Source: Bacteroidota bacterium (GTDB lineage: Bacteria; Bacteroidota; Bacteroidia; UKL13-3). From it: a DNA stretch of 64,000 nt. Location of the stretch: positions 42,229 through 106,228 of the forward strand of contig JAAFJM010000005.1 in assembly GCA_013298895.1 (NCBI GenBank). The letters run 5' to 3'. Within the stretch, counting starts at the first letter, position 1. Each line of letters opens with the position of its first letter. Made by a program: the position numbers and the translations under genes. The notes beneath the pieces are model-generated. The model saw only the letters and a list, made by a program, of their open reading frames with translations, did no database searches and had not been told where the DNA came from. Shown one piece after another: positions 1 through 64,000 of the stretch.

Positions 1-616
1 TATCGACAATAATATACAAATCATCCATTTCTCCGAGATTTGTATCGTATATTCCGCATACTTTAAATTTTCTAACTCTTGGAGGATCTTGAATAAAATA
101 AACAAAAATACCATCACCCACTTTAAAACCAAGTTTGTTGGCAAGTGAAGCCGAAAGCATTATTTCATTCGACATTTGATTTGAATCAAATTTAGGAATA
201 CTTCCCGAAACAATACTTTCTCTTAAAAAGTTAAAATCAAACTGATTATCAACACCTTTTAATACAATTCCTTGAAAATCATTTTCAGTTTTTATTATAC
301 CCGCCTTTATTGCATATTTTTGAAAATGTTTAAACCCATTTTTAGTATTTAAAAATTGTTCAACATCATTATTACTTTGAATGGGTGCACTTTGATATGA
401 TAAATTTAAATCTAAATTATTGATTACAATATCAGATTGAAAACTAGAAAGTTTTTGGCTTACCTGCTGCTTGTATCCGCGCGAAATAGCAATAGCCAAA
501 AGCATTACAGTAACACTGATGGCTACCGCCAATGTGGCTATACGAACTATTAGCTTGCTAAACGAAGTTTGTTTGCTTTGGCTTAACCGTTTTGATATAA
601 AAAAACTTAATTGCAA
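1..616 (-). CDS. FtsX/LolC-E family ABC transporter permease, N-terminal part (runs off left edge)
   Basis: The reverse strand is open from position 616 to the window edge and gives about 205 residues of the N-terminal half of a permease. It starts with a short cytoplasmic piece (SFFISKRLSQSKQTSFSKL), then one membrane segment (IATLAVAISVTVMLLAIAIS), then a periplasmic domain typical of the MacB/LolC core fold. The pattern matches lipoprotein-releasing permeases (LolC/LolE), which move lipoproteins from the inner membrane to LolA. The C-terminal three membrane helices lie outside the window. No ATG is available: an in-frame stop sits at 638-640, so TTG at 616-614 is the likeliest start. It is divergent from the muramidase gene and the two start codons overlap by one base. 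LolC/E versus a generic FtsX-like permease cannot be settled from this half. Confidence 0.8.
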   Translation of the reverse strand, partial: MQLSFFISKRLSQSKQTSFSKLIVRIATLAVAISVTVMLLAIAISRGYKQQVSQKLSSFQSDIVINNLDLNLSYQSAPIQSNNDVEQFLNTKNGFKHFQKYAIKAGIIKTENDFQGIVLKGVDNQFDFNFLRESIVSGSIPKFDSNQMSNEIMLSASLANKLGFKVGDGIFVYFIQDPPRVRKFKVCGIYDTNLGEMDDLYIIVD

Positions 617-1791
617 TGGAAATGAAAAATAGAATGGTCAAATATAATATTAGCATTTGTTTTATAGTGCTTTTGCTTTTAAATTCTGAAATAAACGCAC
701 AAATAATATTAGGTTCGGCTAGGCTCAACACCTATTTACCATTGCTAAAAAATAAAAAAGTGGGCTTAGTGGTAAACCAAAGCAGTTTAATAGGTCAAAC
801 ACATCTTATTGATACATTACTTAGCCTAAAAGTAAATATTACTACGCTTTATTCACCAGAACATGGATTACGCGGAAATTACTCAGCAGGAGAAAAAATT
901 AAGAGTGGTGTGGATGATAAAACTGGCTTACCCATTGTTTCGCTTTATGGAAATAATAAAAAACCAACTGCTGCTCAGCTAAAAAACATAGACATCATAG
1001 TATTTGATTTGCAAGATGTAGGCGCACGATTTTATACCTATATAAGTACTTTGCATTACGTAATGAAAGCTTTGGCCGAAAACAAAAAAACTTTAATAGT
1101 TTTAGATAGACCAAACCCAAATGGCGATATAATTGATGGACCATTGTTAGATACCAACTTTAAATCGTTTGTAGGTATGCATCCAATACCAGTTTTACAC
1201 GGCATGACCATGGGCGAATATGCCCAAATGATTAACGGACAAGGTTGGTTAAAAAACAAAGTAAAATGTAACGTAAAAGTTATCTGTATGAGCAATTATA
1301 CGCATAAAAGTAAGTACATGCCTCCTGTATTTCCATCGCCCAATTTAAGGACATATAATGCCATCAGGCTTTACGCGAGTTTGTGTTTTTTTGAAGGAAC
1401 CAATATTAGTTTAGGCAGAGGAACTGATAAACCTTTTGAATGCATAGGTTTACCCAATAGCAAAATTGGTACTTATGAATTTATACCAAAATCTATTCCT
1501 GGAGTGGCCGATAATCCTCCGCAAAAAGATAAGTTATGTAAAGGTTTTTTACTAAGCAATGAAGCCGAAAATATTAGTAAACTTAATTTAAAATGGTTGA
1601 TTGATTTTTACCAAGCCAGCAGCGATACAGCAGATTTCTTCACTCCTTTTTTTGATAAACTAGCAGGTAGCAGCCAACTAAGAACTCAAATAATTAAAGG
1701 ACTTTCGGCTACTGAAATTGAAAAGAGTTGGCAACCAAACTTAGTTAAGTTTAAAGCTATGCGTACAAAATATATTTTATACAAAGACTAA
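616..1791 (+). CDS. namZ: NamZ-type exo-beta-N-acetylmuramidase (DUF1343)
   Basis: A 391-residue exported protein of the DUF1343 family. Characterised members (NamZ) release terminal N-acetylmuramic acid from peptidoglycan fragments, so a cell-wall recycling or scavenging role follows from the family. An N-terminal signal segment (about residues 12-29, ending near NAQ) fits secretion to the periplasm. Family motifs are visible: GLVVNQSS near residue 50, YSPEHGLRG near residue 80, FDLQDVGARFYTYISTL near residue 130, DRPNPNG near residue 163 and a late FEGTNISLGRGTDKPFE. The length is usual. Start codons at 616, 622 and 634 are all possible; 622 or 634 would give a tidier signal peptide. It is followed after 12 bases by a glycosyltransferase gene on the same strand, probably co-transcribed. 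Confidence 0.88.
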   Translation: MEMKNRMVKYNISICFIVLLLLNSEINAQIILGSARLNTYLPLLKNKKVGLVVNQSSLIGQTHLIDTLLSLKVNITTLYSPEHGLRGNYSAGEKIKSGVDDKTGLPIVSLYGNNKKPTAAQLKNIDIIVFDLQDVGARFYTYISTLHYVMKALAENKKTLIVLDRPNPNGDIIDGPLLDTNFKSFVGMHPIPVLHGMTMGEYAQMINGQGWLKNKVKCNVKVICMSNYTHKSKYMPPVFPSPNLRTYNAIRLYASLCFFEGTNISLGRGTDKPFECIGLPNSKIGTYEFIPKSIPGVADNPPQKDKLCKGFLLSNEAENISKLNLKWLIDFYQASSDTADFFTPFFDKLAGSSQLRTQIIKGLSATEIEKSWQPNLVKFKAMRTKYILYKD

Positions 1792-1803
1792 AATTATTGC
1801 CAA

Positions 1804-2775
1804 ATGAAAATATTAATTATCCGTTTTAGTTCCATTGGCGATATAGTGCTTACTACCCCAGTTATTAGGTGTTTAAAACAACAATTGAATGCCGAAATAC
1901 ATTATTTAACCAAGCCTAATTTTGCAAGCATATTAAACACCAATCCATACATTGATAAACTGCATGTACTAGATAAAAGTTTAATAGCTAAAGCCAATGA
2001 ATTGCAATCTGAAAAATATGATTATGTAATAGACTTACACAATAATTTAAGAACACTTATTTTTAAAACTACGCTGGGTGTAACTGCTTATAACTTCCCG
2101 AAATTAAACTTTGAAAAATGGCTTTTGGTTAATTTTAAAATAAATAAAATACCCCAAATTCATATAGTAGAAAGGTATTTTAAACCTGCTGAAGTATTAG
2201 GAATATTAAACGATGGCAAAGGATTAGATTATTTTTTACCTACTAATTTTAACTTTGATTATCCCATTGATTTAAATAAACCTTACTTAGCATGGGCCAT
2301 TGGTGCGCAACATTTTACCAAACGTTTTCCTATTCATAAAATAATAAGTATTTGCAATAAACTGGACATGCCTATTTATTTATTAGGCGGAAAAGAAGAT
2401 GAAGAAAATGGAAGCCAAATAGCCAAACAAACACATAACCAAGTGGTAAATTTATGTGGTAAGTTAAGTTTGCATCAATCGGCTTATATGGTAAAAAATT
2501 GCAGCCTTTTAATCACCAACGATACAGGCTTAATGCATATTGGTGCAGCTTATCAGAAACGCATTATTTCGCTTTGGGGTAACACCACTCCCCTACTTGG
2601 CATGAACCCTTATTACGGGAATAATGAAGTAAAACAAGCCTTGTTTGAAAACAATAATTTATCATGCAGACCATGCAGCAAAATTGGGCACCATAGTTGC
2701 CCTAAAAAACATTTTAAATGTATGGAAGATTTAAACATACAATTAATAGAAAAAAAAATAGCTGAGCTAATTTAA
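1804..2775 (+). CDS. Glycosyltransferase family 9 protein (ADP-heptose:LPS heptosyltransferase-like)
   Basis: A 323-residue cytoplasmic/peripheral enzyme with the two-domain GT-B layout of the GT9 family. The N-terminus carries the typical ILIIRFSSIGDIVLTTPVIR motif; the C-terminal half has the donor-binding stretch NDTGLMHIGAA and a following SLWGNTTP. GT9 enzymes add heptose or related sugars to the lipopolysaccharide core. A cluster of cysteines and histidines near the C-terminus (CRPCSKIGHHSC) is common in Bacteroidota members. It lies 12 bases behind namZ. The sugar and acceptor cannot be told from sequence. Confidence 0.85.
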   Translation: MKILIIRFSSIGDIVLTTPVIRCLKQQLNAEIHYLTKPNFASILNTNPYIDKLHVLDKSLIAKANELQSEKYDYVIDLHNNLRTLIFKTTLGVTAYNFPKLNFEKWLLVNFKINKIPQIHIVERYFKPAEVLGILNDGKGLDYFLPTNFNFDYPIDLNKPYLAWAIGAQHFTKRFPIHKIISICNKLDMPIYLLGGKEDEENGSQIAKQTHNQVVNLCGKLSLHQSAYMVKNCSLLITNDTGLMHIGAAYQKRIISLWGNTTPLLGMNPYYGNNEVKQALFENNNLSCRPCSKIGHHSCPKKHFKCMEDLNIQLIEKKIAELI

Positions 2776-2789
2776 ATAACTCGGCTATT
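2757..2789. terminator. Bidirectional terminator between convergent genes
   Basis: Inverted repeat AATAGCTGAG (2757-2766) with CTCGGCTATT (2780-2789), preceded by an A tract and followed by a T-rich stretch. It overlaps the last codons of the GT9 gene and serves the convergent lipoprotein gene from the other side. Confidence 0.65.
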
Positions 2790-2805
2790 CTTTGTTTTGA
2801 AAATC

Positions 2806-3777
2806 TTAAGGCTTAATAATATTTACATCATATTCATATTTTTTGGCAACGCCATTTAATGTAAAATTATCAACTATCACATGATATTTTATATCAGAAG
2901 TGGCAGTAGTATTTATTCCAACAGGCTCCCAAACTATTGTTTGGTCAGCATAACCATTATCGGTTTTTGAGACAATTTTTAATGAAACATCGCCCCCTTG
3001 TGAGTCCGTCATTTTTATAGTAGCGGCAGACAAATCAACTCCAGAGAAAAAAGAATTAGGATTAGTAACTGCTAATGACCATCTATCAAAAACCAAACTT
3101 TGAGGAATAAAAGTTGGAGGATAGGCAATATATGCAGGGGAATTAGCAGGTAATGGATCGGATGTGTGTTCTATACAATGTAGTACTGATGAACCTGTGG
3201 TACAGCCTAATCCATATTCTTTTGCCCTTGAAAATAAAATCCACCTTCTATGTCCAACAGTGTAATTACTTGCACCTTCATCTTCAACCCAACCAGTTAT
3301 GGTGCTAGAAGAATGATAACTAGGTGAACCAAGCGCAATATTACTAATACCGGCTGCAGTATAACCTTCTTGTGAAAAACATTTCCAAGTATTTGGAGGA
3401 AAATGACTTAACGAGTTATTGGCATACATCATTAGTGCCGCTTTTTGACATCCACTAAACCAACTTTCGTTCCAAACCATATTATAAGGTAATCCGCAAA
3501 TTTTTCTGAAATAATTCAATCTAACCAACGACCTATCCAAAGCCAATTTTGAAATAGTACCCTCATTACAATTAGCACTATTACCTGTCCAATCCAATTC
3601 GGCATCAGTTACTGCAGTAGTTAAATACATTTCTTTGTAATCTTTTACAGCTTGTTCTCTTCCTGTTAAATTTGTTGGTTGCTGTGAAGTTGTATTACTC
3701 GTTTCTTCTTTTGAACAGCCAATAGATATTAGTACTGTTCCTACTAAAACTATGGCCAATTTACTTATTGTATTCAT
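2806..3777 (-). CDS. CAP/SCP-domain lipoprotein
   Basis: A 323-residue protein starting MNTISKLAIVLVGT with a lipobox ending ISIGC, so it is probably anchored to the outer membrane. The middle part resembles the CAP (cysteine-rich secretory protein/SCP) domain: LNYFRKICGLPYN, then CQKAALMMYANNSLSHFPP, then HRRWIL. Bacterial CAP proteins are extracytoplasmic and mostly of unknown function. After the CAP part comes a roughly 80-residue beta-rich tail, probably Ig-like. The reading frame continues upstream to 3888, but that extension runs into tRNA-Asn, so ATG at 3777 with its lipobox is chosen. Transcription converges with the GT9 gene. Confidence 0.72.
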   Translation of the reverse strand: MNTISKLAIVLVGTVLISIGCSKEETSNTTSQQPTNLTGREQAVKDYKEMYLTTAVTDAELDWTGNSANCNEGTISKLALDRSLVRLNYFRKICGLPYNMVWNESWFSGCQKAALMMYANNSLSHFPPNTWKCFSQEGYTAAGISNIALGSPSYHSSSTITGWVEDEGASNYTVGHRRWILFSRAKEYGLGCTTGSSVLHCIEHTSDPLPANSPAYIAYPPTFIPQSLVFDRWSLAVTNPNSFFSGVDLSAATIKMTDSQGGDVSLKIVSKTDNGYADQTIVWEPVGINTTATSDIKYHVIVDNFTLNGVAKKYEYDVNIIKP

Positions 3778-3826
3778 GCCGCAATTATATATTATTAACC
3801 AATAAAATAAAACTGTGTGAAACAAA

Positions 3827-3854
3827 AAAGCCAACCGAATAAACGATTGGCTTT
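3827..3854 (-). terminator. Terminator of tRNA-Asn
   Basis: Hairpin with arms AAAGCCAA (3827-3834) and TTGGCTTT (3847-3854), immediately 3' of the tRNA on the minus strand and followed there by a T run. Confidence 0.7.
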
Positions 3855-3855
3855 G

Positions 3856-3929
3856 CTCCCCGGGCTGGGCTCGAACCAGCGACCCCATGATTAACAGTCA
3901 TGTGCTCTAACCAACTGAGCTACCAAGGA
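3856..3929 (-). tRNA. tRNA-Asn (GTT)
   Basis: A 74-nt cloverleaf on the minus strand: acceptor TCCTTGG pairs with CCGGGGA (two G-U pairs), D arm GCTC/GAGC, anticodon stem CATGA/TCATG with loop CTGTTAA (anticodon GTT, Asn), T arm GCTGG-TTCGAGC-CCAGC and discriminator G. The 3' CCA is not encoded. Confidence 0.96.
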
Positions 3930-4049
3930 GTTTGACTATTTAATTTATCAGATATTTGTCTCTAACGTGGGTGCAATGATAGGAATTGATAATTAAAAAT
4001 GCAATATTTGTACCGAAAAAAAATAAAAAAAATATTTAATTAATTATTT

Positions 4050-4964
4050 ATGAGTTTATTAGTTGTTGGTTCAGTTGCTTTTGATGCCATAGAAACCCCT
4101 TTTGGAAAGACAGATAAGATAGTTGGAGGTGCCGCTTCTTACATTTCTTTATGTTCTTCTTATTTTACTAAAAGTGTAAATTTAGTTGCCGTTGTTGGCG
4201 ATGATTTTCCAAATGAATTTATTAGTCACCTAAATAAAAATGGCGTAAATACTGAAGGATTGCAAGTTAAAGCAGGTGAAAAATCGTTTTTTTGGAGTGG
4301 AAAATACCATAACGATATGAATAGTAGAGATACTCTAGTTACTGAACTAAATGTATTGGCTGATTTTGATCCTATTATTCCTGCCTCTTACCAAAATTGC
4401 GAGTATTTGATGTTGGGTAACTTAACCCCCAAAATACAACAAACAGTTATTGAACGCTTAACAAATCGTCCAAAATTAATAGTAATGGATACCATGAATT
4501 TTTGGATGGAGATAGCCATGGATGATTTAAAGGAAACTTTAAAAATGGTAGATGTATTAACCATTAACGATGAAGAAGCCCGTCAGCTTTCTGGCGAATA
4601 TTCGTTGGTTAAAGCTGCTGCTAAAATTCAAACTATGGGTCCTAAATATTTAATTATTAAAAAAGGTGAACATGGTGCGTTGTTATTTCACGGTAAAGAC
4701 ATGTTTTATGCACCTGCATTACCTTTAGAAGAGGTATTTGACCCAACTGGGGCTGGAGATACTTTCGCTGGTGGATTTATTGGATATTTGGCTAAAACTG
4801 GAGATTTAAGTTTTGACAACATGAAAAATGCGGTAATTTATGGTTCAGCGATGGCTAGTTTCTGTGTAGAGCGTTTTGGAACTGAAAGGTTAGTTAATTT
4901 AAGTGAAACAGAATTAAATGCACGTATAGCGGAGTTTAAAAAACTTTCTAATTTTAACTTGTAA
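4050..4964 (+). CDS. PfkB-family carbohydrate kinase
   Basis: A 304-residue ribokinase-superfamily enzyme that phosphorylates a sugar or nucleoside with ATP. The N-terminal GG signature is seen as IVGGAASYISL (about residues 25-35). The C-terminal signature DPTGAGDTFAGGFIGYL (about residues 230-246) contains the catalytic Asp and anion hole. Length is standard. The substrate cannot be assigned: PfkB proteins of this shape include ribokinase, adenosine kinase and fructokinase. It is a single-gene unit with a hairpin terminator 70 bases downstream. Confidence 0.88.
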   Translation: MSLLVVGSVAFDAIETPFGKTDKIVGGAASYISLCSSYFTKSVNLVAVVGDDFPNEFISHLNKNGVNTEGLQVKAGEKSFFWSGKYHNDMNSRDTLVTELNVLADFDPIIPASYQNCEYLMLGNLTPKIQQTVIERLTNRPKLIVMDTMNFWMEIAMDDLKETLKMVDVLTINDEEARQLSGEYSLVKAAAKIQTMGPKYLIIKKGEHGALLFHGKDMFYAPALPLEEVFDPTGAGDTFAGGFIGYLAKTGDLSFDNMKNAVIYGSAMASFCVERFGTERLVNLSETELNARIAEFKKLSNFNL

Positions 4965-5035
4965 TATATTTTGGGTGTTACTATTCCCATCTTATTTTGC
5001 AATCATTTTAAAAAAATTCTACCTAATAAAAACTG

Positions 5036-5067
5036 AGAGTCAAAGGGTTATTTTGCCCTTTGACTCT
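5036..5067 (+). terminator. Terminator after the PfkB kinase gene
   Basis: Twelve-base perfect stem AGAGTCAAAGGG (5036-5047) / CCCTTTGACTCT (5056-5067) with an 8-nt loop. The T tract after it is weak, so it could also be a processing or mRNA-stabilising hairpin. Confidence 0.6.
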
Positions 5068-5400
5068 TCAAAATCAAGCTACAAACATCTAAAATAGTTT
5101 TATCGTTTTTAATTAAAATTTTTAGTTCCTAAACTTCCTTAGACTATCATTTCTTCCTATACAACAAATGGGAGAATATTGCTTTGATATTATTATACCT
5201 TATATTCGGCTGTTACTTCTTTCGCCAAAAGCAAAATAATTATTGGTCTCAAATCATCTTCAAATATTTAATTATAAACTGCAATAGTTCAAGAAAAAGT
5301 CTATTGAATCAATGCATTTTTTAAAAATATTTGTAATTGATTGTATTATTAATTCAGTAAAATCTAGCATTCAACACCTAAAATTCAAACTATAAACAGC
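5068..5400. other. Intergenic stretch without recognisable gene
   Basis: About 330 bases of AT-rich DNA between the PfkB terminator and the cysS promoter box. No convincing frame, RNA gene or repeat was seen. Confidence 0.5.
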
Positions 5401-5408
5401 TATATTTG
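5401..5408 (+). promoter_or_regulatory. Bacteroidota -7 promoter box for cysS
   Basis: TATATTTG matches the TAnnTTTG -7 consensus of Bacteroidota housekeeping promoters and lies 16 bases before the cysS ATG, predicting a very short leader. Confidence 0.6.
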
Positions 5409-5424
5409 CCACACATTTTTTATT

Positions 5425-6891
5425 ATGGATTCTACTTTAAAAATATACAATACTTTAACCCGAACTACCGAAGATTTTAAACCCATTCACGAAGGCCATA
5501 TAGGCATGTACGTTTGTGGACCAACAGTTTATAGCAATGCGCATTTAGGCAATGCACGTACTTTTATTTCGTTCGATGTCATTTTTCGTTACTTTTTACA
5601 TTTGGGTTACAAAGTGCGCTATGTGCGTAATATAACCGATGCTGGACATCTGGAAAGTGATGCTGATGAAGGCGAAGATAAAATTGCTAAAAAAGCAAAA
5701 TTGGAACAACTAGAACCAATGGAAATTGTACAACGTTACACCATTGATTTCAGGGAAACCATGCGCATGTTCAATACTTTGCCGCCAAGCATTGAACCTA
5801 CCGCTACTGGTCATATAATTGAACAAATAGAAATGACCAAACAGATAATAGCCAATGGTTATGCTTATGAGGAAAATGGTTCTATTTATTTTGATGTAGA
5901 AAAATTTACCAAAGAATATAATTACACCATTTTATCTAACAGAAACTTAGATGATTTATTAAATGGCACGCGTGATTTAGATGGGCAAAATGAAAAACAT
6001 GGCCGTTTAGATTTTGCACTTTGGATAAAAGCAAAACCTGAACATATCATGAAATGGCCAAGTCCGTGGGGAGTTGGTTTCCCGGGTTGGCACTTAGAAT
6101 GTTCGGCCATGAGTAGTAAATATTTGGGAAATGAATTTGATATTCATGGTGGTGGAATGGATTTAATTCCTACACATCATACCAACGAAATTGCACAGAA
6201 TTTGGCTTGCCATAAAACGCAACCTGCTCGTTATTGGATTCATACCAATATGTTGACAGTAAATGGTCAAAAAATGAGCAAAAGTTTAGGTAATTCGTTT
6301 TTACCAAATGAGTTATTTTTTGGTAATCATAAACTGTTAGATAAAGGGTACAGCCCAATGACGGTGCGCTTTTTCATGTTGCAAGCACATTACCGTAGCA
6401 CGTTAGATTTTAGCAACGAAGCATTGCAAGCAGCCGAAAAAGGTTTTGCAAGACTAATGAACGCCATGAAATTGATTGATGGTTTAAAAGTATCAGAGCT
6501 ATCAACCATCAACCTTCAACCAACAACTAATGATATTTACAATGCTTTAAACGATGATTTTAATACACCAATTGCCATAGCAAGTATTTTTGAAGCGGTG
6601 CGAATGATTAATTCTATTAACGATGGCAAAGAAACCATCAATGAAACTGACAAAGTTAGTTTGAAAAAATTGATGACAGAAATAGTTTTTGATGTATTGG
6701 GTTTACAAGAAGAAAATAATACAGATAACAGCAAAGTGGATGGCTTAATGAACATGATTATTGAACAAAGAAACCATGCAAAAATGAACAAAGATTTTGC
6801 TACCAGTGATGCCATCAGAAACAAATTAAAAGAGATTGGTTTTGAAATAAAAGATGGTAAAGATGGAACGAGTTATAGTGTGATTAATTAG
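5425..6891 (+). CDS. cysS: Cysteine--tRNA ligase
   Basis: A 488-residue class Ia aminoacyl-tRNA synthetase that charges tRNA-Cys. The N-terminus has the zinc/active-site start YVCGPTVYSNAHLGNART (the HIGH-equivalent is HLGN), a middle zinc-site WHLECSAMS and HHTNEIAQ, and the second signature KMSKSLGN near residue 283. The C-terminal DALR-like helical part and small end domain are present (full length). It is a monocistronic unit with a close-set -7 box. Its tRNA substrate gene is in the same window at 61.1 kb. Confidence 0.97.
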   Translation: MDSTLKIYNTLTRTTEDFKPIHEGHIGMYVCGPTVYSNAHLGNARTFISFDVIFRYFLHLGYKVRYVRNITDAGHLESDADEGEDKIAKKAKLEQLEPMEIVQRYTIDFRETMRMFNTLPPSIEPTATGHIIEQIEMTKQIIANGYAYEENGSIYFDVEKFTKEYNYTILSNRNLDDLLNGTRDLDGQNEKHGRLDFALWIKAKPEHIMKWPSPWGVGFPGWHLECSAMSSKYLGNEFDIHGGGMDLIPTHHTNEIAQNLACHKTQPARYWIHTNMLTVNGQKMSKSLGNSFLPNELFFGNHKLLDKGYSPMTVRFFMLQAHYRSTLDFSNEALQAAEKGFARLMNAMKLIDGLKVSELSTINLQPTTNDIYNALNDDFNTPIAIASIFEAVRMINSINDGKETINETDKVSLKKLMTEIVFDVLGLQEENNTDNSKVDGLMNMIIEQRNHAKMNKDFATSDAIRNKLKEIGFEIKDGKDGTSYSVIN

Positions 6892-6892
6892 C

Positions 6893-6925
6893 GGCTGGCT
6901 TCTGGCTCCTGGCAATTGGCAATGA
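6893..6925. repeat. CTGGC-word repeat after cysS
   Basis: A short run of GGCT/TCTGGC/CCTGGC words starting two bases after the cysS stop codon. It belongs to the same word family as the copies at 23.2, 24.5, 35.4-35.5 and 36.8-36.9 kb. Confidence 0.5.
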
Positions 6926-7021
6926 GCAATATGCAAAAAAGATACAACTTTGCTTAAAATAATAAACGCAAAGTGCACAAAGAAAAAACGCAAAGAACAC
7001 TAAGAAAATCTTTGGGTCCAT

Positions 7022-7132
7022 CGCGAAAACCCTTTGCGAACTTTGCGGTTAAAAAAATCGCAATAGCCACAAAGAAATAATTAAAAACTTAGCGCTCTTC
7101 GCGAAAAACCTTTGAGAACTTTGCGGTAAAAT
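7022..7132 (+). repeat. Two direct copies of a CGCGAAAA...ACTTTGCGGT unit
   Basis: A 33-base unit occurs at 7022-7054 and again at 7100-7132 with only a few differences; both read CGCGAAAA, then CCTTTG, then GAACTTTGCGGT. More CGCAAAG words lie just upstream (6966-7000). The second copy carries GAACTTTG, which resembles a -7 box (xAnnTTTG) 21 bases before the PIG-L ATG, so the repeat may supply a promoter. Confidence 0.6.
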
Positions 7133-7143
7133 TTAAATAAAAT

Positions 7144-9630
7144 ATGAAAAAACTTATAACCTTCATTTTATCCTTGAGCATTTTAGGTTTGGCAAATGCG
7201 CAAGCACCCAAATCATACACTTCATCGGAAATATTGTTACAACTTAAAAAGTTAAATACCGTTGGTTCTGTGTTATACATTGCAGCGCACCCTGATGATG
7301 AAAACACACGTTTGATAGCTTATTTGGCTAACGAAAAATGTTTGCGCACTGGCTATTTAAGTTTAACGCGTGGCGATGGTGGACAAAATTTAATTGGCTC
7401 GGAACAAGGCATTGAATTAGGTATGATTCGCACGCAAGAATTATTGGCAGCTCGCAGAATTGATGGTGGCGAGCAGTTTTTTACCCGTGCTTACGATTTT
7501 GGTTTTAGTAAAAATCCAGAAGAAACTTTTACCAAATGGAGCCACGATTCTATATTAAGCGATATGGTTTGGGTAATCCGTAATTTTAGGCCAGATATTA
7601 TCATTACTCGTTTTGCCACCGATGGAAGTGGCGGGCATGGACATCACACAGCATCGGCCATGTTGGCTGAAGATGCTTTTGATGCAGCAGCCGATCCAAC
7701 TCGTTTTCCTGAGCAATTACAATATGTTTCTGTTTGGAAAACCCGCAGGATGTTTTGGAATGTGAGTACTCGTTTTGCAAACCCAAATGCCGATATGAGT
7801 CCTTACATAAAATTAGATGTGGGCGGTTACAATCCTTTATTGGGCAAAAGTTATGGCGAAATAGCAGCCGAAAGCCGTAGCATGCACAAAAGCCAAGGTT
7901 TTGGAAGTGCCAAACAACGTGGCGAAAGTTTAGAGTTTTTTAAACCTTTAAAAGGAGATACAACTGGCTTAAAAGATATTTTTGAAGGAATAGATTTTAC
8001 TTGGAAAAGGGTAAAAGGTGGAGAGAAAATTGGTTCATTGATTACAAAGATTATAAAAGATTACCAGGTTGAAGACCCTGATATTATTAACAATAAAATA
8101 CATTATTTGCTTGAAGAGGTTTTTGGGGACGTTAATGAAATACAAATCAACTATCAAGAAAAGAATTTGCTTCAAGAAAAATATTTCGATTTAAACAAAA
8201 TTTTAAGTATTATCTATGGCATTTATTCTGAACTTTCAATTGCCCAACCTTATTATTCGATAGGAGAAAAAGTTATTTTTAAATTTGAAGCAATCAATAG
8301 AAGTAATCAAATAATAGACACGATTTCAACTTTTAGATTTAAAAAAAATAAATTTGATAATCATTTAATTAAATATGTAGATACTTTAATTATTGGTAGT
8401 TTGTACGATGGTTCTCCAGATTGGTTGATTGGTGGAATTGAAAATAATCTATTTTCAAAAACAAACAAAAAAACATTTTGGAGACGTTATGAACATTTAC
8501 CTGTGGTCACTTATTACCAGAAAAAAAATTTATTTTATGAAAATTTATATTATCAATTCAAATGGGTAGATCCTGAAAAAGGGGAATTGTATCGTCCGTT
8601 GGTAATTACACCTCCTGTAATGATTAATTTAACGCAAAAAAGTTTTGTATTTACCGATGAAAAACCAAAAGAAATCAAGGTAATAGTAAAGGCAGGAAAA
8701 GACAATATTAAAGCTAAAGTAACAGCAAACTTACCTCAAGGCTGGACTACAGAACCAGCATTTACAAACATCAATTTACCTAAAAAAGGTGATGAACAAA
8801 TTATTTCCTTCTTTATTAAGCCATCTAGCAATTCAACAATTGAAACAATTCAATTCTCAGCCGAAATAGATGGCACCAATTACACCAAAGGAATCAAAGA
8901 AATTAAATACGACCATATTCCTGTGCAAACTTGGTTCCCAGAGGCTGAAGCCAAATTGGTAAAAGTAGATGTGAAGAAAACTTTTAATACGGTTGGTTAT
9001 ATTCAAGGTGCGGGTGATGAAGTGCCAGCAAGCTTGGAGCAAATGGGTTACAAAGTAATAATGATTACCGATGAGCAATTGCAAAATGGCAACTTGAATG
9101 AATTTCCTGCCATTGTTTTAGGTATTCGAGCATTTAACACCAACGAAAAATTACAACAATATAAACAACGTGTATTCGATTATGTAAAAGAGGGCGGAAA
9201 CTTAATTGTTCAGTACAATACCAACAGTTTTTTTGGACCATTGAAAGACCAAATTTCGCCTGTGCCATTTAAATTAAGCCGAGATAGAGTTACCATTGAA
9301 GAAGCACTTGTTACATTTTTATTGCCTGAACATCCTGTTTTAAATTTTCCAAACAAAATTACCAATACCGATTTTGATGGATGGATTCAAGAACGTGGAA
9401 TTTATTTTGGAACCGATATGGATAGCAGTTTTGAATGTCCACTAAGTATGAACGATCCGGGAGAAAAACCCAATAAAGGCAGTTTAATTATTGCCAAATA
9501 TGGCAAAGGAAATTATGTGTATACTGGCTTGGCTTTTTTCAGAGAATTGCCTGCGGGCGTGCCAGGTGCTTACAGGTTGTTTGCTAATATTTTGAGCTTG
9601 TCTAAAAATATGCAAAAGTTACCAAAATAA
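7144..9630 (+). CDS. Secreted PIG-L/LmbE-family deacetylase with C-terminal extension
   Basis: An 828-residue exported protein with a signal peptide ending NAQA. Residues about 40-280 form a PIG-L (LmbE-like) N-acetyl-sugar deacetylase domain: AAHPDDENTR near residue 46 is the zinc-binding AHPDDE motif, and GGHGHHTASA near residue 162 supplies the distal zinc histidine. Family members remove acetyl groups from GlcNAc conjugates. The middle of the protein is beta-rich. Residues about 615-820 (GYIQGAGDEVPASLEQMGY, then EGGNLIVQYNT, ending YTGLAFFREL) look like a class I glutamine-amidotransferase-like/ThuA-like fold, seen in large Bacteroidota PIG-L proteins. The natural substrate is unknown. 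A short copy of its 3' end lies 430 bases downstream. Confidence 0.85.
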   Translation: MKKLITFILSLSILGLANAQAPKSYTSSEILLQLKKLNTVGSVLYIAAHPDDENTRLIAYLANEKCLRTGYLSLTRGDGGQNLIGSEQGIELGMIRTQELLAARRIDGGEQFFTRAYDFGFSKNPEETFTKWSHDSILSDMVWVIRNFRPDIIITRFATDGSGGHGHHTASAMLAEDAFDAAADPTRFPEQLQYVSVWKTRRMFWNVSTRFANPNADMSPYIKLDVGGYNPLLGKSYGEIAAESRSMHKSQGFGSAKQRGESLEFFKPLKGDTTGLKDIFEGIDFTWKRVKGGEKIGSLITKIIKDYQVEDPDIINNKIHYLLEEVFGDVNEIQINYQEKNLLQEKYFDLNKILSIIYGIYSELSIAQPYYSIGEKVIFKFEAINRSNQIIDTISTFRFKKNKFDNHLIKYVDTLIIGSLYDGSPDWLIGGIENNLFSKTNKKTFWRRYEHLPVVTYYQKKNLFYENLYYQFKWVDPEKGELYRPLVITPPVMINLTQKSFVFTDEKPKEIKVIVKAGKDNIKAKVTANLPQGWTTEPAFTNINLPKKGDEQIISFFIKPSSNSTIETIQFSAEIDGTNYTKGIKEIKYDHIPVQTWFPEAEAKLVKVDVKKTFNTVGYIQGAGDEVPASLEQMGYKVIMITDEQLQNGNLNEFPAIVLGIRAFNTNEKLQQYKQRVFDYVKEGGNLIVQYNTNSFFGPLKDQISPVPFKLSRDRVTIEEALVTFLLPEHPVLNFPNKITNTDFDGWIQERGIYFGTDMDSSFECPLSMNDPGEKPNKGSLIIAKYGKGNYVYTGLAFFRELPAGVPGAYRLFANILSLSKNMQKLPK

Positions 9631-10012
9631 TATCTTCTTAAAAGTAACTTATAGTTTTTCAGAATTACAAATCTCTCTTTATTTGAGCATTCTACTTTTT
9701 ACTTCATACTTTTTTCATTGCTAAAAAAGTATGCAAAAAAGCTTGACAAAAATATGCTCCCCACCGCACTAGGCCTGAAGCACCCCCGCATTTTTGTCGG
9801 GCCAACGCGCTATTACTTTCTAACCTTTTAGAAAAGAATTGACACTAAAATATTAAAACAATTCAACTTGCAAACGTTTATTGAAATCAATCCTTTCTTA
9901 ATAAATTACTAAATCAGTATGTCAAAAATTCATGGGTAATCATAGGGGCATAGTTAGAAGGAGGTGTTCGTTTTTTCTCGTAAAAGATAATCTTTTGGCA
10001 TTAATGATGGTT
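9631..10012. other. Intergenic stretch downstream of the PIG-L gene
   Basis: No gene seen. It contains a GC-rich stem-loop element (9745-9798), contrasting sharply with the AT-rich surroundings, and then unremarkable AT-rich DNA. Confidence 0.5.
9745..9798. repeat. GC-rich stem-loop element
   Basis: Arms GACAAAAATATGC (9745-9757) and GCATTTTTGTC (9788-9798) enclose a GC-rich loop containing the palindrome AGGCCT. The flanks repeat AAAAAGT/GCAAAAAAGC words. It has the look of a REP-like dispersed element, but only one copy is in this window. Confidence 0.5.
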
Positions 10013-10043
10013 TTGTTTGCTAATATTTTAAGTTTGGATAAAA
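10013..10043 (+). pseudogene. Duplicated fragment of the PIG-L gene 3' end
   Basis: Thirty-one bases match 9577-9607 at about 27 positions, including 17 identical bases in a row. The encoded tail FANILSL of the PIG-L protein is conserved (FANILSLDK here). It appears to be the remnant of a second copy whose body was lost. Confidence 0.55.
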
Positions 10044-10046
10044 CAA

Positions 10047-10080
10047 AAAAGCCTCCTAAATTCAACTTTAGAAGGCTTTT
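10047..10080. terminator. Terminator of the cyanophycinase gene
   Basis: Imperfect inverted repeat AGCCTCCTAAA / TTTAGAAGGCT with A and T tracts on either side, 18 bases past the cyanophycinase stop; it could act in both directions. Confidence 0.75.
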
Positions 10081-10098
10081 AATTATTTGATTTTAGTG

Positions 10099-10980
10099 TT
10101 ATGCTTTGGCATGTGCTTCATGAGCATTAGGTAAAAACTTACGTTCTTTAAGCAAATAGCCATTTCCTTTTACTAAAATATTTACTTTAATATTTTCAAT
10201 ACAAATAGGTGAACTTTCACTTACATCGGTAATGTTAGAGAATTTTATATCTCGTCCATCCACAATTACAACAGCACCGCTTCCTATTACTTCTAAATAA
10301 TTATTATCAATAACAATTACTCCAGTATCTTCTCCAAGTCCTATTCCTGTGCATTGCGGATTGCTTGCTACGGCTTGTGCCAAACGGTTAAAACGTCCTC
10401 GTTTATCAAAATGCGAATCGATAATTACATTTGGAATAAAAGCTAAACCAGTAGTAATTTTAACTTCGCCTTTTAAATGCGCTAATTCGCTTTTTCCGCT
10501 GTAAATCATGGTATTGCTCATAGCCATAGCGCCTGCACTAGTTCCTGCTATTACAAAACTTTTTTCGGCATAATACCTATCGTGCAATACTTGGTAAATT
10601 TCGGTTCCACCAAAAATACTGGTTAAGCGCAATTGATCTCCACCCGAAAACAAAATACCGTCACAATCTTTTACACGCTGAATGTACTCAGGGTTTTGCA
10701 CGTCTTCACGGTTACGAATATTCATAACGCCTGCTTTTTTGCAACCTATTTTGCCAAATGCATCTATATAATTTTGTCCTACTTCTTGCGGAATAGAAGA
10801 AGCGGTAGTAATTACCTCAATTTTTTTATCCGATCCGCCTACTTCTTCCACAAATCGTTTTAAAATAGCTAAGCTAAAAAAGTTTAAACTTTTTACTGTG
10901 TGCCCATATCCATTTTCTGGTTCAGTGCCTTTATCCTCGGCACCTCCAATAGATATAAGTTTTCCTTTTGGTGTATTCAA
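10099..10980 (-). CDS. cphB: Cyanophycinase
   Basis: A 293-residue serine hydrolase of the S51/cyanophycinase family, which cleaves the aspartate-arginine polymer cyanophycin to dipeptides. The nucleophile motif GTSAGA is at residues 146-151 (Ser148), preceded by FSGGDQLRL at about 111-119 and followed by GLGEDTGVIV, all typical. No signal peptide is visible, so it should act in the cytoplasm. No cyanophycin synthetase (cphA) or isoaspartyl dipeptidase lies nearby, so the substrate in this organism is open. The next gene upstream on the strand encodes a small acidic protein. Confidence 0.9.
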   Translation of the reverse strand: MNTPKGKLISIGGAEDKGTEPENGYGHTVKSLNFFSLAILKRFVEEVGGSDKKIEVITTASSIPQEVGQNYIDAFGKIGCKKAGVMNIRNREDVQNPEYIQRVKDCDGILFSGGDQLRLTSIFGGTEIYQVLHDRYYAEKSFVIAGTSAGAMAMSNTMIYSGKSELAHLKGEVKITTGLAFIPNVIIDSHFDKRGRFNRLAQAVASNPQCTGIGLGEDTGVIVIDNNYLEVIGSGAVVIVDGRDIKFSNITDVSESSPICIENIKVNILVKGNGYLLKERKFLPNAHEAHAKA

Positions 10981-11029
10981 TTGTACAATTTTTAAGTGAG
11001 AAAACTAAAATCCCCCCGATAGTTTTTAA

Positions 11030-11395
11030 CTAAGCTACTTCTTCCTCGTCATCTTCTTCGCCTTCCCACTCTTGGTCAGGGCTAGTCCACTCTTCGCCTT
11101 CCATCATTTTGCGGTATTCTACCAACTCTTCTTTGTTGTATTTGTTACTATAATCGCTCAATAAATCTAACAAATAATCAAGGTTAGCTTTTCCGTCATC
11201 TTCGGTATATTCAAAGGTGTAATCGCCATTTTCTTGAATGTTTTCGTATGCCAATCTAATCATGCGTACATAGCCAGGTTGGTTTAAGTTTTCAATAAAA
11301 TGTTGGCGTAATTCTTTTAACTGATTCACTAATTTTTCGCCTTCAAATCCTTCTTTTGCCAAAGTTGCTTTAATGGCATCTATCAATTGCTTCAT
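11030..11395 (-). CDS. Small acidic protein of unknown function
   Basis: A 121-residue soluble, mainly helical protein. The last 20 residues are almost all acidic (EWEGEEDDEEEVA). I do not recognise a family. It lies 49 bases upstream of cyanophycinase on the same strand and could share its transcript. A regular start with no upstream in-frame alternative and normal codon use make it likely real. Confidence 0.7.
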   Translation of the reverse strand: MKQLIDAIKATLAKEGFEGEKLVNQLKELRQHFIENLNQPGYVRMIRLAYENIQENGDYTFEYTEDDGKANLDYLLDLLSDYSNKYNKEELVEYRKMMEGEEWTSPDQEWEGEEDDEEEVA

Positions 11396-11792
11396 TTATT
11401 GTTATAATTTTTAATGGGGGCGAAAATAAGGTTTTGTTTTAAAACTCTAACTATTTATTGTTTAAATTCATTTTAAGCCTTTTTTGGGAGGTGAGAGGTG
11501 AGAAGGGGATTGTGAAAAGTGAGATGTTAGTTGTGAAAAGTGAGATGAGAAATGTGAAATGAGAGTTGGGACAGAGCACTAAGTTTTGAGAGTTGAGCAC
11601 TGAGAAGTGAGAAAGGAGAGTTGAGATGAAAGATTTGGGAATTGAGAGAAAAAAATTTGCAATTTGCAATAGACAATTGGCAAGGCGTATTGCTTACAAT
11701 TCAAAAACCAACAATTTAACAATACAACAATTTAGCAATTCAGCAATAAAATCTTTAAATCAACAAATCTCCAAATCAATAAATTCAAAAAG
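11396..11792. repeat. Intergenic word-repeat region
   Basis: A 397-base spacer made largely of repeated short words. From 11490 to 11645 the plus strand cycles GAGAAG/GTGAGA/GTTGAGA; from 11655 to 11790 it cycles CAATTTGCAAT, AACAATTTAGCAATTC and AATCTCCAAATCAA. No gene or RNA was recognised. Words of the second part recur inverted at 13.1 kb and 28.9 kb. Confidence 0.65.
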
Positions 11793-13085
11793 CTAAACAA
11801 ACATCTCTTCTTGCTCTTTGTCTAAATCTTCTTTGTCTTGGTCTAACTGGCGTTTAACCAAAAGTTGCAAAGCAGGGCCAGCCATAACCGAAGTTACTAC
11901 AGCCATAATAACTATAGCCACAAACAGTTTCTGATTAATTAATCCTGCTTGTAAAGCCAATAATGCTAAAATAATTTCCATAGCACCTCGGGCATTCATT
12001 CCAAAACCTACTGCTAAACTTTCTTTTTTGGTTAAACCACCCCATAAAGCACCTAATCCTGCTCCTAATAGTTTACAAATTACCGCAATAATTAATACCA
12101 AAGCAGTCACCTGGAAATCGAAATTAGCAATAAAATTTACCTTAAAACCAATGGAAACAAAAAATAATGGTGCAAAAATATTGGTAACAAACTGATTTAC
12201 TATTTCGCGGGTTTTTTCGGTTAAATGAACGCTATCTCCAAAAGCAATACCCACTATAAATGCACCAAAAATGGCATGAATGCCAATAAATTCGGTAAAG
12301 GCTGCACCTAAAAATGCCAAACCTAACGAAATACTTAAAAATCCTCCCGGCCAGCTAAAGTTTTTTTGTGCCCATGGCAATGATTTATTGATAATTATAC
12401 GGCCAGCTGTAAGCATGGCAACTGAATAAAGGATGGTTAAACCTAAAGTGTAAATAAAGCCATGAGCGCCTGTGTCGGGTTTCATCATGCCTAAAATTAC
12501 CGAAAATAACAACCAACCAATAATATCATCAAACATGGCTGCGGCTATTATAATCATGCCAACTTTGGTTCTAAACAAACCTAAGTCCATTAATGTACGC
12601 GCTATAATGGGCAATGCCGAAACTGCCATAGCTGTTCCAAAAAATAAGCTGAATAAAATTAATTGGGTATGCGAATTATAGTTTTCTCCAAATAATGGAA
12701 ACTGATAATAAGCTACTAAAAAACCCAATCCTAAAGGAATAATTAATCCTAAAAAGCTGGTTTTTAAAGCTGTTTTGCCTTGCTGGCGAATAATGGATAA
12801 ATCAACTTCCATACCTGCCACAAATAATAACATAATCACTGATATAGAAGTAATGCCATTAAACGCAATAGCCGAATTACTTTCTTTATTTAAAACCAAA
12901 TTACTTACCTGCGGAAAATATTGACCTAATAAACTTGGCCCTAAACAAATACCCGCCACCAACTCACCAACTACCAATGGCATTTTGAATTTCCTGAAAA
13001 ACTCACCCACAAGCCTTGCCACAATAAGCAGTATGCCTAAGCTTAATATTAAACTTATGGTTTCGTGGTGGTTTAAGGTTTTCAT
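11793..13085 (-). CDS. Cation:proton antiporter (CPA2/KefB-like)
   Basis: A 430-residue integral membrane protein with about 12 hydrophobic segments. It fits the monovalent cation:proton antiporter-2 family: PLVVGELVAGICLGPSLLG near the N-terminus, AMFDDIIGWLL with the ion-binding Asp pair near residue 187, and NARGAMEIILA near residue 370. It exchanges Na+ or K+ for H+ across the inner membrane. No TrkA_N regulatory domain follows, only a charged tail. A tandem universal stress protein gene lies just upstream on the same strand, an often-seen pairing that suggests nucleotide-linked regulation. Confidence 0.9.
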   Translation of the reverse strand: MKTLNHHETISLILSLGILLIVARLVGEFFRKFKMPLVVGELVAGICLGPSLLGQYFPQVSNLVLNKESNSAIAFNGITSISVIMLLFVAGMEVDLSIIRQQGKTALKTSFLGLIIPLGLGFLVAYYQFPLFGENYNSHTQLILFSLFFGTAMAVSALPIIARTLMDLGLFRTKVGMIIIAAAMFDDIIGWLLFSVILGMMKPDTGAHGFIYTLGLTILYSVAMLTAGRIIINKSLPWAQKNFSWPGGFLSISLGLAFLGAAFTEFIGIHAIFGAFIVGIAFGDSVHLTEKTREIVNQFVTNIFAPLFFVSIGFKVNFIANFDFQVTALVLIIAVICKLLGAGLGALWGGLTKKESLAVGFGMNARGAMEIILALLALQAGLINQKLFVAIVIMAVVTSVMAGPALQLLVKRQLDQDKEDLDKEQEEMFV

Positions 13086-13251
13086 TTGGGGTTATTTATT
13101 GATTTTTGACTTGTTGATTTGGAGTCACGCAAGGCGTGATTGATTGTTAAATTGTTTTATTGTTATTTTCCCTTGTTGTCTATTGTTTAGTTGCCTATTG
13201 CCTATTATCCATCGTCTATCAACTAACAACTGTCAACCAACAACTATAAAA
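13086..13251. repeat. Intergenic word-repeat region between usp and antiporter genes
   Basis: A 166-base spacer with GTTGATTTGGAG words next to the antiporter start, then TTGCCTATTGCC, and then CAACTAACAACTGTCAACC at the end of the usp gene. The last matches the words around atpC (20.6 kb). Confidence 0.6.
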
Positions 13252-14112
13252 CTAAACCCCATCTTCATTAACCAATAATAAATTACAAGGTAAATCGGCT
13301 AAGGCAAATTCAATATCAGTTGGAAAAACACGGTCAATTAAATTTAGTTTTCTATCAGGCGAGTTTAGTACCAATAAATCTGCTTCGTTTTCGCGAGCAT
13401 ATTTGGTAATTACATAACCTGGTTTGCCTTCTATACGTTCTACATTTACTTTTAAGCCGCCACAATCGTTGCAACTTAAAATGTATTCTAGTTTTTTATT
13501 TTCTTCGCTAATTAATTGCTCTTTGTGATGTGCCATTTCATTTTCTTTAAACTCATCGCTGCGTATTAAAGCGGCTTTGCTTAAATCTGTTTCTTGTATT
13601 ACATCTACATATTTTACATCAAAAGCTTTGGCTATTTCAATGGCTTTAGCAATGGTGTTAACTGTTTTTGGATTATCAGAACCTTCAACTACTATGCGTT
13701 TTAAAGGGTTTGATTCTATCATAGGTTCAGTAAGCATTAACATGCTGCATTTTACCCTGCGGCTTAATTTACGGGCCACACTACCCATAAAATATTTTAT
13801 TAAACTTTCTTTTTCTAAGGCACCTGCTACTAATAAATCAAACTGCTCATCTTCGCATATTTGTAAAATAGTTTCAACAGGTTCTCCTTCGCGCCAAATT
13901 AATTGCGAGTTGGTTAAATTGTATTTATCAAAAAGTTCATTTAATGTTTTTTCGTCTTCAGCACTTTGTTTTCCAACATGGATAAAAAACAAGTTGGATA
14001 CAAATCCTTTTTGCATTTTAGAAGCTTCAGCTATAATAGCCTCAAGCCTTGGCGAAAAAGCAATGGCTATTCCAATTTTTTTAAAAATTAATTCTTTTGT
14101 CTCTGCACTCAT
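13252..14112 (-). CDS. Tandem universal stress protein (UspA)
   Basis: A 286-residue cytoplasmic protein made of two Usp domains. Domain one (about 9-140) starts KKIGIAIAFSPR and ends with the SVARKLSRRVKCSMLML strand. Domain two (about 150-284) starts RIVVEGSDNPKT and ends FALADLPCNLLLVN. Usp proteins often bind ATP and help survival under stress; the classic G-2x-G-9x-G(S/T) loop is degenerate in both halves. It precedes the antiporter gene and may regulate it. Confidence 0.85.
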   Translation of the reverse strand: MSAETKELIFKKIGIAIAFSPRLEAIIAEASKMQKGFVSNLFFIHVGKQSAEDEKTLNELFDKYNLTNSQLIWREGEPVETILQICEDEQFDLLVAGALEKESLIKYFMGSVARKLSRRVKCSMLMLTEPMIESNPLKRIVVEGSDNPKTVNTIAKAIEIAKAFDVKYVDVIQETDLSKAALIRSDEFKENEMAHHKEQLISEENKKLEYILSCNDCGGLKVNVERIEGKPGYVITKYARENEADLLVLNSPDRKLNLIDRVFPTDIEFALADLPCNLLLVNEDGV

Positions 14113-14153
14113 CTTATTTTAATTAATTAATAGTTTTTCTTTTTCTAGGTTTG

Positions 14154-14161
14154 CAAATGTA
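14154..14161 (-). promoter_or_regulatory. -7 promoter box for the usp gene
   Basis: On the minus strand TACATTTG matches TAnnTTTG, 41 bases before the usp ATG. Confidence 0.5.
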
Positions 14162-14197
14162 TATTTTAGTTTATGTTTTATGTTTAGCTATTGTAAA

Positions 14198-15562
14198 TTA
14201 TTCGTTACAAAGTAGCCAAACTAAACTGCCTATTGCGGCAGCACCCAAATGTAACTCGCGTTCATTTACTGCTTCAAATACATCGTTTTCGGTATGATGG
14301 TAATCAAAATAACGTTGCGAATCAGGTACATAACCAATCAATGCTTTGCAATTATTTTTTAAAGGACCAATATCGGCCCCACCGCCACCAAGGTCTATTT
14401 TATCCCAACCATAGTTTCTAAACAAATGTGCTTTAGCTGCCATATTTTTATAAACGGTAGAATCGCTTATGCCAAAACCACGCGGCACAAAACCTCCTGC
14501 ATCAGTTTCAATGGCTGCATAATGATTTTCTTTATTCAAAGCCGCTAATTCAGCATATTTTATGCCACCACGTAAACCATTTTCTTCGTTCATAAAAAGT
14601 ACTGCACGCAATGTACGCTGAGGTTTTAAATTTAAGGTTTTAAACAAACGCAGTACTTCTATACTTTGCACACAACCTGCCCCATCATCGTGAGCACCTT
14701 CGCCTACATCCCAACTATCTAAATGACCACCTACTAATATAATTTCGTTGGCTTTGGTAGTTCCATTTATTTGCCCAATTACGTTATAGCTCAATACACT
14801 ATCAATGGTGTTTTGACAATTTAAGTTAAAGTAAAATTGGGTTTGATTGTTTTGTTTGATTGATTTACTCAATGCATCGGCATGATTACTGCTAATGGCA
14901 CAAGCAGGAATTTTTGGAAACGAATCATTGTAATACATAGCGCCTGTATGTGCAAATTCATCGTGAGCTAAAGTCATACTGCGCACTACCACCCCAACGG
15001 CTCCATATTTGGCAGCTTCGGTAGCTCCGCGCCCACGTTGGTTTACAGCACCTCCATAAGCACTTCCTGTACTGATTTGAGTTGGGTCCATTGGGCGATT
15101 AAAAAACACAATTTTACCAGCAATTTTTTCTTTGCCTAAACTTTTTAATTCTTCAAAGTTTTTTACCTCAATCACATTGGCCGTTACGCCATTTTTAGGC
15201 GTAGATACTGAGCCACCTAAAGCTAAAATATTTACTTTATAAGGTTTATTTTCATTGATAATTTTACCAATTTCGGTTTGTTTACTGCCTCTTACCCAAC
15301 GCGGAACCATAACAGGTTGCAGCCACACACTATCAAAACCATAACTTTTCATTTTGTTATACATTAGCTGTACAGCTTTTTCGGCCTGCGGACTACCACT
15401 AATTCGGTTACCTACTTTTTTACATAAATCACGCAGGTCTGAATATGCTTTTCCGTTGAGCAATACCTCGTCACTAATTTGTTTAATAACAGCAGCATCA
15501 TTGGTTTGAGCCGTTAATTGGAAGCAATAAATAGAAAATAAGAGTATAAAAATTTTGTTCAT
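14198..15562 (-). CDS. Exported M28-family zinc aminopeptidase/carboxypeptidase Q-like
   Basis: A 454-residue peptidase with signal peptide (cleavage near LTAQ). A PA-type insert domain is seen around residues 120-250, ahead of the co-catalytic zinc site. M28 motifs are in order: GGHLDSWDVGEGAHDDGAG (zinc His, Asp and bridging Asp), FMNEENGLRGG (catalytic Glu pair), ETDAGG and a late YHHTENDV zinc histidine. The resemblance is to plasma glutamate carboxypeptidase/carboxypeptidase Q. It probably degrades peptides in the periplasm or outside the cell. It has its own promoter box. Confidence 0.9.
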   Translation of the reverse strand: MNKIFILLFSIYCFQLTAQTNDAAVIKQISDEVLLNGKAYSDLRDLCKKVGNRISGSPQAEKAVQLMYNKMKSYGFDSVWLQPVMVPRWVRGSKQTEIGKIINENKPYKVNILALGGSVSTPKNGVTANVIEVKNFEELKSLGKEKIAGKIVFFNRPMDPTQISTGSAYGGAVNQRGRGATEAAKYGAVGVVVRSMTLAHDEFAHTGAMYYNDSFPKIPACAISSNHADALSKSIKQNNQTQFYFNLNCQNTIDSVLSYNVIGQINGTTKANEIILVGGHLDSWDVGEGAHDDGAGCVQSIEVLRLFKTLNLKPQRTLRAVLFMNEENGLRGGIKYAELAALNKENHYAAIETDAGGFVPRGFGISDSTVYKNMAAKAHLFRNYGWDKIDLGGGGADIGPLKNNCKALIGYVPDSQRYFDYHHTENDVFEAVNERELHLGAAAIGSLVWLLCNE

Positions 15563-15586
15563 TACCGATTATATATTTTATGCATT

Positions 15587-15594
15587 CAAATATA
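15587..15594 (-). promoter_or_regulatory. -7 promoter box for the M28 peptidase gene
   Basis: TATATTTG on the minus strand, 24 bases before the ATG, matches TAnnTTTG. The remaining bases up to 15760 hold no recognised feature apart from a weak hairpin near 15655. Confidence 0.6.
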
Positions 15595-15760
15595 TTGTTT
15601 GTAAAGGATTTTAAAAGTGGGAAATGTGGGGTAAATTTTAAGTGAAGAAACCTCTTTCGGTTTTAGCCGAAGTGGTTTTGGTTTTGTATTTAAGCAAAAG
15701 GTTTTTTAATTGGCACACCCTCGAAACACTAGCAAAGTTTTTTACTCCTAAATTTCTCAA

Positions 15761-16069
15761 ATGATACCCCTTTTAAGGTGTGATATATATAACACTTTAA
15801 ATAATTATGTAATGAGTTATATGCTTCTTAAAGCCACTTTTGTAGCAAAAAACAAACAATATGTGAATGCAATTTTTACATATTTCAGCAAAAGTTTTTT
15901 TGGTCATTTGGGCTTTTTCTTTTTTGGTGCAGGTACTATCATGCATTTGTAGCTCATTTTAGCAGTAGGCGCCTTAATTGCTCGATATGTAATAGGAGGA
16001 AAAATATTAGGAAATACTAAAAAAGTAAAATCAACTGAATTAATGGAACATAAATTTAACAACCTTTAA
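15761..16069 (+). pseudogene. Small membrane protein gene broken by an in-frame TAG
   Basis: One frame runs from 15761 to a TAA at 16067-16069 and is interrupted only by TAG at 15950-15952. Before the stop it reads SKSFFGHLGFFFFGAGTIM, after it LILAVGALIARYVIGGKIL; together they form one smooth hydrophobic stretch followed by a basic tail ending NNL. This is what a single nonsense mutation in a small membrane protein would look like. The true start is unclear (ATG 15761, or GTG near 15862). I do not recognise the family. It directly precedes the small gene at 16071. Confidence 0.5.
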
Positions 16070-16070
16070 A

Positions 16071-16256
16071 ATGAAAAAGAACACCTCCAAAACCATAAAC
16101 GCCATTGAAACCATTAACTTGTTAGAGAAAAAAACATATCAAGATTTTAATGGAGAAAAACCCAATGCGAATGATCCCAATCAAATAGAAGGCTCACCTA
16201 AAAAAATTACCAAAGCAGGTATTAAATTAAATAAAAAGAATACCAAGGTTAAATAA
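16071..16256 (+). CDS. Small basic hydrophilic protein, unknown
   Basis: A 61-residue lysine- and asparagine-rich protein with no membrane segment and no recognisable family. Its TAA stop overlaps the ATG of the next gene (TAATG), so it is translationally coupled to the YihY protein gene, which supports a real gene. It starts one base after the stop of the broken gene upstream, suggesting a former three-gene operon. Confidence 0.6.
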   Translation: MKKNTSKTINAIETINLLEKKTYQDFNGEKPNANDPNQIEGSPKKITKAGIKLNKKNTKVK

Positions 16257-17140
16257 TGGCATTTAAACTTAAACATTTGGGTAAACTTTTTAAAGATAGT
16301 TTTGAGGCTTGGATTAATATAGACCCATTTAGAGAAAGCGCAATTATAGCCTACTACGCCATTTTTAGTATTCCAGGTTTGTTACTTTTAATAGTTACCA
16401 TTATGGGCTATTTTTTTGGTAATGAAACCGTAAATAATGACCTCATTCATGAAATATCGAAAAGCATGGGGGCAAGCACTGCCGATCAAATTAGCCAAAT
16501 ATTAGAAAAAGCCAACGAATCAAAGGCTACACTCTGGGGTTCTATAGTGGGTGTAATTATTTTATTGATTGGTGCTACGGGTGTTTTTGTTGAATTACAA
16601 AAAACACTCAATGTAATTTGGCAAGTTAAAACAGTGGCTCAAAAGGGTATTATGCCTATTTTAAAAGCAAGGTTATTTTCGTTTGGATTAATATTGGCTA
16701 TTGCTTTTTTGTTAACTATTTCTTTGGTTATTTCTACCGCCATAGCTGCCATGAGCAATTGGATAAAAGTAGATACTTCGCCTTTTATGATTTCAGTTTT
16801 TAGCATCATTAATTTTTTATTGTCGCTTGCAGTCATATCGTTTTTGTTTGCATTAATGTTTAAGGTTTTACCCGATGCCGAAATAAAGTGGAAGCAGGTT
16901 TGGTTGGGTTCATTAATAACCGGAATATTATTTACCATAGGAAAAACTGCACTTGCTTATTATTTTGGAAAAGCAAATCCAGCATCAGTTTATGGTGCTG
17001 CTGGTTCTATAATCTTAATTTTATTATGGGTTTCTTATTCCTCCATAATTATGTTTTTTGGTGCTGAGTTTACTAACGTTTATGCTAAAACATATTCTGG
17101 CACAGTTGCTCCAACCAAAATTGCAACAGCAGCTAAATAA
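16256..17140 (+). CDS. YihY/BrkB-family membrane protein
   Basis: A 294-residue inner-membrane protein with about six hydrophobic segments. It carries the family layout: FRESAIIAYYAIFSIPGLLLL near residue 30, GATGVFVELQKTLNVIWQV near residue 105, and GAAGSIILILLWVSYSSIIMFFGAEF at 245-270. The family was once labelled ribonuclease BN in error; its function, possibly transport, is not established. It is translationally coupled to the small gene before it. Confidence 0.9.
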   Translation: MAFKLKHLGKLFKDSFEAWINIDPFRESAIIAYYAIFSIPGLLLLIVTIMGYFFGNETVNNDLIHEISKSMGASTADQISQILEKANESKATLWGSIVGVIILLIGATGVFVELQKTLNVIWQVKTVAQKGIMPILKARLFSFGLILAIAFLLTISLVISTAIAAMSNWIKVDTSPFMISVFSIINFLLSLAVISFLFALMFKVLPDAEIKWKQVWLGSLITGILFTIGKTALAYYFGKANPASVYGAAGSIILILLWVSYSSIIMFFGAEFTNVYAKTYSGTVAPTKIATAAK

Positions 17141-17430
17141 AGAACGAAATACCCCAAATACTTTAATAGATTTTTTTGGTTTTTTATAAAATAAATTTGA
17201 AGGTAATTAACTCAAAAAAATCATAAACAAATTTTATAAAATACTTCTCAGTATAAATGCTAGAATTATTCTTTTAGGCATTTCTATCATTGCTTTTATT
17301 TCGCCTATAATCAAATTTGATATTTCATTGTTTGTGCTTTAAAAGCGGTAAATATGGATTACTTTTTAAGTGTAAATCACATTTCATTTTTATTATTATT
17401 GTCTTTTATAATACTCTCTCATACCCCTCA
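17141..17430. other. Intergenic stretch with a startless hydrophobic frame
   Basis: A 290-base AT-rich spacer. The frame 17211-17342 has no start codon but reads KKIINKFYKILLSINARI followed by a hydrophobic segment, and may be a relic of a small membrane protein. Nothing else was seen. Confidence 0.3.
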
Positions 17431-17940
17431 ATGAAAAACGCACTCATATTAATAGCAGTTTTGTTTGTAATGAATGGAACTTTTGTAAGTTGCAACTTTG
17501 AATATAAAGTAAAACAAAACATGGAACAAAAAACCAACACTCCTCCAACTAACGATACCACACCTAAAGTAACTGGTGTGGGTGGTATTTTCTTTTTTTC
17601 GGAAAACCCAAAGGAAATAAGGGCATGGTACAAAAACAACTTAGGAATTGATGCCAATGATTATGGTGCTAGCTTTGAATCGAGAAGCAAAGATAAACCT
17701 GATGAAATAAACACTTTGCAATGGAGCCCATTTAAAAAAGGAAGTGAATATTTTGCGCCTTCAAAAAAAGAGTTTATGATTAACTACCGTGTGCAAAATA
17801 TTGAAGGATTGGTAGCCCAATTAAAAGCAAATGGTGTAAACGTTTTAGATTCGATTGAAACTTTTGATTACGGAAAGTTTGTTCACATTATGGACAATGA
17901 AGGCAATAAAATTGAACTTTGGGAACCTTTTGACGAATAA
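17431..17940 (+). CDS. VOC-family (glyoxalase/dioxygenase fold) lipoprotein
   Basis: A 169-residue protein whose last 120 residues form one VOC module: GVGGIFFFSENPKEIRAWY at the start and HIMDNEGNKIELWEP at the end, the latter with the usual metal-binding Glu position. The N-terminus MKNALILIAVLFVM ends in VSC, a plausible though not perfect lipobox, so it may be exported, which is unusual for this mostly cytoplasmic family. ATG 17431 is chosen over an upstream start (17317) because the signal begins there. An internal ATG at 17521 would give a cytoplasmic version. Confidence 0.75.
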   Translation: MKNALILIAVLFVMNGTFVSCNFEYKVKQNMEQKTNTPPTNDTTPKVTGVGGIFFFSENPKEIRAWYKNNLGIDANDYGASFESRSKDKPDEINTLQWSPFKKGSEYFAPSKKEFMINYRVQNIEGLVAQLKANGVNVLDSIETFDYGKFVHIMDNEGNKIELWEPFDE

Positions 17941-18054
17941 ATATTTTGTTTTACGTTTGTTTTAATTTTTTACGTAAAAACAATTTTACTTTATTAAAGC
18001 AATAAAGAAGTGTTAATACTTTATTATTGCAGTATTAATGCATAAATATTTGTA

Positions 18055-19950
18055 ATGTTAGAGAGACTCAGTTTTCAAAAATTACTACTGTACAAAATAC
18101 TTCTACTTTTATTAATCTATACATTATGTAGATTAATATTTCTTGCATTTAATCCATCCTTTTTCCAATTTGGATTTATGGAAATTATACATGCTTTTTA
18201 CGTAGGTCTTTTATTCGATTTCTCAGCTATTATTTATACAAATTCATTATTTATTTTATTATTAGTATTACCATTTAAATTTCGGGCAGCCAACTGGTTC
18301 CAACATACTATTAATATATTATTTTACACTATTAACAGTATAGCCATTTTTCTAAATTTAATCGATACTATTTATTACAAATTTTCAGGAAAACGTTCTG
18401 GAATAGAATTGCTTAAAATGAGTGACGAATTAGCCGGAGTTTGGAAAAATTATTTGTTAGATTATTGGTACATTGGCATCATCTTACTTTTTTTAATCTT
18501 ATTGTTATTTAAGCTTAACAAATGGATAGTAAAAAGTGTTAATTTTATTGGTATTATTTATAACATTAAACAATATATAAGCGAATTAATAGCTTTATTA
18601 ATTATTTCAGCCATTTGTTTTTTAGGAGCAAGAGGAAGTGTTAATTTAACACCATTAAACACTTTTGATGCAGCAAGAATTAGCCGTGCAGAGTTGGTTC
18701 CACTCATTGTAAATACCCCTTTTCAATTTTTAATAAGCACCCAACAGGTGGGCTTATTAACTAAAAACTATTTTGACAATAGTATTATTAATCAATATTT
18801 CAATCCTCGCAAAATTATATTTCAAACAGATTCATTTAAAAATAAACCAAATATAATTATATTAATTTTAGAAAGTGTTGGTAAAGAATACGTTGGATAC
18901 TTTAATAATGGCATAGGTTATACTCCTTTTATTGATTCCTTAATGAACAAAAGTTTGGTTTATACGCATGCTTATGCCAATGGAAAGCGCTCAATTGAAG
19001 GAATTCCTGCAATAATTGCATCAATGCCAACTTGGATGGATAATGATTATATGAGCAGCTATTACCAAAGTAATAAATTAAAAAGTTTGGGTGCTTATTT
19101 AAAGGAATTAAACTATCAAACAAGTTTTTTTCATGGGGGTAAAAATGGCACAATGAGCTTTGATAATTTTACAGCAATAACCAATGAAGGTAAATATTTG
19201 GGATTAAACGAATATCCAAACAAATCCGATTTTGATCAACATTGGGGAATTTTTGATGAACCTTATTTACAATATTTTTCCGATCAGTTATCTGCAAATA
19301 AACAACCTTTTTATGCCACCTTATTTACACTATCATCCCATCATCCATATAGTATTCCAGAGCATTTAAGAACAAGTTTTAAGGAAGGTACTTTACCTAT
19401 TCATCGAACTATAAAGTATGCTGATTATGCTTTGCAACAATTTTTTGCTACTGCTAAAAATAAACCTTGGTATAACAATACAATTTTTATAGTTACTGCT
19501 GATCATTCTGCCGAAAATGAAAAGCCATATTATCAAACTGCACAAGGCAAATACGAAATTCCATTATTTGTATTCAGTGCTAACGAGCAGTTAGTAAAAC
19601 CTAAAATTAATAATTCCACCATACAGCAAATTGATATTTTACCAATGGCATTAAATTATGTTTCCTACCCAAAAGAATTTTATAGTTTTGGAGAGAATAT
19701 AGGCCAGAATCATTGGGCTATGCAGCTTACTAATGGCTTTTATCAATACATTACTTGGCCATATGTTTATCACTTTGATGGAAAAACTGGATTAGCTTTT
19801 TTTGATTTAAAAAAAGATAGTTTTATGCGAACCAATCAAATAAGAAATTTCAAATATTCAAAACAAATAAATTCATTGGATAGTGCTGTAAAATGTATTG
19901 TTCAGCAATACAATAACGATTTGATAAATAATAAAACACACATTAATTAA
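18055..19950 (+). CDS. LtaS-like sulfatase-fold membrane enzyme
   Basis: A 631-residue protein with five N-terminal membrane segments (to about residue 195) followed by an extracytoplasmic alkaline-phosphatase/sulfatase domain. Visible motifs: PNIIILILESVGKEYVG near residue 265 (metal Glu), NGKRSIEGIPA near 307 (nucleophile position) and TADHSAEN near 482 (metal Asp-His). This is the architecture of lipoteichoic acid synthase and phosphoglycerol or phosphoethanolamine transferases; in Gram-negatives such enzymes decorate periplasmic glycans or lipids. The exact donor and acceptor are unknown. A DUF3817 gene follows after one base. Confidence 0.85.
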   Translation: MLERLSFQKLLLYKILLLLLIYTLCRLIFLAFNPSFFQFGFMEIIHAFYVGLLFDFSAIIYTNSLFILLLVLPFKFRAANWFQHTINILFYTINSIAIFLNLIDTIYYKFSGKRSGIELLKMSDELAGVWKNYLLDYWYIGIILLFLILLLFKLNKWIVKSVNFIGIIYNIKQYISELIALLIISAICFLGARGSVNLTPLNTFDAARISRAELVPLIVNTPFQFLISTQQVGLLTKNYFDNSIINQYFNPRKIIFQTDSFKNKPNIIILILESVGKEYVGYFNNGIGYTPFIDSLMNKSLVYTHAYANGKRSIEGIPAIIASMPTWMDNDYMSSYYQSNKLKSLGAYLKELNYQTSFFHGGKNGTMSFDNFTAITNEGKYLGLNEYPNKSDFDQHWGIFDEPYLQYFSDQLSANKQPFYATLFTLSSHHPYSIPEHLRTSFKEGTLPIHRTIKYADYALQQFFATAKNKPWYNNTIFIVTADHSAENEKPYYQTAQGKYEIPLFVFSANEQLVKPKINNSTIQQIDILPMALNYVSYPKEFYSFGENIGQNHWAMQLTNGFYQYITWPYVYHFDGKTGLAFFDLKKDSFMRTNQIRNFKYSKQINSLDSAVKCIVQQYNNDLINNKTHIN

Positions 19951-19951
19951 A

Positions 19952-20269
19952 ATGGATAATAAAATAAAAGTACTTAAAACCTTTAAAATTTTAGCTATAG
20001 CTGAAGGTATTTCATTTTTAGTATTACTACTTATAGCTATGCCTTTAAAATATACTTTTCAAATTCCAGAACCTGTTAAATATTTTGGATGGGCCCATGG
20101 CGTTTTATTTGTGCTTTATTGCCTTTTGTTATTGCAAGTATATATTGTAGTTAAATGGAGTTTTTTTAAAATATTGATTGCCTTTATTGTATCCTTTATT
20201 CCTCTCGGAACATTTTGGCTAGATGCTAAAATAAATACTGAAATAAACATTCAAAAAGACGGTTTGTAA
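19952..20269 (+). CDS. DUF3817 membrane protein
   Basis: A 105-residue protein with three hydrophobic segments. AEGISFLVLLLIAMPLKY and GWAHGVLFVLYCLLLLQ are typical of DUF3817 (YdzA-like) proteins, whose function is unknown. It starts one base after the stop of the LtaS-like gene, so the two are surely one transcript. Confidence 0.85.
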   Translation: MDNKIKVLKTFKILAIAEGISFLVLLLIAMPLKYTFQIPEPVKYFGWAHGVLFVLYCLLLLQVYIVVKWSFFKILIAFIVSFIPLGTFWLDAKINTEINIQKDGL

Positions 20270-20289
20270 TTTCATGAAAAATGCATAAA

Positions 20290-20321
20290 AAAACCTGTTA
20301 CTTATAAAAATAACAGGTTTT
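20290..20321. terminator. Bidirectional terminator
   Basis: Perfect 11-base stem AAAACCTGTTA (20290-20300) / TAACAGGTTTT (20311-20321) between the convergent DUF3817 and atpC genes, with A and T runs on both sides. Confidence 0.85.
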
Positions 20322-20345
20322 CAAAAATATTATTTTGATAATAAC

Positions 20346-20579
20346 TTAAGCTAAAACTACTACTTTATTGTTTAATATTTCAACAATACCGCCAGCAATA
20401 TCAAAAGATTGATTACCATTTTCAGTGCCTTTAACCACCACTTGTCCTTTAATTAAGCTACTTACCAAAGCTGCATGACCTTTCAAAATTTGAAAAGTAC
20501 CATCAGTTCCAGGTAAAGTAACCATTTCAATTTCACCACTAAAAAGTGTTTTATCGGCTGTTATTATATCTAATTGCAT
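20346..20579 (-). CDS. atpC: ATP synthase F1 subunit epsilon (short form)
   Basis: A 77-residue protein equal to the N-terminal beta-sandwich of epsilon: MQLDIITADKTLFSGEIEMV, then LPGTDGTFQILKGHAALVS. The C-terminal helical hairpin that inhibits ATP hydrolysis in E. coli is absent, as in many Bacteroidota. It links the gamma stalk in the F1 complex. It follows atpD after 73 bases, separated by word repeats. The remaining atp genes are not in the window. Confidence 0.92.
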   Translation of the reverse strand: MQLDIITADKTLFSGEIEMVTLPGTDGTFQILKGHAALVSSLIKGQVVVKGTENGNQSFDIAGGIVEILNNKVVVLA

Positions 20580-20652
20580 TATTGTTGTTAGTTATTGGTT
20601 GACAGTTGTTAGTATCTATCAACAGACAACTAACAACTATCAACTAAGTTTA
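20580..20652. repeat. Word repeat between atpD and atpC
   Basis: GTTGACAGTTGTTAGT lies next to the atpC start and its near-inverse ACTAACAACTATCAAC next to the atpD stop, an inverted pair filling the 73-base spacer. Confidence 0.6.
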
Positions 20653-22230
<1,578 letters not shown>

Positions 22231-22338
22231 TTAAAATTGATAGTGTGATTTTAAGCATTAAATAAATTTACCAATTGGTTTTTAAACCATTTTTTTTTGT
22301 AGAGGTGGCGATTTAATAAATAATTACGCCAAAATAAA

Positions 22339-22428
22339 TTATTGTTTTACAAATTTAAATATTTCGTTTTGGTAATTGGCACTCACTATTTTTAAAACAT
22401 AAACTCCATTTAATAAATGGCTGATGTT
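22339..22428 (-). pseudogene. Relic of a T9SS C-terminal sorting domain
   Basis: On the minus strand a frame closed on both sides reads NISHLLNGVYVLKI, continues for about ten residues and ends FKFVKQ before a TAA. This is the last 29 residues of a T9SS type A sorting domain (compare the GTYFIHV...KFIKQ and GIYFIEV...KIIID tails encoded at 44.6 and 43.4 kb). Nothing of the upstream protein body remains. The rest of the 472-base spacer (22216-22687) is AT-rich with no recognised feature. Confidence 0.6.
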
Positions 22429-22687
22429 TCAAGCAAAAAGTAGACATAAAATAAAAAAATACAATTTCGACAAACTTTCAATAAGAAATAAACTGGCAGA
22501 AGTTTGTTCATAATTCAAAATAATAATTATTAAACCTATATTCAATTGTAAACCCAAGCAACTTGGGCATTCATAGCTAACTTTATCTTTTCAATTTAAA
22601 TTTATGTTCCACAAACAATCAACATTGTTTTGAAAGGCAAAATTTAACGTTTTTATTTGAACCTTAAAATCAGTGCAATAATTTTTT

Positions 22688-23179
22688 ATGAGCAACGATC
22701 AAATTAAGGAAGAAGTAAAGCAAAAATTCATTGTTTTTTTAGAACAAAACGAGCAGCGTAAAACGCCAGAACGTTTTGCTATATTGGATGAAATTTATAG
22801 TAATAAAGAGCATTTTGATGTAGAAACGCTATTTGAGCACATGAAAAAGCGCAATTACCGCGTTAGCCGAGCTACTGTTTATAATACCCTTGATTTGCTG
22901 TTGGATTGTGGATTGGTTATTAAACACCAATTTGGTAAAAATTTGGCTCGTTTTGAACGTTCATATGGATTTAGGCAACACGACCACATGATTTGCAATG
23001 TGTGTAGCAATATCTTAGAGTTTTGCGACCCTAGAATTCATCAAATAAAAACCATGATGGGCGATTTGATGCAATTTGAAGTGACCAACCACTCGTTATA
23101 CCTTTTTGGAAACCCCAAAATGGACGAAAATAGAAATTGCTTAACATGTAATAAAGTAGTTCCAAAACCTGATTATTAG
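22688..23179 (+). CDS. Fur-family transcriptional regulator
   Basis: A 163-residue metal-responsive repressor. The N-terminal winged helix has RKTPERFAILDEIY and YRVSRATVYNTLDLL; the C-terminal dimer domain has HDHMICNVC (metal site and first CxxC) and NRNCLTCNKV (second CxxC), so a structural zinc site is present. Fur, PerR and Zur cannot be separated by eye. Placement next to purA is often seen in Bacteroidota. Confidence 0.9.
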   Translation: MSNDQIKEEVKQKFIVFLEQNEQRKTPERFAILDEIYSNKEHFDVETLFEHMKKRNYRVSRATVYNTLDLLLDCGLVIKHQFGKNLARFERSYGFRQHDHMICNVCSNILEFCDPRIHQIKTMMGDLMQFEVTNHSLYLFGNPKMDENRNCLTCNKVVPKPDY

Positions 23180-23262
23180 TTGATGGTTGTCGGTTGATAG
23201 TTGATAGTATAATAAATTAGTAATATAAGCTAGGGGCCAGAAGCCAGTAGCTAGAAGCAATA
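23180..23262. repeat. Word repeats between fur and purA
   Basis: After the fur stop the sequence cycles GTTGATGGTTGTCGGTTGAT; before purA comes CCAGAAGCCAGTAGCTAGAA. These are members of two word families found elsewhere in the window. Confidence 0.6.
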
Positions 23263-23267
23263 GAAAT

Positions 23268-24533
23268 ATGATAGATGTAGTATTAGGCCTGCAATGGGGC
23301 GATGAAGGTAAAGGTAAAATTGTGGATGTACTTACTCCTCAGTACGATGTGGTGGCAAGGTTCCAAGGTGGACCAAACGCAGGTCACTCGTTGGAGTTTA
23401 ACGGACAAAAGCATGTTTTGAACACCATTCCTTCAGGTATTTTTCACAAACATTGCATCAATATTATTGGCAGTGGTGTAGTAATTGACCCCATTACCTT
23501 TAAAAAAGAAATTGAAAAAATTACCTTAGGTGGCGCTGAACCATTGGTTAATTTATACATTTCGGAAAAAGCACATTTAATTTTACCCACTCACCGTTTG
23601 GTAGATGCAGCAAGTGAAGCCAATAAAGGTGAGCATAAAATTGGTTCTACTTTGCGCGGAATTAGCCCAACTTACCAAGATAAAATTGGCAGAAGCGGTT
23701 TACGTGTTGGCGATATTTTAGCTAATAACTTTAACCAAAAATATGAAGTAGTGGCAGCTAATCACAGAACCTTGTTAGATAGATTTAACTATCCATACAA
23801 TATGGCTGACCATGAACCTGCATTTTTTGAAGCCATAGAATTTTTAAAGCAATTTAAAATTGTAAATACTGAATACTTCTTAGACGATTTAATGAATCAA
23901 GGTAAAAAAGTATTGGCCGAAGGGGCTCAAGGTACTTTATTAGATATTGATTACGGAACTTATCCTTTTGTAACTTCATCAAATACCATAGCTGGCGGTG
24001 TTTGTAATGGTTTGGGTGTTGCTCCGCAAAAAATAAAAAGAGTTTACGGAATTTTTAAAGCTTATTGTACTCGTGTTGGTAGCGGCCCCTTCCCTACTGA
24101 ACAAGATAATGAACAAGGAGAAGAATTACGCCAACTTGGACATGAGTTTGGAGCAACAACTGGTCGCCCGCGTAGAACAGGTTGGTTAGATTTGCCTACT
24201 TTAAAATACAGTATTATGCTAAATGGTGTAACTGATTTAATTTGTACCAAAAGCGATGTATTAAGTGGTTTAGGCGAAATTCCGGTTTGCTATGCTTACG
24301 AAATTGATGGGACTGTAAGTGATAAAATTCCTTATAGTTTGGTAGATGCCAATATTAATCCTCAATACCAAAGCTTTAAAGGCTGGACTGGCGATTTAGG
24401 TAAAATAAAAAACTACAATGATTTACCAGAAACTTTTAAAACTTATATGCAATTTGTAGAAGAGCAAATAGGAATTAAAGTAGATACCATTTCGGTTGGA
24501 CCAGATAGAGATGAAACGATAATGAGAAAATAG
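23268..24533 (+). CDS. purA: Adenylosuccinate synthase
   Basis: A 421-residue GTP-dependent enzyme that joins IMP and aspartate to adenylosuccinate in AMP synthesis. It starts with the P-loop-like GLQWGDEGKGKIVDVL, contains GPNAGHS and the IMP site RGISPTYQDKIGRSGLRVGD, then VLAEGAQGTLLDIDYGTYPFVTSS, and ends with SVGPDRDETI. Full length. A strong terminator follows. Confidence 0.97.
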   Translation: MIDVVLGLQWGDEGKGKIVDVLTPQYDVVARFQGGPNAGHSLEFNGQKHVLNTIPSGIFHKHCINIIGSGVVIDPITFKKEIEKITLGGAEPLVNLYISEKAHLILPTHRLVDAASEANKGEHKIGSTLRGISPTYQDKIGRSGLRVGDILANNFNQKYEVVAANHRTLLDRFNYPYNMADHEPAFFEAIEFLKQFKIVNTEYFLDDLMNQGKKVLAEGAQGTLLDIDYGTYPFVTSSNTIAGGVCNGLGVAPQKIKRVYGIFKAYCTRVGSGPFPTEQDNEQGEELRQLGHEFGATTGRPRRTGWLDLPTLKYSIMLNGVTDLICTKSDVLSGLGEIPVCYAYEIDGTVSDKIPYSLVDANINPQYQSFKGWTGDLGKIKNYNDLPETFKTYMQFVEEQIGIKVDTISVGPDRDETIMRK

Positions 24534-24564
24534 CAACTGGCAGCTAGCTCCTTGCCTCTGGCAA
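24534..24564. repeat. CTGGC-word repeat after purA
   Basis: CAACTGGCAGCTAGCTCC and CCTCTGGCAA begin immediately after the purA stop, opposite in sense to the copy just before purA. Confidence 0.5.
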
Positions 24565-24575
24565 ATAATTTTTAT

Positions 24576-24605
24576 AAAACCTGCTTTAGTAATAAGGCAG
24601 GTTTT
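24576..24605 (+). terminator. Terminator of purA
   Basis: Stem AAAACCTGC (24576-24584) / GCAGGTTTT (24597-24605) followed by a T run. Confidence 0.85.
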
Positions 24606-24631
24606 TTTGTGTGGTTTTGTAAAATTCTTAA

Positions 24632-24665
24632 TATCGGTATTGTATAATTTTTATTTTTACCGATA
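24632..24665. promoter_or_regulatory. Inverted repeat upstream of fic, candidate operator
   Basis: Perfect 8-base arms TATCGGTA (24632-24639) and TACCGATA (24658-24665), centres 26 bases apart, just upstream of the -7 box. The spacing covers the -33 region, so a bound regulator would control the promoter. The binding protein is unknown; the Fic protein itself has a C-terminal helix-turn-helix-like part. Confidence 0.55.
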
Positions 24666-24670
24666 AATAA

Positions 24671-24678
24671 TATATTTG
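24671..24678 (+). promoter_or_regulatory. -7 promoter box for fic
   Basis: TATATTTG is a perfect TAnnTTTG match ending only four bases before the GTG start, so the message may be leaderless or nearly so. Confidence 0.55.
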
Positions 24679-24682
24679 TGGG

Positions 24683-25651
24683 GTGGAATGGAAAAACTAT
24701 AATTATGAATTTGAAGGAATTGAGAAATACCTTGAACGCATAGCCGATAAAAAAAGTCAGCTTGATGTTTTGCGCCCTTTTCCTGCTGCTGCTCTTAAAA
24801 ACATAAAGGAAAGTTTAACCATGGAGTGGACTTATAACTCCAACAGCATTGAAGGCAATACCCTAACTCTCCAAGAAACCAAAATGGTTATTGAAGAAGG
24901 ATTTACCATTAAAGGGAAATCGCTACGCGAACATTTTGAAGCAGTTAACCACCATGATGCCATTGATTTTGTAGAAAGTTTAGTGAGTAACAACTATATT
25001 TTAACCGATAAAGATATTTTAACGGTTCATGGATTGGTATTGCAAAAAATTGAAAAAGAATATGCTGGCCGCTACAGAAATGCAGGTGTTAGAATTTCAG
25101 GAGCTAATTTTAATCCTCCAAATGCCTTAAAGGTTGATACTTATATGATGGATTTAATTGAATGGTTAAACAATGAAACTATTCCAATTAATCCAGTAGT
25201 TAAGGCTGCCATTTTTCATCATAGGTTTGTATGGATTCACCCATTTTTTGATGGCAATGGAAGAACAGTAAGGCTTATATTTAATTTATATTTGATGAAA
25301 TTAGGTTTTCCTCCTGCCATTATTTTAAAAAATGACAGGAAAAAATATTACGATGCGTTAAACAAAGCCAATAATGGTGATTATTCCAAAATAGTACTTA
25401 TGGTTTTGCAGTCTTTGGAGCGCTCTGTAGATATTTACTTAAGTAATTTAACCAATACTTACGATGACTATCAACCCATATCGAGTATAGTAAGCGAGCC
25501 AGACGTACCTTATGGGCAAGAGTATGTTAGTTTATTAGCAAGGCAAGGAAAAATAGATGCTTTTAAAGAAGGTAAAAATTGGTACACCAGCAAAGATGCA
25601 TTGAATAGTTATATCAATAAAAGAGAAAGAAAAAGAACTTTAAAAAGCTAG
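24683..25651 (+). CDS. Fic-family protein with N-terminal inhibitory helix
   Basis: A 322-residue Fic domain protein that by family would transfer AMP (or a similar group) from ATP to a target hydroxyl. The active-site motif HPFFDGNGRTVRL starts at residue 186 (His186). An N-terminal inhibitory motif SNSIEG (residues 53-58, pattern S/TxxxEG with Glu57) marks it as a class II, self-inhibited Fic. The last 60 residues (VPYGQEYVSLLARQGKIDAF) look like a winged-helix/HTH module. GTG at 24683 is the only start that keeps the N-terminal helix. Its stop codon overlaps the stop of the convergent IscA-like gene. No antitoxin gene is adjacent. Confidence 0.88.
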   Translation: MEWKNYNYEFEGIEKYLERIADKKSQLDVLRPFPAAALKNIKESLTMEWTYNSNSIEGNTLTLQETKMVIEEGFTIKGKSLREHFEAVNHHDAIDFVESLVSNNYILTDKDILTVHGLVLQKIEKEYAGRYRNAGVRISGANFNPPNALKVDTYMMDLIEWLNNETIPINPVVKAAIFHHRFVWIHPFFDGNGRTVRLIFNLYLMKLGFPPAIILKNDRKKYYDALNKANNGDYSKIVLMVLQSLERSVDIYLSNLTNTYDDYQPISSIVSEPDVPYGQEYVSLLARQGKIDAFKEGKNWYTSKDALNSYINKRERKRTLKS

Positions 25652-25941
25652 CTTTTTTTCTCCATTAACTCAAAACCTTTTTTACCATCGCGCTCTAAAA
25701 AATCAATTTGCATACCTGCAAAAAATAAAGCTTGACCAAGATGATAAACTATTTGTATGCCTTCAACTTCAACTGTTTTATCTTTATCGGTTGGTTCATC
25801 AAAACCAATAATTAAACCTTTATCGGTTGAGTTTTTTTGTTTGATTCCAATACGCAAATAATGAGTAGCTGGAATTTGTAAGTTTATTTTATACTCGTTA
25901 ATGGCTTGAATGGCCGCTGCTGTTAAATGTATGATATTCAA
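25648..25941 (-). CDS. HesB/IscA-like protein lacking all cysteines
   Basis: A 97-residue protein with the HesB/IscA fold pattern: LTAAAIQAINEY, YLRIGIKQ, GFDEPTDKDKTVEVEGIQIV and AGMQIDFLE. A-type iron-sulfur carriers use three conserved cysteines; here the first (in GGCSG) is replaced within KQKNSTDKG, the C-terminal CGCG is missing, and the protein has no cysteine at all. It therefore cannot bind a cluster in the usual way. Such degenerate IscA-like proteins occur in Bacteroidota; their role is not known to me. Convergent with fic, sharing the CTAG at the stops. Confidence 0.75.
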   Translation of the reverse strand: MNIIHLTAAAIQAINEYKINLQIPATHYLRIGIKQKNSTDKGLIIGFDEPTDKDKTVEVEGIQIVYHLGQALFFAGMQIDFLERDGKKGFELMEKKS

Positions 25942-25978
25942 ATTTATTGTGCTTTTGTTTTTACAATGAAATAACTTT

Positions 25979-27010
25979 TTACTTATTAATTTTTAGCTTG
26001 GCTAATTGTTTTATCAAACCCGGTCCACCATATATAAAACCTGTGTAAATTTGAATTAAACTAGCACCTGCATTTATTTTTTCTTGCCCGGTTTGAGCTG
26101 AATGAATACCACCAACTCCAATTACTGGAATTTGGTTATTCGATTTTTGCTTGATATAAGCCAAAATTTCGGTTGATTTTTCACTTAAAATTTTTCCGCT
26201 TAATCCACCTGCGCCCATTTGTTCCACTTCGGTTTTTGCAGTTACTAAATTATCACGGCTAATGGTAGTATTGGTTGCCACCAAGCCATCAATACCAGTT
26301 GATTGAACTATTTCAATTACATCATCTAACTGCGATTGGGTTAAATCGGGTGCTATTTTTAACAAAATGGGTTTTTGAATATTGCCTTTGGCAATAAAAT
26401 TTTTACGCTCTTCCATTAAAGCTAAAAGTATTTCAGAAAGAGGCTTTTTATCCTGCAACTCACGCAAGTTTGGTGTGTTGGGCGAGCTCACATTTACTAC
26501 AAAATAATCAACCAATTGATATAAACCTACAAAACATTTTAGGTAATCGTCTTTGGCATTTTCGTTGGGCGTAACTTTATTTTTACCAATATTTCCACCA
26601 ACAATTAATTCAGCAGGACGGTTAATTAGCCTTTGTTTTATAACCTCTAAACCATCGTTATTAAAACCCATTCGGTTAATAATACATTCGTCTTTTGGCA
26701 AACGGAACAAACGAGGTTTATCGTTACCACTTTGTGGCAATGGAGTTACAGTGCCTATTTCTACAAAACCAAAACCAAGCGAACTTAACTCATTTAAATA
26801 CTTAGCATTCTTATCGAAACCCGCAGCTAATCCAATGGGATTATAAAAGTTTAAGCCTAAAAACTGAACTGGATTTTTTACCCTGAAAATACTAGAAACA
26901 ATTTGACGAACAAACGGAACTTTACAAAGTATTTGGTAAGAATTTAACGAAAAATAATGGGCAGTTTCTGCCGGCATTATAAAAAGGAATTTGAGAAGTA
27001 ATTTGTACAA
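25979..27010 (-). CDS. pyrD: Dihydroorotate dehydrogenase (quinone), class 2
   Basis: A 343-residue FMN enzyme that oxidises dihydroorotate to orotate in pyrimidine synthesis and passes electrons to quinone. The N-terminal helical membrane-association part precedes NPIGLAAGFDKNA. NVSSPNTPNLRELQ carries the catalytic Ser expected of class 2 enzymes; ATNTTISRDN, GAGGLSGKIL and PVIGVGGIHSAQ complete the FMN site. Full length. Confidence 0.95.
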   Translation of the reverse strand: MYKLLLKFLFIMPAETAHYFSLNSYQILCKVPFVRQIVSSIFRVKNPVQFLGLNFYNPIGLAAGFDKNAKYLNELSSLGFGFVEIGTVTPLPQSGNDKPRLFRLPKDECIINRMGFNNDGLEVIKQRLINRPAELIVGGNIGKNKVTPNENAKDDYLKCFVGLYQLVDYFVVNVSSPNTPNLRELQDKKPLSEILLALMEERKNFIAKGNIQKPILLKIAPDLTQSQLDDVIEIVQSTGIDGLVATNTTISRDNLVTAKTEVEQMGAGGLSGKILSEKSTEILAYIKQKSNNQIPVIGVGGIHSAQTGQEKINAGASLIQIYTGFIYGGPGLIKQLAKLKINK

Positions 27011-27027
27011 AGCGCTATAATTTTGGG

Positions 27028-27035
27028 CAAAAGTA
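27028..27035 (-). promoter_or_regulatory. -7 promoter box for pyrD
   Basis: TACTTTTG on the minus strand matches TAnnTTTG, 17 bases before the ATG. Confidence 0.55.
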
Positions 27036-27168
27036 CATTGCTTATTTGTAACTTTAAAATGATTTTTAGTTCAACGATTTAAAACTTAAACCATTACTTA
27101 ATTTTTAAAATAGGGAGTGTAACTAAATTTGGCTTAATTCGTTTATAGTTTTACAAACCAAAACTTTT

Positions 27169-27900
27169 ATGAAACACTTTTTTACTTGTTTACTAATGCT
27201 ATGGGCTAGCCTACTTATGGCGCAGCAAAGCAAAGAGTTAAAAGGTTTTGTTAAAAACGATATTGGACAAACGTTATCATTTTCAATAATTTATAACACC
27301 AATACCAAACAAACTTATTCTGCCAATCAATTTGGTGCTTTTGTAATGGAGGCTAGCTTAGGTGATAGTTTGTTGGTTTCAAGGATTTCGTATAAAGCTG
27401 ATACGGTATTAATTACCAAAGCCATTTTTTATGAAATAAAACCATTTGATATTATTTTAAAACGAAAAGAAACCATTTTACGCGATGTAAGGGTAAACTC
27501 TCGCCATAAAAACGATTCATTGGCTAAAGTGTACGCCAATTTAATGAAACACGATACTTTATTGAACAATAATAAAAAAGCTGAAAATGCTCGCGAAATG
27601 GCTAAGCCTAAACTTATTTCAAATGGCGGAATTGGTGTAGAAGGTTTGATTTATAAAACTTGGTACAAATATTCAGAAGCGGGAAAAAGTAATGAAAAAC
27701 TTTTGAAGATTATCAGTATTTATAACGAATCGGTAAAGTTAGATGATAAACTAAGTATAGCATTTATTATGAAAACAACTGGTGTAAACGAGAAAAAAGC
27801 TGAATTTATAAAAACCAATTGCATCAAAACCAAACTTCATGGAAATAGCAATTACAATGATTACGATTTAATATTGGCTTTAAAAGCATGTGCGGAGTAA
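27169..27900 (+). CDS. Exported protein with carboxypeptidase-regulatory-like N-terminal domain
   Basis: A 243-residue protein with a signal peptide (cleavage near LMAQQ). Residues about 23-105 (LKGFVKNDIGQTLSFSIIYN to ILKRKETILRDVRV) look like the beta-sandwich found at the start of TonB-dependent receptors and other Bacteroidota envelope proteins. The remainder is helical and charged (HKNDSLAKVYANLMKHDTLL) without a known domain. Function unknown; probably periplasmic. Confidence 0.6.
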   Translation: MKHFFTCLLMLWASLLMAQQSKELKGFVKNDIGQTLSFSIIYNTNTKQTYSANQFGAFVMEASLGDSLLVSRISYKADTVLITKAIFYEIKPFDIILKRKETILRDVRVNSRHKNDSLAKVYANLMKHDTLLNNNKKAENAREMAKPKLISNGGIGVEGLIYKTWYKYSEAGKSNEKLLKIISIYNESVKLDDKLSIAFIMKTTGVNEKKAEFIKTNCIKTKLHGNSNYNDYDLILALKACAE

Positions 27901-27944
27901 ATTATTTAAGTTTTTATAAAGGAAAAATGAAATAAATTTAACCT

Positions 27945-28553
27945 ATGAGATTGCTCAGAATTTTAATATTTTCTAGTATACTTTTACCATTGTACACATG
28001 CAAAAAAGAAAGTAATAATTTAAAAAAAATTGAAACCAAAATAGATTCAGTAAATATTCAAAATGCCTATTTAATAAAGTATGATAGCTTATCCAATTTT
28101 TTTTACCAAATGTTAGGCGAAAATAGCAACTATTTTATAACTACTAAAATAAATGAAGATATCAATATTGATACTTTAAATAGTATTTTGAAAGAGTGGC
28201 CATATATTTCAATTACTTATAAAGAAAACTTTGACACTTCGTTTTTAAGGAAAAATTGTCCTGATTACAAATTAAATGATTTTGCCTTTTATCATTTTAT
28301 TGAGTTGGTATCATATAAAATAGATTCAAATGCTTACGTATTTAACGAATCAGGTTTTTTAAGACAAGCTCCTTTCAATTATTGTGGAACTTTAATTGAA
28401 ACAATAAATGGTAAAACATTAGAGGTACGAGTTCCTAAGAGTTTTACAGTTATTTATGATAAAGAAGTAATAATTGATTTTGGTAAAAGATGCTATGGCT
28501 CTCAATGTCAAATAGGTTGTTCAGCATATTTAAAAAGAATAGAATACAAATAA
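27945..28553 (+). CDS. Predicted lipoprotein, unknown
   Basis: A 202-residue protein beginning MRLLRILIFSSILLPLYTC, a lipoprotein-type signal with Cys at residue 19 followed by KKES. There are several later cysteines (CPDY, NYCG, RCYGSQCQIGC) that could form disulfides. No family recognised. It follows the previous gene by 44 bases on the same strand. Confidence 0.65.
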   Translation: MRLLRILIFSSILLPLYTCKKESNNLKKIETKIDSVNIQNAYLIKYDSLSNFFYQMLGENSNYFITTKINEDINIDTLNSILKEWPYISITYKENFDTSFLRKNCPDYKLNDFAFYHFIELVSYKIDSNAYVFNESGFLRQAPFNYCGTLIETINGKTLEVRVPKSFTVIYDKEVIIDFGKRCYGSQCQIGCSAYLKRIEYK

Positions 28554-28558
28554 AACTA

Positions 28559-28873
28559 TCATTTATTCTCTAAAGATAACTCCAAGTCGCTTACAACTTT
28601 ATTTTGCATAACATGCATTTTAACAATCTCTTCTACCCTATCAATTGTAACGTTTCCATAATAAGTTCCTTCAGGATAAATTACCAAAGCAGGACCATTT
28701 TTACATTCGTCTAAACAGCCAGCACGTTGTGCACGCACTTTGCCCTGAAGACTATTTTCTTTTAAAACTTCTCTAAATTTTTCAACCAAAGCCATACCGC
28801 GCTCTTGTCCGCAGCAAACTTTCCCTTCGCCCTTTTGATTGGCGCAAATAAATATATGTTTATCGTATTTCAT
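28559..28873 (-). CDS. Thioredoxin-like [2Fe-2S] ferredoxin
   Basis: A 104-residue ferredoxin of the NuoE-like/Azotobacter shethna-type fold. Cysteines follow the expected pattern: ICANQKGEGKVCC in the N-terminal part and AGCLDECKNGPALVIYPEG in the second, with YYGNVT after. It is probably a small electron carrier; the partner is unknown. It lies downstream of the MazG-like gene on the same strand, separated by word repeats. Confidence 0.88.
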   Translation of the reverse strand: MKYDKHIFICANQKGEGKVCCGQERGMALVEKFREVLKENSLQGKVRAQRAGCLDECKNGPALVIYPEGTYYGNVTIDRVEEIVKMHVMQNKVVSDLELSLENK

Positions 28874-28995
28874 GTTCTAGATTATTTTTTGATTATTTGA
28901 TTTAGTGATTTGGAGATTTCTTATATTGATGAATTGTTGTATTGCCTAATTGTTTCAATTCACAATTCAACATTCATAATTCAACATTCATAATT
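28874..28995. repeat. Word-repeat spacer
   Basis: A 122-base spacer with TTGATTATTTGATTTAGTG, GATTTGGAGATTT and CAATTCAACATTCATAATTC, the last nearly duplicated in tandem. GATTTGGAGATTT recurs inverted near 11765. Confidence 0.6.
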
Positions 28996-29322
28996 TCAAA
29001 TTAGTTTCTCATTCTCTAAATGCCTTGTAGCATCTCTGTTGGTTTTTTTAGCCATGTTTTTTTCAAAAGCTGTTGTTAAATCTACTCCTGTTTGATTGGC
29101 CAAACAAATTAAAACCCAAAGCACATCAGCCATTTCATCGGCTAGGTCTTTGTCTTTTTCATTGGCCTTAAAACTTTGTTCGCCATATTTACGAGCCATA
29201 ATACGAGCCAACTCCCCAACTTCTTCCATTAAAATTGCAGTATTGGTCAATTCGTTAAAATACCTAACTCCAATGGTTTTTATCCATTCATCCACCTGTT
29301 TTTGTGCTTCACTAATTTGCAT
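28996..29322 (-). CDS. MazG-like nucleotide pyrophosphohydrolase
   Basis: A 108-residue all-alpha NTP pyrophosphatase. The metal-binding EExxE motif is seen as EEVGELARI (about residues 28-36) and the second as DLADEMADVLWVL (about 58-70). It probably hydrolyses non-standard or excess nucleoside triphosphates (dUTPase/MazG group). Usual length for the single-domain form. Confidence 0.88.
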   Translation of the reverse strand: MQISEAQKQVDEWIKTIGVRYFNELTNTAILMEEVGELARIMARKYGEQSFKANEKDKDLADEMADVLWVLICLANQTGVDLTTAFEKNMAKKTNRDATRHLENEKLI

Positions 29323-29446
29323 TTTTTATAAAAATTATAGGGCGAATTTATAGTTTATAACACATTAATCAGAATTGGTTTTTGGTTTCTAAAATTTAAT
29401 TTTTTGTTTTGCTCATAATTTCCGTATTTGAGTGCAAATAAATTTC

Positions 29447-31120
29447 ATGATGAATCAAAAATCAAATAATCAAAAATCACATTTATACACCCTTATCACG
29501 GTGTTCTTTTTTTGGGGCTTCATTGGAGCTTCAAACGGAGTTTTTATTCCATTTTGCAAAGCAAAATTTGGATTAGATCAATTTCAAAGTCAATTAATTG
29601 ATTTTGCATTTTATGGAGCCTATTACATTGGAGCACTTTTACTTTTTATTTTTAGTAGTGTTTTAAAAAGCGATATTTTAAATGCTTGGGGATTTAAAAA
29701 AGGAATTATAAATGGTTTACTAATAAGTACTTTTGGTGCAGCTGCTATGATTTTTGCAGTTACTCAAGGTAGTTACTTAATGATTTTAGGCGCATTGTTT
29801 ATTGTAGCAATTGGTTTTTCATTGCAACAAACTTCAGCACAACCATTTGCCGCATCGCTAGGTGAACCAAGTTCGGCTAGTAATAGATTAAACCTAGCTG
29901 GAGGTGTAAATTCGTTAGGAACCACCATTGGCCCAATTGTGGTTTCAGGTGCTTTATTTGGAGTGGTAGCTGGAGTTAACGATGATTTTATTAAAGAGTA
30001 TGCTCAAAAAGAAGGTTCGTTAAATTCTATGAAAACCCTTTACATGTTTGTTGGTGGGTTGTTTTTATTGGCAGCAGCATTATTCTATTTTTCAAAAAAA
30101 TTACCTTCAGGCAAAAGCGATGCAACATTTGCACCTGCTAATAAAGCCATGACAACATTGATTGCAATTACAGTAATTTTAGCAATTATTTTTGCATACA
30201 TCTTTTCAAGATATGAAGATGCCTCGTTTATTGAACATTATATTACCAATAAAGAAAAAGATTATTTAGGATTGGCTTTAACCATTACCACTTTATTAGT
30301 GGTAGTTTTTGGTTTATTGTTTGCAAATTTTTCGGCACAAAAAAAACCAGAAGGTTGGGGAGCCATGAAATACTCACAATTGGTTTTGGGAATGTTAGGT
30401 ATTTTTACTTATGTAGGCGTAGAAGTAACCATAGGTAGTAATTTAGGAGAACTATTAAAAACACCAGAATTTGGCAGTATTACAGGGCCAGACTTGGCTC
30501 CATTTATGTCAATGTATTGGGGAAGTTTAATGATTGGTCGTTGGGCTGGAGCTATTTCAGTTTTCAATCCTTCAAATAGTTTAAAGAAAATTTTATTAAT
30601 TGTTGTTCCTTATGTTGCTTTTGGAGTGGTATTAACTGCAAATGCAATTTCAGGTCAAAATATTGAACCACTTTATGCTTATGCTGTAGTAGTTGCGTTC
30701 CAAATTTTAGGTTTCTTTTTAGGTAAAGATAAACCTGCTCGCACCTTATTAATATTTGGATTGATGGGAATGATTGGAATGATAATAGGTTTATTAAGTT
30801 CAGGCACAATAGCAACTTATGCATTCATGAGCGGTGGATTGGCTTGCAGTATCATGTGGCCTTCTATTTTCTCTTTGGCAATAGCAGGTTTAGGTAAATA
30901 CACAAGCCAAGGTTCTGCATTTTTGGTTATGATGATTTTGGGTGGTGGAATTATTCCTCCATTACAAGGAAAAATATCTGACATTATTGGTATCCATGCA
31001 TCTTATTTTATACCAGTAATTTGTTTTGCATACCTTGCATTTTTTGCCTTTAGAGCAAAAGCAATTTTAAAAGCGCAAGGCATTGACGAAGATGAATTAG
31101 AAACATCAGGAGGACATTAA
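29447..31120 (+). CDS. FucP-type sugar MFS transporter
   Basis: A 557-residue inner-membrane transporter of the fucose/glucose/galactose:H+ symporter group. It starts with [25 protein letters not shown] and has the [36 protein letters not shown] stretch typical of the family (positions about 145-180). There are about 12 hydrophobic segments with an enlarged central loop region. A GTG at 29432 is possible; ATG 29447 is chosen, with 29450 equally likely. Monocistronic. Confidence 0.9.
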
Positions 31121-31187
31121 ATCTTAAATAATTCAAAAAGATTATAAACAAAATATTGATTAAAAGTTAATTCGATTTTTTTAATAA

Positions 31188-32684
31188 ATGAAAGTTTTAC
31201 TTGTATATCCAGAAATGCCAGACTCGTTTTATGCTTTTAAGCATTTAACCTCCTTGGTAGGTAAAAAGGCTGCATTTCCTCCATTGGGCTTGCTAACAGT
31301 AGCTGCCATGCTGCCCGAAAAATGGGAAAGAAAACTGATAGACTTAAATGTAAAACCTTTACTTGATTCGGATATTAAGTGGGCTGATTTGGTTTTTCTT
31401 TCTGCCATGAATGTGCAAGAAGAATCAGTAAGGCAAATAGTTGAACAGTGTAATAAAAACAAAACCAAAATTGTAGCAGGCGGTCCACTTTTTACACATG
31501 AACACGATAGGTTTGAAGGAATAGATTATTTTGTTTTGAATGAGGCAGAAATAACATTACCACCATTTTTAGCCGATCTTGAACAAGGAAACCCAAAACC
31601 AATTTATCAATCGGAGGAGTTTGCCGATATAAGCACAACTCCACCTCCACAAATGGAATTGATAAACATGAGTGATTACTTGTATGCCATTGTTCAGTAT
31701 TCAAGAGGTTGTCCTTATCTATGTGATTTTTGCGATGTTACCGCTTTATTTGGTCGCAAACCAAGAACAAAATCAGCAGAACAAATTATTGCGGAGTTAG
31801 AAGTTATAAACCGCGATGGAAATACACAAATGGTGTTATTTGCCGATGATAATTTGATTGGAAATAAAAAAGTATTAAAGGCAGATTTGCTTCCTGCACT
31901 TATTAATTGGCGGAAAAAGATAAACCCTGGTTTTTATTTTGCAACTCAACTTACAGTAAACTTGGCCGATGATGAAGAGTTAATGCAACTTTTATTAGAG
32001 GCCAAATTTGGAAATGTATTTATTGGCATAGAAACACCTCAAGAAGATAGTTTAAAGCTATCGCACAAAAACCAAAACTTAAAACGAAATCTGTTAGAAA
32101 CCATTCATAAAATTCATAAAGCAGGTTTTATTATTGCAGGTGGTTTTATTGTGGGTTTTGATACAGATACCGATAAAAGTTTTGATGAAATGATTGAATT
32201 TATTCAAGAAAGTGGAATTCCTTTGCCAATAGTAAATGTATTAAAAGCCCCGCCTGGAACAGCTTTGTTTGACAGAATGAAAAGAGAAAACCGACTTTCT
32301 AGGCATTTTACTTTTTCGGAAGGAGAAACAAATGTAATTCCAGTTATGGGTGCCGAAAAATTAAAAGATGGTTTTGTACATGTGGTTTCAAATATTTACC
32401 CGCCTGAACATGCTTATAAGCGCATTATCACCTTTTTAAAACAACATGAATTTGCAAAAACTTCAACAAGAGTAAAAGTTAATTATACTTTTTCTCAATT
32501 GTATAATTATGCAAAAGCCATTATTAAATTATATGTGTTTGATAAGGATAGAAAATACTATTGGAAAATCATGGCATGGACATTTAAAAATAAACGCAAC
32601 CATCTTGATTTAGCTGTTTTGTATGGAATGATGTTGTATCAATTAAGAGAAAATCACAAAGAAATAGTTAATAGACTTAATTAA
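31188..32684 (+). CDS. B12-binding radical SAM protein (DUF4070 type)
   Basis: A 498-residue enzyme. Residues 1-140 form a cobalamin-binding-like fold (VLLVYPEMPDSFYAF, then IVAGGPLFTH). The radical SAM cluster motif CPYLCDFC is near residue 176, followed by FADDNLIGN, FIGIETP and GFIVGFDTDT. The C-terminal part beyond residue 370 matches the DUF4070 region found in hopanoid- and lipid-modifying radical SAM enzymes. The classic DxHxxG B12 base-off motif is not seen, so cobalamin binding may be lost. Reaction unknown. Confidence 0.85.
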   Translation: MKVLLVYPEMPDSFYAFKHLTSLVGKKAAFPPLGLLTVAAMLPEKWERKLIDLNVKPLLDSDIKWADLVFLSAMNVQEESVRQIVEQCNKNKTKIVAGGPLFTHEHDRFEGIDYFVLNEAEITLPPFLADLEQGNPKPIYQSEEFADISTTPPPQMELINMSDYLYAIVQYSRGCPYLCDFCDVTALFGRKPRTKSAEQIIAELEVINRDGNTQMVLFADDNLIGNKKVLKADLLPALINWRKKINPGFYFATQLTVNLADDEELMQLLLEAKFGNVFIGIETPQEDSLKLSHKNQNLKRNLLETIHKIHKAGFIIAGGFIVGFDTDTDKSFDEMIEFIQESGIPLPIVNVLKAPPGTALFDRMKRENRLSRHFTFSEGETNVIPVMGAEKLKDGFVHVVSNIYPPEHAYKRIITFLKQHEFAKTSTRVKVNYTFSQLYNYAKAIIKLYVFDKDRKYYWKIMAWTFKNKRNHLDLAVLYGMMLYQLRENHKEIVNRLN

Positions 32685-32711
32685 TTTAGCAACTAAAAAT
32701 AAAACAATCAA

Positions 32712-33326
32712 ATGAAAACAAAATTCTTTCTTTTAGTATTATTAACAGGAGTAATTTCTAGTTTTACTATTGCTCAAACAGTAACAGATTATTCAAAACT
32801 ATCTAAGCAACACAATATCTATTTTGGCTTTGGTAGTGGCTTAAATTACAATTGTGGACTAATTGGGTTAAAGTTAACAGGTAGAGTTACTGAAACAGTC
32901 CTGATTGATGCCTCGGCAGGAATTGGTTCATGGGGTAATAAACTGGGTTTAGGTATTATTTTAAATGCAAAAAACGAAAATGCTTGGTGTCCAATTATAA
33001 GTTTTTCTCGAGCAACAGGTATTGACAAAGTTCCGCTTGAAGTAGAAGTAACAAGCCCCTCAGGAGTAAAAAGTAGAAGTACCTATGATATTAATTACAA
33101 ACCTGCTAATATGGTTAATATTGGTGTTCAACGCCAATGGATTAGGCCTCAAGGTAACAGAATTACACTTGAACTTGGATATTCTATTTTAGTAAGTGGT
33201 GGCGAATACTCTTTAAGCGACCAAGGGCTTGGATTAACAATTGCTGATACCATGAAACCTGTATTTGACCTATTAAAACCAGGAGGAATTACAGTAGGAT
33301 TTGGGTATTATTTTGCTTTAAAATAA
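32712..33326 (+). CDS. Predicted outer-membrane barrel protein
   Basis: A 204-residue protein with a signal peptide ending IAQT and many alternating hydrophobic strands (YFGFGSGLNYNCGLIGLKLTG and later), finishing GYYFALK. Probably a small outer-membrane beta barrel. No family recognised. It follows the radical SAM gene by 27 bases, likely one transcript. Confidence 0.6.
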   Translation: MKTKFFLLVLLTGVISSFTIAQTVTDYSKLSKQHNIYFGFGSGLNYNCGLIGLKLTGRVTETVLIDASAGIGSWGNKLGLGIILNAKNENAWCPIISFSRATGIDKVPLEVEVTSPSGVKSRSTYDINYKPANMVNIGVQRQWIRPQGNRITLELGYSILVSGGEYSLSDQGLGLTIADTMKPVFDLLKPGGITVGFGYYFALK

Positions 33327-33357
33327 TGTTCATAATATTAAACTTCTTACTTTAAAA

Positions 33358-33390
33358 AATAAAGCTCATCAATAATTGGTGGGCTTTATT
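33358..33390 (+). terminator. Terminator after the barrel gene
   Basis: Thirteen-base stem AATAAAGCTCATC (33358-33370) / GGTGGGCTTTATT (33378-33390) with two G-U pairs, followed by T4. Confidence 0.85.
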
Positions 33391-33452
33391 TTTGCTTTAT
33401 TGTTAAAATTGTCCGCTTGTGTAAACAAACAAAGTCAAACGTAGTTTAAATT

Positions 33453-33460
33453 TATATTTG
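33453..33460 (+). promoter_or_regulatory. -7 promoter box of the ABC exporter operon
   Basis: TATATTTG, a perfect TAnnTTTG match, 11 bases before the ATG of the ATPase gene. Confidence 0.6.
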
Positions 33461-33471
33461 GCGCTCTTAAA

Positions 33472-34131
33472 ATGATTGAATTAAAAAATATACAGAAATC
33501 GTACACCGTAGGTGATAATAAAATGAAAGTGCTTAAAGGCATAGACATGAAGGTAAACGAAGGTGAAATGGTTTCTATTATGGGCTCTTCGGGAAGCGGG
33601 AAATCAACTTTACTTAATATTTTAGGTATCTTAGATAGCTACGATGCTGGTGAATATCGCCTAGGAGGCACTTTAATTCAGCATTTAAACGAAACCAAAG
33701 CAGCCAAATTGCGCAATCAGTATATTGGTTTTGTGTTTCAATCGTTTAACTTAATTTCATTTAAAAATGCAATGGAAAATGTGGCCTTGCCGTTATACTA
33801 TCAAAATATAAGTAGTAAAAAACGCAATGCCATTGCTTTAGAATATTTAGAAAAAGTAGGTTTAAGAGATTGGGCTAAACACATGCCTAATGAAATGAGT
33901 GGTGGACAAAAGCAACGCGTAGCAATTGCCAGGGCATTGATTACTCAACCTAAAATGATTTTAGCCGATGAACCCACGGGAGCATTAGATACACAAACCA
34001 GTTACGATGTAATGAATTTGCTAAAAGAGGTAAATAAAAGTGGCATTACAGTAGTGATTGTAACTCACGAGCACGATATAGCCGATATGACTGATAGAGT
34101 GATTCGGTTGAAGGATGGATTGATATTATAA
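33472..34131 (+). CDS. MacB/LolD-type ABC transporter ATPase
   Basis: A 219-residue ATP-binding subunit. Walker [10 protein letters not shown] is at 38-46, the Q loop in FVFQSFNLI, the signature [15 protein letters not shown], Walker [13 protein letters not shown] and the switch His in VTHEHD. The type drives mechanotransmission transporters (MacB, LolCDE, FtsEX). First gene of a five-gene operon with two permeases and an adaptor, so an exporter or stress-responsive extrusion system is likely. Confidence 0.92.
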
Positions 34132-34150
34132 AAATGCGGAGTTCGAAATA

Positions 34151-35383
34151 ATGTTTGATATAGATAAATGGCAAGAAATATTTGCGTCTATTAGCAAAAA
34201 TAGACTCCGCACTTTCCTTACAGGATTTAGTGTGGCTTGGGGTATTTTTATGCTCATAGTTTTACTAGGTGCAGGCAATGGTTTGGGCAATGGAGTAAAA
34301 TTCCAATTCTCGCACGATGCTGTGAATAGCGTTTGGTTCAATAACGGACGCACTTCGGTAGCTTACGATGGCATTCAACCGGGCAGAGATATAAAACTTA
34401 CTAATCAAGATTACGAATCGATTGGTAAAAGCGTAAAAACCATTGAACACCTTTCGCCAAGATTACAACTGTGGGATGTAAATCAATACAATTATAAAAA
34501 TCGTTATGGTAGCTTTAGCACCAAAGGCTGCAATTACGATATGATTTATGCTGAAAAAATTGAAGTACAAAAAGGCCGATTTGTAAATGAATTAGACATA
34601 AAAGAGTGCCGAAAAGTTTGTGCTATTGGTCAACAATTAGTTGATGAATTATTTAAAACAGAAGAACCAGTTAATCAATTAATCAATATCAATAATATTC
34701 CATTCAAAGTTATAGGTGTTTTTAAAGATGCCGGTGGACCTGACGATAACAGAAGAGCTTATATTCCAATAAGTACTTCGCAACGTGTGTTTGGAAATGA
34801 TAATAAGTTAGACCAAATCATTTTTACTTTACCCGAATCGGATATGGACAAAAGCGAAACCATAAAAGATGAAGTTTATAAAGTATTGGCGCAAAAACAT
34901 CATTTTGACCCAAAAGACCAAAAAGCTGTTTTTGTTTGGAATAATGTAACTGAATTTAAGCGTATCATGGGTTTAATAAATGGCATTCAATTGTTTGTTT
35001 GGATTATAGGAATAGGTACTTTAATTGCTGGAATTGTAGGTGTAAGTAATATTATGATGATAGTGGTAAAAGAACGCACCAAAGAAATTGGAATTAGAAA
35101 AGCATTAGGCGCCACACCGTTTAATATTATATCATTAATTATTCAGGAAAGTATTTTTATAACAGCGCTATCTGGTTATATTGGAATGATGCTCGGAATT
35201 GGCGTATTAGAATTAGCTCAAAAATATATTCCCGATAGTGACTTTTTTAGAAAACCTGAAGTTGAATTTAAAGTGGTGATGGTAGCTTTGGGAGTATTGA
35301 TATTAGCAGGACTTTTGGCAGGGTTTTTCCCCGCACGAAGAGCAGCAAAAATTGAACCTATTGAAGCCTTGAGAGCGGAGTAA
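34151..35383 (+). CDS. MacB-like ABC permease, copy 1
   Basis: A 410-residue permease with one N-terminal helix (TFLTGFSVAWGIFMLIVLL), a large periplasmic MacB core domain (about 45-270) and three C-terminal helices (about 280-400) ending PARRAAKIEPIEALRAE. It starts 19 bases after the ATPase. It is a clear paralog of the permease encoded next and the two probably form a heterodimer. Confidence 0.9.
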   Translation: MFDIDKWQEIFASISKNRLRTFLTGFSVAWGIFMLIVLLGAGNGLGNGVKFQFSHDAVNSVWFNNGRTSVAYDGIQPGRDIKLTNQDYESIGKSVKTIEHLSPRLQLWDVNQYNYKNRYGSFSTKGCNYDMIYAEKIEVQKGRFVNELDIKECRKVCAIGQQLVDELFKTEEPVNQLININNIPFKVIGVFKDAGGPDDNRRAYIPISTSQRVFGNDNKLDQIIFTLPESDMDKSETIKDEVYKVLAQKHHFDPKDQKAVFVWNNVTEFKRIMGLINGIQLFVWIIGIGTLIAGIVGVSNIMMIVVKERTKEIGIRKALGATPFNIISLIIQESIFITALSGYIGMMLGIGVLELAQKYIPDSDFFRKPEVEFKVVMVALGVLILAGLLAGFFPARRAAKIEPIEALRAE

Positions 35384-35386
35384 ATT

Positions 35387-35501
35387 GGCTTCTGGCAACT
35401 AGCCTCTAGCCACTGGCAAAAAACAATTAGTTCTAAATGATTACATAAACAAAAATAGAATAAAATAATTGGCTAGGTGCTAGAGGCCAGCAGCTAGCAG
35501 C
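35387..35501. repeat. Inverted pair of CTGGC/CTAGC-word repeats
   Basis: GGCTTCTGGCAACTAGCC begins three bases after the stop of permease 1; a near-inverse copy (GCTAGAGGCCAGCAGCTAGC) ends about 15 bases before the start of permease 2. Confidence 0.6.
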
Positions 35502-35515
35502 AAAAAAAAATAACC

Positions 35516-36763
35516 TTGGAAAAACTAAAAGAAATATATCAAACGCTTAGTAAAAATAAACTAAGAACTGCCTTAACTGCCTTTGGGGTGTTTTGGGGTA
35601 TTTTTATGTTGATTATAATGCTAGGTTCTGGACATGGTTTGGAAAATGGTGTTACTGAATCGTTTGGCGGCACTGCTAAAAATGCGGTTTACATGTGGAC
35701 CCAACAAACTTCAATAGCTTACAAAGGTTTACCTCGCGGACGAACTTTCGATTTTAAGGTAGAAGATATACAAGCCATAAAAGACAATATTCCAGAATTG
35801 GCAGTTATTGCTCCTGCTGCGCAATTAGGTGGCTACCGAGGAGAAAATAATGTTAGCAGAGGAAAATTTACGGGTGCATTTACCGTTCGTGGTGATTATC
35901 CTGATACTAAATTAATTCAAACTTTTAAAATTGTTGAAGGACGTTTTTTAAACGAACTAGATATAAAAGAACGCAGGAAAGTTTGTGTAATTGCTCCCAG
36001 AGTTATGGAAATTTTATTTCCTAAAAATGAAGCACCACTGAACAAATACATTCAAGTAAATGGTATTTATTTTAAAGTAATTGGCACCTTAAAAGCTGAT
36101 AACAGTGGCGATGATGTGCAAGAAAAACTGCAAACCATTTATATTCCATTTACTACTTTTCAAAATGCCTTTAACTTTGGTGGTAAAATTGGTTGGTTTA
36201 CTTTAACAGCCAAACCTGCTTACTCGGCTTCTTTAGTAGAAGAAAAAATAAAAACATTATTGAAAAACCGCCATCATATTTCACCAGCCGATGATAGGGC
36301 TATTGGTACTTGGAACAGCGAAAAAGAGTTTAAAAAATTAATGGGCTTATTCCGCGGCATAGAATTGTTGGTTTGGATTGTAGGCATTGGAACTTTATTA
36401 GCTGGGGTAATTGGGGTAAGTAATATTATGCTCATTATAGTAAAAGAACGAACCAAAGAAATTGGCGTTCGCAGGGCACTTGGAGCTACTCCAATAAATA
36501 TTATGAGCCAAGTTATTGCTGAAAGTATTTTGCTTACATCGGTAGCAGGTTATATTGGTTTAGTTTGTGGTGTATTTGCATTAGAGGCTGTAAGTGCTGC
36601 CATAAAAGGGCAAGAAAGTGGCATGTTTCAAAACCCTGGAGTAGATATTATTATTGCTATAAAAGCATTAGCTATATTAATTGTTTCAGGTGCATTAGCT
36701 GGCATTATTCCTGCACAAAAAGCAGTTAATATTAGTCCAGTGGAGGCATTGAGAACGGAGTAA
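35516..36763 (+). CDS. MacB-like ABC permease, copy 2
   Basis: A 415-residue paralog of the preceding permease with the same layout: helix near residue 20 (LTAFGVFWGIFMLIIML), periplasmic core, three C-terminal helices, end PAQKAVNISPVEALRTE. The start is TTG at 35516 (EKLKEIYQTLSKNKLRT follows), since no ATG or GTG fits the alignment with copy 1. Both borders carry word repeats. Confidence 0.88.
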   Translation: MEKLKEIYQTLSKNKLRTALTAFGVFWGIFMLIIMLGSGHGLENGVTESFGGTAKNAVYMWTQQTSIAYKGLPRGRTFDFKVEDIQAIKDNIPELAVIAPAAQLGGYRGENNVSRGKFTGAFTVRGDYPDTKLIQTFKIVEGRFLNELDIKERRKVCVIAPRVMEILFPKNEAPLNKYIQVNGIYFKVIGTLKADNSGDDVQEKLQTIYIPFTTFQNAFNFGGKIGWFTLTAKPAYSASLVEEKIKTLLKNRHHISPADDRAIGTWNSEKEFKKLMGLFRGIELLVWIVGIGTLLAGVIGVSNIMLIIVKERTKEIGVRRALGATPINIMSQVIAESILLTSVAGYIGLVCGVFALEAVSAAIKGQESGMFQNPGVDIIIAIKALAILIVSGALAGIIPAQKAVNISPVEALRTE

Positions 36764-36764
36764 A

Positions 36765-36906
36765 TGCTTCTGGCTTCTAGCCACTAGCAAAAAGTTGGAG
36801 AAAAAATATTGATATAAAGTATCATTTACCGTTGTGCTTTAGCCAACGGACAAAAAAATAATAAAAATAAATAGGTCAACAGCGAGCAGCTAGTGGCCAG
36901 AAGCAA
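36765..36906. repeat. Inverted pair of CTGGC/CTAGC-word repeats
   Basis: GCTTCTGGCTTCTAGCCACT (36765-36784) starts right after the permease stop, and its near-inverse AGCTAGTGGCCAGAAGC (36888-36904) ends ten bases before the adaptor gene. Between them lies a small hairpin, CCGTTG...CAACGG. Confidence 0.65.
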
Positions 36907-36914
36907 TAAAAAAC

Positions 36915-38009
36915 ATGAAAAAAATAATTAGAACATTGGTATTTGTGGCACTTGGTGCTTTGTTTGTGTACACCATTTATTACTTGTATAATAAAAACCA
37001 AGAAAAGCCAACGGTATTTAAAACCACGCAAGCTTTTGAAACAGATATTGTTAAAAAAACTTTAGCTACAGGAAGCATTGTGCCTCGCAGAGAAATCAAT
37101 ATCAAACCTCAGGTTTCGGGTATTATTGAAAAAATATTTGTGGTAGCAGGCACGCATGTGAGCAAAGGCGATATGATTGCGCGAATAAAAATTATTCCCA
37201 ACATGATTAATTTAGCCAATGCCGAAAGCCGCATTACGCGTGCTAAATTGGCTTTAGATAATGCAAAAATTGATTTTGATAGAAACCAAAAAATGTTTGA
37301 TCAGAAAATGATTTCACTTTCGGAATACCAACCTTTTGCCTTGGCATACAAAAATGCTAAAGAGGAACTTGAAGCGGCCGAAAATAACATTGCATTGATT
37401 AAAGAAGGCGTGAGTAAGTCGGGCGGAAAAGTTACCAATACCATTGTACGCAGCACTATTGATGGAATGATTTTGGATATTCCAGTTAAAGAAGGTGGAA
37501 GCGTAATTGAAAGTAATAATTTTAACGAAGGAACTACCATTGCCTCCATAGCCGATATGGGCGAAATGATTTTTGATGGTAAGGTTGATGAAAGTGAAGT
37601 AGGAAAAATTAAACCAGGAATGGACTTAATTTTAACCATTGGCGCTTTAGATACTGTAAAATTCAATGCCAATTTAGAGTACATAGCACCAAAAGGAGTG
37701 AAAGAAAACGGGGCCATTCAGTTTCAAATAAAAGCAAAAGTAAACTTACAAAAAGGCGTGTTTTTACGTGCGGGTTATAGTAGCACAGCTGATATAGTTT
37801 TAGCTAAAAAAGAAAAAGTATTGGCCTTGGCCGAAGGTGTATTGCAATTTGAAAACAATAAAACTTTTGTAGAAGTAGAAACTGCTCCACAAACATTTGA
37901 AAAACGCTATTTACAAACTGGCCTAAGCGATGGAATTAACATTGAAATTTTAGGTGGAATAAAAAAAGAAGATAAAATCAAAGACCCTAATGTGGAGAAG
38001 GTGGAGTGA
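36915..38009 (+). CDS. HlyD/MacA-type periplasmic adaptor
   Basis: A 364-residue membrane-fusion protein with one N-terminal anchor (TLVFVALGALFVYTIYYLY). A split biotinyl-lipoyl domain is seen (PQVSGIIEKIFVVAGTHVSKGD and later STIDGMILDIPVKEGGSV), with a helical hairpin between (about residues 95-155) and beta-barrel domains after. It should bridge the two MacB-like permeases to an outer-membrane channel, which is not encoded here. It overlaps the next gene by one base. Confidence 0.9.
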   Translation: MKKIIRTLVFVALGALFVYTIYYLYNKNQEKPTVFKTTQAFETDIVKKTLATGSIVPRREINIKPQVSGIIEKIFVVAGTHVSKGDMIARIKIIPNMINLANAESRITRAKLALDNAKIDFDRNQKMFDQKMISLSEYQPFALAYKNAKEELEAAENNIALIKEGVSKSGGKVTNTIVRSTIDGMILDIPVKEGGSVIESNNFNEGTTIASIADMGEMIFDGKVDESEVGKIKPGMDLILTIGALDTVKFNANLEYIAPKGVKENGAIQFQIKAKVNLQKGVFLRAGYSSTADIVLAKKEKVLALAEGVLQFENNKTFVEVETAPQTFEKRYLQTGLSDGINIEILGGIKKEDKIKDPNVEKVE

Positions 38010-38512
38010 TGAAAGTAGGGATTATTTTTGTATTGCTAGCGCTTAACTTCTCTCAAATATCTGCACAAAAAATTACTTCAAAAGTAATTTTAGCAAAAGG
38101 CATTGAATTGATTGCCGTTATTGAAAAGTTTGATAGTACCAAACACCATTACGATACCTGCATGACAGGCCCAGATTGGAAAGCTATTTGCTTAATTGAT
38201 GGACAAATATGGTTTGGCACTGACCAAGGATTAGACTTGCCCAAAAACAAATTATTAAAGCTAACCATGGTAATAAATGGAACATTCATTCCACTAGAAA
38301 CCAATGGTATGTATAATATTAATTATGGCTCATTAACTATTAGAGAAAAACAATTTAAACTGACTAAAACAAACGTTGGATTTATGTTATATGGCTTTTT
38401 CTCTGATGGTGCGGGAACTTATACTGCACATTGGCAAATTATAAAAAACAAAGCAAACAGAAATGTATTATCTAAAGATGAAAATAATTTCTTATGGCAA
38501 ATTGAAAAATAA
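38009..38512 (+). CDS. Exported protein of unknown function, last gene of the ABC operon
   Basis: A 167-residue protein with signal peptide (MKVGIIFVLLALNFSQISAQ). ATG 38009 overlaps the TGA of the adaptor gene (TGATG), so it is translationally coupled. The body is beta-rich with no known domain. The coupling suggests a role with the exporter. Confidence 0.65.
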   Translation: MKVGIIFVLLALNFSQISAQKITSKVILAKGIELIAVIEKFDSTKHHYDTCMTGPDWKAICLIDGQIWFGTDQGLDLPKNKLLKLTMVINGTFIPLETNGMYNINYGSLTIREKQFKLTKTNVGFMLYGFFSDGAGTYTAHWQIIKNKANRNVLSKDENNFLWQIEK

Positions 38513-38669
38513 TATTTTAAAGACTTTAAATCAAAAATAAATATAATTAATAGAGTAACTAATAACGTTTATTAATAAATTTAATTCTGTAATTTATTTA
38601 GCTACATAATTTGTTAATGTAGAAAATCTAAATAGTTTTAAAGGTTAAAATAAAATGATAAAGACTTCA

Positions 38670-39629
38670 CTATTTTCCATTTTTTTTACATTTTTGTTTG
38701 TAAAGTTTCTTATTTTCTTTTAGACCTAATTCTAATGATTTCTTCAAACAATTACATCCTTCTAAATCTTTATTTTGACTAAATAAAATTTCTGACTTAA
38801 TATAATAAGCTTCAGGTGTTTCGTTTATGTTTAAAATTTTGTCAATAATTATGATAGCACTATCCCCAATTTTGTTATCACCCCAGTAATAAAATAGTAG
38901 CCAATCAAGTGCCGATTTGTGTTTACTGTCTAATTCAAGTACATATAAATTAATTGCTTTAGCCTCTTCAATTCTTTTTTGTGAAGTATAAAGCGAAGCC
39001 TTATTATAAAACGTAGTGGCATCTTTTGGGTCAATTAAAATTGCTTTATTTAAGTCCACTTCACATCTTGAAAATCTTAGCATTTGTAAATTATAGAATC
39101 CTCTTTTTTTGAAGAAATACCCACTTAAAGCAGCTGAATCAATTTTAATAGCTCTGTCGCAAATTTTCAATATTGTTGCAGTGTCACCTATTCTCTCAAA
39201 ATAATCAAGAAATGAAAAATAAATACTAATTTCATGTTTGTAATCCTTGTCTAGCTTCCTACCTGTTCCGTAATATTCATTTGCAAGAATTGAATCTTTA
39301 CTCAAAATGAATTCAGTGAACAATCCAAAAACAAAGTAAACATTAGGATTATTTGGATTGATTAACCATGATTGGTTAAATCTTTTGATTGAAGTTATTG
39401 GGTCATTTTGTAAAGTTAAATATCTAAATCCATACCTCAAATATATTTTGGCAGCGCTATCTTTGTTATGAAATTGAATAATTGTTTTATTTATAAACTC
39501 ATTATCAAAATCTAACATTTCCTTAGTTTTAATACAATCTTTCCCATACATTGGTTTTGTATTGTCACATTGTGAATACGAGTTTGTATAAAACCCAATT
39601 AAATATAAAAACAATAAAAAGATTCTCAT
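38670..39629 (-). CDS. Exported TPR-repeat protein
   Basis: A 319-residue protein with signal peptide (cleavage near SYSQ) and a chain of tetratricopeptide-like helix pairs, for example SALSGYFFKKRGFYNLQML, CEVDLNKAILIDPKDATTFY and NKASLYTSQKRIEEAKAINL. It would be a periplasmic or surface scaffold for protein contacts. Function unknown; transcribed alone. Confidence 0.7.
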   Translation of the reverse strand: MRIFLLFLYLIGFYTNSYSQCDNTKPMYGKDCIKTKEMLDFDNEFINKTIIQFHNKDSAAKIYLRYGFRYLTLQNDPITSIKRFNQSWLINPNNPNVYFVFGLFTEFILSKDSILANEYYGTGRKLDKDYKHEISIYFSFLDYFERIGDTATILKICDRAIKIDSAALSGYFFKKRGFYNLQMLRFSRCEVDLNKAILIDPKDATTFYNKASLYTSQKRIEEAKAINLYVLELDSKHKSALDWLLFYYWGDNKIGDSAIIIIDKILNINETPEAYYIKSEILFSQNKDLEGCNCLKKSLELGLKENKKLYKQKCKKNGK

Positions 39630-40393
39630 TTTTGTTCTTCAATAATAACAATTTTACGACAAACTAAAATAAATTTTCTTCGCAATAGCACATCCAAATT
39701 TCAGCTTTATTTTTAAACTACAAAAATTGAAAATAACCTAAGATAATTGGTTCAAAGAGTACCATAAAACCAATTATTGCATATTGCGATATGCAATAAA
39801 CACTGAAAATTGACAATAAAAACCATTGGCTGATGAATTAAAAATGATTTAGTCGGAAGTGAGCAAACCTTAGGGAATTTAAAGTGTTCGGGTTTGTTTT
39901 TGGAAAACTTAAAATAAGTGATTTGTTTTGATTTACTGTTGTAAAGAAAAAAAGTGATATTTGAATTATAATTTCAAGAAAATAAAACGCAATGCAGCGA
40001 GACCTACTTTTAAATTGTCTATAAATAAAACTATTAGTATGTATAAAATCTTAACTTTACTATTTTTTGCTTTTATCACTTTATACCCTTAAAAAAACTA
40101 AATCACAATTTAGGGTTGTATTTATTGAAAATTGTTAAAAAAATAAAAAATCATTGTGCGTGAAACTAATGCATTTTATTTGGCTTTCACGTTATTAAAG
40201 AATAATTTAAGTTTTTATAATATAGAAGAATTAAAAATTTTAATTGAATTTAAAAAGGATTGTCTTAACAAGTTGTGCGAATTACTTTTTAAAATAATAT
40301 CTAACTCAAAAAGTTAAATTTTTGCATAACTAAACTTTTAAAAAACACCCAACCTGCAAGGCAAGTTAAGTATTGTAAACAACAAAATAATAT
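39630..40393. other. Long intergenic stretch with no full gene
   Basis: A 764-base AT-rich region. It contains a perfect small hairpin TTGCATAT/ATATGCAA (39777-39796) and a 17-codon frame at 40039-40092 (MYKILTLLFFAFITLYP) that looks like a signal peptide cut short by a stop. This may be a gene relic. I see no RNA gene and no clear terminator for the operon ending at 40394. Confidence 0.4.
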
Positions 40394-41086
40394 TTACCAA
40401 AAGAAGGACAAACCAAAGTCTGTTGAATAATAGCTTGCACCATTAGCTGCTGCTCCGGGTGGTCTTGCTGCTAGTTTATAAGTTTCAATATTTGGAGTTA
40501 CTGTTAAGCCAAACCAATCATGCAGTTTGTAGGTAATATTAAATTGTAACTTGGTATTTTTACCATAATTATCCGAATCGTATTTGTTATAAAAAACACT
40601 ATAATGATACCTAGTATTAATAATTAAACGTTCACCAATTTTAGTAAGTATCGAAAAGCTAGCCCCTGGAAATGTTATACCTGCACTTCTGAATCCAGCA
40701 GTTTCAAACCCGCCAATGATTCCCAAACCTATGCGGGTTTCAGACCCCAAAATTTTAATTGGCTTACCAGGGTTCAGATAATAACCCCAGTCAACATCTG
40801 CTAAGGCACCATGCACATTGTCAGGAGAATTAACTGTTCCTCCCCAATCAATGTTGGGTACCAATGAAAAGTCGCCAGTTACCCAACCATAGTCACTTGT
40901 TACCCAATCAAATTTCAGCATGGGATTTTTAGTTGTAAATGTATAGTTGCTATTGGTTGCCAAATCAGCATTACCACTTGAGAATTGGTAAAGTGATATA
41001 TGAAACTGATCGTCTTGGGCAAATGAAATAATGCTGCATAAGCAAAACGAGGTTATAATGATTAAGTTTAATACAAATTTGAACAT
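40394..41086 (-). CDS. Predicted outer-membrane beta-barrel protein
   Basis: A 230-residue protein with a signal peptide (cleavage near SFAQ) and about ten amphipathic strands, ending in aromatic residues (FGLSFFW) as barrel proteins do. No family name recognised. It starts 4 bases after the large exported protein gene, so both are controlled by the operator at 42838. It may be the surface anchor or channel for that protein. Confidence 0.65.
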   Translation of the reverse strand: MFKFVLNLIIITSFCLCSIISFAQDDQFHISLYQFSSGNADLATNSNYTFTTKNPMLKFDWVTSDYGWVTGDFSLVPNIDWGGTVNSPDNVHGALADVDWGYYLNPGKPIKILGSETRIGLGIIGGFETAGFRSAGITFPGASFSILTKIGERLIINTRYHYSVFYNKYDSDNYGKNTKLQFNITYKLHDWFGLTVTPNIETYKLAARPPGAAANGASYYSTDFGLSFFW

Positions 41087-41090
41087 AAGC

Positions 41091-42785
41091 TTACTTTTTA
41101 AGGGTTATAAAAACAATTTCTCCTTCTTTGGCTTTTTTGGTTAGTTTTTTTCCTTGGAAAACCACCTCATCATTGTTTTCAAAAAGTATTGGGCTGCCAA
41201 ACCAAAGTACCCATTCATCATTGTTAAATGATTTAAAGGCACTTAGCTCTTTGTTGGTTAAACTGTACTTGCAAATGCCCAATCCGCTCATTAAGCCTAA
41301 TTTGTGTTTGGCTTCCATGGCGCCATTTTCATTCAACATTTTATTATATTTAGCATAATCAAAAAACGACCAATAAAACGTGTTTCCATCTTTTGTAAAG
41401 TGTAAATTAAAACGCGAATATTCTTCTTCTGGTTTTGCCAGATAAGTATTTAAGTTCCCATCGGAATCAAAAACCATGGTTACTATCGCAGAACGGTCTT
41501 GTTCATATTTGCTGTTTATAGATTTTACAGTTTGTCCGGATAAAAATAGGTTGCCATTTTTTGCATGAATTTGTACATCGTTAAAATACAACCAAGGCTC
41601 AACCTTACCTTTAACCCCATTTACCATTTGAATTTTTCCGGTTAAATCAGCCTTGCTAAATGCTTTTACATAATCCACTTTGCCATGGCTGATTTTGGCT
41701 ATTTGTAAGATAGGAAATTCTTTTATAGTAAAACCATCAAACGTGGTAAAAGTATTTTTTTGGTTAGAACTGTTGCCCACAATGTATATGACCCCATCTA
41801 TTTCTTTAACATGTTCTATAGCCCAGTTTCCATAAATGCCTTCCATGTTTATCCTTTCTTTTACCTCAAATGATTCCCCATCAACCCTAATGTACTCGAA
41901 GTTTAAAGGATTGGTAGTTGGCTGTTTTGATTTTTTGTAGAAAAATGGTTTCATGATGATGATGTAATCAAACACTCCTGGCGCCTTCTCTATTTCCTTT
42001 ACAGTTGGCAAACATTGGTAATCGTAACTGAATGTAACCTCTTTTATAACAGTGGCATTTTCATTATATTTCCTAAACACATAATGAGCTTTGTTTGGGT
42101 CAGGATTTACGCCCACTGTTGAAAATAAAATGTTTCCTCCGCCTGGCACGGGGTTGTTATACAGTGGATACCATTTTTGGCCTTTAGCTTCTTTCAAGTC
42201 ATCAGATGATAAATTTTCAATTACGGGAATTTCGCCACATTGGGTACCTTGCGTTTTGGTATCATTGGCTAGAGGTTGGCATCCGATAGCTGAAATGTTT
42301 ACTTTGAAACCGGATATTCCGGCAGTTCCACTAACAACATTACTAAACATAAACGAATTATTAACAGGACGGGGTAAATTAGCACCACCCTGCCATATAG
42401 ATTTACCAATATTTGCAGCTATCGGCATGTATGTTTTACCGAACACAAATTCATCGTTTAGCAACGCTTCTTCTGATGATTCATATTTTTTAGTATCAGT
42501 TCTAATAAATTCGTAAGTGTCAGAAAAAACCAATTTATCAATATTCCATTTTAAACCTTTATATGTTCTTGTTCCAGTCCATACATTTTTGTTCATATCG
42601 CAAATAGATTGTGCAAATTTAACATAGATTTCATGGGTAATACTATCACGTCCAGCATCAATAATAGCCCAATTTTTGTGTTTGTTTTGCGAAGCCAACT
42701 CAAAATTTTTAGTGGTTACTTCAACCTGTGCCTGCAAAAATAAACTTGCTAGAATTGCGGCATTTGTTAGGATTAATTTTTTCAT
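41091..42785 (-). CDS. Large exported protein of unknown family, predicted regulon member
   Basis: A 564-residue protein with signal peptide MKKLILTNAAILASLFLQAQ. The body is beta-rich with repeated blade-like stretches (GNWAIEHVKEIDGVIYIVGN, AIVTMVFDSDGNLNTYL), suggesting a beta-propeller. No T9SS sorting tail is present, so it is probably periplasmic or attached to the barrel encoded next. The open frame extends to 42887, but that part overlaps the promoter and operator; ATG 42785 (or 42791) starts the signal peptide. Confidence 0.65.
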   Translation of the reverse strand: MKKLILTNAAILASLFLQAQVEVTTKNFELASQNKHKNWAIIDAGRDSITHEIYVKFAQSICDMNKNVWTGTRTYKGLKWNIDKLVFSDTYEFIRTDTKKYESSEEALLNDEFVFGKTYMPIAANIGKSIWQGGANLPRPVNNSFMFSNVVSGTAGISGFKVNISAIGCQPLANDTKTQGTQCGEIPVIENLSSDDLKEAKGQKWYPLYNNPVPGGGNILFSTVGVNPDPNKAHYVFRKYNENATVIKEVTFSYDYQCLPTVKEIEKAPGVFDYIIIMKPFFYKKSKQPTTNPLNFEYIRVDGESFEVKERINMEGIYGNWAIEHVKEIDGVIYIVGNSSNQKNTFTTFDGFTIKEFPILQIAKISHGKVDYVKAFSKADLTGKIQMVNGVKGKVEPWLYFNDVQIHAKNGNLFLSGQTVKSINSKYEQDRSAIVTMVFDSDGNLNTYLAKPEEEYSRFNLHFTKDGNTFYWSFFDYAKYNKMLNENGAMEAKHKLGLMSGLGICKYSLTNKELSAFKSFNNDEWVLWFGSPILFENNDEVVFQGKKLTKKAKEGEIVFITLKK

Positions 42786-42808
42786 TGTCATAATTAGTTT
42801 GTGATATT

Positions 42809-42816
42809 CAAAATTG
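42809..42816 (-). promoter_or_regulatory. Weak -7 box, site 1
   Basis: CAATTTTG on the minus strand, one mismatch from TAnnTTTG, 23 bases before the ATG of the large exported protein and exactly 21 bases from the operator edge. TCACAAA follows downstream. Confidence 0.6.
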
Positions 42817-42837
42817 ATAGAAAATAGGCATGCTATC

Positions 42838-42857
42838 AATACAGCATCTGCTGTATT
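42838..42857. promoter_or_regulatory. Operator palindrome, site 1
   Basis: AATACAGCATCTGCTGTATT: perfect 9-base arms around a 2-base centre. Same arms as sites 2 and 3. The core is a 7-2-7 arrangement (TACAGCA-N2-TGCTGTA). Confidence 0.8.
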
Positions 42858-42878
42858 TTGGCATTTCATAGGTATAAA

Positions 42879-42901
42879 AAAAGCCACTGTGAGTGGCTTT
42901 T
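42879..42901 (-). terminator. Terminator of the T9SS protein/lipoprotein unit
   Basis: Stem AAAAGCCACT (42879-42888) / AGTGGCTTTT (42892-42901) with a 3-base loop, just past the stop of the lipoprotein gene. Confidence 0.85.
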
Positions 42902-42919
42902 GAGTGAAATATTAGTTGT

Positions 42920-43360
42920 TTATTTACTCAAATATCCTTTCGAGTAGTCGTTACTTCCTTTTCTTGTTTCTGCATCTTTATTGCTAATTACAAAAGATGT
43001 TTTGGTAAACAAAACAACCTCATTCGTGTCGGGCTGTTTTCCTGCTTCTAATAAAATTAACAAATCTTTACCATTAAGTTTTGCAATAGTATACGTTCCA
43101 TTGTCTGATCCTAAAGGAAGAACTGTGGAGTAGGTATTGTCATTCCCTAAAGTAAATGTTCCTGTACCATCAGGCACATTGTAGGATAGTTTAAGCGAAT
43201 CTCCAGGAATGCTGTATTCTTCAAATTTGTTGATTTTCCATGTACCTACAACTGCTTCTTTCGTAAAAGCAACTGGTGCATTCGTGTCTTCTTTTTTGTC
43301 TTCTTCTTTTTTGCAGGCAACTATTGCCAATAAAAGCATCGGGATCATTAGTTTTTTCAT
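42920..43360 (-). CDS. Lipocalin-like lipoprotein
   Basis: A 146-residue lipoprotein (MKKLMIPMLLLAIVAC, Cys16, then an acidic/lysine linker). The domain begins AVVGTWKINKFEEY and continues in short strands with TFTLGNDNTYST, the usual pattern of lipocalin-like Bacteroidota lipoproteins. Ligand unknown. It lies 27 bases after the T9SS protein gene and shares its promoter. Confidence 0.75.
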   Translation of the reverse strand: MKKLMIPMLLLAIVACKKEEDKKEDTNAPVAFTKEAVVGTWKINKFEEYSIPGDSLKLSYNVPDGTGTFTLGNDNTYSTVLPLGSDNGTYTIAKLNGKDLLILLEAGKQPDTNEVVLFTKTSFVISNKDAETRKGSNDYSKGYLSK

Positions 43361-43387
43361 TTGTTTATTTATTTGGTATAATTGAAA

Positions 43388-44425
43388 TTAGTCTATTATA
43401 ATTTTTTTGGTGGTTGAGCCTAAATTAGTAACAACCTCAATAAAATAAATACCACTGCTCAAATTGGATGTATTAATATGGGCGTTGTTATCTAATATAC
43501 TATTGAATGTATTTATTCTGCTTCCCGAGATATCAAATACTGTTGTGCTAGAAATGCTTGTGTTGTCTAATGAGGTAATATTAACCATATCCTTTGCCGG
43601 ATTAGGATAAACAGAGAAATTATTGTTTAGAACATTTTCGCTTATGGCATTAGGGGTATTATTGCCATACATAATAATTCCAGTTTGCTTGAGAGGCATA
43701 CCTGATCCATTACGCGCATAAATAGCGAAAGTTTTGGTTTTAGCATTTTCTTTTTGGGTTACAATAATTTTATTCGACAATTCAAATAGGTTAGTGCTTG
43801 CTTGCAAAGTTGTCTGCAATGAAGAGTCTAAGCCATTCGAATAATAATATTCAGTGTAGCCGATTCTAGTAAAATTGGAACCGTCTAATTTAAAACCTAC
43901 AACAGAATCTAGGCGGCTATTATTTAGGTAGTATATGGACTTACTAATTAATTGCCAAGAATTGCTTAACCAGCGGTAAGAAAAATGGGTAAATTGATTA
44001 GGTGATGAACCGCGTTCAATAATTATTTTTGTGCTATTGGTAAATGGGCCTCCATTATTACTTCGTTCTTGGATGATACTTGTATCTCCAGTAGCATCTG
44101 CTGAAAAGGTAGTTCTTTCAACATCCTCCCAAGGATTATTGCCATCCTTTTCTGAGGAAATACAAACAGTAATATTCCCTGTTACTGTACTTGTAATCCT
44201 AAAGGTTGGCACCCCTAGCATTGTGCTTGTTGAGAGGCCTGTTAATGGTACTCCTTTTGAATCATAAGTTAAATCACCCATTTGAACACCAGATAGTGAA
44301 ATGGAGTTGTGAGAAATAGGATCTACACGGAGATTAAGCCCCCAGATTTCGGATGCTGTAAATTGTGCAGAAGCACTTGCTGCAAATAATATCAAGCTTG
44401 TAATTGTTAGTACTTGTTTTTTCAT
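43388..44425 (-). CDS. Secreted protein with T9SS type A sorting domain
   Basis: A 345-residue protein with signal peptide (MKKQVLTITSLILFAASASA) and a C-terminal T9SS sorting domain of about 75 residues: FSVYPNPAKDMVNI to GIYFIEVVTNLG and KKIIID. It is therefore predicted to be exported through the type IX system and to end up on the surface or free. The middle part is beta-rich and not recognised. ATG 44425 is preferred to the longer frame from 44455, which overlaps the weak -7 box. Confidence 0.8.
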   Translation of the reverse strand: MKKQVLTITSLILFAASASAQFTASEIWGLNLRVDPISHNSISLSGVQMGDLTYDSKGVPLTGLSTSTMLGVPTFRITSTVTGNITVCISSEKDGNNPWEDVERTTFSADATGDTSIIQERSNNGGPFTNSTKIIIERGSSPNQFTHFSYRWLSNSWQLISKSIYYLNNSRLDSVVGFKLDGSNFTRIGYTEYYYSNGLDSSLQTTLQASTNLFELSNKIIVTQKENAKTKTFAIYARNGSGMPLKQTGIIMYGNNTPNAISENVLNNNFSVYPNPAKDMVNITSLDNTSISSTTVFDISGSRINTFNSILDNNAHINTSNLSSGIYFIEVVTNLGSTTKKIIID

Positions 44426-44452
44426 ATTGTTGTTTGTTTTATTTGTGAGCAA

Positions 44453-44460
44453 CAAAAATC
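44453..44460 (-). promoter_or_regulatory. Weak -7 box, site 2
   Basis: GATTTTTG on the minus strand, one mismatch from TAnnTTTG, exactly 21 bases from the operator edge. It is followed by TTGCTCACAAATAAAACA, nearly the same as at site 3. Confidence 0.6.
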
Positions 44461-44481
44461 TAAAAGAATGGTAGCTTTCGA

Positions 44482-44501
44482 AATACAGCAGATGCTGTAT
44501 T
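44482..44501. promoter_or_regulatory. Operator palindrome, site 2
   Basis: AATACAGCAGATGCTGTATT, perfect 9-base arms; one more A-T pair extends it to 22 bases (44481-44502). Confidence 0.82.
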
Positions 44502-44521
44502 TTTAGCTTTCATTTAAATAA

Positions 44522-44550
44522 AAAAACCGTTGCTTTAGGCAACGGTTTTT
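44522..44550 (-). terminator. Terminator of the Asp-box protein gene
   Basis: Perfect 12-base stem AAAAACCGTTGC (44522-44533) / GCAACGGTTTTT (44539-44550), loop of 5, reading as a T-tailed terminator on the minus strand. Confidence 0.88.
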
Positions 44551-44609
44551 ACATAAATCTAAAGCTTATTTATTCCTGAAAATAAATTAAGGTAATAATA
44601 AAGATTAGC

Positions 44610-45851
44610 TTATTGTTTGATAAATTTTTGTGTAGAATTACCTTTTTCTGTTTCTACATGAATAAAATAAGTTCCAGTTTCAAGGGTTTCAATATCTATG
44701 GTTACATCATCCTTATTTATTGTTTTATATATCAATAATTGGCCATAGATATTAGTGATTTTAAAGGCGGTGATTTTATCATTATCTAAAGAAAAATGAA
44801 GTGATGTTGTAGCTGGATTTGGATAAATAATTAATGGTAAAGTTTTATTAGTTTTTTCACGCAAACCAGTTGATGAAGCGCCATAACGATAAATTTTATT
44901 GCCACTAGTTGTAAACAAATTTTTTGAACTACTGCATAAATTTCCGTTATTAAGAATAGTTGGGTCTGAAAGCTTAGTAAAAACTGTTCCACCATCTTCA
45001 CTAACATGTGTTGAGCCATCATTTGCAATGGCAATTAATTTAGAACCCATAAACATGCATCTCGATGAAGTTGGACGATTTCCTTCCACTTTTGTCCAAG
45101 AAACTCCATTATCGGTTGATTTGTAAAGCAAATCAAAAATAGGAACACTATAAGCTAAATCGCCATTATCGGCTTTACTTAAAGTATTAAGTGCACTTCC
45201 GGGCAAAAATGTACTAGGCGGGTAGGTGCCTCTTTGCCAACTCATACCTAAATCAGTGCTATAAACGGTTTCACCTGAGCTTGTAGAAACATAATTCCCA
45301 TTTTTAGCAACCAAAGTGCTAAAGGGTATAGGTATTGCGGCAGCTGTAATATTGCCTTTTGGCAACCATGTTACTCCTTGATCCGTTGATTGTTCTTGAG
45401 TTGAACTCGCCCCTATACCTTTAATCATTAACCAGTTGTTACTACTTACTTTAAAAATAGGATTGGCAATGCCAAATGTAAAAAGGTTAGCCTTTTGAAC
45501 ATTAAAAGTTGCTCCAAAGTCAGTAGATTTTTTTAAGGAAAGACTGTCTTGACAATACAACACATCATCAGCCCAAAATAAATTATCAGGTGAATTTTTT
45601 TGGGCTGCTATTTCTTTCCATGTTGCACCGTAATTGCTGGATATAGCAAAAAAATTCGTAAAGGAATAAGGAGTAATAACTAATTTAGTCCCCCAAGCTG
45701 CAATATTTTTCCCATTATCTGAAACACTTAGCTTTGAAAATGAGTAGGTGGCTTGTTGGTTTTCAACTTGAAAGTTTAAGTTAGTCCATTGTGCATGAAC
45801 ACTGCTATAAGTGAATAATAACAAGAAGATGAATGTAGTTGTTTTTGTCAT
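44610..45851 (-). CDS. Secreted Asp-box (BNR) beta-propeller with T9SS sorting domain
   Basis: A 413-residue protein with a signal peptide (cleavage near VHAQ). Six Asp-box motifs of the SxDxGxTW kind are visible: SSNYGATWK, STDFGATFN, STDQGVTWL, STDLGMSWQ, STDNGVSWT and SEDGGTVFT. This marks a sialidase/Vps10-like propeller. The T9SS type A tail runs from LIIYPNPATTSLHFSL to GTYFIHV and KFIKQ. Sialidase arginine-triad residues are not evident, so it may bind rather than cut glycans. Divergent from the sensor kinase gene with an 87-base gap holding operator site 3. ATG 45851 chosen by signal peptide. Confidence 0.85.
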   Translation of the reverse strand: MTKTTTFIFLLLFTYSSVHAQWTNLNFQVENQQATYSFSKLSVSDNGKNIAAWGTKLVITPYSFTNFFAISSNYGATWKEIAAQKNSPDNLFWADDVLYCQDSLSLKKSTDFGATFNVQKANLFTFGIANPIFKVSSNNWLMIKGIGASSTQEQSTDQGVTWLPKGNITAAAIPIPFSTLVAKNGNYVSTSSGETVYSTDLGMSWQRGTYPPSTFLPGSALNTLSKADNGDLAYSVPIFDLLYKSTDNGVSWTKVEGNRPTSSRCMFMGSKLIAIANDGSTHVSEDGGTVFTKLSDPTILNNGNLCSSSKNLFTTSGNKIYRYGASSTGLREKTNKTLPLIIYPNPATTSLHFSLDNDKITAFKITNIYGQLLIYKTINKDDVTIDIETLETGTYFIHVETEKGNSTQKFIKQ

Positions 45852-45877
45852 GATATTTATGTTTAATTTGTGAACAA

Positions 45878-45885
45878 CAAACATC
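45878..45885 (-). promoter_or_regulatory. Weak -7 box, site 3
   Basis: GATGTTTG on the minus strand, one mismatch from TAnnTTTG, exactly 21 bases from the operator edge. The leader continues TTGTTCACAAATTAAACA. Confidence 0.6.
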
Positions 45886-45906
45886 TCTTCATTTTTTAGC
45901 TTACAA

Positions 45907-45926
45907 AATACAGCAAATGCTGTATT
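45907..45926. promoter_or_regulatory. Operator palindrome, site 3
   Basis: AATACAGCAAATGCTGTATT, the most symmetric copy; flanking A-T pairs extend it to 24 bases (45905-45928). It also lies 12 bases before the sensor kinase ATG, where a bound protein could block or tune that gene. Confidence 0.82.
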
Positions 45927-45938
45927 TTTACCCTAGCC

Positions 45939-48900
45939 ATGAAAAAAGTACTTGTAATACTATTCCTACTTTTTACCCATTTTGCACAAGCACAATTGCA
46001 ACGCAACTATACCTCTTATACAGTTGATAATGGTCTGGCTCAAAACACAGTTTGGGATGCGTTTCAGGATTACAAAGGATTTATGTGGTTTGGCACTGCC
46101 GATGGTATTGACAGATTTGATGGGTACAAAATGCATCATTATAAATGGGATAGTAAAGACAGTTCGACATTACGTGGCAACAGCTTCATTAAGTTTTATG
46201 AGGATAGCAAAAACAATTTATGGGTAAGCCATAATATGGGAGTGAGTGTTTATATCCGTGAAATGGATTGTTTTAAAAATGTATTTTTTGAAGCCACGAT
46301 TAAAAATGGCAATGGAGAGAGCTACGCTACTATTTTGGGAGAGGATCAAAAAGGAAGAATGTGGAGTGTTTCAGGTAACCAAGAAATACTTGCGATAAAT
46401 ATGAGGACATTTCAAGAAGAGAAACGACTAAATGTTACAACAAGCAGATATCAAGTATCTTCAATCAGAACCAGTATTACCATAAACAACAATATATATT
46501 GCTACCTTAACGATAGTGGCACTACTTGGTTTAAGTTAAATACGGAAACCGACAAAATTGATATTATCAACGGTCCAAAATCTTTTACAGGCTTTTTTTT
46601 TAAGTATAACGATAGCACAATTTGCTCCCTCAACAAAAGCGCTCTCTACCTCTACCATGTAAATGAAAATCGCTTTGAAACCAAGCTTATAAAACCAAAC
46701 GCCATTACCGAAAAGCTAGAAAGACTTTCTTCTACTTCGTTAGCCTTTTGGCAAGGCAAAATTTGGTTGGGAAACAATACTGGTTTATACGTTTTCAATC
46801 CTAAAACAAACGTTTTTGAAGAGCGCATTACATCATTCAATAAAGCAGAAAAAGTGGGATTTTATTACGTGCAGTTTTTGCGGGTTGATAAGTCTGGCAA
46901 TTTATGGGTATGTACCAATGGCGATGGAGCAAAATGCTTATCCCCATACCGAAATAAGTTTAAACATTATAAAAGTTCTGTTTCAGAAACAAAATTAGTA
47001 AAGAGCATTACAAGCGATGCCGAGCATAATATTTATACAGGCATGTATGCAGAAGGAATTGTAACCTACAAAACCAATAACAAAAGCGAACAATTTAAAT
47101 TTGGCAAACAAAAGGATGAACATGCACACGTATTGGCTCAAGCCATTTGGAACAAGCGTTACTTCGTAATACACGACCGCTATTTGAAGGAGCTTAACCC
47201 CTTAACCAAAAAGGAGCTCAATCGCACAGATGTTTTTCACTATAAAAACTTTGGGTATTGCGCTTACCCTTTTTTTCATCAATACAAAAATAAACTTTAT
47301 TTGAGTTGCGATTTGGCTTTTTATGAAATACAACCATCAGGAAAAGGCAAGTTGCTTTTCAAGTTTAATACCTTTGATACGATAATAACCTGCTTCAGCA
47401 TTATAAACGATACTACTTGGTGGGTAGGCACAACCAAGTTTGTTTGTACATTCAATCCTATAAGTAAAAAGTGGAAGAAACTTCCACTTAATGTTTATAC
47501 AAAAACCCTTTGTTTATCAAATGATAAAAAATACGTTTGGGTTGGCGCAGCCGTAGGTTTGTATTTAACGGATCTTAGCGGAAAAGTGTTGAAAAAATTT
47601 GAAATAACTGAAGGATTACCTGATGATTTTATTTATGGCATATTAGAAGACAACAAAGGGCGATTTTGGATGAGCCATAACAAGGGTATTTCTGTTTACA
47701 ATCCAATTAATAAGACCTTTAAAAATTATGGTGTAAAGGATGGCTTGCAAAGCAACGAGTTTAATACAGGTGCTTATTACAAAGATGAAAAAGGCTTGTT
47801 GTATTTTGGTGGTGTAAATGGAATAAATGTAATTGACCCAAACCGTGTGGCTGAAAATAAAAATGCCCCTCAAGTTGCCATTAATGAAATATTGTTGGGT
47901 GATATGCCTTATAAAAGTAATACCGCTTACAATGAAATTCAATCGCTCACCCTATCGTATGTTGAAAACACCTTATCGTTTGATTTTTCTGCATTGGAGT
48001 TTAGCCAACCCGAAAATAATACCTATAAATACCGATTAAACGGTTATGATAATAACTGGATACAAAATGGTACCAAACATTTTGCACGTTATGCGAATTT
48101 GCCTCCAGGTAAGTACGTGTTTCAAGTAATGGCAGCCAATGCTGATGGATTTTGGAACAACGAACCACGAAATATCTTTATTACTATTATTCCTCCCTTT
48201 TGGCAGCGTACCTGGTTTTATTGGCTAATGGGATTGCTTGGCTTTGCCTTATTGGGTGCGGTATTTTATGTTTACAACAAACGTCAACAACGAAAATTAG
48301 AACGTGAATTAGAAGTACAACAAAAGCTGGAACAAGAACGTTTACGTATTTCGCGCGATTTGCATGATAATGTGGGCGCACAATTAAGTTATTTAATTAC
48401 CAATGTAGAGTGGATGTTGCATCACCCCGATAGGCTTACGGAACAAGATGAACAACAACGCCTGCAAGCCATGAGCGAAGCCGGGAGAAATGCAATTTTA
48501 ACCTTGCGTCAAACCATTTGGGCCATAAGCAATAAGAGTTTAAATGTGGATGATTTTGCTGACCGCTTTAAACAATTTGCCCTAAAAATGTTAGAATTTG
48601 ATAAAACAGTTCAAGTACATTTTACAGAAGATATCATGCCTAACAAGGAATTGAGTCCTGCAGTTGCCCTTAACCTTTTTCGAGTATGTCAAGAAGCATT
48701 TAACAATTGCCTTAAACATGCAAAAAGCAAAAACATCCACATCCACTTTCAATCGGATGATGCAACCCTTTTTTGCTTTAAGATAACTGATGATGGGGTT
48801 GGTTTTGATTGGGAACAAGCTAAACAAAAGGGACACTACGGCTTGGTAAACATGGAAGCAAGGGCGGGAGAAACCAATGCGGAATTATATGTAAAATCAG

Positions 48901-48941
48901 CAATAGGAAAAGGAACCACCATTACGCTTACTTTAAAATAA
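45939..48941 (+). CDS. Beta-propeller/Y_Y_Y sensor histidine kinase (NarX/HPK7 type)
   Basis: A 1000-residue membrane kinase. It has a signal peptide (to about residue 19), then about 650 residues of Reg_prop beta-propeller repeats (for example GLAQNTVWDAFQDYKGFMWF and GLPDDFIYGILEDNKGRFWM). A Y_Y_Y domain follows (about 680-760: YKYRLNGYDNNW, PPGKYVFQVMAAN), then one membrane helix (about 765-787) and a coiled linker. The HisKA_3 dimer/phosphoacceptor region RISRDLHDNVGAQLSYL and an HATPase_c domain (EAFNNCLKHA, DDGVGFD, GKGTTITL) complete it. This is the sensing half of Bacteroidota hybrid two-component systems, but the receiver and DNA-binding parts are encoded separately. It probably senses a ligand in the periplasm. 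Confidence 0.92.
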   Translation: MKKVLVILFLLFTHFAQAQLQRNYTSYTVDNGLAQNTVWDAFQDYKGFMWFGTADGIDRFDGYKMHHYKWDSKDSSTLRGNSFIKFYEDSKNNLWVSHNMGVSVYIREMDCFKNVFFEATIKNGNGESYATILGEDQKGRMWSVSGNQEILAINMRTFQEEKRLNVTTSRYQVSSIRTSITINNNIYCYLNDSGTTWFKLNTETDKIDIINGPKSFTGFFFKYNDSTICSLNKSALYLYHVNENRFETKLIKPNAITEKLERLSSTSLAFWQGKIWLGNNTGLYVFNPKTNVFEERITSFNKAEKVGFYYVQFLRVDKSGNLWVCTNGDGAKCLSPYRNKFKHYKSSVSETKLVKSITSDAEHNIYTGMYAEGIVTYKTNNKSEQFKFGKQKDEHAHVLAQAIWNKRYFVIHDRYLKELNPLTKKELNRTDVFHYKNFGYCAYPFFHQYKNKLYLSCDLAFYEIQPSGKGKLLFKFNTFDTIITCFSIINDTTWWVGTTKFVCTFNPISKKWKKLPLNVYTKTLCLSNDKKYVWVGAAVGLYLTDLSGKVLKKFEITEGLPDDFIYGILEDNKGRFWMSHNKGISVYNPINKTFKNYGVKDGLQSNEFNTGAYYKDEKGLLYFGGVNGINVIDPNRVAENKNAPQVAINEILLGDMPYKSNTAYNEIQSLTLSYVENTLSFDFSALEFSQPENNTYKYRLNGYDNNWIQNGTKHFARYANLPPGKYVFQVMAANADGFWNNEPRNIFITIIPPFWQRTWFYWLMGLLGFALLGAVFYVYNKRQQRKLERELEVQQKLEQERLRISRDLHDNVGAQLSYLITNVEWMLHHPDRLTEQDEQQRLQAMSEAGRNAILTLRQTIWAISNKSLNVDDFADRFKQFALKMLEFDKTVQVHFTEDIMPNKELSPAVALNLFRVCQEAFNNCLKHAKSKNIHIHFQSDDATLFCFKITDDGVGFDWEQAKQKGHYGLVNMEARAGETNAELYVKSAIGKGTTITLTLK

Positions 48942-48956
48942 GGCATATGCTGTATT
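48937..48956. promoter_or_regulatory. Operator palindrome, site 4 (degenerate left arm)
   Basis: AATAAGGCATATGCTGTATT: right arm perfect, left arm 7 of 9. It overlaps the last bases of the kinase gene (its TAA stop) and precedes the response regulator gene. Confidence 0.7.
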
Positions 48957-48977
48957 GATAACACAATAAAACAACCA

Positions 48978-48985
48978 CAACTTTG
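48978..48985 (+). promoter_or_regulatory. Weak -7 box, site 4
   Basis: CAACTTTG, one mismatch from TAnnTTTG, exactly 21 bases from operator site 4 and 21 bases before ATG 49007. Confidence 0.55.
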
Positions 48986-49006
48986 ATGCAAATAAATAAC
49001 AAAATC

Positions 49007-49657
49007 ATGCGCATTGCCATTGTTGATGATAAACAGCCAAACAGGGTATCATTACAGGAGAAACTAAATTTTCTAAAAGATATTGAAGTGGTGTTTTTGG
49101 CCGCTAACGGAGAAGATTTTTTAAACAGGATAAAGGCTGAAAAACAATCATTGGATGTGGTGCTGATGGATATTGACATGCCCATAATGAATGGAATAGA
49201 AGCGGTAAACATTGCTGCCAGTTTATACCCGGAAACCAAATTTTTAATGCTCACCGTGTTTGATGATGATGATAAGATATTTGAAGCCATAAAAGCAGGC
49301 GCAATTGGCTACTTGCTAAAAGATGAAAACGTAGATAAAATTGTAGATGCCTTGTGGCAAATTGTAGAATTTGGCGGTTCGCCAATGAGTCCAAGAATTG
49401 CGCGTAAAGCCCTGCAACTATTAATGGGTGCAAAGGTAGAAAAAAAGCAAAAGGAAGAAACTGTATTATCAGCACGGGAAATGGAAATTTTAAAAGGCTT
49501 GGTAGAAGGAATGGACTATAAAGCAGTGGCTGAAAAACTATTTATTAGTCCTTACACCGTACGTACACATATTACCAAAATTTACCAAAAATTACATGTT
49601 AACAGCAAAATACAAGCAATTAATTTAGCAGTTAAAAATAGGTGGTTTGTATTTTAA
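49007..49657 (+). CDS. NarL/LuxR-family response regulator
   Basis: A 216-residue response regulator. Receiver domain: acidic pair in IAIVDDKQ, phospho-acceptor Asp55 in VLMDIDMP, Lys in YLLKDENV. The C-terminal LuxR/GerE helix-turn-helix reads LSAREMEILKGLVEGMDYKAVAEKL to SPYTVRTHITKIYQKL. ATG 49007 (MRIAIVDD) is chosen because the predicted promoter box ends at 48985 and overlaps the alternative ATG at 48986. Its cognate kinase is the gene just upstream. NarL-type domains bind 7-2-7 inverted heptamers, which is the arrangement found at the four operator sites here. Confidence 0.92.
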   Translation: MRIAIVDDKQPNRVSLQEKLNFLKDIEVVFLAANGEDFLNRIKAEKQSLDVVLMDIDMPIMNGIEAVNIAASLYPETKFLMLTVFDDDDKIFEAIKAGAIGYLLKDENVDKIVDALWQIVEFGGSPMSPRIARKALQLLMGAKVEKKQKEETVLSAREMEILKGLVEGMDYKAVAEKLFISPYTVRTHITKIYQKLHVNSKIQAINLAVKNRWFVF

Positions 49658-49792
49658 AAATCAATGAGTGTTTTTATATCTTTTGTTGAACGACTAAAAA
49701 AACTGTTCTTCTAAATAATTATTAAATTAATCATTACCATGCAGCATTATTTGTTTTAATATTGTCTGATATTAGAACCAATAATTAAAGAT

Positions 49793-50374
49793 ATGAAAAA
49801 ATTTAGTTCAATAGTTTTAATCGGCTTGTTGCTTATTTTTACGTCTTGCAAAAAAACAGAATCAAATTGCAACGGAAATGTGGAGATAAAAGGTAACAAT
49901 CACTTGGTTGATGTGAGTGTATTAAAAACTGTTCCTCAAATGCTGGACAGTTTGGCAAAGTACCCCAATTTGCAAGCGGCTAGCATTGTTAATGATGAAT
50001 ACATGACCAGTGTAACTTGTAATTATTTTTACAATGACTTAATAGTGTTTGGTGCAAGTTACCAATTAACCAAAAGTAAAAAGTTTGGCTATTTTGATTG
50101 TTTTGATTACAGACCCAAAGTGACCCTTCCAACTAATTTGGCCCAAAATATTGATAATAAAAAAGCAATCGAAATAGCTAAAAAAGAAATTAATTTAGAA
50201 CCAACTTGTTTAACATCCCAACTTGGATATGCTTATCAAGATACTAGTATTATTGAAAAACCTAGCAGCTATAAATTAGTTTGGAATATAAAAAGTGGTA
50301 GTGCCTACGTTATTTTAGATGCTAGCAATGGGAGTGTTTACTCCAAATTTGATGGTAGATTTACCATTAAATAA
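49793..50374 (+). CDS. Predicted lipoprotein, unknown
   Basis: A 193-residue lipoprotein: MKKFSSIVLIGLLLIFTSC with Cys19, then KKTES. The rest is a compact domain with VDVSVLKTVPQMLDSLAKYP and a C-terminal strand pair YVILDASNGSVYSKFDG that resembles PepSY-like endings. No firm family. No operator of the neighbouring regulon is seen before it. Confidence 0.65.
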   Translation: MKKFSSIVLIGLLLIFTSCKKTESNCNGNVEIKGNNHLVDVSVLKTVPQMLDSLAKYPNLQAASIVNDEYMTSVTCNYFYNDLIVFGASYQLTKSKKFGYFDCFDYRPKVTLPTNLAQNIDNKKAIEIAKKEINLEPTCLTSQLGYAYQDTSIIEKPSSYKLVWNIKSGSAYVILDASNGSVYSKFDGRFTIK

Positions 50375-50551
50375 TTGATAATTCAAATTGGGGTGTAAAA
50401 AATTGATTATTACTACTTCAAAGAATCAATTAAAACATTAAACATATTCTTTTCCTTTCGAACACAAGTTTGAAGTAATAAAACAATCTTAGCAATATTC
50501 AGATTTTAAAAACCTTTCCTTATTATTATTATTGCTCTGCAATTAGGAAAA

Positions 50552-51403
50552 ATGAACGAGCAAAATATACTGAATTACCAGCGCATTGCAGCAGCTATTG
50601 AATTTATAAAAACAAATTTTAAGGCACAGCCCTCGTTAGAACAAATAGCAGCAGCAGTTCATTTAAGTCCTTTTCATTTTCAACGTTTGTTTGCTGAGTG
50701 GGCCGGAACTAGTCCTAAAAAATTCTTACAGTATATAAGTATTGAACATGCTAAATATTTATTAGGTACTAAGCAACAAACACTATTTAATACTGCCTTA
50801 GATACTGGTTTTTCAAGTACAAGTGTGCTACATAACCTGTTTGTAAAAATAGAAAGTATGACACCCGCAGAGTATAAAAATGGTGGTAAAAATTTAGTTT
50901 TAGATTATAGTTTTGAAGGCAGTCCATTTGGCTCTTTAATAATTGCATCCACTCCCAAAGGAATATGTTATATAGCTTTTATGGAGAATGAGGAATTGTC
51001 TGTTAACTTACTCCAAGCACAATTTCCTGCTGCAAGTTTTGTTTTTAATAAAGTAAATTTTCATATCCAAATTAAACATTTTTTTGAATTGAATTTAGGT
51101 ATTCATGGTCCTATAAAACTTCATTTAAAGGGAACCGATTTCCAACTTAAGGTTTGGGAAGCCTTGTTGAAAATTCCATTAGGTGAGTTAAGTACTTATG
51201 GTCAGTTAGCAAAACAAATAGATAATCCAAATGCATCTAGAGCAGTGGGAACAGCTATTGGTAGTAATCCAATAGCATTTATTATTCCGTGTCATAGAGT
51301 TATACAAGCTTCGGGTTTGGTAGGAGGATATATGTGGGGAAGTACGCGTAAAACTGCTATAATAGGATGGGAGAGTGCAATTAATGAAAACGAAAAAAAA
51401 TAA
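50552..51403 (+). CDS. AraC-type HTH fused to methylated-DNA--cysteine methyltransferase
   Basis: A 283-residue Ada-like protein. Residues 8-108 form an AraC double helix-turn-helix (LEQIAAAVHLSPFHFQRLFAEWAGTSPKKF). Residues about 118-278 form an O6-alkylguanine-DNA alkyltransferase with the acceptor motif PCHRV at 246-250 (Cys247) and the DNA-binding FQLKVWEALLKIPLGELSTYGQLA. It repairs alkylated guanine and probably regulates genes. The N-terminal zinc/methylphosphotriester domain of E. coli Ada is absent, so the usual methyl switch is missing. A YjbR-family gene follows after 26 bases. Confidence 0.92.
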   Translation: MNEQNILNYQRIAAAIEFIKTNFKAQPSLEQIAAAVHLSPFHFQRLFAEWAGTSPKKFLQYISIEHAKYLLGTKQQTLFNTALDTGFSSTSVLHNLFVKIESMTPAEYKNGGKNLVLDYSFEGSPFGSLIIASTPKGICYIAFMENEELSVNLLQAQFPAASFVFNKVNFHIQIKHFFELNLGIHGPIKLHLKGTDFQLKVWEALLKIPLGELSTYGQLAKQIDNPNASRAVGTAIGSNPIAFIIPCHRVIQASGLVGGYMWGSTRKTAIIGWESAINENEKK

Positions 51404-51429
51404 CTAATTTGCAATAAATTATTATAAAA

Positions 51430-51786
51430 ATGAATATTGAATACTTACGCGATTATTGTATCAATAAAAAAGGTGTAGAGGAAACTTTTCCTTTTGATAA
51501 CGATACATTGGTTTTTAAAGTTATGGGAAAAATGTTTGCTCTCACTTCTTTAGCCAATCCTAAAAGTGTAAATTTAAAATGTGATCCAGAAAAAGCCATT
51601 GATTTACGAGCTAGTTATGATGCCATAAAACCAGGCTATCACATGAGTAAAACACATTGGAATACCATTGATTACAACGGTGATGCTAACGACCAATTCA
51701 TTCTTGAATTAGTTGACCATTCTTATCAATTGGTAATAGCTGGACTTACTAAAAAACAAAAATTGGAGTTAGAAAACTTAGCATAA
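51430..51786 (+). CDS. MmcQ/YjbR-family protein
   Basis: A 118-residue protein with the family pattern: MNIEYLRDYCINKKGVEETFPF at the N-terminus, MFALTSLANPKSVNLKCDPE in the middle and GYHMSKTHWNTI later. The double-wing fold resembles a DNA-binding module, but the function is not established. Probably co-transcribed with the alkyltransferase gene. Confidence 0.88.
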   Translation: MNIEYLRDYCINKKGVEETFPFDNDTLVFKVMGKMFALTSLANPKSVNLKCDPEKAIDLRASYDAIKPGYHMSKTHWNTIDYNGDANDQFILELVDHSYQLVIAGLTKKQKLELENLA

Positions 51787-51798
51787 AAAAGGCCATCA

Positions 51799-51994
51799 TT
51801 TCTGATGAGGGCACTGAAAAAGTGGCTGTTTATCAAAAGAGGCTGTTTTCAACTTAGAAAACAGCCTCTTTTTCTTTAAAGTAATTGGGTCGGGACTCAC
51901 AACTACTCTCGTACAGTCGATTCTCAGAGCCTTTATTTAATATTTCTAAAGTGTTTAAAATATTAAAGGACTTTTTCAGTGCCCTCTTTCTGAT
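51799..51994. mobile_element. 180-bp MITE-like element with 17-bp perfect TIRs and 8-bp target duplication
   Basis: Terminal inverted repeats GAGGGCACTGAAAAAGT (51807-51823) and ACTTTTTCAGTGCCCTC (51970-51986) match perfectly. TTTCTGAT occurs directly on both sides (51799-51806 and 51987-51994) as a target-site duplication. Inside is a strong hairpin AAGAGGCTGTTTTC / GAAAACAGCCTCTT (51837-51850, 51857-51870) with a T tail, usable as terminator. No transposase frame exists, so it is non-autonomous. It sits in the spacer between convergent yjbR and asnS; removing it rejoins AAAAAAGGCCATCATTTCTG with ATAGCCTT, an imperfect terminator hairpin. The parent IS family is not identified. Confidence 0.82.
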
Positions 51995-52015
51995 AGCCTT
52001 AATTTTTATAAATCT

Positions 52016-53539
52016 CTATGGTAATAAACGTCCATACATTCTAGGGAATGGAATACTTTCGCGTACGTGAGGTAATTTACAAATCCAAGTTACCAAACGC
52101 TCCAAACCTAAACCAAAACCTGCATGAGGCACACTTCCGTATCTGCGTAAATCTAAATACCACTCAAAGGCTTCCATAGGAAGTTCGTGTTCGTTAATTT
52201 TTCCTATTAATAAATCGGTATCAGTTTCACGTTCGCCACCACCAACTATTTCGCCATAACCTTCAGGTGCTAATACATCAACCCCACGGGCAAATTCAGC
52301 ATTTTCAGGATCACGTTTTAAGTAAAATGCTTTTACTGCATGTGGCCAATTGTAAACCATAACCGGCACGTCAAATAAACGAGTTAAAACAGTTTCATCG
52401 CTTCCACCAAAATCGTTTCCATATTCAAAGTTTCTAGCCGATTCTAACCAACCTGGAATATTACGTTCTTGCTCTTCTAAATCTTTTAACTCTTGTTTTA
52501 ATTTATCAATTTTTGCTTGGTTAAAACCAATTTCTCCTTTTTTCATGCCAGGAGTTTTAATTCTTCCTTCGCGTTCAGCTATTTCAGCATTTATTTCTAC
52601 TATTTTAGCTTGCACTTGAGCCAATTCATCTTCTAACGATTTAATAGAGTTTTGTCCGTTTACATCTTGCTCACCTTTAATAATACGAACTGCTTCATCG
52701 TAAGTTAAACGAGGGAAAGGCCTAACAATTTGTTCTAAAACAGCAGTATCTCTTCCTACCATTTCCAGTTCAGCTTTGCAATTTGCCAAAACATTCGAAA
52801 CCACAAAACGAAGGAAATTTTCAATAACATCCATGTTTTGGAAAATATCGTAAAACACCATTTCAGGTTCTATCATCCAAAACTCCGATAAATGTCTGCG
52901 TGTTTTTGATTTTTCAGCTCTAAAAGTTGGTCCAAATGTGTAAATTTTACCCATAGCAAAAGCCATTGCCTCGCCATAAAGTTGCCCACTTTGACTTAAA
53001 TAAGCAGTATCGCCATAAAATTCGGTTTCAAATAAATTGGTTGTTCCTTCGCAGGCATTACCTGTAAATAAAGGGGCATCCATTTGAACAAATCCTTCGT
53101 TTTGGAAAAACTGATGTATTGAGAAAATAATTTGATTTCTAATTTTCATAATAGCCCACTGACGTTGGCTACGTAACCACAAATGGCGTTTGTCCATTAA
53201 AAAATCAACCCCATGTTCTTTTTTCGAAATTGGGTATTCATCGGCTACCGAAATTACTTTTACGTTACTTGCTTGAATTTCGTATCCACCTATTTGTTTT
53301 TCATCTTTTCTAACGCTTCCTGTTATTTCAATTGAAGTTTCAATTGAAATTTTTTTACATTCGTTAAATACCTCTTCGCTTACGCTATCGGCACTAACCA
53401 CGCACTGGCACCATCCTGTACCATCGCGTAATATTATAAAATAAATTCCTTTACTATCTCTGCGGTTGCTTGCCCAACCTTTTAGTGTAACTTCTTTTCC
53501 TTCGTAATCTTTTAAGTCTTTAATTAAAAATGCTTGCAT
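52016..53539 (-). CDS. asnS: Asparagine--tRNA ligase
   Basis: A 507-residue class II synthetase charging tRNA-Asn. An N-terminal OB-fold anticodon-binding domain (LKGWASNRRDSKGIYFIILRD) is followed by the catalytic core: motif 2 FRAEKSKTRRHLSEFWMIEPE and motif 3 GFGLGLERLVTW. A roughly 80-residue charged, coiled insertion (about 285-370, for example LEDELAQVQAKIVEINAEIA) is the form usual in Bacteroidota. The tRNA-Asn gene is in the same window (3.9 kb). Confidence 0.95.
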   Translation of the reverse strand: MQAFLIKDLKDYEGKEVTLKGWASNRRDSKGIYFIILRDGTGWCQCVVSADSVSEEVFNECKKISIETSIEITGSVRKDEKQIGGYEIQASNVKVISVADEYPISKKEHGVDFLMDKRHLWLRSQRQWAIMKIRNQIIFSIHQFFQNEGFVQMDAPLFTGNACEGTTNLFETEFYGDTAYLSQSGQLYGEAMAFAMGKIYTFGPTFRAEKSKTRRHLSEFWMIEPEMVFYDIFQNMDVIENFLRFVVSNVLANCKAELEMVGRDTAVLEQIVRPFPRLTYDEAVRIIKGEQDVNGQNSIKSLEDELAQVQAKIVEINAEIAEREGRIKTPGMKKGEIGFNQAKIDKLKQELKDLEEQERNIPGWLESARNFEYGNDFGGSDETVLTRLFDVPVMVYNWPHAVKAFYLKRDPENAEFARGVDVLAPEGYGEIVGGGERETDTDLLIGKINEHELPMEAFEWYLDLRRYGSVPHAGFGLGLERLVTWICKLPHVRESIPFPRMYGRLLP

Positions 53540-54162
53540 GTATCAATAAGTCTCTTTAGTATAATTAGGCACAAAAGTAATTTATTTTAAGCTATTAGCC
53601 ATAAAGTTTACATTTAGTTTTACATTCTTTTTGTTGGTAGTTTGTTTAATTTGTTTAAGAAGTACCAAAATTGGAATAATACCGTTTTTAGCAGTGGATA
53701 GTATACTTAGCTGCAAGTGTTCGTATGTATTTCAATATATAGTTGATTTCAAAAAATGAATATAAAATAACTTATAATGTCTTTTTTCATTATTAAAACA
53801 ATAAAAACTTTAACCATATAGGCAAATGATAACAAAAGCCTATAACTATTTAATCTATGAACATATCTGTTTTTTTGTTTTACTAATAAGTAGTTTATTT
53901 ATAAAGGTTAATAGTTCGCTGAACGATTAGTATAAACAATGGCTTAAATATGTAATTACAAAATGCACTTTCATTATTAAGCACTATTAAAATAAATAGT
54001 ATGTGAAAATTTAGAACTCTTTTCACCATTACTTTTTAAAAAATAATGGCGTTTTATTTCATTTTTGAATCCATAGTCCCGAATTGACACAAAAAAACAG
54101 AAAATAAAAACACATATTTTTGATTATTAGCTACTTAAATAATCGGCAAATAAATTGTTTCA
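53540..54162. other. Long AT-rich intergenic stretch
   Basis: About 620 bases between the divergent asnS and LruC-protein genes. No frame, RNA gene or repeat family was recognised; promoters for both genes must lie here but no clear TAnnTTTG box was found close to either. Confidence 0.45.
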
Positions 54163-54188
54163 ATATTCGTATAAAACAGAACGAATAT
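54163..54188. promoter_or_regulatory. Inverted repeat overlapping the LruC-protein start codon
   Basis: Arms ATATTCGT (54163-54170) and ACGAATAT (54181-54188), 10-base spacer. The right arm includes the first two bases of the ATG (54187). It could be an operator or an mRNA hairpin that masks the start. Confidence 0.45.
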
Positions 54189-56298
54189 GAAAACAAAATT
54201 TTTAATAGCAGTATCCTTGATAGTTTTAATGTCTTCATGTGTGAAGGAATTAGAAAGCTTACCATCGACTCCAAATAATACCAACTCAAATGTAAAAGCC
54301 ACCAAAATGAGCGAAATTAAAGTTCCTGAAGGTTTTAAATGGCAATTATCAAAAGAAGTGGATGTTAACGTTTCGGTTAATGATAATTCAAGTATTCAAA
54401 TAATTAGAATTTACAACCAAAACCCAGCCGATGGCGGAAAACTAATTGCTACAGGAGCAGCAACAAGTAATAAACCTTTTATGGCAAAAATTTCTGTTTC
54501 AAACACCATCTCTAATTTATACATACAAAAAACAGGATTAGATAATGGAAAAACAGCAATTGTTACCCCTATTTCAGGTGCAATTGTAAATGTTGCTTTT
54601 AACAATAACAGAACTCAAAAAATGGGAAAAACTGGTAGCCCTGATTGCAGTATTGGATGTAATACTACAGTAAATAATCCAAGCGGAAATTTAACCTATA
54701 ATGCAGGAAATACTGTTTGTTTAACAGGAAATATTAATATTGGAAACCTAACTATTGGCAATAATACAACAGTTAGAATTTGTGGAATAGGCTCAATTAA
54801 TAATTTAAACTTTAATAATACCAATGCACAATTAATTATTACAAGCACTGGCAATATTAATTTTACTTCTACCACACCTATTGATGGTATTTTTACCAAT
54901 TACGGAACTGTTACCACTGCGGCCAATAGAAACTTTAATGTTAATAGCAATGCTATTTTTACCAATAATGGAGTGGCTCAATTTGGAAAAAACTTTAACC
55001 CAAATGGCCAATCGGTAGTCGTTAATAACGGTAGCATAGAAGTAGACGAAAAACTAATTAATAGCTCAGGTTGCGATTTTACCAATAACTGTAAACTAAT
55101 TGTTCATAACGATTTTCAGAATAATGGTTTATTCAAAAACTATGGCTATATAAAATGTTATGAAGAAACCACCATTCAAGGAGGAGCAAATAACCAATTC
55201 GAACAGTACAATGGTGCAATGATATCAACTAAAAACATTCAAGTAAACGGAACAATTACTGGAATTGGAACCACAAGTTTAATTAAAGTAAGTGCTCAAA
55301 GTAAAGGTAACTCTCAAGGATTGGTTAATGGAAACCAAAGCTATTGTGATGCTAATGGAATAGAAGGACCATGGAACGCAAGTATTAGTGGTGGTGCAAG
55401 TCAAAGTTGTGGCTTACTTATAGCAACCAATGCTTGTAACCCAGAAGGAAACGGAAACACTTCTACTCCACCAGCAGATACAGATGGAGATGGTGTACCT
55501 GATAGTACTGACGAATACCCAAATGATCCAAATGCAGCATTTAATAGCTATTATCCTTCAAAAGATGGTATATCAACTATAGCTTACGAAGATTTATGGC
55601 CGTACAAAGGCGATTATGATTTGAACGATGTAGTGGTAACTTATAACTATAAAATAGTCACTAATGCTTCGAACGTGGTAGTAAAAGTAAACGGAACTTA
55701 TACCTTACATGCTACAGGTGGTGGATATAATAATGGTTTTGCTGTTCAGTTTCCTATTAACAGAAATACCGTTAGCAATGTATCAGGCGCAACATTGGAA
55801 GCAGGACAATCGAAAGCAGTATTGGTATTGTTTTCTAATATGAGAAACGAGATGAGCCAATGGAACACTGTAAATGGTTCGGCAAAATCGAATGTGGTTA
55901 ACTATAGCATGAGCTACAATATAACTTCAGGACCAACATTGGCTAACTTTGGGTTAAATGAATACAATCCTTTTATTTGGAACGGAACAGCTGGATTTGG
56001 TAGAGGTTATGAAATTCATTTACCATATAAACAACCTACTGATTTAGCTAATAGCTCGCTATTCTCAACCGGAGATGATAATACCAACTTAGGAATGAAT
56101 AGACAGTATGTAAGTAAAAATGGTGGTTACCCTTGGGCTATTAACATTCCTGTTAAGTTTGATTACCCAACCGAAAGATCAGACATTAACACAGCTTACA
56201 ATAATTTTGCAGCATGGGTTCAAAGTAATGGTACTCAATTTAACGATTGGTATACTGCAACTCCTGGCAATAGAAACACAGCAAATATTTTTAACTAA
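54187..56298 (+). CDS. LruC-domain lipoprotein
   Basis: A 703-residue lipoprotein (MKTKFLIAVSLIVLMSSC, Cys18). Residues about 150-400 are asparagine- and threonine-rich repetitive strands (NITIGNNTTVRICGIGSIN-like), resembling a parallel beta-helix. A calcium-binding-type motif DTDGDGVPDSTDEYPNDPNA comes near residue 431. The C-terminal 260 residues are the LruC domain (FNSYYPSKDGISTIAYEDLW, then DYDLNDVVVTYNY), as in a Leptospira outer-membrane lipoprotein and many Bacteroidota proteins. Likely on the cell surface; role unknown, possibly adhesion. Confidence 0.85.
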   Translation: MKTKFLIAVSLIVLMSSCVKELESLPSTPNNTNSNVKATKMSEIKVPEGFKWQLSKEVDVNVSVNDNSSIQIIRIYNQNPADGGKLIATGAATSNKPFMAKISVSNTISNLYIQKTGLDNGKTAIVTPISGAIVNVAFNNNRTQKMGKTGSPDCSIGCNTTVNNPSGNLTYNAGNTVCLTGNINIGNLTIGNNTTVRICGIGSINNLNFNNTNAQLIITSTGNINFTSTTPIDGIFTNYGTVTTAANRNFNVNSNAIFTNNGVAQFGKNFNPNGQSVVVNNGSIEVDEKLINSSGCDFTNNCKLIVHNDFQNNGLFKNYGYIKCYEETTIQGGANNQFEQYNGAMISTKNIQVNGTITGIGTTSLIKVSAQSKGNSQGLVNGNQSYCDANGIEGPWNASISGGASQSCGLLIATNACNPEGNGNTSTPPADTDGDGVPDSTDEYPNDPNAAFNSYYPSKDGISTIAYEDLWPYKGDYDLNDVVVTYNYKIVTNASNVVVKVNGTYTLHATGGGYNNGFAVQFPINRNTVSNVSGATLEAGQSKAVLVLFSNMRNEMSQWNTVNGSAKSNVVNYSMSYNITSGPTLANFGLNEYNPFIWNGTAGFGRGYEIHLPYKQPTDLANSSLFSTGDDNTNLGMNRQYVSKNGGYPWAINIPVKFDYPTERSDINTAYNNFAAWVQSNGTQFNDWYTATPGNRNTANIFN

Positions 56299-56308
56299 TA
56301 TTCCCTGC

Positions 56309-56362
56309 CAAAACAAAAGTGCTCCAAAGTTTTCTTTAAAACTTTGGAGCACTTTTGTTTTG
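56309..56362 (+). terminator. Very long hairpin terminator
   Basis: Perfect 25-base stem (56309-56333 with 56338-56362) and a 4-base loop; arms begin CAAAACAAAAGTGCTCC. A-rich 5' and T-rich 3' parts make it an efficient intrinsic terminator on either strand. Confidence 0.88.
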
Positions 56363-56520
56363 CACAATTAAATTATTACTCCATAACTAGCCTAATAATT
56401 TCCTTGTAGTTTTCAATTTATAAAAAACAAATTCCGCTTAAATACTTTATTTTATAAAATATTAGCATTTGACTTAGATATTCGTTTAAAAGATACCTTA
56501 CCCCCATTATAAATTTGAAT

Positions 56521-56880
56521 ATGTTTACCATGAGGGTTTTAGGGCAAATTAACAAACAAAAAACAATTAGTAAAGGGTTTTGGATAAATGCTTATAAAGT
56601 TAAATCAGCAATTGATAAAGTAATTACTAGTGTAGAGTTTTACGAAGGTAGCAGAAATGCTGATTTTGATTCAAATATTGATTAATTATCAGCTTGTACA
56701 ATTGGAGGATTAGTAGCAGGTAAAATTTTTGCTGTATTGGCTAAGTTTGGTAAAGTTATTATTTTGGGCTTAATAGCTGCTGGTGGATTTATTTGGAGAT
56801 TAATTACCGGTAAATGTAAAAAGAATGACGATGATAATGATGCCTCAAGCAATATTGAAGATGCAAAAGTAATTGAATAG
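56521..56880 (+). pseudogene. DUF2167-family membrane protein, truncated and with an in-frame stop
   Basis: One frame runs from 56521 to TAG at 56880 with a single TAA at 56683-56685. Before the stop it reads MRVLGQINKQ ... GSRNADFDSNID, after it CTIGGLVAGKIFAVLAKFGK, then IILGLIAAGGFIWRLITGK and an acidic tail. This matches the C-terminal third of DUF2167 membrane proteins, where ADFDS...IGGLVAGK is contiguous. The N-terminal two thirds and signal peptide are gone. Bases 56363-56520 before it hold nothing recognisable. Confidence 0.65.
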
Positions 56881-57385
56881 TTGTTTTACTTTTATATAAT
56901 TTAAAATTTGGCCACATAATACTTAGAAAACATAGTTTCAAACTATTTAATCTTGGTATTTATGTGGTTTTGTTATTTGTAAAATTATAAATTGAAATGC
57001 TTTAATAAAAGCCTTAATAATTAATGCCAATTTTTAGCTAAATATTATTAAATAATTATATAATTTTAGTTGGCAATTTTCGGCACGGTATTTATTTTAT
57101 GGCTTTGTATTTTATTTTAGACAATTAATTGATAATGTGGTGAATTGATAAGGCTTGTAAGCCTTATCAACACTGCATTTTTTTTTGTGTAAAAAACCTT
57201 ATTCACAGGCTAAGTTATAACATACAAGGCACTTACCAAGCCTCCCCAAAAAATGTGTGCATATTCTAACTTGATTTAGCGTTTATATCCTTGCATTTTT
57301 GATTGACTATTTATCGCCATTGTTTAAAAAGTGGTTTTAAGTAAAAAAGTATCGTCAAGTCTGTATTAAAGTAAGCCATTAAACC
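56881..57385. other. Spacer before nrdJ with a palindrome
   Basis: A 505-base AT-rich stretch. It contains the perfect inverted repeat TTGATAAGGCTT (57145-57156) / AAGCCTTATCAA (57159-57170), followed by CACTGCA and a T run, so it may be a terminator for the broken gene or an operator for nrdJ. I found no cobalamin-riboswitch-like structure and no NrdR box. Confidence 0.45.
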
Positions 57386-60300
57386 ATGACTAAATCAACC
57401 AAAAAGAACAACCTAGAAAAAGGGTTAACCATTAGCCGCCATTTTACCAAAGAAGGTGTAAGTCCATTTGATATGTTTGAATACGATTACCGAACTTCGG
57501 TAATTAAAAATACCAACGGAAGTGTGGTATTTGAATTAAAGAATGTAGAAGTACCAAAATCGTGGAGTCAAGTAGCAACTGATGTGCTGGCGCAAAAATA
57601 TTTTAGAAAAGCTGGCGTGCCTCAGCCTGATGGTAGTTTAGGACAAGAAACAAGCATTAAACAAGTGGCACACAGAATGGCTCATTGTTGGATGAAATGG
57701 GGCGAAGATTATGGTTACTTTAACTCTCGTAACGATGCGCAAGTATTTTACGAGGAAATGGTATTTATGATTATTGGTCAATATGCAGCACCAAACTCAC
57801 CTCAATGGTTTAATACTGGTTTGCATAGCTCGTATGGAATTACTGGTAAGCCCCAAGGACATTATTTTGTAAATCCCAAAACAGGTCAATTAGAAAAATC
57901 AACTTCGGCTTACGAGCGTCCACAACCCCATGCTTGCTTTATACTTTCGGTTGATGATGATTTGGTAAACGATGGCGGAATTATGGATTTATGGGTGCGT
58001 GAAGCACGTATATTCAAATATGGTTCAGGTGTTGGAACCAATTATTCCAAAATTAGAGGAGCTATGGAAAAATTAAGTGGCGGTGGAACTTCATCGGGCT
58101 TAATGAGTTTTTTAAAAATTGGCGATAGAGCCGCAGGTGCCATTAAATCGGGCGGAACCACACGCAGAGCCGCTAAAATGGTTTGTTTAGATTTAGACCA
58201 TCCAGAAATTGTTGAATTTATAAATTGGAAAAAAGACGAAGAACGAAAAGTGGCTGCATTAATTGCCGCAGGCTATGCAAGCGATTATGAAGGCGAGGCT
58301 TATGCAACTGTTTCTGGTCAAAATTCAAATAATTCAGTTCGTATTCCTCACGAATTTTTCACCGCTTTAAACGAAAGTAAAAACTGGGATTTAAAAGCCA
58401 GAACAACAGGCAAAACTTTAAAATCAGTTCCTGCAAACGATATGTGGGATATGATAGCCGATGCGGCTTGGGCTTGTGCCGATCCCGGTGTGCAGTACGA
58501 TTCAACTATTAACGAATGGCATACTTGCCCCGAAGGTGGTAGAATCAATGCCTCAAATCCATGTTCGGAATACATGTTTTTAGACAATACAGCTTGTAAT
58601 TTGGCTTCTCTTAATTTAATGAAATATTTTGATGCCAATACTTTAACATTTGATGTAAAAGGTTTTGAACACAGCAGCCGTTTATGGACCATGGTGTTAG
58701 AAATTTCGGTATTAATGGCTCAGTTTCCTTCAAAAGAAGTAGCACAACTTTCGTACGATTATAGAACTTTAGGTTTGGGTTATGCCAATTTAGGTTCCAT
58801 GTTAATGATAGCTGGCATTCCTTACGATTCGCCAAAAGCATTTGCCATTTGCGGAGCAATAACTGCTATTTTAAATGGAGTAGCTTACCAAACTTCGGCT
58901 GAAATGGCTAAGTATTTAGGTACATTTAGCCGTTACCAAGAAAATAAAGAACACATGTTACGTGTAATGCGTAACCATCGTTATGCAGCATATAATGCTA
59001 CCGAAGCTTACGAAGGACTTTCGGTTAAACCAGTAGGTATTGATCCAAAATATTGCCCTGATTATTTATTAACTGCTGCCACCAGTGCTTGGGATAAAGC
59101 AGTTCAAATGGGCGAACAATATGGTTACCGCAATGCGCAAGCTACCGTAATTGCTCCAACTGGAACCATTGGTTTAGTAATGGATTGCGATACTACCGGA
59201 ATTGAACCAGATTTTGCTTTGGTTAAATTTAAGAAATTATCTGGTGGTGGTTATTTTAAAATTATCAATTCGGGTGTGCCTGCCGCTTTAAAAAACTTAG
59301 GATACAATCAAACAGAAATTGATGCCATAGAGAAATATGCCATTGGTCATGCTACTTTAAAAGGTGCGCCTCATATCAATCCTGAAAGTTTAAAATTTCG
59401 CGGTTTTACCGATGAGGAAATTGAAAAATTAGACAAATCAGCCGCAGGCGCTTTTGAAATTGGTTTTGCATTTAACCAATGGACTTTAGGCGAAGAATGC
59501 TTGCAGCGTTTAGGTTATAAACCAGAAGATTATAATAGCCATACATTTAATTTATTACGCAAGTTAGGTTTTACCAAAACCGAAATAGAAGAAGCCAACG
59601 ATTATATATGCGGCACCATGACGGTAGAAGGTGCGCCTTATTTAAAAGACGAACATTTACCAGTATTTGATTGTGCCAATAAATGTGGCAATAAAGGTGA
59701 ACGTTATATTGCAGCAACTGGTCATATTAGAATGATGGCTGCTGCGCAACCATTTTTAAGTGGCGCTATTTCAAAAACCATTAATTTACCAAACGAAGCT
59801 ACGGTAGAAAACATCAAAGAATGTTATTACATGAGCTGGAGTTTAGGTTTAAAAGCCAATGCCCTTTACCGCGATGGCTGTAAATTAAGCCAACCGCTTT
59901 CTAATAAATCGGATGTGAAGGATGAAGAGGAAATTCAAGAAACGGTAGAAGCTATTTTAGGCGAAGATGCCCACAAACCTGTTGGGGAATTAAGTCCTGA
60001 GCAAGTGCTAGAAGCAGCTACAGCCATTTTAAATAGAACCCACGATACAGCCTTTAAACATAAGTTGGCAGGTGTAGTAGCACGTAAAACTTTACCTGGC
60101 AAACGAGGTGGATTTACGCAAAAAGCTTCTGTTGGCGGACAAACCATTTTTGTGCGCACTGGTGAATACGAGGATGGAACTTTGGGTGAAATATTTGTAG
60201 ATTTACATAAAGAAGGAGCCACTTTGCGCAGCTTAATGAACTGTTTTTCTATAGCAGTGTCGTTAGGTTTACAATATGGTGTGCCTTTAGAAGAGTATGT

Positions 60301-60778
60301 AGATAAATTTACTTTTACTCGCTTTGAGCCTGCTGGAATGGTTACTGGACATGATAATATTAAAAACGCTACCTCTATTATTGACTATATGTTCCGCATG
60401 ATTGGTTTTGAATATTTGGGTAGAGAAGATTTTATACAAGTGCCACCCACAGAAAGTCAGCGCAGTATGTTGGCCATTAACCAACATCGCCATGTAATTC
60501 ATGGTTCAAGTATGGTAAAATCAGAAAGCTTTAGTAATATTGTGGCTGATAACTTGGTTCAAAATACGACCATTGGTTTTCATAAAGTAGAAAAAACAGC
60601 TTTGGCACCTCAGCCGGTTGCTGTTAACCAAACCATGGAAGCGCAATTAGACCAAGTGAACGAAATGAATAAACGCATGGGCGATAGTCCTGCTTGTCCT
60701 ACTTGTGGCCATATTACCATTCGTAGTGGTGCGTGTTATAAATGCTTAAATTGCGGCACACAAACTGGATGCAGCTAA
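57386..60778 (+). CDS. nrdJ: Adenosylcobalamin-dependent (class II) ribonucleotide reductase
   Basis: A 1130-residue enzyme that reduces ribonucleotides to deoxyribonucleotides with a B12-generated thiyl radical. Motifs: NSPQWFNTGL early, GSGVGTNYSKIRG near residue 213, NPCSEYMFLDNTACNLASLNL near residue 390 (substrate-site Cys, Asn, Glu), and APTGTIGLVMDCDTTGIEPDF near residue 590. A long C-terminal part contains VRTGEYEDGTLGEIFVDL and ends in a four-cysteine zinc-like tail (CPTCGH, CYKCLNCGTQTGCS). Full length for the long family. It needs cobalamin, but no B12 synthesis or uptake gene lies in the window. Confidence 0.95.
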   Translation: MTKSTKKNNLEKGLTISRHFTKEGVSPFDMFEYDYRTSVIKNTNGSVVFELKNVEVPKSWSQVATDVLAQKYFRKAGVPQPDGSLGQETSIKQVAHRMAHCWMKWGEDYGYFNSRNDAQVFYEEMVFMIIGQYAAPNSPQWFNTGLHSSYGITGKPQGHYFVNPKTGQLEKSTSAYERPQPHACFILSVDDDLVNDGGIMDLWVREARIFKYGSGVGTNYSKIRGAMEKLSGGGTSSGLMSFLKIGDRAAGAIKSGGTTRRAAKMVCLDLDHPEIVEFINWKKDEERKVAALIAAGYASDYEGEAYATVSGQNSNNSVRIPHEFFTALNESKNWDLKARTTGKTLKSVPANDMWDMIADAAWACADPGVQYDSTINEWHTCPEGGRINASNPCSEYMFLDNTACNLASLNLMKYFDANTLTFDVKGFEHSSRLWTMVLEISVLMAQFPSKEVAQLSYDYRTLGLGYANLGSMLMIAGIPYDSPKAFAICGAITAILNGVAYQTSAEMAKYLGTFSRYQENKEHMLRVMRNHRYAAYNATEAYEGLSVKPVGIDPKYCPDYLLTAATSAWDKAVQMGEQYGYRNAQATVIAPTGTIGLVMDCDTTGIEPDFALVKFKKLSGGGYFKIINSGVPAALKNLGYNQTEIDAIEKYAIGHATLKGAPHINPESLKFRGFTDEEIEKLDKSAAGAFEIGFAFNQWTLGEECLQRLGYKPEDYNSHTFNLLRKLGFTKTEIEEANDYICGTMTVEGAPYLKDEHLPVFDCANKCGNKGERYIAATGHIRMMAAAQPFLSGAISKTINLPNEATVENIKECYYMSWSLGLKANALYRDGCKLSQPLSNKSDVKDEEEIQETVEAILGEDAHKPVGELSPEQVLEAATAILNRTHDTAFKHKLAGVVARKTLPGKRGGFTQKASVGGQTIFVRTGEYEDGTLGEIFVDLHKEGATLRSLMNCFSIAVSLGLQYGVPLEEYVDKFTFTRFEPAGMVTGHDNIKNATSIIDYMFRMIGFEYLGREDFIQVPPTESQRSMLAINQHRHVIHGSSMVKSESFSNIVADNLVQNTTIGFHKVEKTALAPQPVAVNQTMEAQLDQVNEMNKRMGDSPACPTCGHITIRSGACYKCLNCGTQTGCS

Positions 60779-61016
60779 TTTGTGATTCAATGCCCATGGT
60801 CATTGAGCGAAGTCCGAAAGCTTTCGGACGAAATGACATTAGGACGAAATGATACTAATTTTGTTTAGAATGTCTCCGGACATTGAGCGGAGCCGAAATG
60901 GCACTAATCTTATCACTAATGTTCGAGCGTTTGAACAAGCTCAACGACCGAGCATTAGTTAACCAAACACGCCACAATTAACTAGCCCGATGTGGGGGCA
61001 ATTTTATATATAAATT
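60779..61016. repeat. Intergenic region with GAGCGAAGTC-type repeats
   Basis: Two related units: CATTGAGCGAAGTCCGAAAG ... GACGAAATGAC (60800-60838) and CATTGAGCGGAGCCGAAATG (60889-60908). A further inverted motif GTTCGAGCGTTTGAACAAGC lies near 60931-60950. The GC content is higher than the surroundings; these look like dispersed intergenic repeats. Confidence 0.6.
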
Positions 61017-61045
61017 AAATCCTTGCTTTCATCAAGCAGGGATTT
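61017..61045 (+). terminator. Terminator of nrdJ
   Basis: Twelve-base stem AAATCCTTGCTT (61017-61028) / AAGCAGGGATTT (61034-61045) with one G-U pair and a long T run. Confidence 0.85.
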
Positions 61046-61086
61046 TTTTTGTTTTAGGCTAGGATTTTAAAAAAATTAGTAAACAA

Positions 61087-61111
61087 AAAAAGCTCCATAA
61101 AGGAGCTTTTT
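61087..61111 (-). terminator. Terminator of tRNA-Cys
   Basis: Stem AAAAAGCTCC (61087-61096) / GGAGCTTTTT (61102-61111), seven bases past the tRNA 3' end on the minus strand. Confidence 0.85.
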
Positions 61112-61117
61112 AATTGG

Positions 61118-61188
61118 AGGTATCGAGCAGATTCGAACTGCTGTAGGAGCTTTTGCAGAGCTCAGCCTAGCCGCTCGGCCACGATACC
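61118..61188 (-). tRNA. tRNA-Cys (GCA)
   Basis: A 71-nt cloverleaf on the minus strand: acceptor GGTATCG/CGATACC with discriminator T (U73, an identity element of tRNA-Cys), anticodon stem GAGCT/AGCTC with loop CTGCAAA (anticodon GCA), T arm AGCAG-TTCGAAT-CTGCT. CCA not encoded. Confidence 0.95.
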
Positions 61189-61282
61189 CTTAAGCGATTA
61201 GGGTGGCAAATATAAGAATATTATTTACTTAAGATAAATTTTTTTTTCATTATTAGTCTTTTTATGTAAAAAACTGATTTTC

Positions 61283-61843
61283 TTATCGATTAAAAATTGT
61301 TTTCTGTGATTTAGCTCTGTTAAAAATTGTTTTACTTCCAATTGAGAGTATTTTATAGTTGTTTAAATTTATATCATTTGAACTGAAAGTTAATGCTACT
61401 GAAAAAGGCAATAAACCAGTAAAAATATTTAAAAATACTACCTCTGTAACATTGGTATTTGTTTTTAGTAATTGGTAATTCATAACTCCTAAACCAGAAT
61501 AACTTAATATAGCCAACACAGATTTTACATAATAAGAATTGTCTTGCTCGCCAATCGATATAATTTCATTAAATGGAATGGCTATTGTGTCGTTAAAAAA
61601 AAGAGTAGTAAGATTTGCATTTGTTAATTTTAATAACAATTTATCATTCAAATAGGTTGCTAAAAATGCACTATCAACTGTGTTCAAAAAGTTATCTTTT
61701 AGAATTAAACTATAACTTCTATTTAGCATAATTTTTTCTTTTTTCCATGTTTGGGTGTTTTCTAAAAGCACGTAGTTGTTACTCTGTGAGAAAACACTGC
61801 AAATGAAGAGAGTAATAAATATAATTGTTAAATATAATTTCAT
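61283..61843 (-). CDS. Small exported/membrane protein of unknown family (paralog group A)
   Basis: A 186-residue protein with signal peptide (MKLYLTIIFITLFICSVFSQ), a beta-rich domain ending in DTIAIPFNEIISIGEQ, then two hydrophobic segments (about 107-125 and 130-152). The DTIxIP...I-I pattern followed by two hydrophobic segments recurs in the proteins encoded at 61840 and 63600. The ATG overlaps the stop of the preceding gene by four bases. Function unknown. Confidence 0.65.
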   Translation of the reverse strand: MKLYLTIIFITLFICSVFSQSNNYVLLENTQTWKKEKIMLNRSYSLILKDNFLNTVDSAFLATYLNDKLLLKLTNANLTTLFFNDTIAIPFNEIISIGEQDNSYYVKSVLAILSYSGLGVMNYQLLKTNTNVTEVVFLNIFTGLLPFSVALTFSSNDINLNNYKILSIGSKTIFNRAKSQKTIFNR

Positions 61844-62346
61844 CTGTAAGTATTTTTAACGGAATAATCTTCAATAATAAAATGACGCTGAGGGCCAGAG
61901 AAATTAATTGTAAAAGCTAAACCTGCATAAAAAGTTGCTGCTATATATTTTCCTATATATTGATCTTGTCGCATGCCTCCTGGCGTTTGTGTGTATAATG
62001 CTAATGAGCCAGCTGTAAAGAAAATGGTGCTGAGTAATTTAAGTCCATTTAAAATAGTATAATTAGGTAAATTTAAATATTGAATAGTTGACACATTAAT
62101 ATGCAAGGTTTCCGACAAATCCTTTGGGTTGCTTAAATAAATAGTATCTTGTTCTATTGAATCAATTATTATTCTGCTTAATAAATCAGGAGCATCATCT
62201 TTTAACTGAATTAAAGCACTATGCGGTAGTTTGAAAATGGTTTTTAAATGATTTGCCTTGTTTGTAAATACAATTTGTTTTTGTTGGGCCATAACATTTA
62301 AACAAAAAAATATAGAAAATAGAATTAGTATTTTATGTTTTTTCAT
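61840..62346 (-). CDS. Small exported/membrane protein of unknown family (paralog group A)
   Basis: A 168-residue protein with signal peptide (cleavage near VMAQ), a domain with DSIEQDTIYLSNPKDLSETL and HINVSTIQYLNLP, then hydrophobic segments around residues 100-118 and 133-150. Similar in plan to its neighbours at 61283 and 63600. Overlaps the next gene by four bases (ATGA), so they are translationally coupled. Confidence 0.65.
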   Translation of the reverse strand: MKKHKILILFSIFFCLNVMAQQKQIVFTNKANHLKTIFKLPHSALIQLKDDAPDLLSRIIIDSIEQDTIYLSNPKDLSETLHINVSTIQYLNLPNYTILNGLKLLSTIFFTAGSLALYTQTPGGMRQDQYIGKYIAATFYAGLAFTINFSGPQRHFIIEDYSVKNTYR

Positions 62347-62347
62347 A

Positions 62348-63013
62348 CTATAGTTTATACATTAAACTAAGTGAAATATTAATATAAAAGCCATTGCCAA
62401 ATCCTTGAGATGGTGTATAACTTGAACCTTCTTGTATTCCCGGAATAACCTTTTTAAAAGGTATATGATTGTTTATCTTAATTCCAAACATGTAACCCAT
62501 TCCGTAATGTATTTTAGATGTTAGTTTGTGAATTATATTTGCCTCATATTCAACTGAATGGTAGTTGTTCTGTTCTTTGTATTCTGTAGAATAAATGCCA
62601 TATAATGGATCGTATTTTTTAAATGTGGCCTTTTCGTTGGCAAATGTTGAATTGAAGTTAATTAAATGTAAAACACTAAAAGTTGGTCTGGTTAACTTTG
62701 AAATAACTACCCCTGTTTTTATAAAATAAACCTCAAAACTCTGTTTGAAATCTGTATTGTAGGTATTGTAAGTTCTAATGTTGGAAAGATTATATACTGG
62801 CACATTATTTTTTGAGCCTTCGCCATATCCTCCGCGTATTGCAAATGACAGACCATCGTTATTTATATGTAAAAATGAAATTTCGGAAGGCATTAAATCT
62901 ATTAGCCTAGCTTGATAACCAATATAGTTTTTTGTATTACTTTGGAAATTTATTTGCGCAGTAATATTTAAATGAATTATAAATATAATAATTAATGTTA
63001 GTTTAAATTTCAT
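62348..63013 (-). CDS. Predicted outer-membrane barrel protein
   Basis: A 221-residue protein with signal peptide (LTLIIIFIIHLNITAQ). Alternating strands follow, with FAIRGGYGEGSKNNVP near residue 57 and an end GFYINISLSLMYKL typical of an eight-strand barrel. One base separates it from the next gene downstream; same operon as the small proteins around it. Confidence 0.65.
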   Translation of the reverse strand: MKFKLTLIIIFIIHLNITAQINFQSNTKNYIGYQARLIDLMPSEISFLHINNDGLSFAIRGGYGEGSKNNVPVYNLSNIRTYNTYNTDFKQSFEVYFIKTGVVISKLTRPTFSVLHLINFNSTFANEKATFKKYDPLYGIYSTEYKEQNNYHSVEYEANIIHKLTSKIHYGMGYMFGIKINNHIPFKKVIPGIQEGSSYTPSQGFGNGFYINISLSLMYKL

Positions 63014-63016
63014 TTG

Positions 63017-63472
63017 TTATGGAGTAATAAAAAATATATCATAAATATTTACATCACCATATGTTCCATACTTGTAACTATTTGTTTGTTTAATTTCAAT
63101 TTTTGAAAAAGTATGATAAAGTATACTAGGTCTCAATTGGATGTCATTGATTACTTGATCCCCGTAGCATCTACTTGAACTATAGCTATAATTATTTTCT
63201 ACGTTTACTACCAATGTATCTATACTATTTTTAGTTTCTACAATCAATTTGGTAGGCATATTATCTGATATTATTAAACCAGCCAATGTATCATTTGGTG
63301 TAAATATTTTTTCAGATCCTATGTAGCTGATTTTTAATATTTTGTTTGAAGTATCTGTTAATGCTATTTTTCTATAGTAGTAACTTTTATAATAACTATA
63401 ACCGCCATCGTCACCATAACCACAGCAGCCGGTTAGAAAAAAAAGTACTATAAAAAAATTGTAATTTTTCAT
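63017..63472 (-). CDS. Predicted lipoprotein, unknown
   Basis: A 151-residue lipoprotein: MKNYNFFIVLFFLTGC (Cys16), then a glycine- and tyrosine-rich stretch (CGYGDDGGYSYYKSYYYR) and a beta-rich body. ATG 63472 is chosen over the longer frame (63499) because the lipobox starts there. No family recognised. It sits three bases before the barrel gene. Confidence 0.65.
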   Translation of the reverse strand: MKNYNFFIVLFFLTGCCGYGDDGGYSYYKSYYYRKIALTDTSNKILKISYIGSEKIFTPNDTLAGLIISDNMPTKLIVETKNSIDTLVVNVENNYSYSSSRCYGDQVINDIQLRPSILYHTFSKIEIKQTNSYKYGTYGDVNIYDIFFITP

Positions 63473-63599
63473 TTTTATGTTGTAAATCAAAAATAACATA
63501 TTTTAGTAGTATAGCAAGCATTTTAATCGTGGAGATTATTTTGGTCAATCAAAAATAATTTTATCATTATAAGAAAAAATTCGTTTTAAATTGGGGTCA

Positions 63600-64000
63600 T
63601 TATATAATCCAATTATTTAAATAAAGTCCTTTTTTAGGGTGTAATATTGAAGTCAATAAGGATGTTCCAAATAATATTAAAGGTATGTTTGAAAAAAAAA
63701 AACAGGAACTATATGGTGGTATTTTGATACTGTAATAATTTACTATTCCCATTACCGACATATTACTTGCAAGTAAAATTCTGTTTCCTATAGTTTGTTG
63801 CTTTATTCTATCTATTTTAGTTATAGCGTAAATTGGAATTGCAATATTTTTGTTAAACAGTAAAGAGTCTTTATTACACCCAATTAATTTAAGTTTAATT
63901 CCAGAAATTGAGTCATATGAATTAGTTATTTCACTGCCAAAAAATGGCAATAAATAATTTTTAAGGTGAATTTGAAAGTACCTATTGGTAATGAGTTTAA
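63600..64000 (-). CDS. Small membrane protein of paralog group A, 5' end outside the window
   Basis: The minus-strand frame is open from 63600 to the right edge (about 133 residues). An internal TTG at 63950 is a poor start, so the N-terminus most likely lies beyond the window. The visible part has LIGCNKDSLLFNKNIAIPIY and ITKIDRI, then two hydrophobic segments (about residues 67-85 and 90-110 of the visible part), the same plan as 61283 and 61840. Confidence 0.6.
   Translation of the reverse strand, partial: KLITNRYFQIHLKNYLLPFFGSEITNSYDSISGIKLKLIGCNKDSLLFNKNIAIPIYAITKIDRIKQQTIGNRILLASNMSVMGIVNYYSIKIPPYSSCFFFSNIPLILFGTSLLTSILHPKKGLYLNNWII

Follow-up and report, generated by a model that had tools for sequence, protein, structure and literature searches.

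A palindrome at fixed distance from predicted promoters probably links a NarL-type two-component system to surface-protein genes in a Bacteroidota genome

The 64,000-nt stretch of Bacteroidota DNA analysed here (the window) contains four copies of a palindrome, AATACAGCA-N2-TGCTGTATT, in a cluster that also encodes a sensor kinase and a response regulator (Table 1). We consider it very likely that the palindromes are the operator of this NarL-type regulator (49007–49657), which in its phosphorylated form would bind them as a dimer, about 43–44 bp ahead of the predicted starts, and turn on its own gene along with three surface-protein units. A sequence-only reading of the same DNA had proposed that operator, regulator and targets can be joined from sequence. 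We observe the sites, a common spacing to the predicted promoters, confinement within the genome, co-occurrence with the regulator and recurrence beside related regulators, all of which support such a link; beyond the earlier reading, the fixed spacing, the restriction to one cluster of the genome and a recurring arrangement in which operators bracket the kinase gene add to that support. We know of no targets for most Bacteroidota kinase/GerE pairs.

Table 1. Positions of operators, predicted -7 boxes and genes in the window
Feature	Position	Strand	Basis
Operator copy 1, 0 mismatches; serves 42791–40394	42838..42857	-	sequence scan
Operator copy 2, 0 mismatches; serves 44425–42920	44482..44501	-	sequence scan
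Operator copy 3, 0 mismatches; spaced for divergent gene 44610–45851	45907..45926	-	sequence scan
Operator copy 4, 2 mismatches; serves regulator gene	48937..48956	+	sequence scan
TTTG ending the predicted -7 box; N25 from operator 1	42809..42812	-	spacing; start site inferred
TTTG ending the predicted -7 box; N25 from operator 2	44453..44456	-	spacing
TTTG ending the predicted -7 box; N25 from operator 3	45878..45881	-	spacing
TTTG ending the predicted -7 box; N25 from operator 4	48982..48985	+	spacing
Unit 1, first gene: exported protein without Pfam family; ATG 42791	41091..42791	-	Pfam scan
Unit 1, second gene: predicted outer-membrane barrel (judged by eye) without Pfam family	40394..41086	-	Pfam scan
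T9SS-type protein, Por_Secre_tail; first gene of unit 2	43388..44425	-	Pfam scan
Lipoprotein-like protein; second gene of unit 2	42920..43360	-	Pfam scan
BNR/Asp-box protein with Por_Secre_tail; divergent from kinase	44610..45851	-	Pfam scan
Sensor kinase: Reg_prop, Y_Y_Y, HisKA_3, HATPase_c	45939..48941	+	Pfam scan
Response regulator: Response_reg and GerE (NarL type); recognition helix SPYTVRTHI, residues 181–189	49007..49657	+	Pfam scan

The regulator is composed of a receiver domain (PF00072, 1.7e-21) followed by a GerE domain (PF00196, 3.4e-18), the architecture of NarL/FixJ (LuxR-type) response regulators, which confirms the NarL-type domain noted earlier. Compared by sequence with known structures, it matches NarL (1a04, 5.5e-22) and VraR (1.6e-29). 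The kinase contains the HisKA_3 domain expected of a partner for such a regulator (PF07730, 1.5e-10), and the two proteins are probable partners because their genes are adjacent. A T9SS sorting tail is present in two of the five target proteins, and the other three match no Pfam family. The genome encodes one other near-full-length match to the regulator (29% identity), whose best upstream site scores 9/12, lies 105 nt away and is not followed by the promoter-like TTTG described below.

Three copies of the palindrome are perfect over all 18 arm bases, and the copy at 48937 matches at 16 of 18, as had been read from the sequence. The inverted heptamers (inner heptamer TACAGCA) with a 2-bp spacer correspond to the layout of NarL-type operators; the earlier 7-2-7 description holds for this core, and the full arms are 9-2-9. 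With up to three mismatches allowed, a scan of the whole window yields the four copies and no fifth, in agreement with the earlier impression, and 100 dinucleotide shuffles of the window give a mean of 0.09 matches and at most 1. Across the whole genome (3,615,081 bases in 90 contigs) the same threshold finds 16 places: the window's four (0, 0, 0 and 2 mismatches), one with 2 mismatches and eleven with 3. TTTG follows at N25 in none of the 11 other near-matches looked at (the twelfth, on contig C66, was left out). Stop-to-stop frames of at least 100 codons contain all 11 of these and also all four window sites, so location in a frame does not discriminate between them. The short 7-2-7 core with TTTG is less specific than the 9-2-9 form, since three further genomic places (C1:67411, C7:24939 and C28:11699) keep the spacing at two core mismatches. 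A degenerate operator combined with TTTG has four matches in the 3.6-Mb genome, all at the window's four sites. The palindrome is thus not scattered before unrelated genes; the 9-2-9 form with TTTG is confined to the window's cluster.

Reading from each operator toward the gene that it serves, TTTG lies exactly 25 nt downstream at all four sites (minus strand at 42838, 44482 and 45907, plus strand at 48937). The chance of four out of four is bounded by 1.3e-5, allowing free orientation and 60 offsets. In Bacteroidota the -7 element TAnnTTTG ends in this motif, and PMC6847099 places its G at -5 in F. johnsoniae. If the TTTG here ends a -7 box in the same way and transcription begins 4 nt past it, the four operators are predicted to span about -53 to -34, with the center at about -43.5. 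Accounts of E. coli NarL place the single 7-2-7 sites from which it activates simple promoters at -44.5 (ogt), -40 to -49 (napF) and -38 to -47 (yeaR) (PMC7419079, PMC4549865). The predicted boxes share TTTG and A at -11 with Bacteroidota sigma-A promoters (both 4/4), but all four lack T at -12, which hardly varies among the F. johnsoniae promoters described in PMC6847099; the operator end coincides with the place of a would-be -33 box. At related loci, 14/42 regulator promoters and 12/31 divergent promoters have T at -12, near base composition, and 31/42 and 25/31 have A at -11. Loss of T at -12 with retention of A at -11 fits activator-dependent promoters. A sigma-70 scan was uninformative (37 found against 39.3 in shuffles).

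The spacing also bears on gene starts and on which genes are served. The predicted regulator start near 48990 suggests that ATG 49007 is the start codon. At unit 1 a longer GTG frame from 42887 begins upstream of the predicted promoter; this promoter lies just before 42791, and the GTG frame is therefore probably not used. The claim that each copy precedes a transcription unit stands with a refinement at 45907, where the spacing is correct only toward the Asp-box T9SS gene and the kinase direction has no TTTG at N25. The copy at 48937 overlaps the kinase stop codon (48939–48941); neither this overlap nor the fixed 25-nt distance appears in the sequence-only reading.

In the mechanism that we propose, the predicted partner kinase would phosphorylate the regulator, and the dimer bound at the four palindromes would switch on the three surface-protein units and the regulator gene. 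A signal would then raise the regulator and the surface genes and probably leave the kinase unchanged, given that of the two operators flanking the kinase gene one serves only the regulator and the other points in the opposite direction. The latter copy, on the opposite strand, is 12 nt from the kinase ATG on its upstream side and might even hold the kinase down.

A related operator, AATAnnnCA-N2-TGnnnTATT, is present within 130 nt upstream of related regulator genes down to about 46–47% identity. The survey covered the best 80 of 234 relatives, from MAGs and from named strains such as Thermaurantimonas, Sediminibacterium and Taibaiella, and comprised 79 loci after omission of L066, which has no upstream sequence. 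At spacer 2, 49 of these 79 loci score at least 10/12, compared with 2.2 expected from a Markov model, and 34 score at least 11/12 (0.15 expected); spacers 0, 1, 3, 4, 5 and 6 give 3, 2, 1, 11, 7 and 4 loci at 10/12 or better. Control stretches reach this threshold twice inside kinases, once inside regulators and eight times downstream of regulators, and the last count speaks against the operator reading. TTTG occurs at exactly N25 in 37, and at N24 in six, of the 67 loci among these best 80 relatives that score at least 9. Removal of near-identical regulators leaves 43/73 loci at 10/12 or better and 31/61 with TTTG at N25.

Since the consensus was partly read from the 79 loci, 17 further loci were tested (27 picked by hand, less 10 duplicates). 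Six score at least 10/12 (0.36 expected; 0–4 at other spacers), and TTTG lies at N25 in 6/12. Regulators of 42–46% identity were examined separately: 2/16 reach 10/12 and 0/16 have TTTG, which suggests that below about 46% identity the operator is mostly absent. A consensus-free palindrome search found no enriched spacer (arms of 8/8 in 0–3 of 79 loci at every spacer; at least 8/9 in 8/79 at spacer 2 and in up to 8 at others). The operator signal sits in the outer and inner bases rather than in perfect symmetry. Loci scanned with the operator of their own regulator contain 59 further sites in 31/53 loci, against 32 with swapped operators (some sites were counted on both strands).

Site and regulator also occur together. 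The exact core with TTTG is present in six of 64 family genomes (ten if one mismatch is allowed), and a regulator at least 90% identical is found in five of the 64, all among the six with the exact site (Fisher 7.9e-7), bearing out the co-conservation proposed earlier. One of the five, G054, has only the first 131 regulator residues on its contig. The sixth exact-site genome, G057, yields no regulator at E<=1e-40. Its orphan site precedes a relative of the exported-protein and barrel unit, and the gene has an early in-frame stop; this looks like a regulon in decay.

Binding at these sites would look the same if the regulator were a repressor, with the signal releasing or imposing silencing, and in a published E. 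coli case NarL is described as a repressor of frdA that acts at a 7-2-7 site close to the start. We regard repression as unlikely: at all four sites and in most framed relatives the operator precedes the -7 box by one fixed distance, as a repressor site need not, and the -7 boxes have no T at -12. The assignment of this regulator to the palindrome rests on sequence, and a different protein might bind there, the neighboring response regulator being merely one target. The exact site without a close regulator in G057 would suit such an arrangement, but the gene behind that site is interrupted, the exact site tracks the regulator in five of six genomes, and a common grammar with lineage-specific cores adjoins each related regulator, making a different binding protein quite improbable.

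It is barely credible that the palindromes function as terminators or RNA hairpins or belong to a small mobile repeat, and we rejected these readings on the flanks, the folding and a terminator scan. Three of the four copies do fold well as RNA (z -4.1 to -5.0), but the regulator copy does not (z -0.19). All four lie upstream of predicted starts, and their flanks have nothing in common beyond palindrome and promoter. The terminator scan includes none of the four and places a separate terminator at 44522–44550.

Two of the operators bracket the kinase gene, and this bracket recurs. The loci compared are those in which the kinase gene begins well within the locus; around that start, 31/64 have an operator directed away from the kinase and 3/64 one directed into it, against 1/128 control stretches inside kinases (27/59, 3/59 and 1/118 after removal of near-identical regulators). 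Allowing TTTA and N24 as well raises the count to 38/64 loci, against 20/192 controls. Of the 28 divergent products 20 were scanned and 11 have a T9SS tail, a biased rate because the first ten were picked for tail-like ends; the others are ankyrin, beta-lactamase-family, barrel-like or without assignment. Seven kinases were scanned, three of propeller and four of TPR type. The two operators within a locus agree at 2.12 of 3 variable core positions, compared with 1.37 when permuted (24 pairs; 0/2000 permutations; kinship uncorrected). We think it fairly probable that these loci represent a Bacteroidota-wide module, consisting of a 9-2-9 operator, 25 bp and TTTG, in which outward-facing copies bracket the kinase gene to serve the regulator and a divergent secreted or outer-membrane protein, and in which the core is re-tuned in each lineage with the recognition helix. 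If so, the regulons of uncharacterized GerE-type two-component systems would be readable from sequence. The bracket predicts a joint increase of regulator and surface cargo at an unchanged kinase level.

Two columns within the recognition helix are associated with operator bases. When 175 variable regulator columns were ranked, column 187 came first for operator base R5 and column 183 first for R4 (kinship uncorrected). Thr187 occurs mostly with G, Asn187 with C, and Lys187 with T or G; the tree has only about six changes at residue 187, and a sign test would need more independent pairs than there are. A residue-to-base rule fixed in advance was applied to new regulators (34 found, eight of them new and five of those framed) and was right in one of the five framed loci: Thr to G was correct, and Lys with non-His to G was wrong four times, with T observed. 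The association may serve as a lead, not as a code.

NarX is a HisKA_3-type kinase, as is the kinase here, and the NarL heptamer consensus is TACYYMT, which TACAGCA matches only at TAC and at one M position. Hybrid two-component sensors of Bacteroides carry Reg_prop/Y_Y_Y and likewise have surface-protein cargo. E. coli NarX–NarL shares with the window a receiver–GerE regulator and inverted heptamers with a 2-bp spacer, with a single site near -44 in the promoters described (PMC7419079, PMC4549865). The window differs in having a Bacteroidota -7 box rather than -35/-10 elements, a regulator predicted to be autoregulated, a kinase gene between two operators, and secreted proteins as cargo. Sensor and regulator form one protein in the Bacteroides hybrid systems as described in PMC11253607, whereas the window encodes two proteins and a GerE domain. 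PorX–PorY–SigP of Porphyromonas gingivalis is likewise a two-component system from the Bacteroidota with a connection to type IX secretion, but in the accounts of PMC4800418 and PMC5005315 it acts on secretion components via an ECF sigma factor, whereas the cargo genes of the window carry the operator themselves. A literature search, covering titles and abstract openings among the matches listed and with subscription journals mostly outside it, found no earlier description of the operator or the bracket. NarL-like autoregulation in which two operators bracket the kinase gene appears to be a new variation on a familiar type of system.

The fixed distance between operator and promoter makes even a weak palindrome search specific. 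Across the 62 family genomes the degenerate operator with TTTG matches 30 times, in 13 of them, and the reversed pattern once, so that regulator, operator and secreted targets may be linked from sequence. Twenty of the 30 fall in relatives of the window's cluster. Seven of the remaining ten (in G039, G040 and G044) precede lipoprotein-like genes, as judged by eye, either singly or as tandem pairs, and three (G050, G051 and G055) have no explanation from their context. On viral contigs, 11 stretches matched a pattern, and none encodes a relative. Targets appear to vary between relatives while operators persist: loci L028, L029 and L172 have four, three and one target sites, respectively, each with one regulator site. 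The lipoprotein of L028 is identical to the 42920–43360 product, yet it has its own operator, whereas in the window it follows the T9SS gene.

The three target promoters share more than the predicted operator and the TTTG that ends the predicted −7 box. The hexamer CACAAA lies 5 nt past TTTG at all three (window 42791-42808, 44425-44452 and 45851-45877) and is present, with variants, in the related loci L028 and L029. CACAAA is a candidate start-of-transcript sequence common to these promoters.

At the kinase gene, the palindrome is positioned directly ahead of the coding sequence. As RNA, the palindrome in window 45907-45939 is predicted to fold into a hairpin that is stable (-11.2 kcal/mol, z -5.0), and a site 12-15 nt 5′ of the kinase ATG is found again in L028, L029, L047 and L172. 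If the kinase transcript begins upstream, its leader would hold this hairpin immediately 5′ of the start codon, where it could reduce kinase synthesis. In one relative (G054; L047/L176), two kinase-like starts lie ~3 kb apart, each preceded by a predicted operator (L047 sites 371 and 3442), an arrangement that a tandem duplication of the kinase would give. Downstream of the middle site, no target ORF was detected.

Operator sites also occur in a genome that lacks a close regulator (G057) and in one where a search for this regulator gave no match at E<=1e-40 (G040). In G040, operator+TTTG units lie in pairs, spaced 282 nt apart, ahead of lipoprotein-like genes (L271 and L288), and a different regulator likely uses the same grammar there. 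In G057, an exact but orphan operator (L174, 5128-5147) lies 5′ of a gene that is related to the exported-protein gene but interrupted; the regulon there is apparently decaying.

Neighbouring gene in the window
Feature	Window position	Basis
Putative Ada-like fusion: AraC-type DNA-binding domain + O6-alkylguanine methyltransferase	50552-51403	by eye
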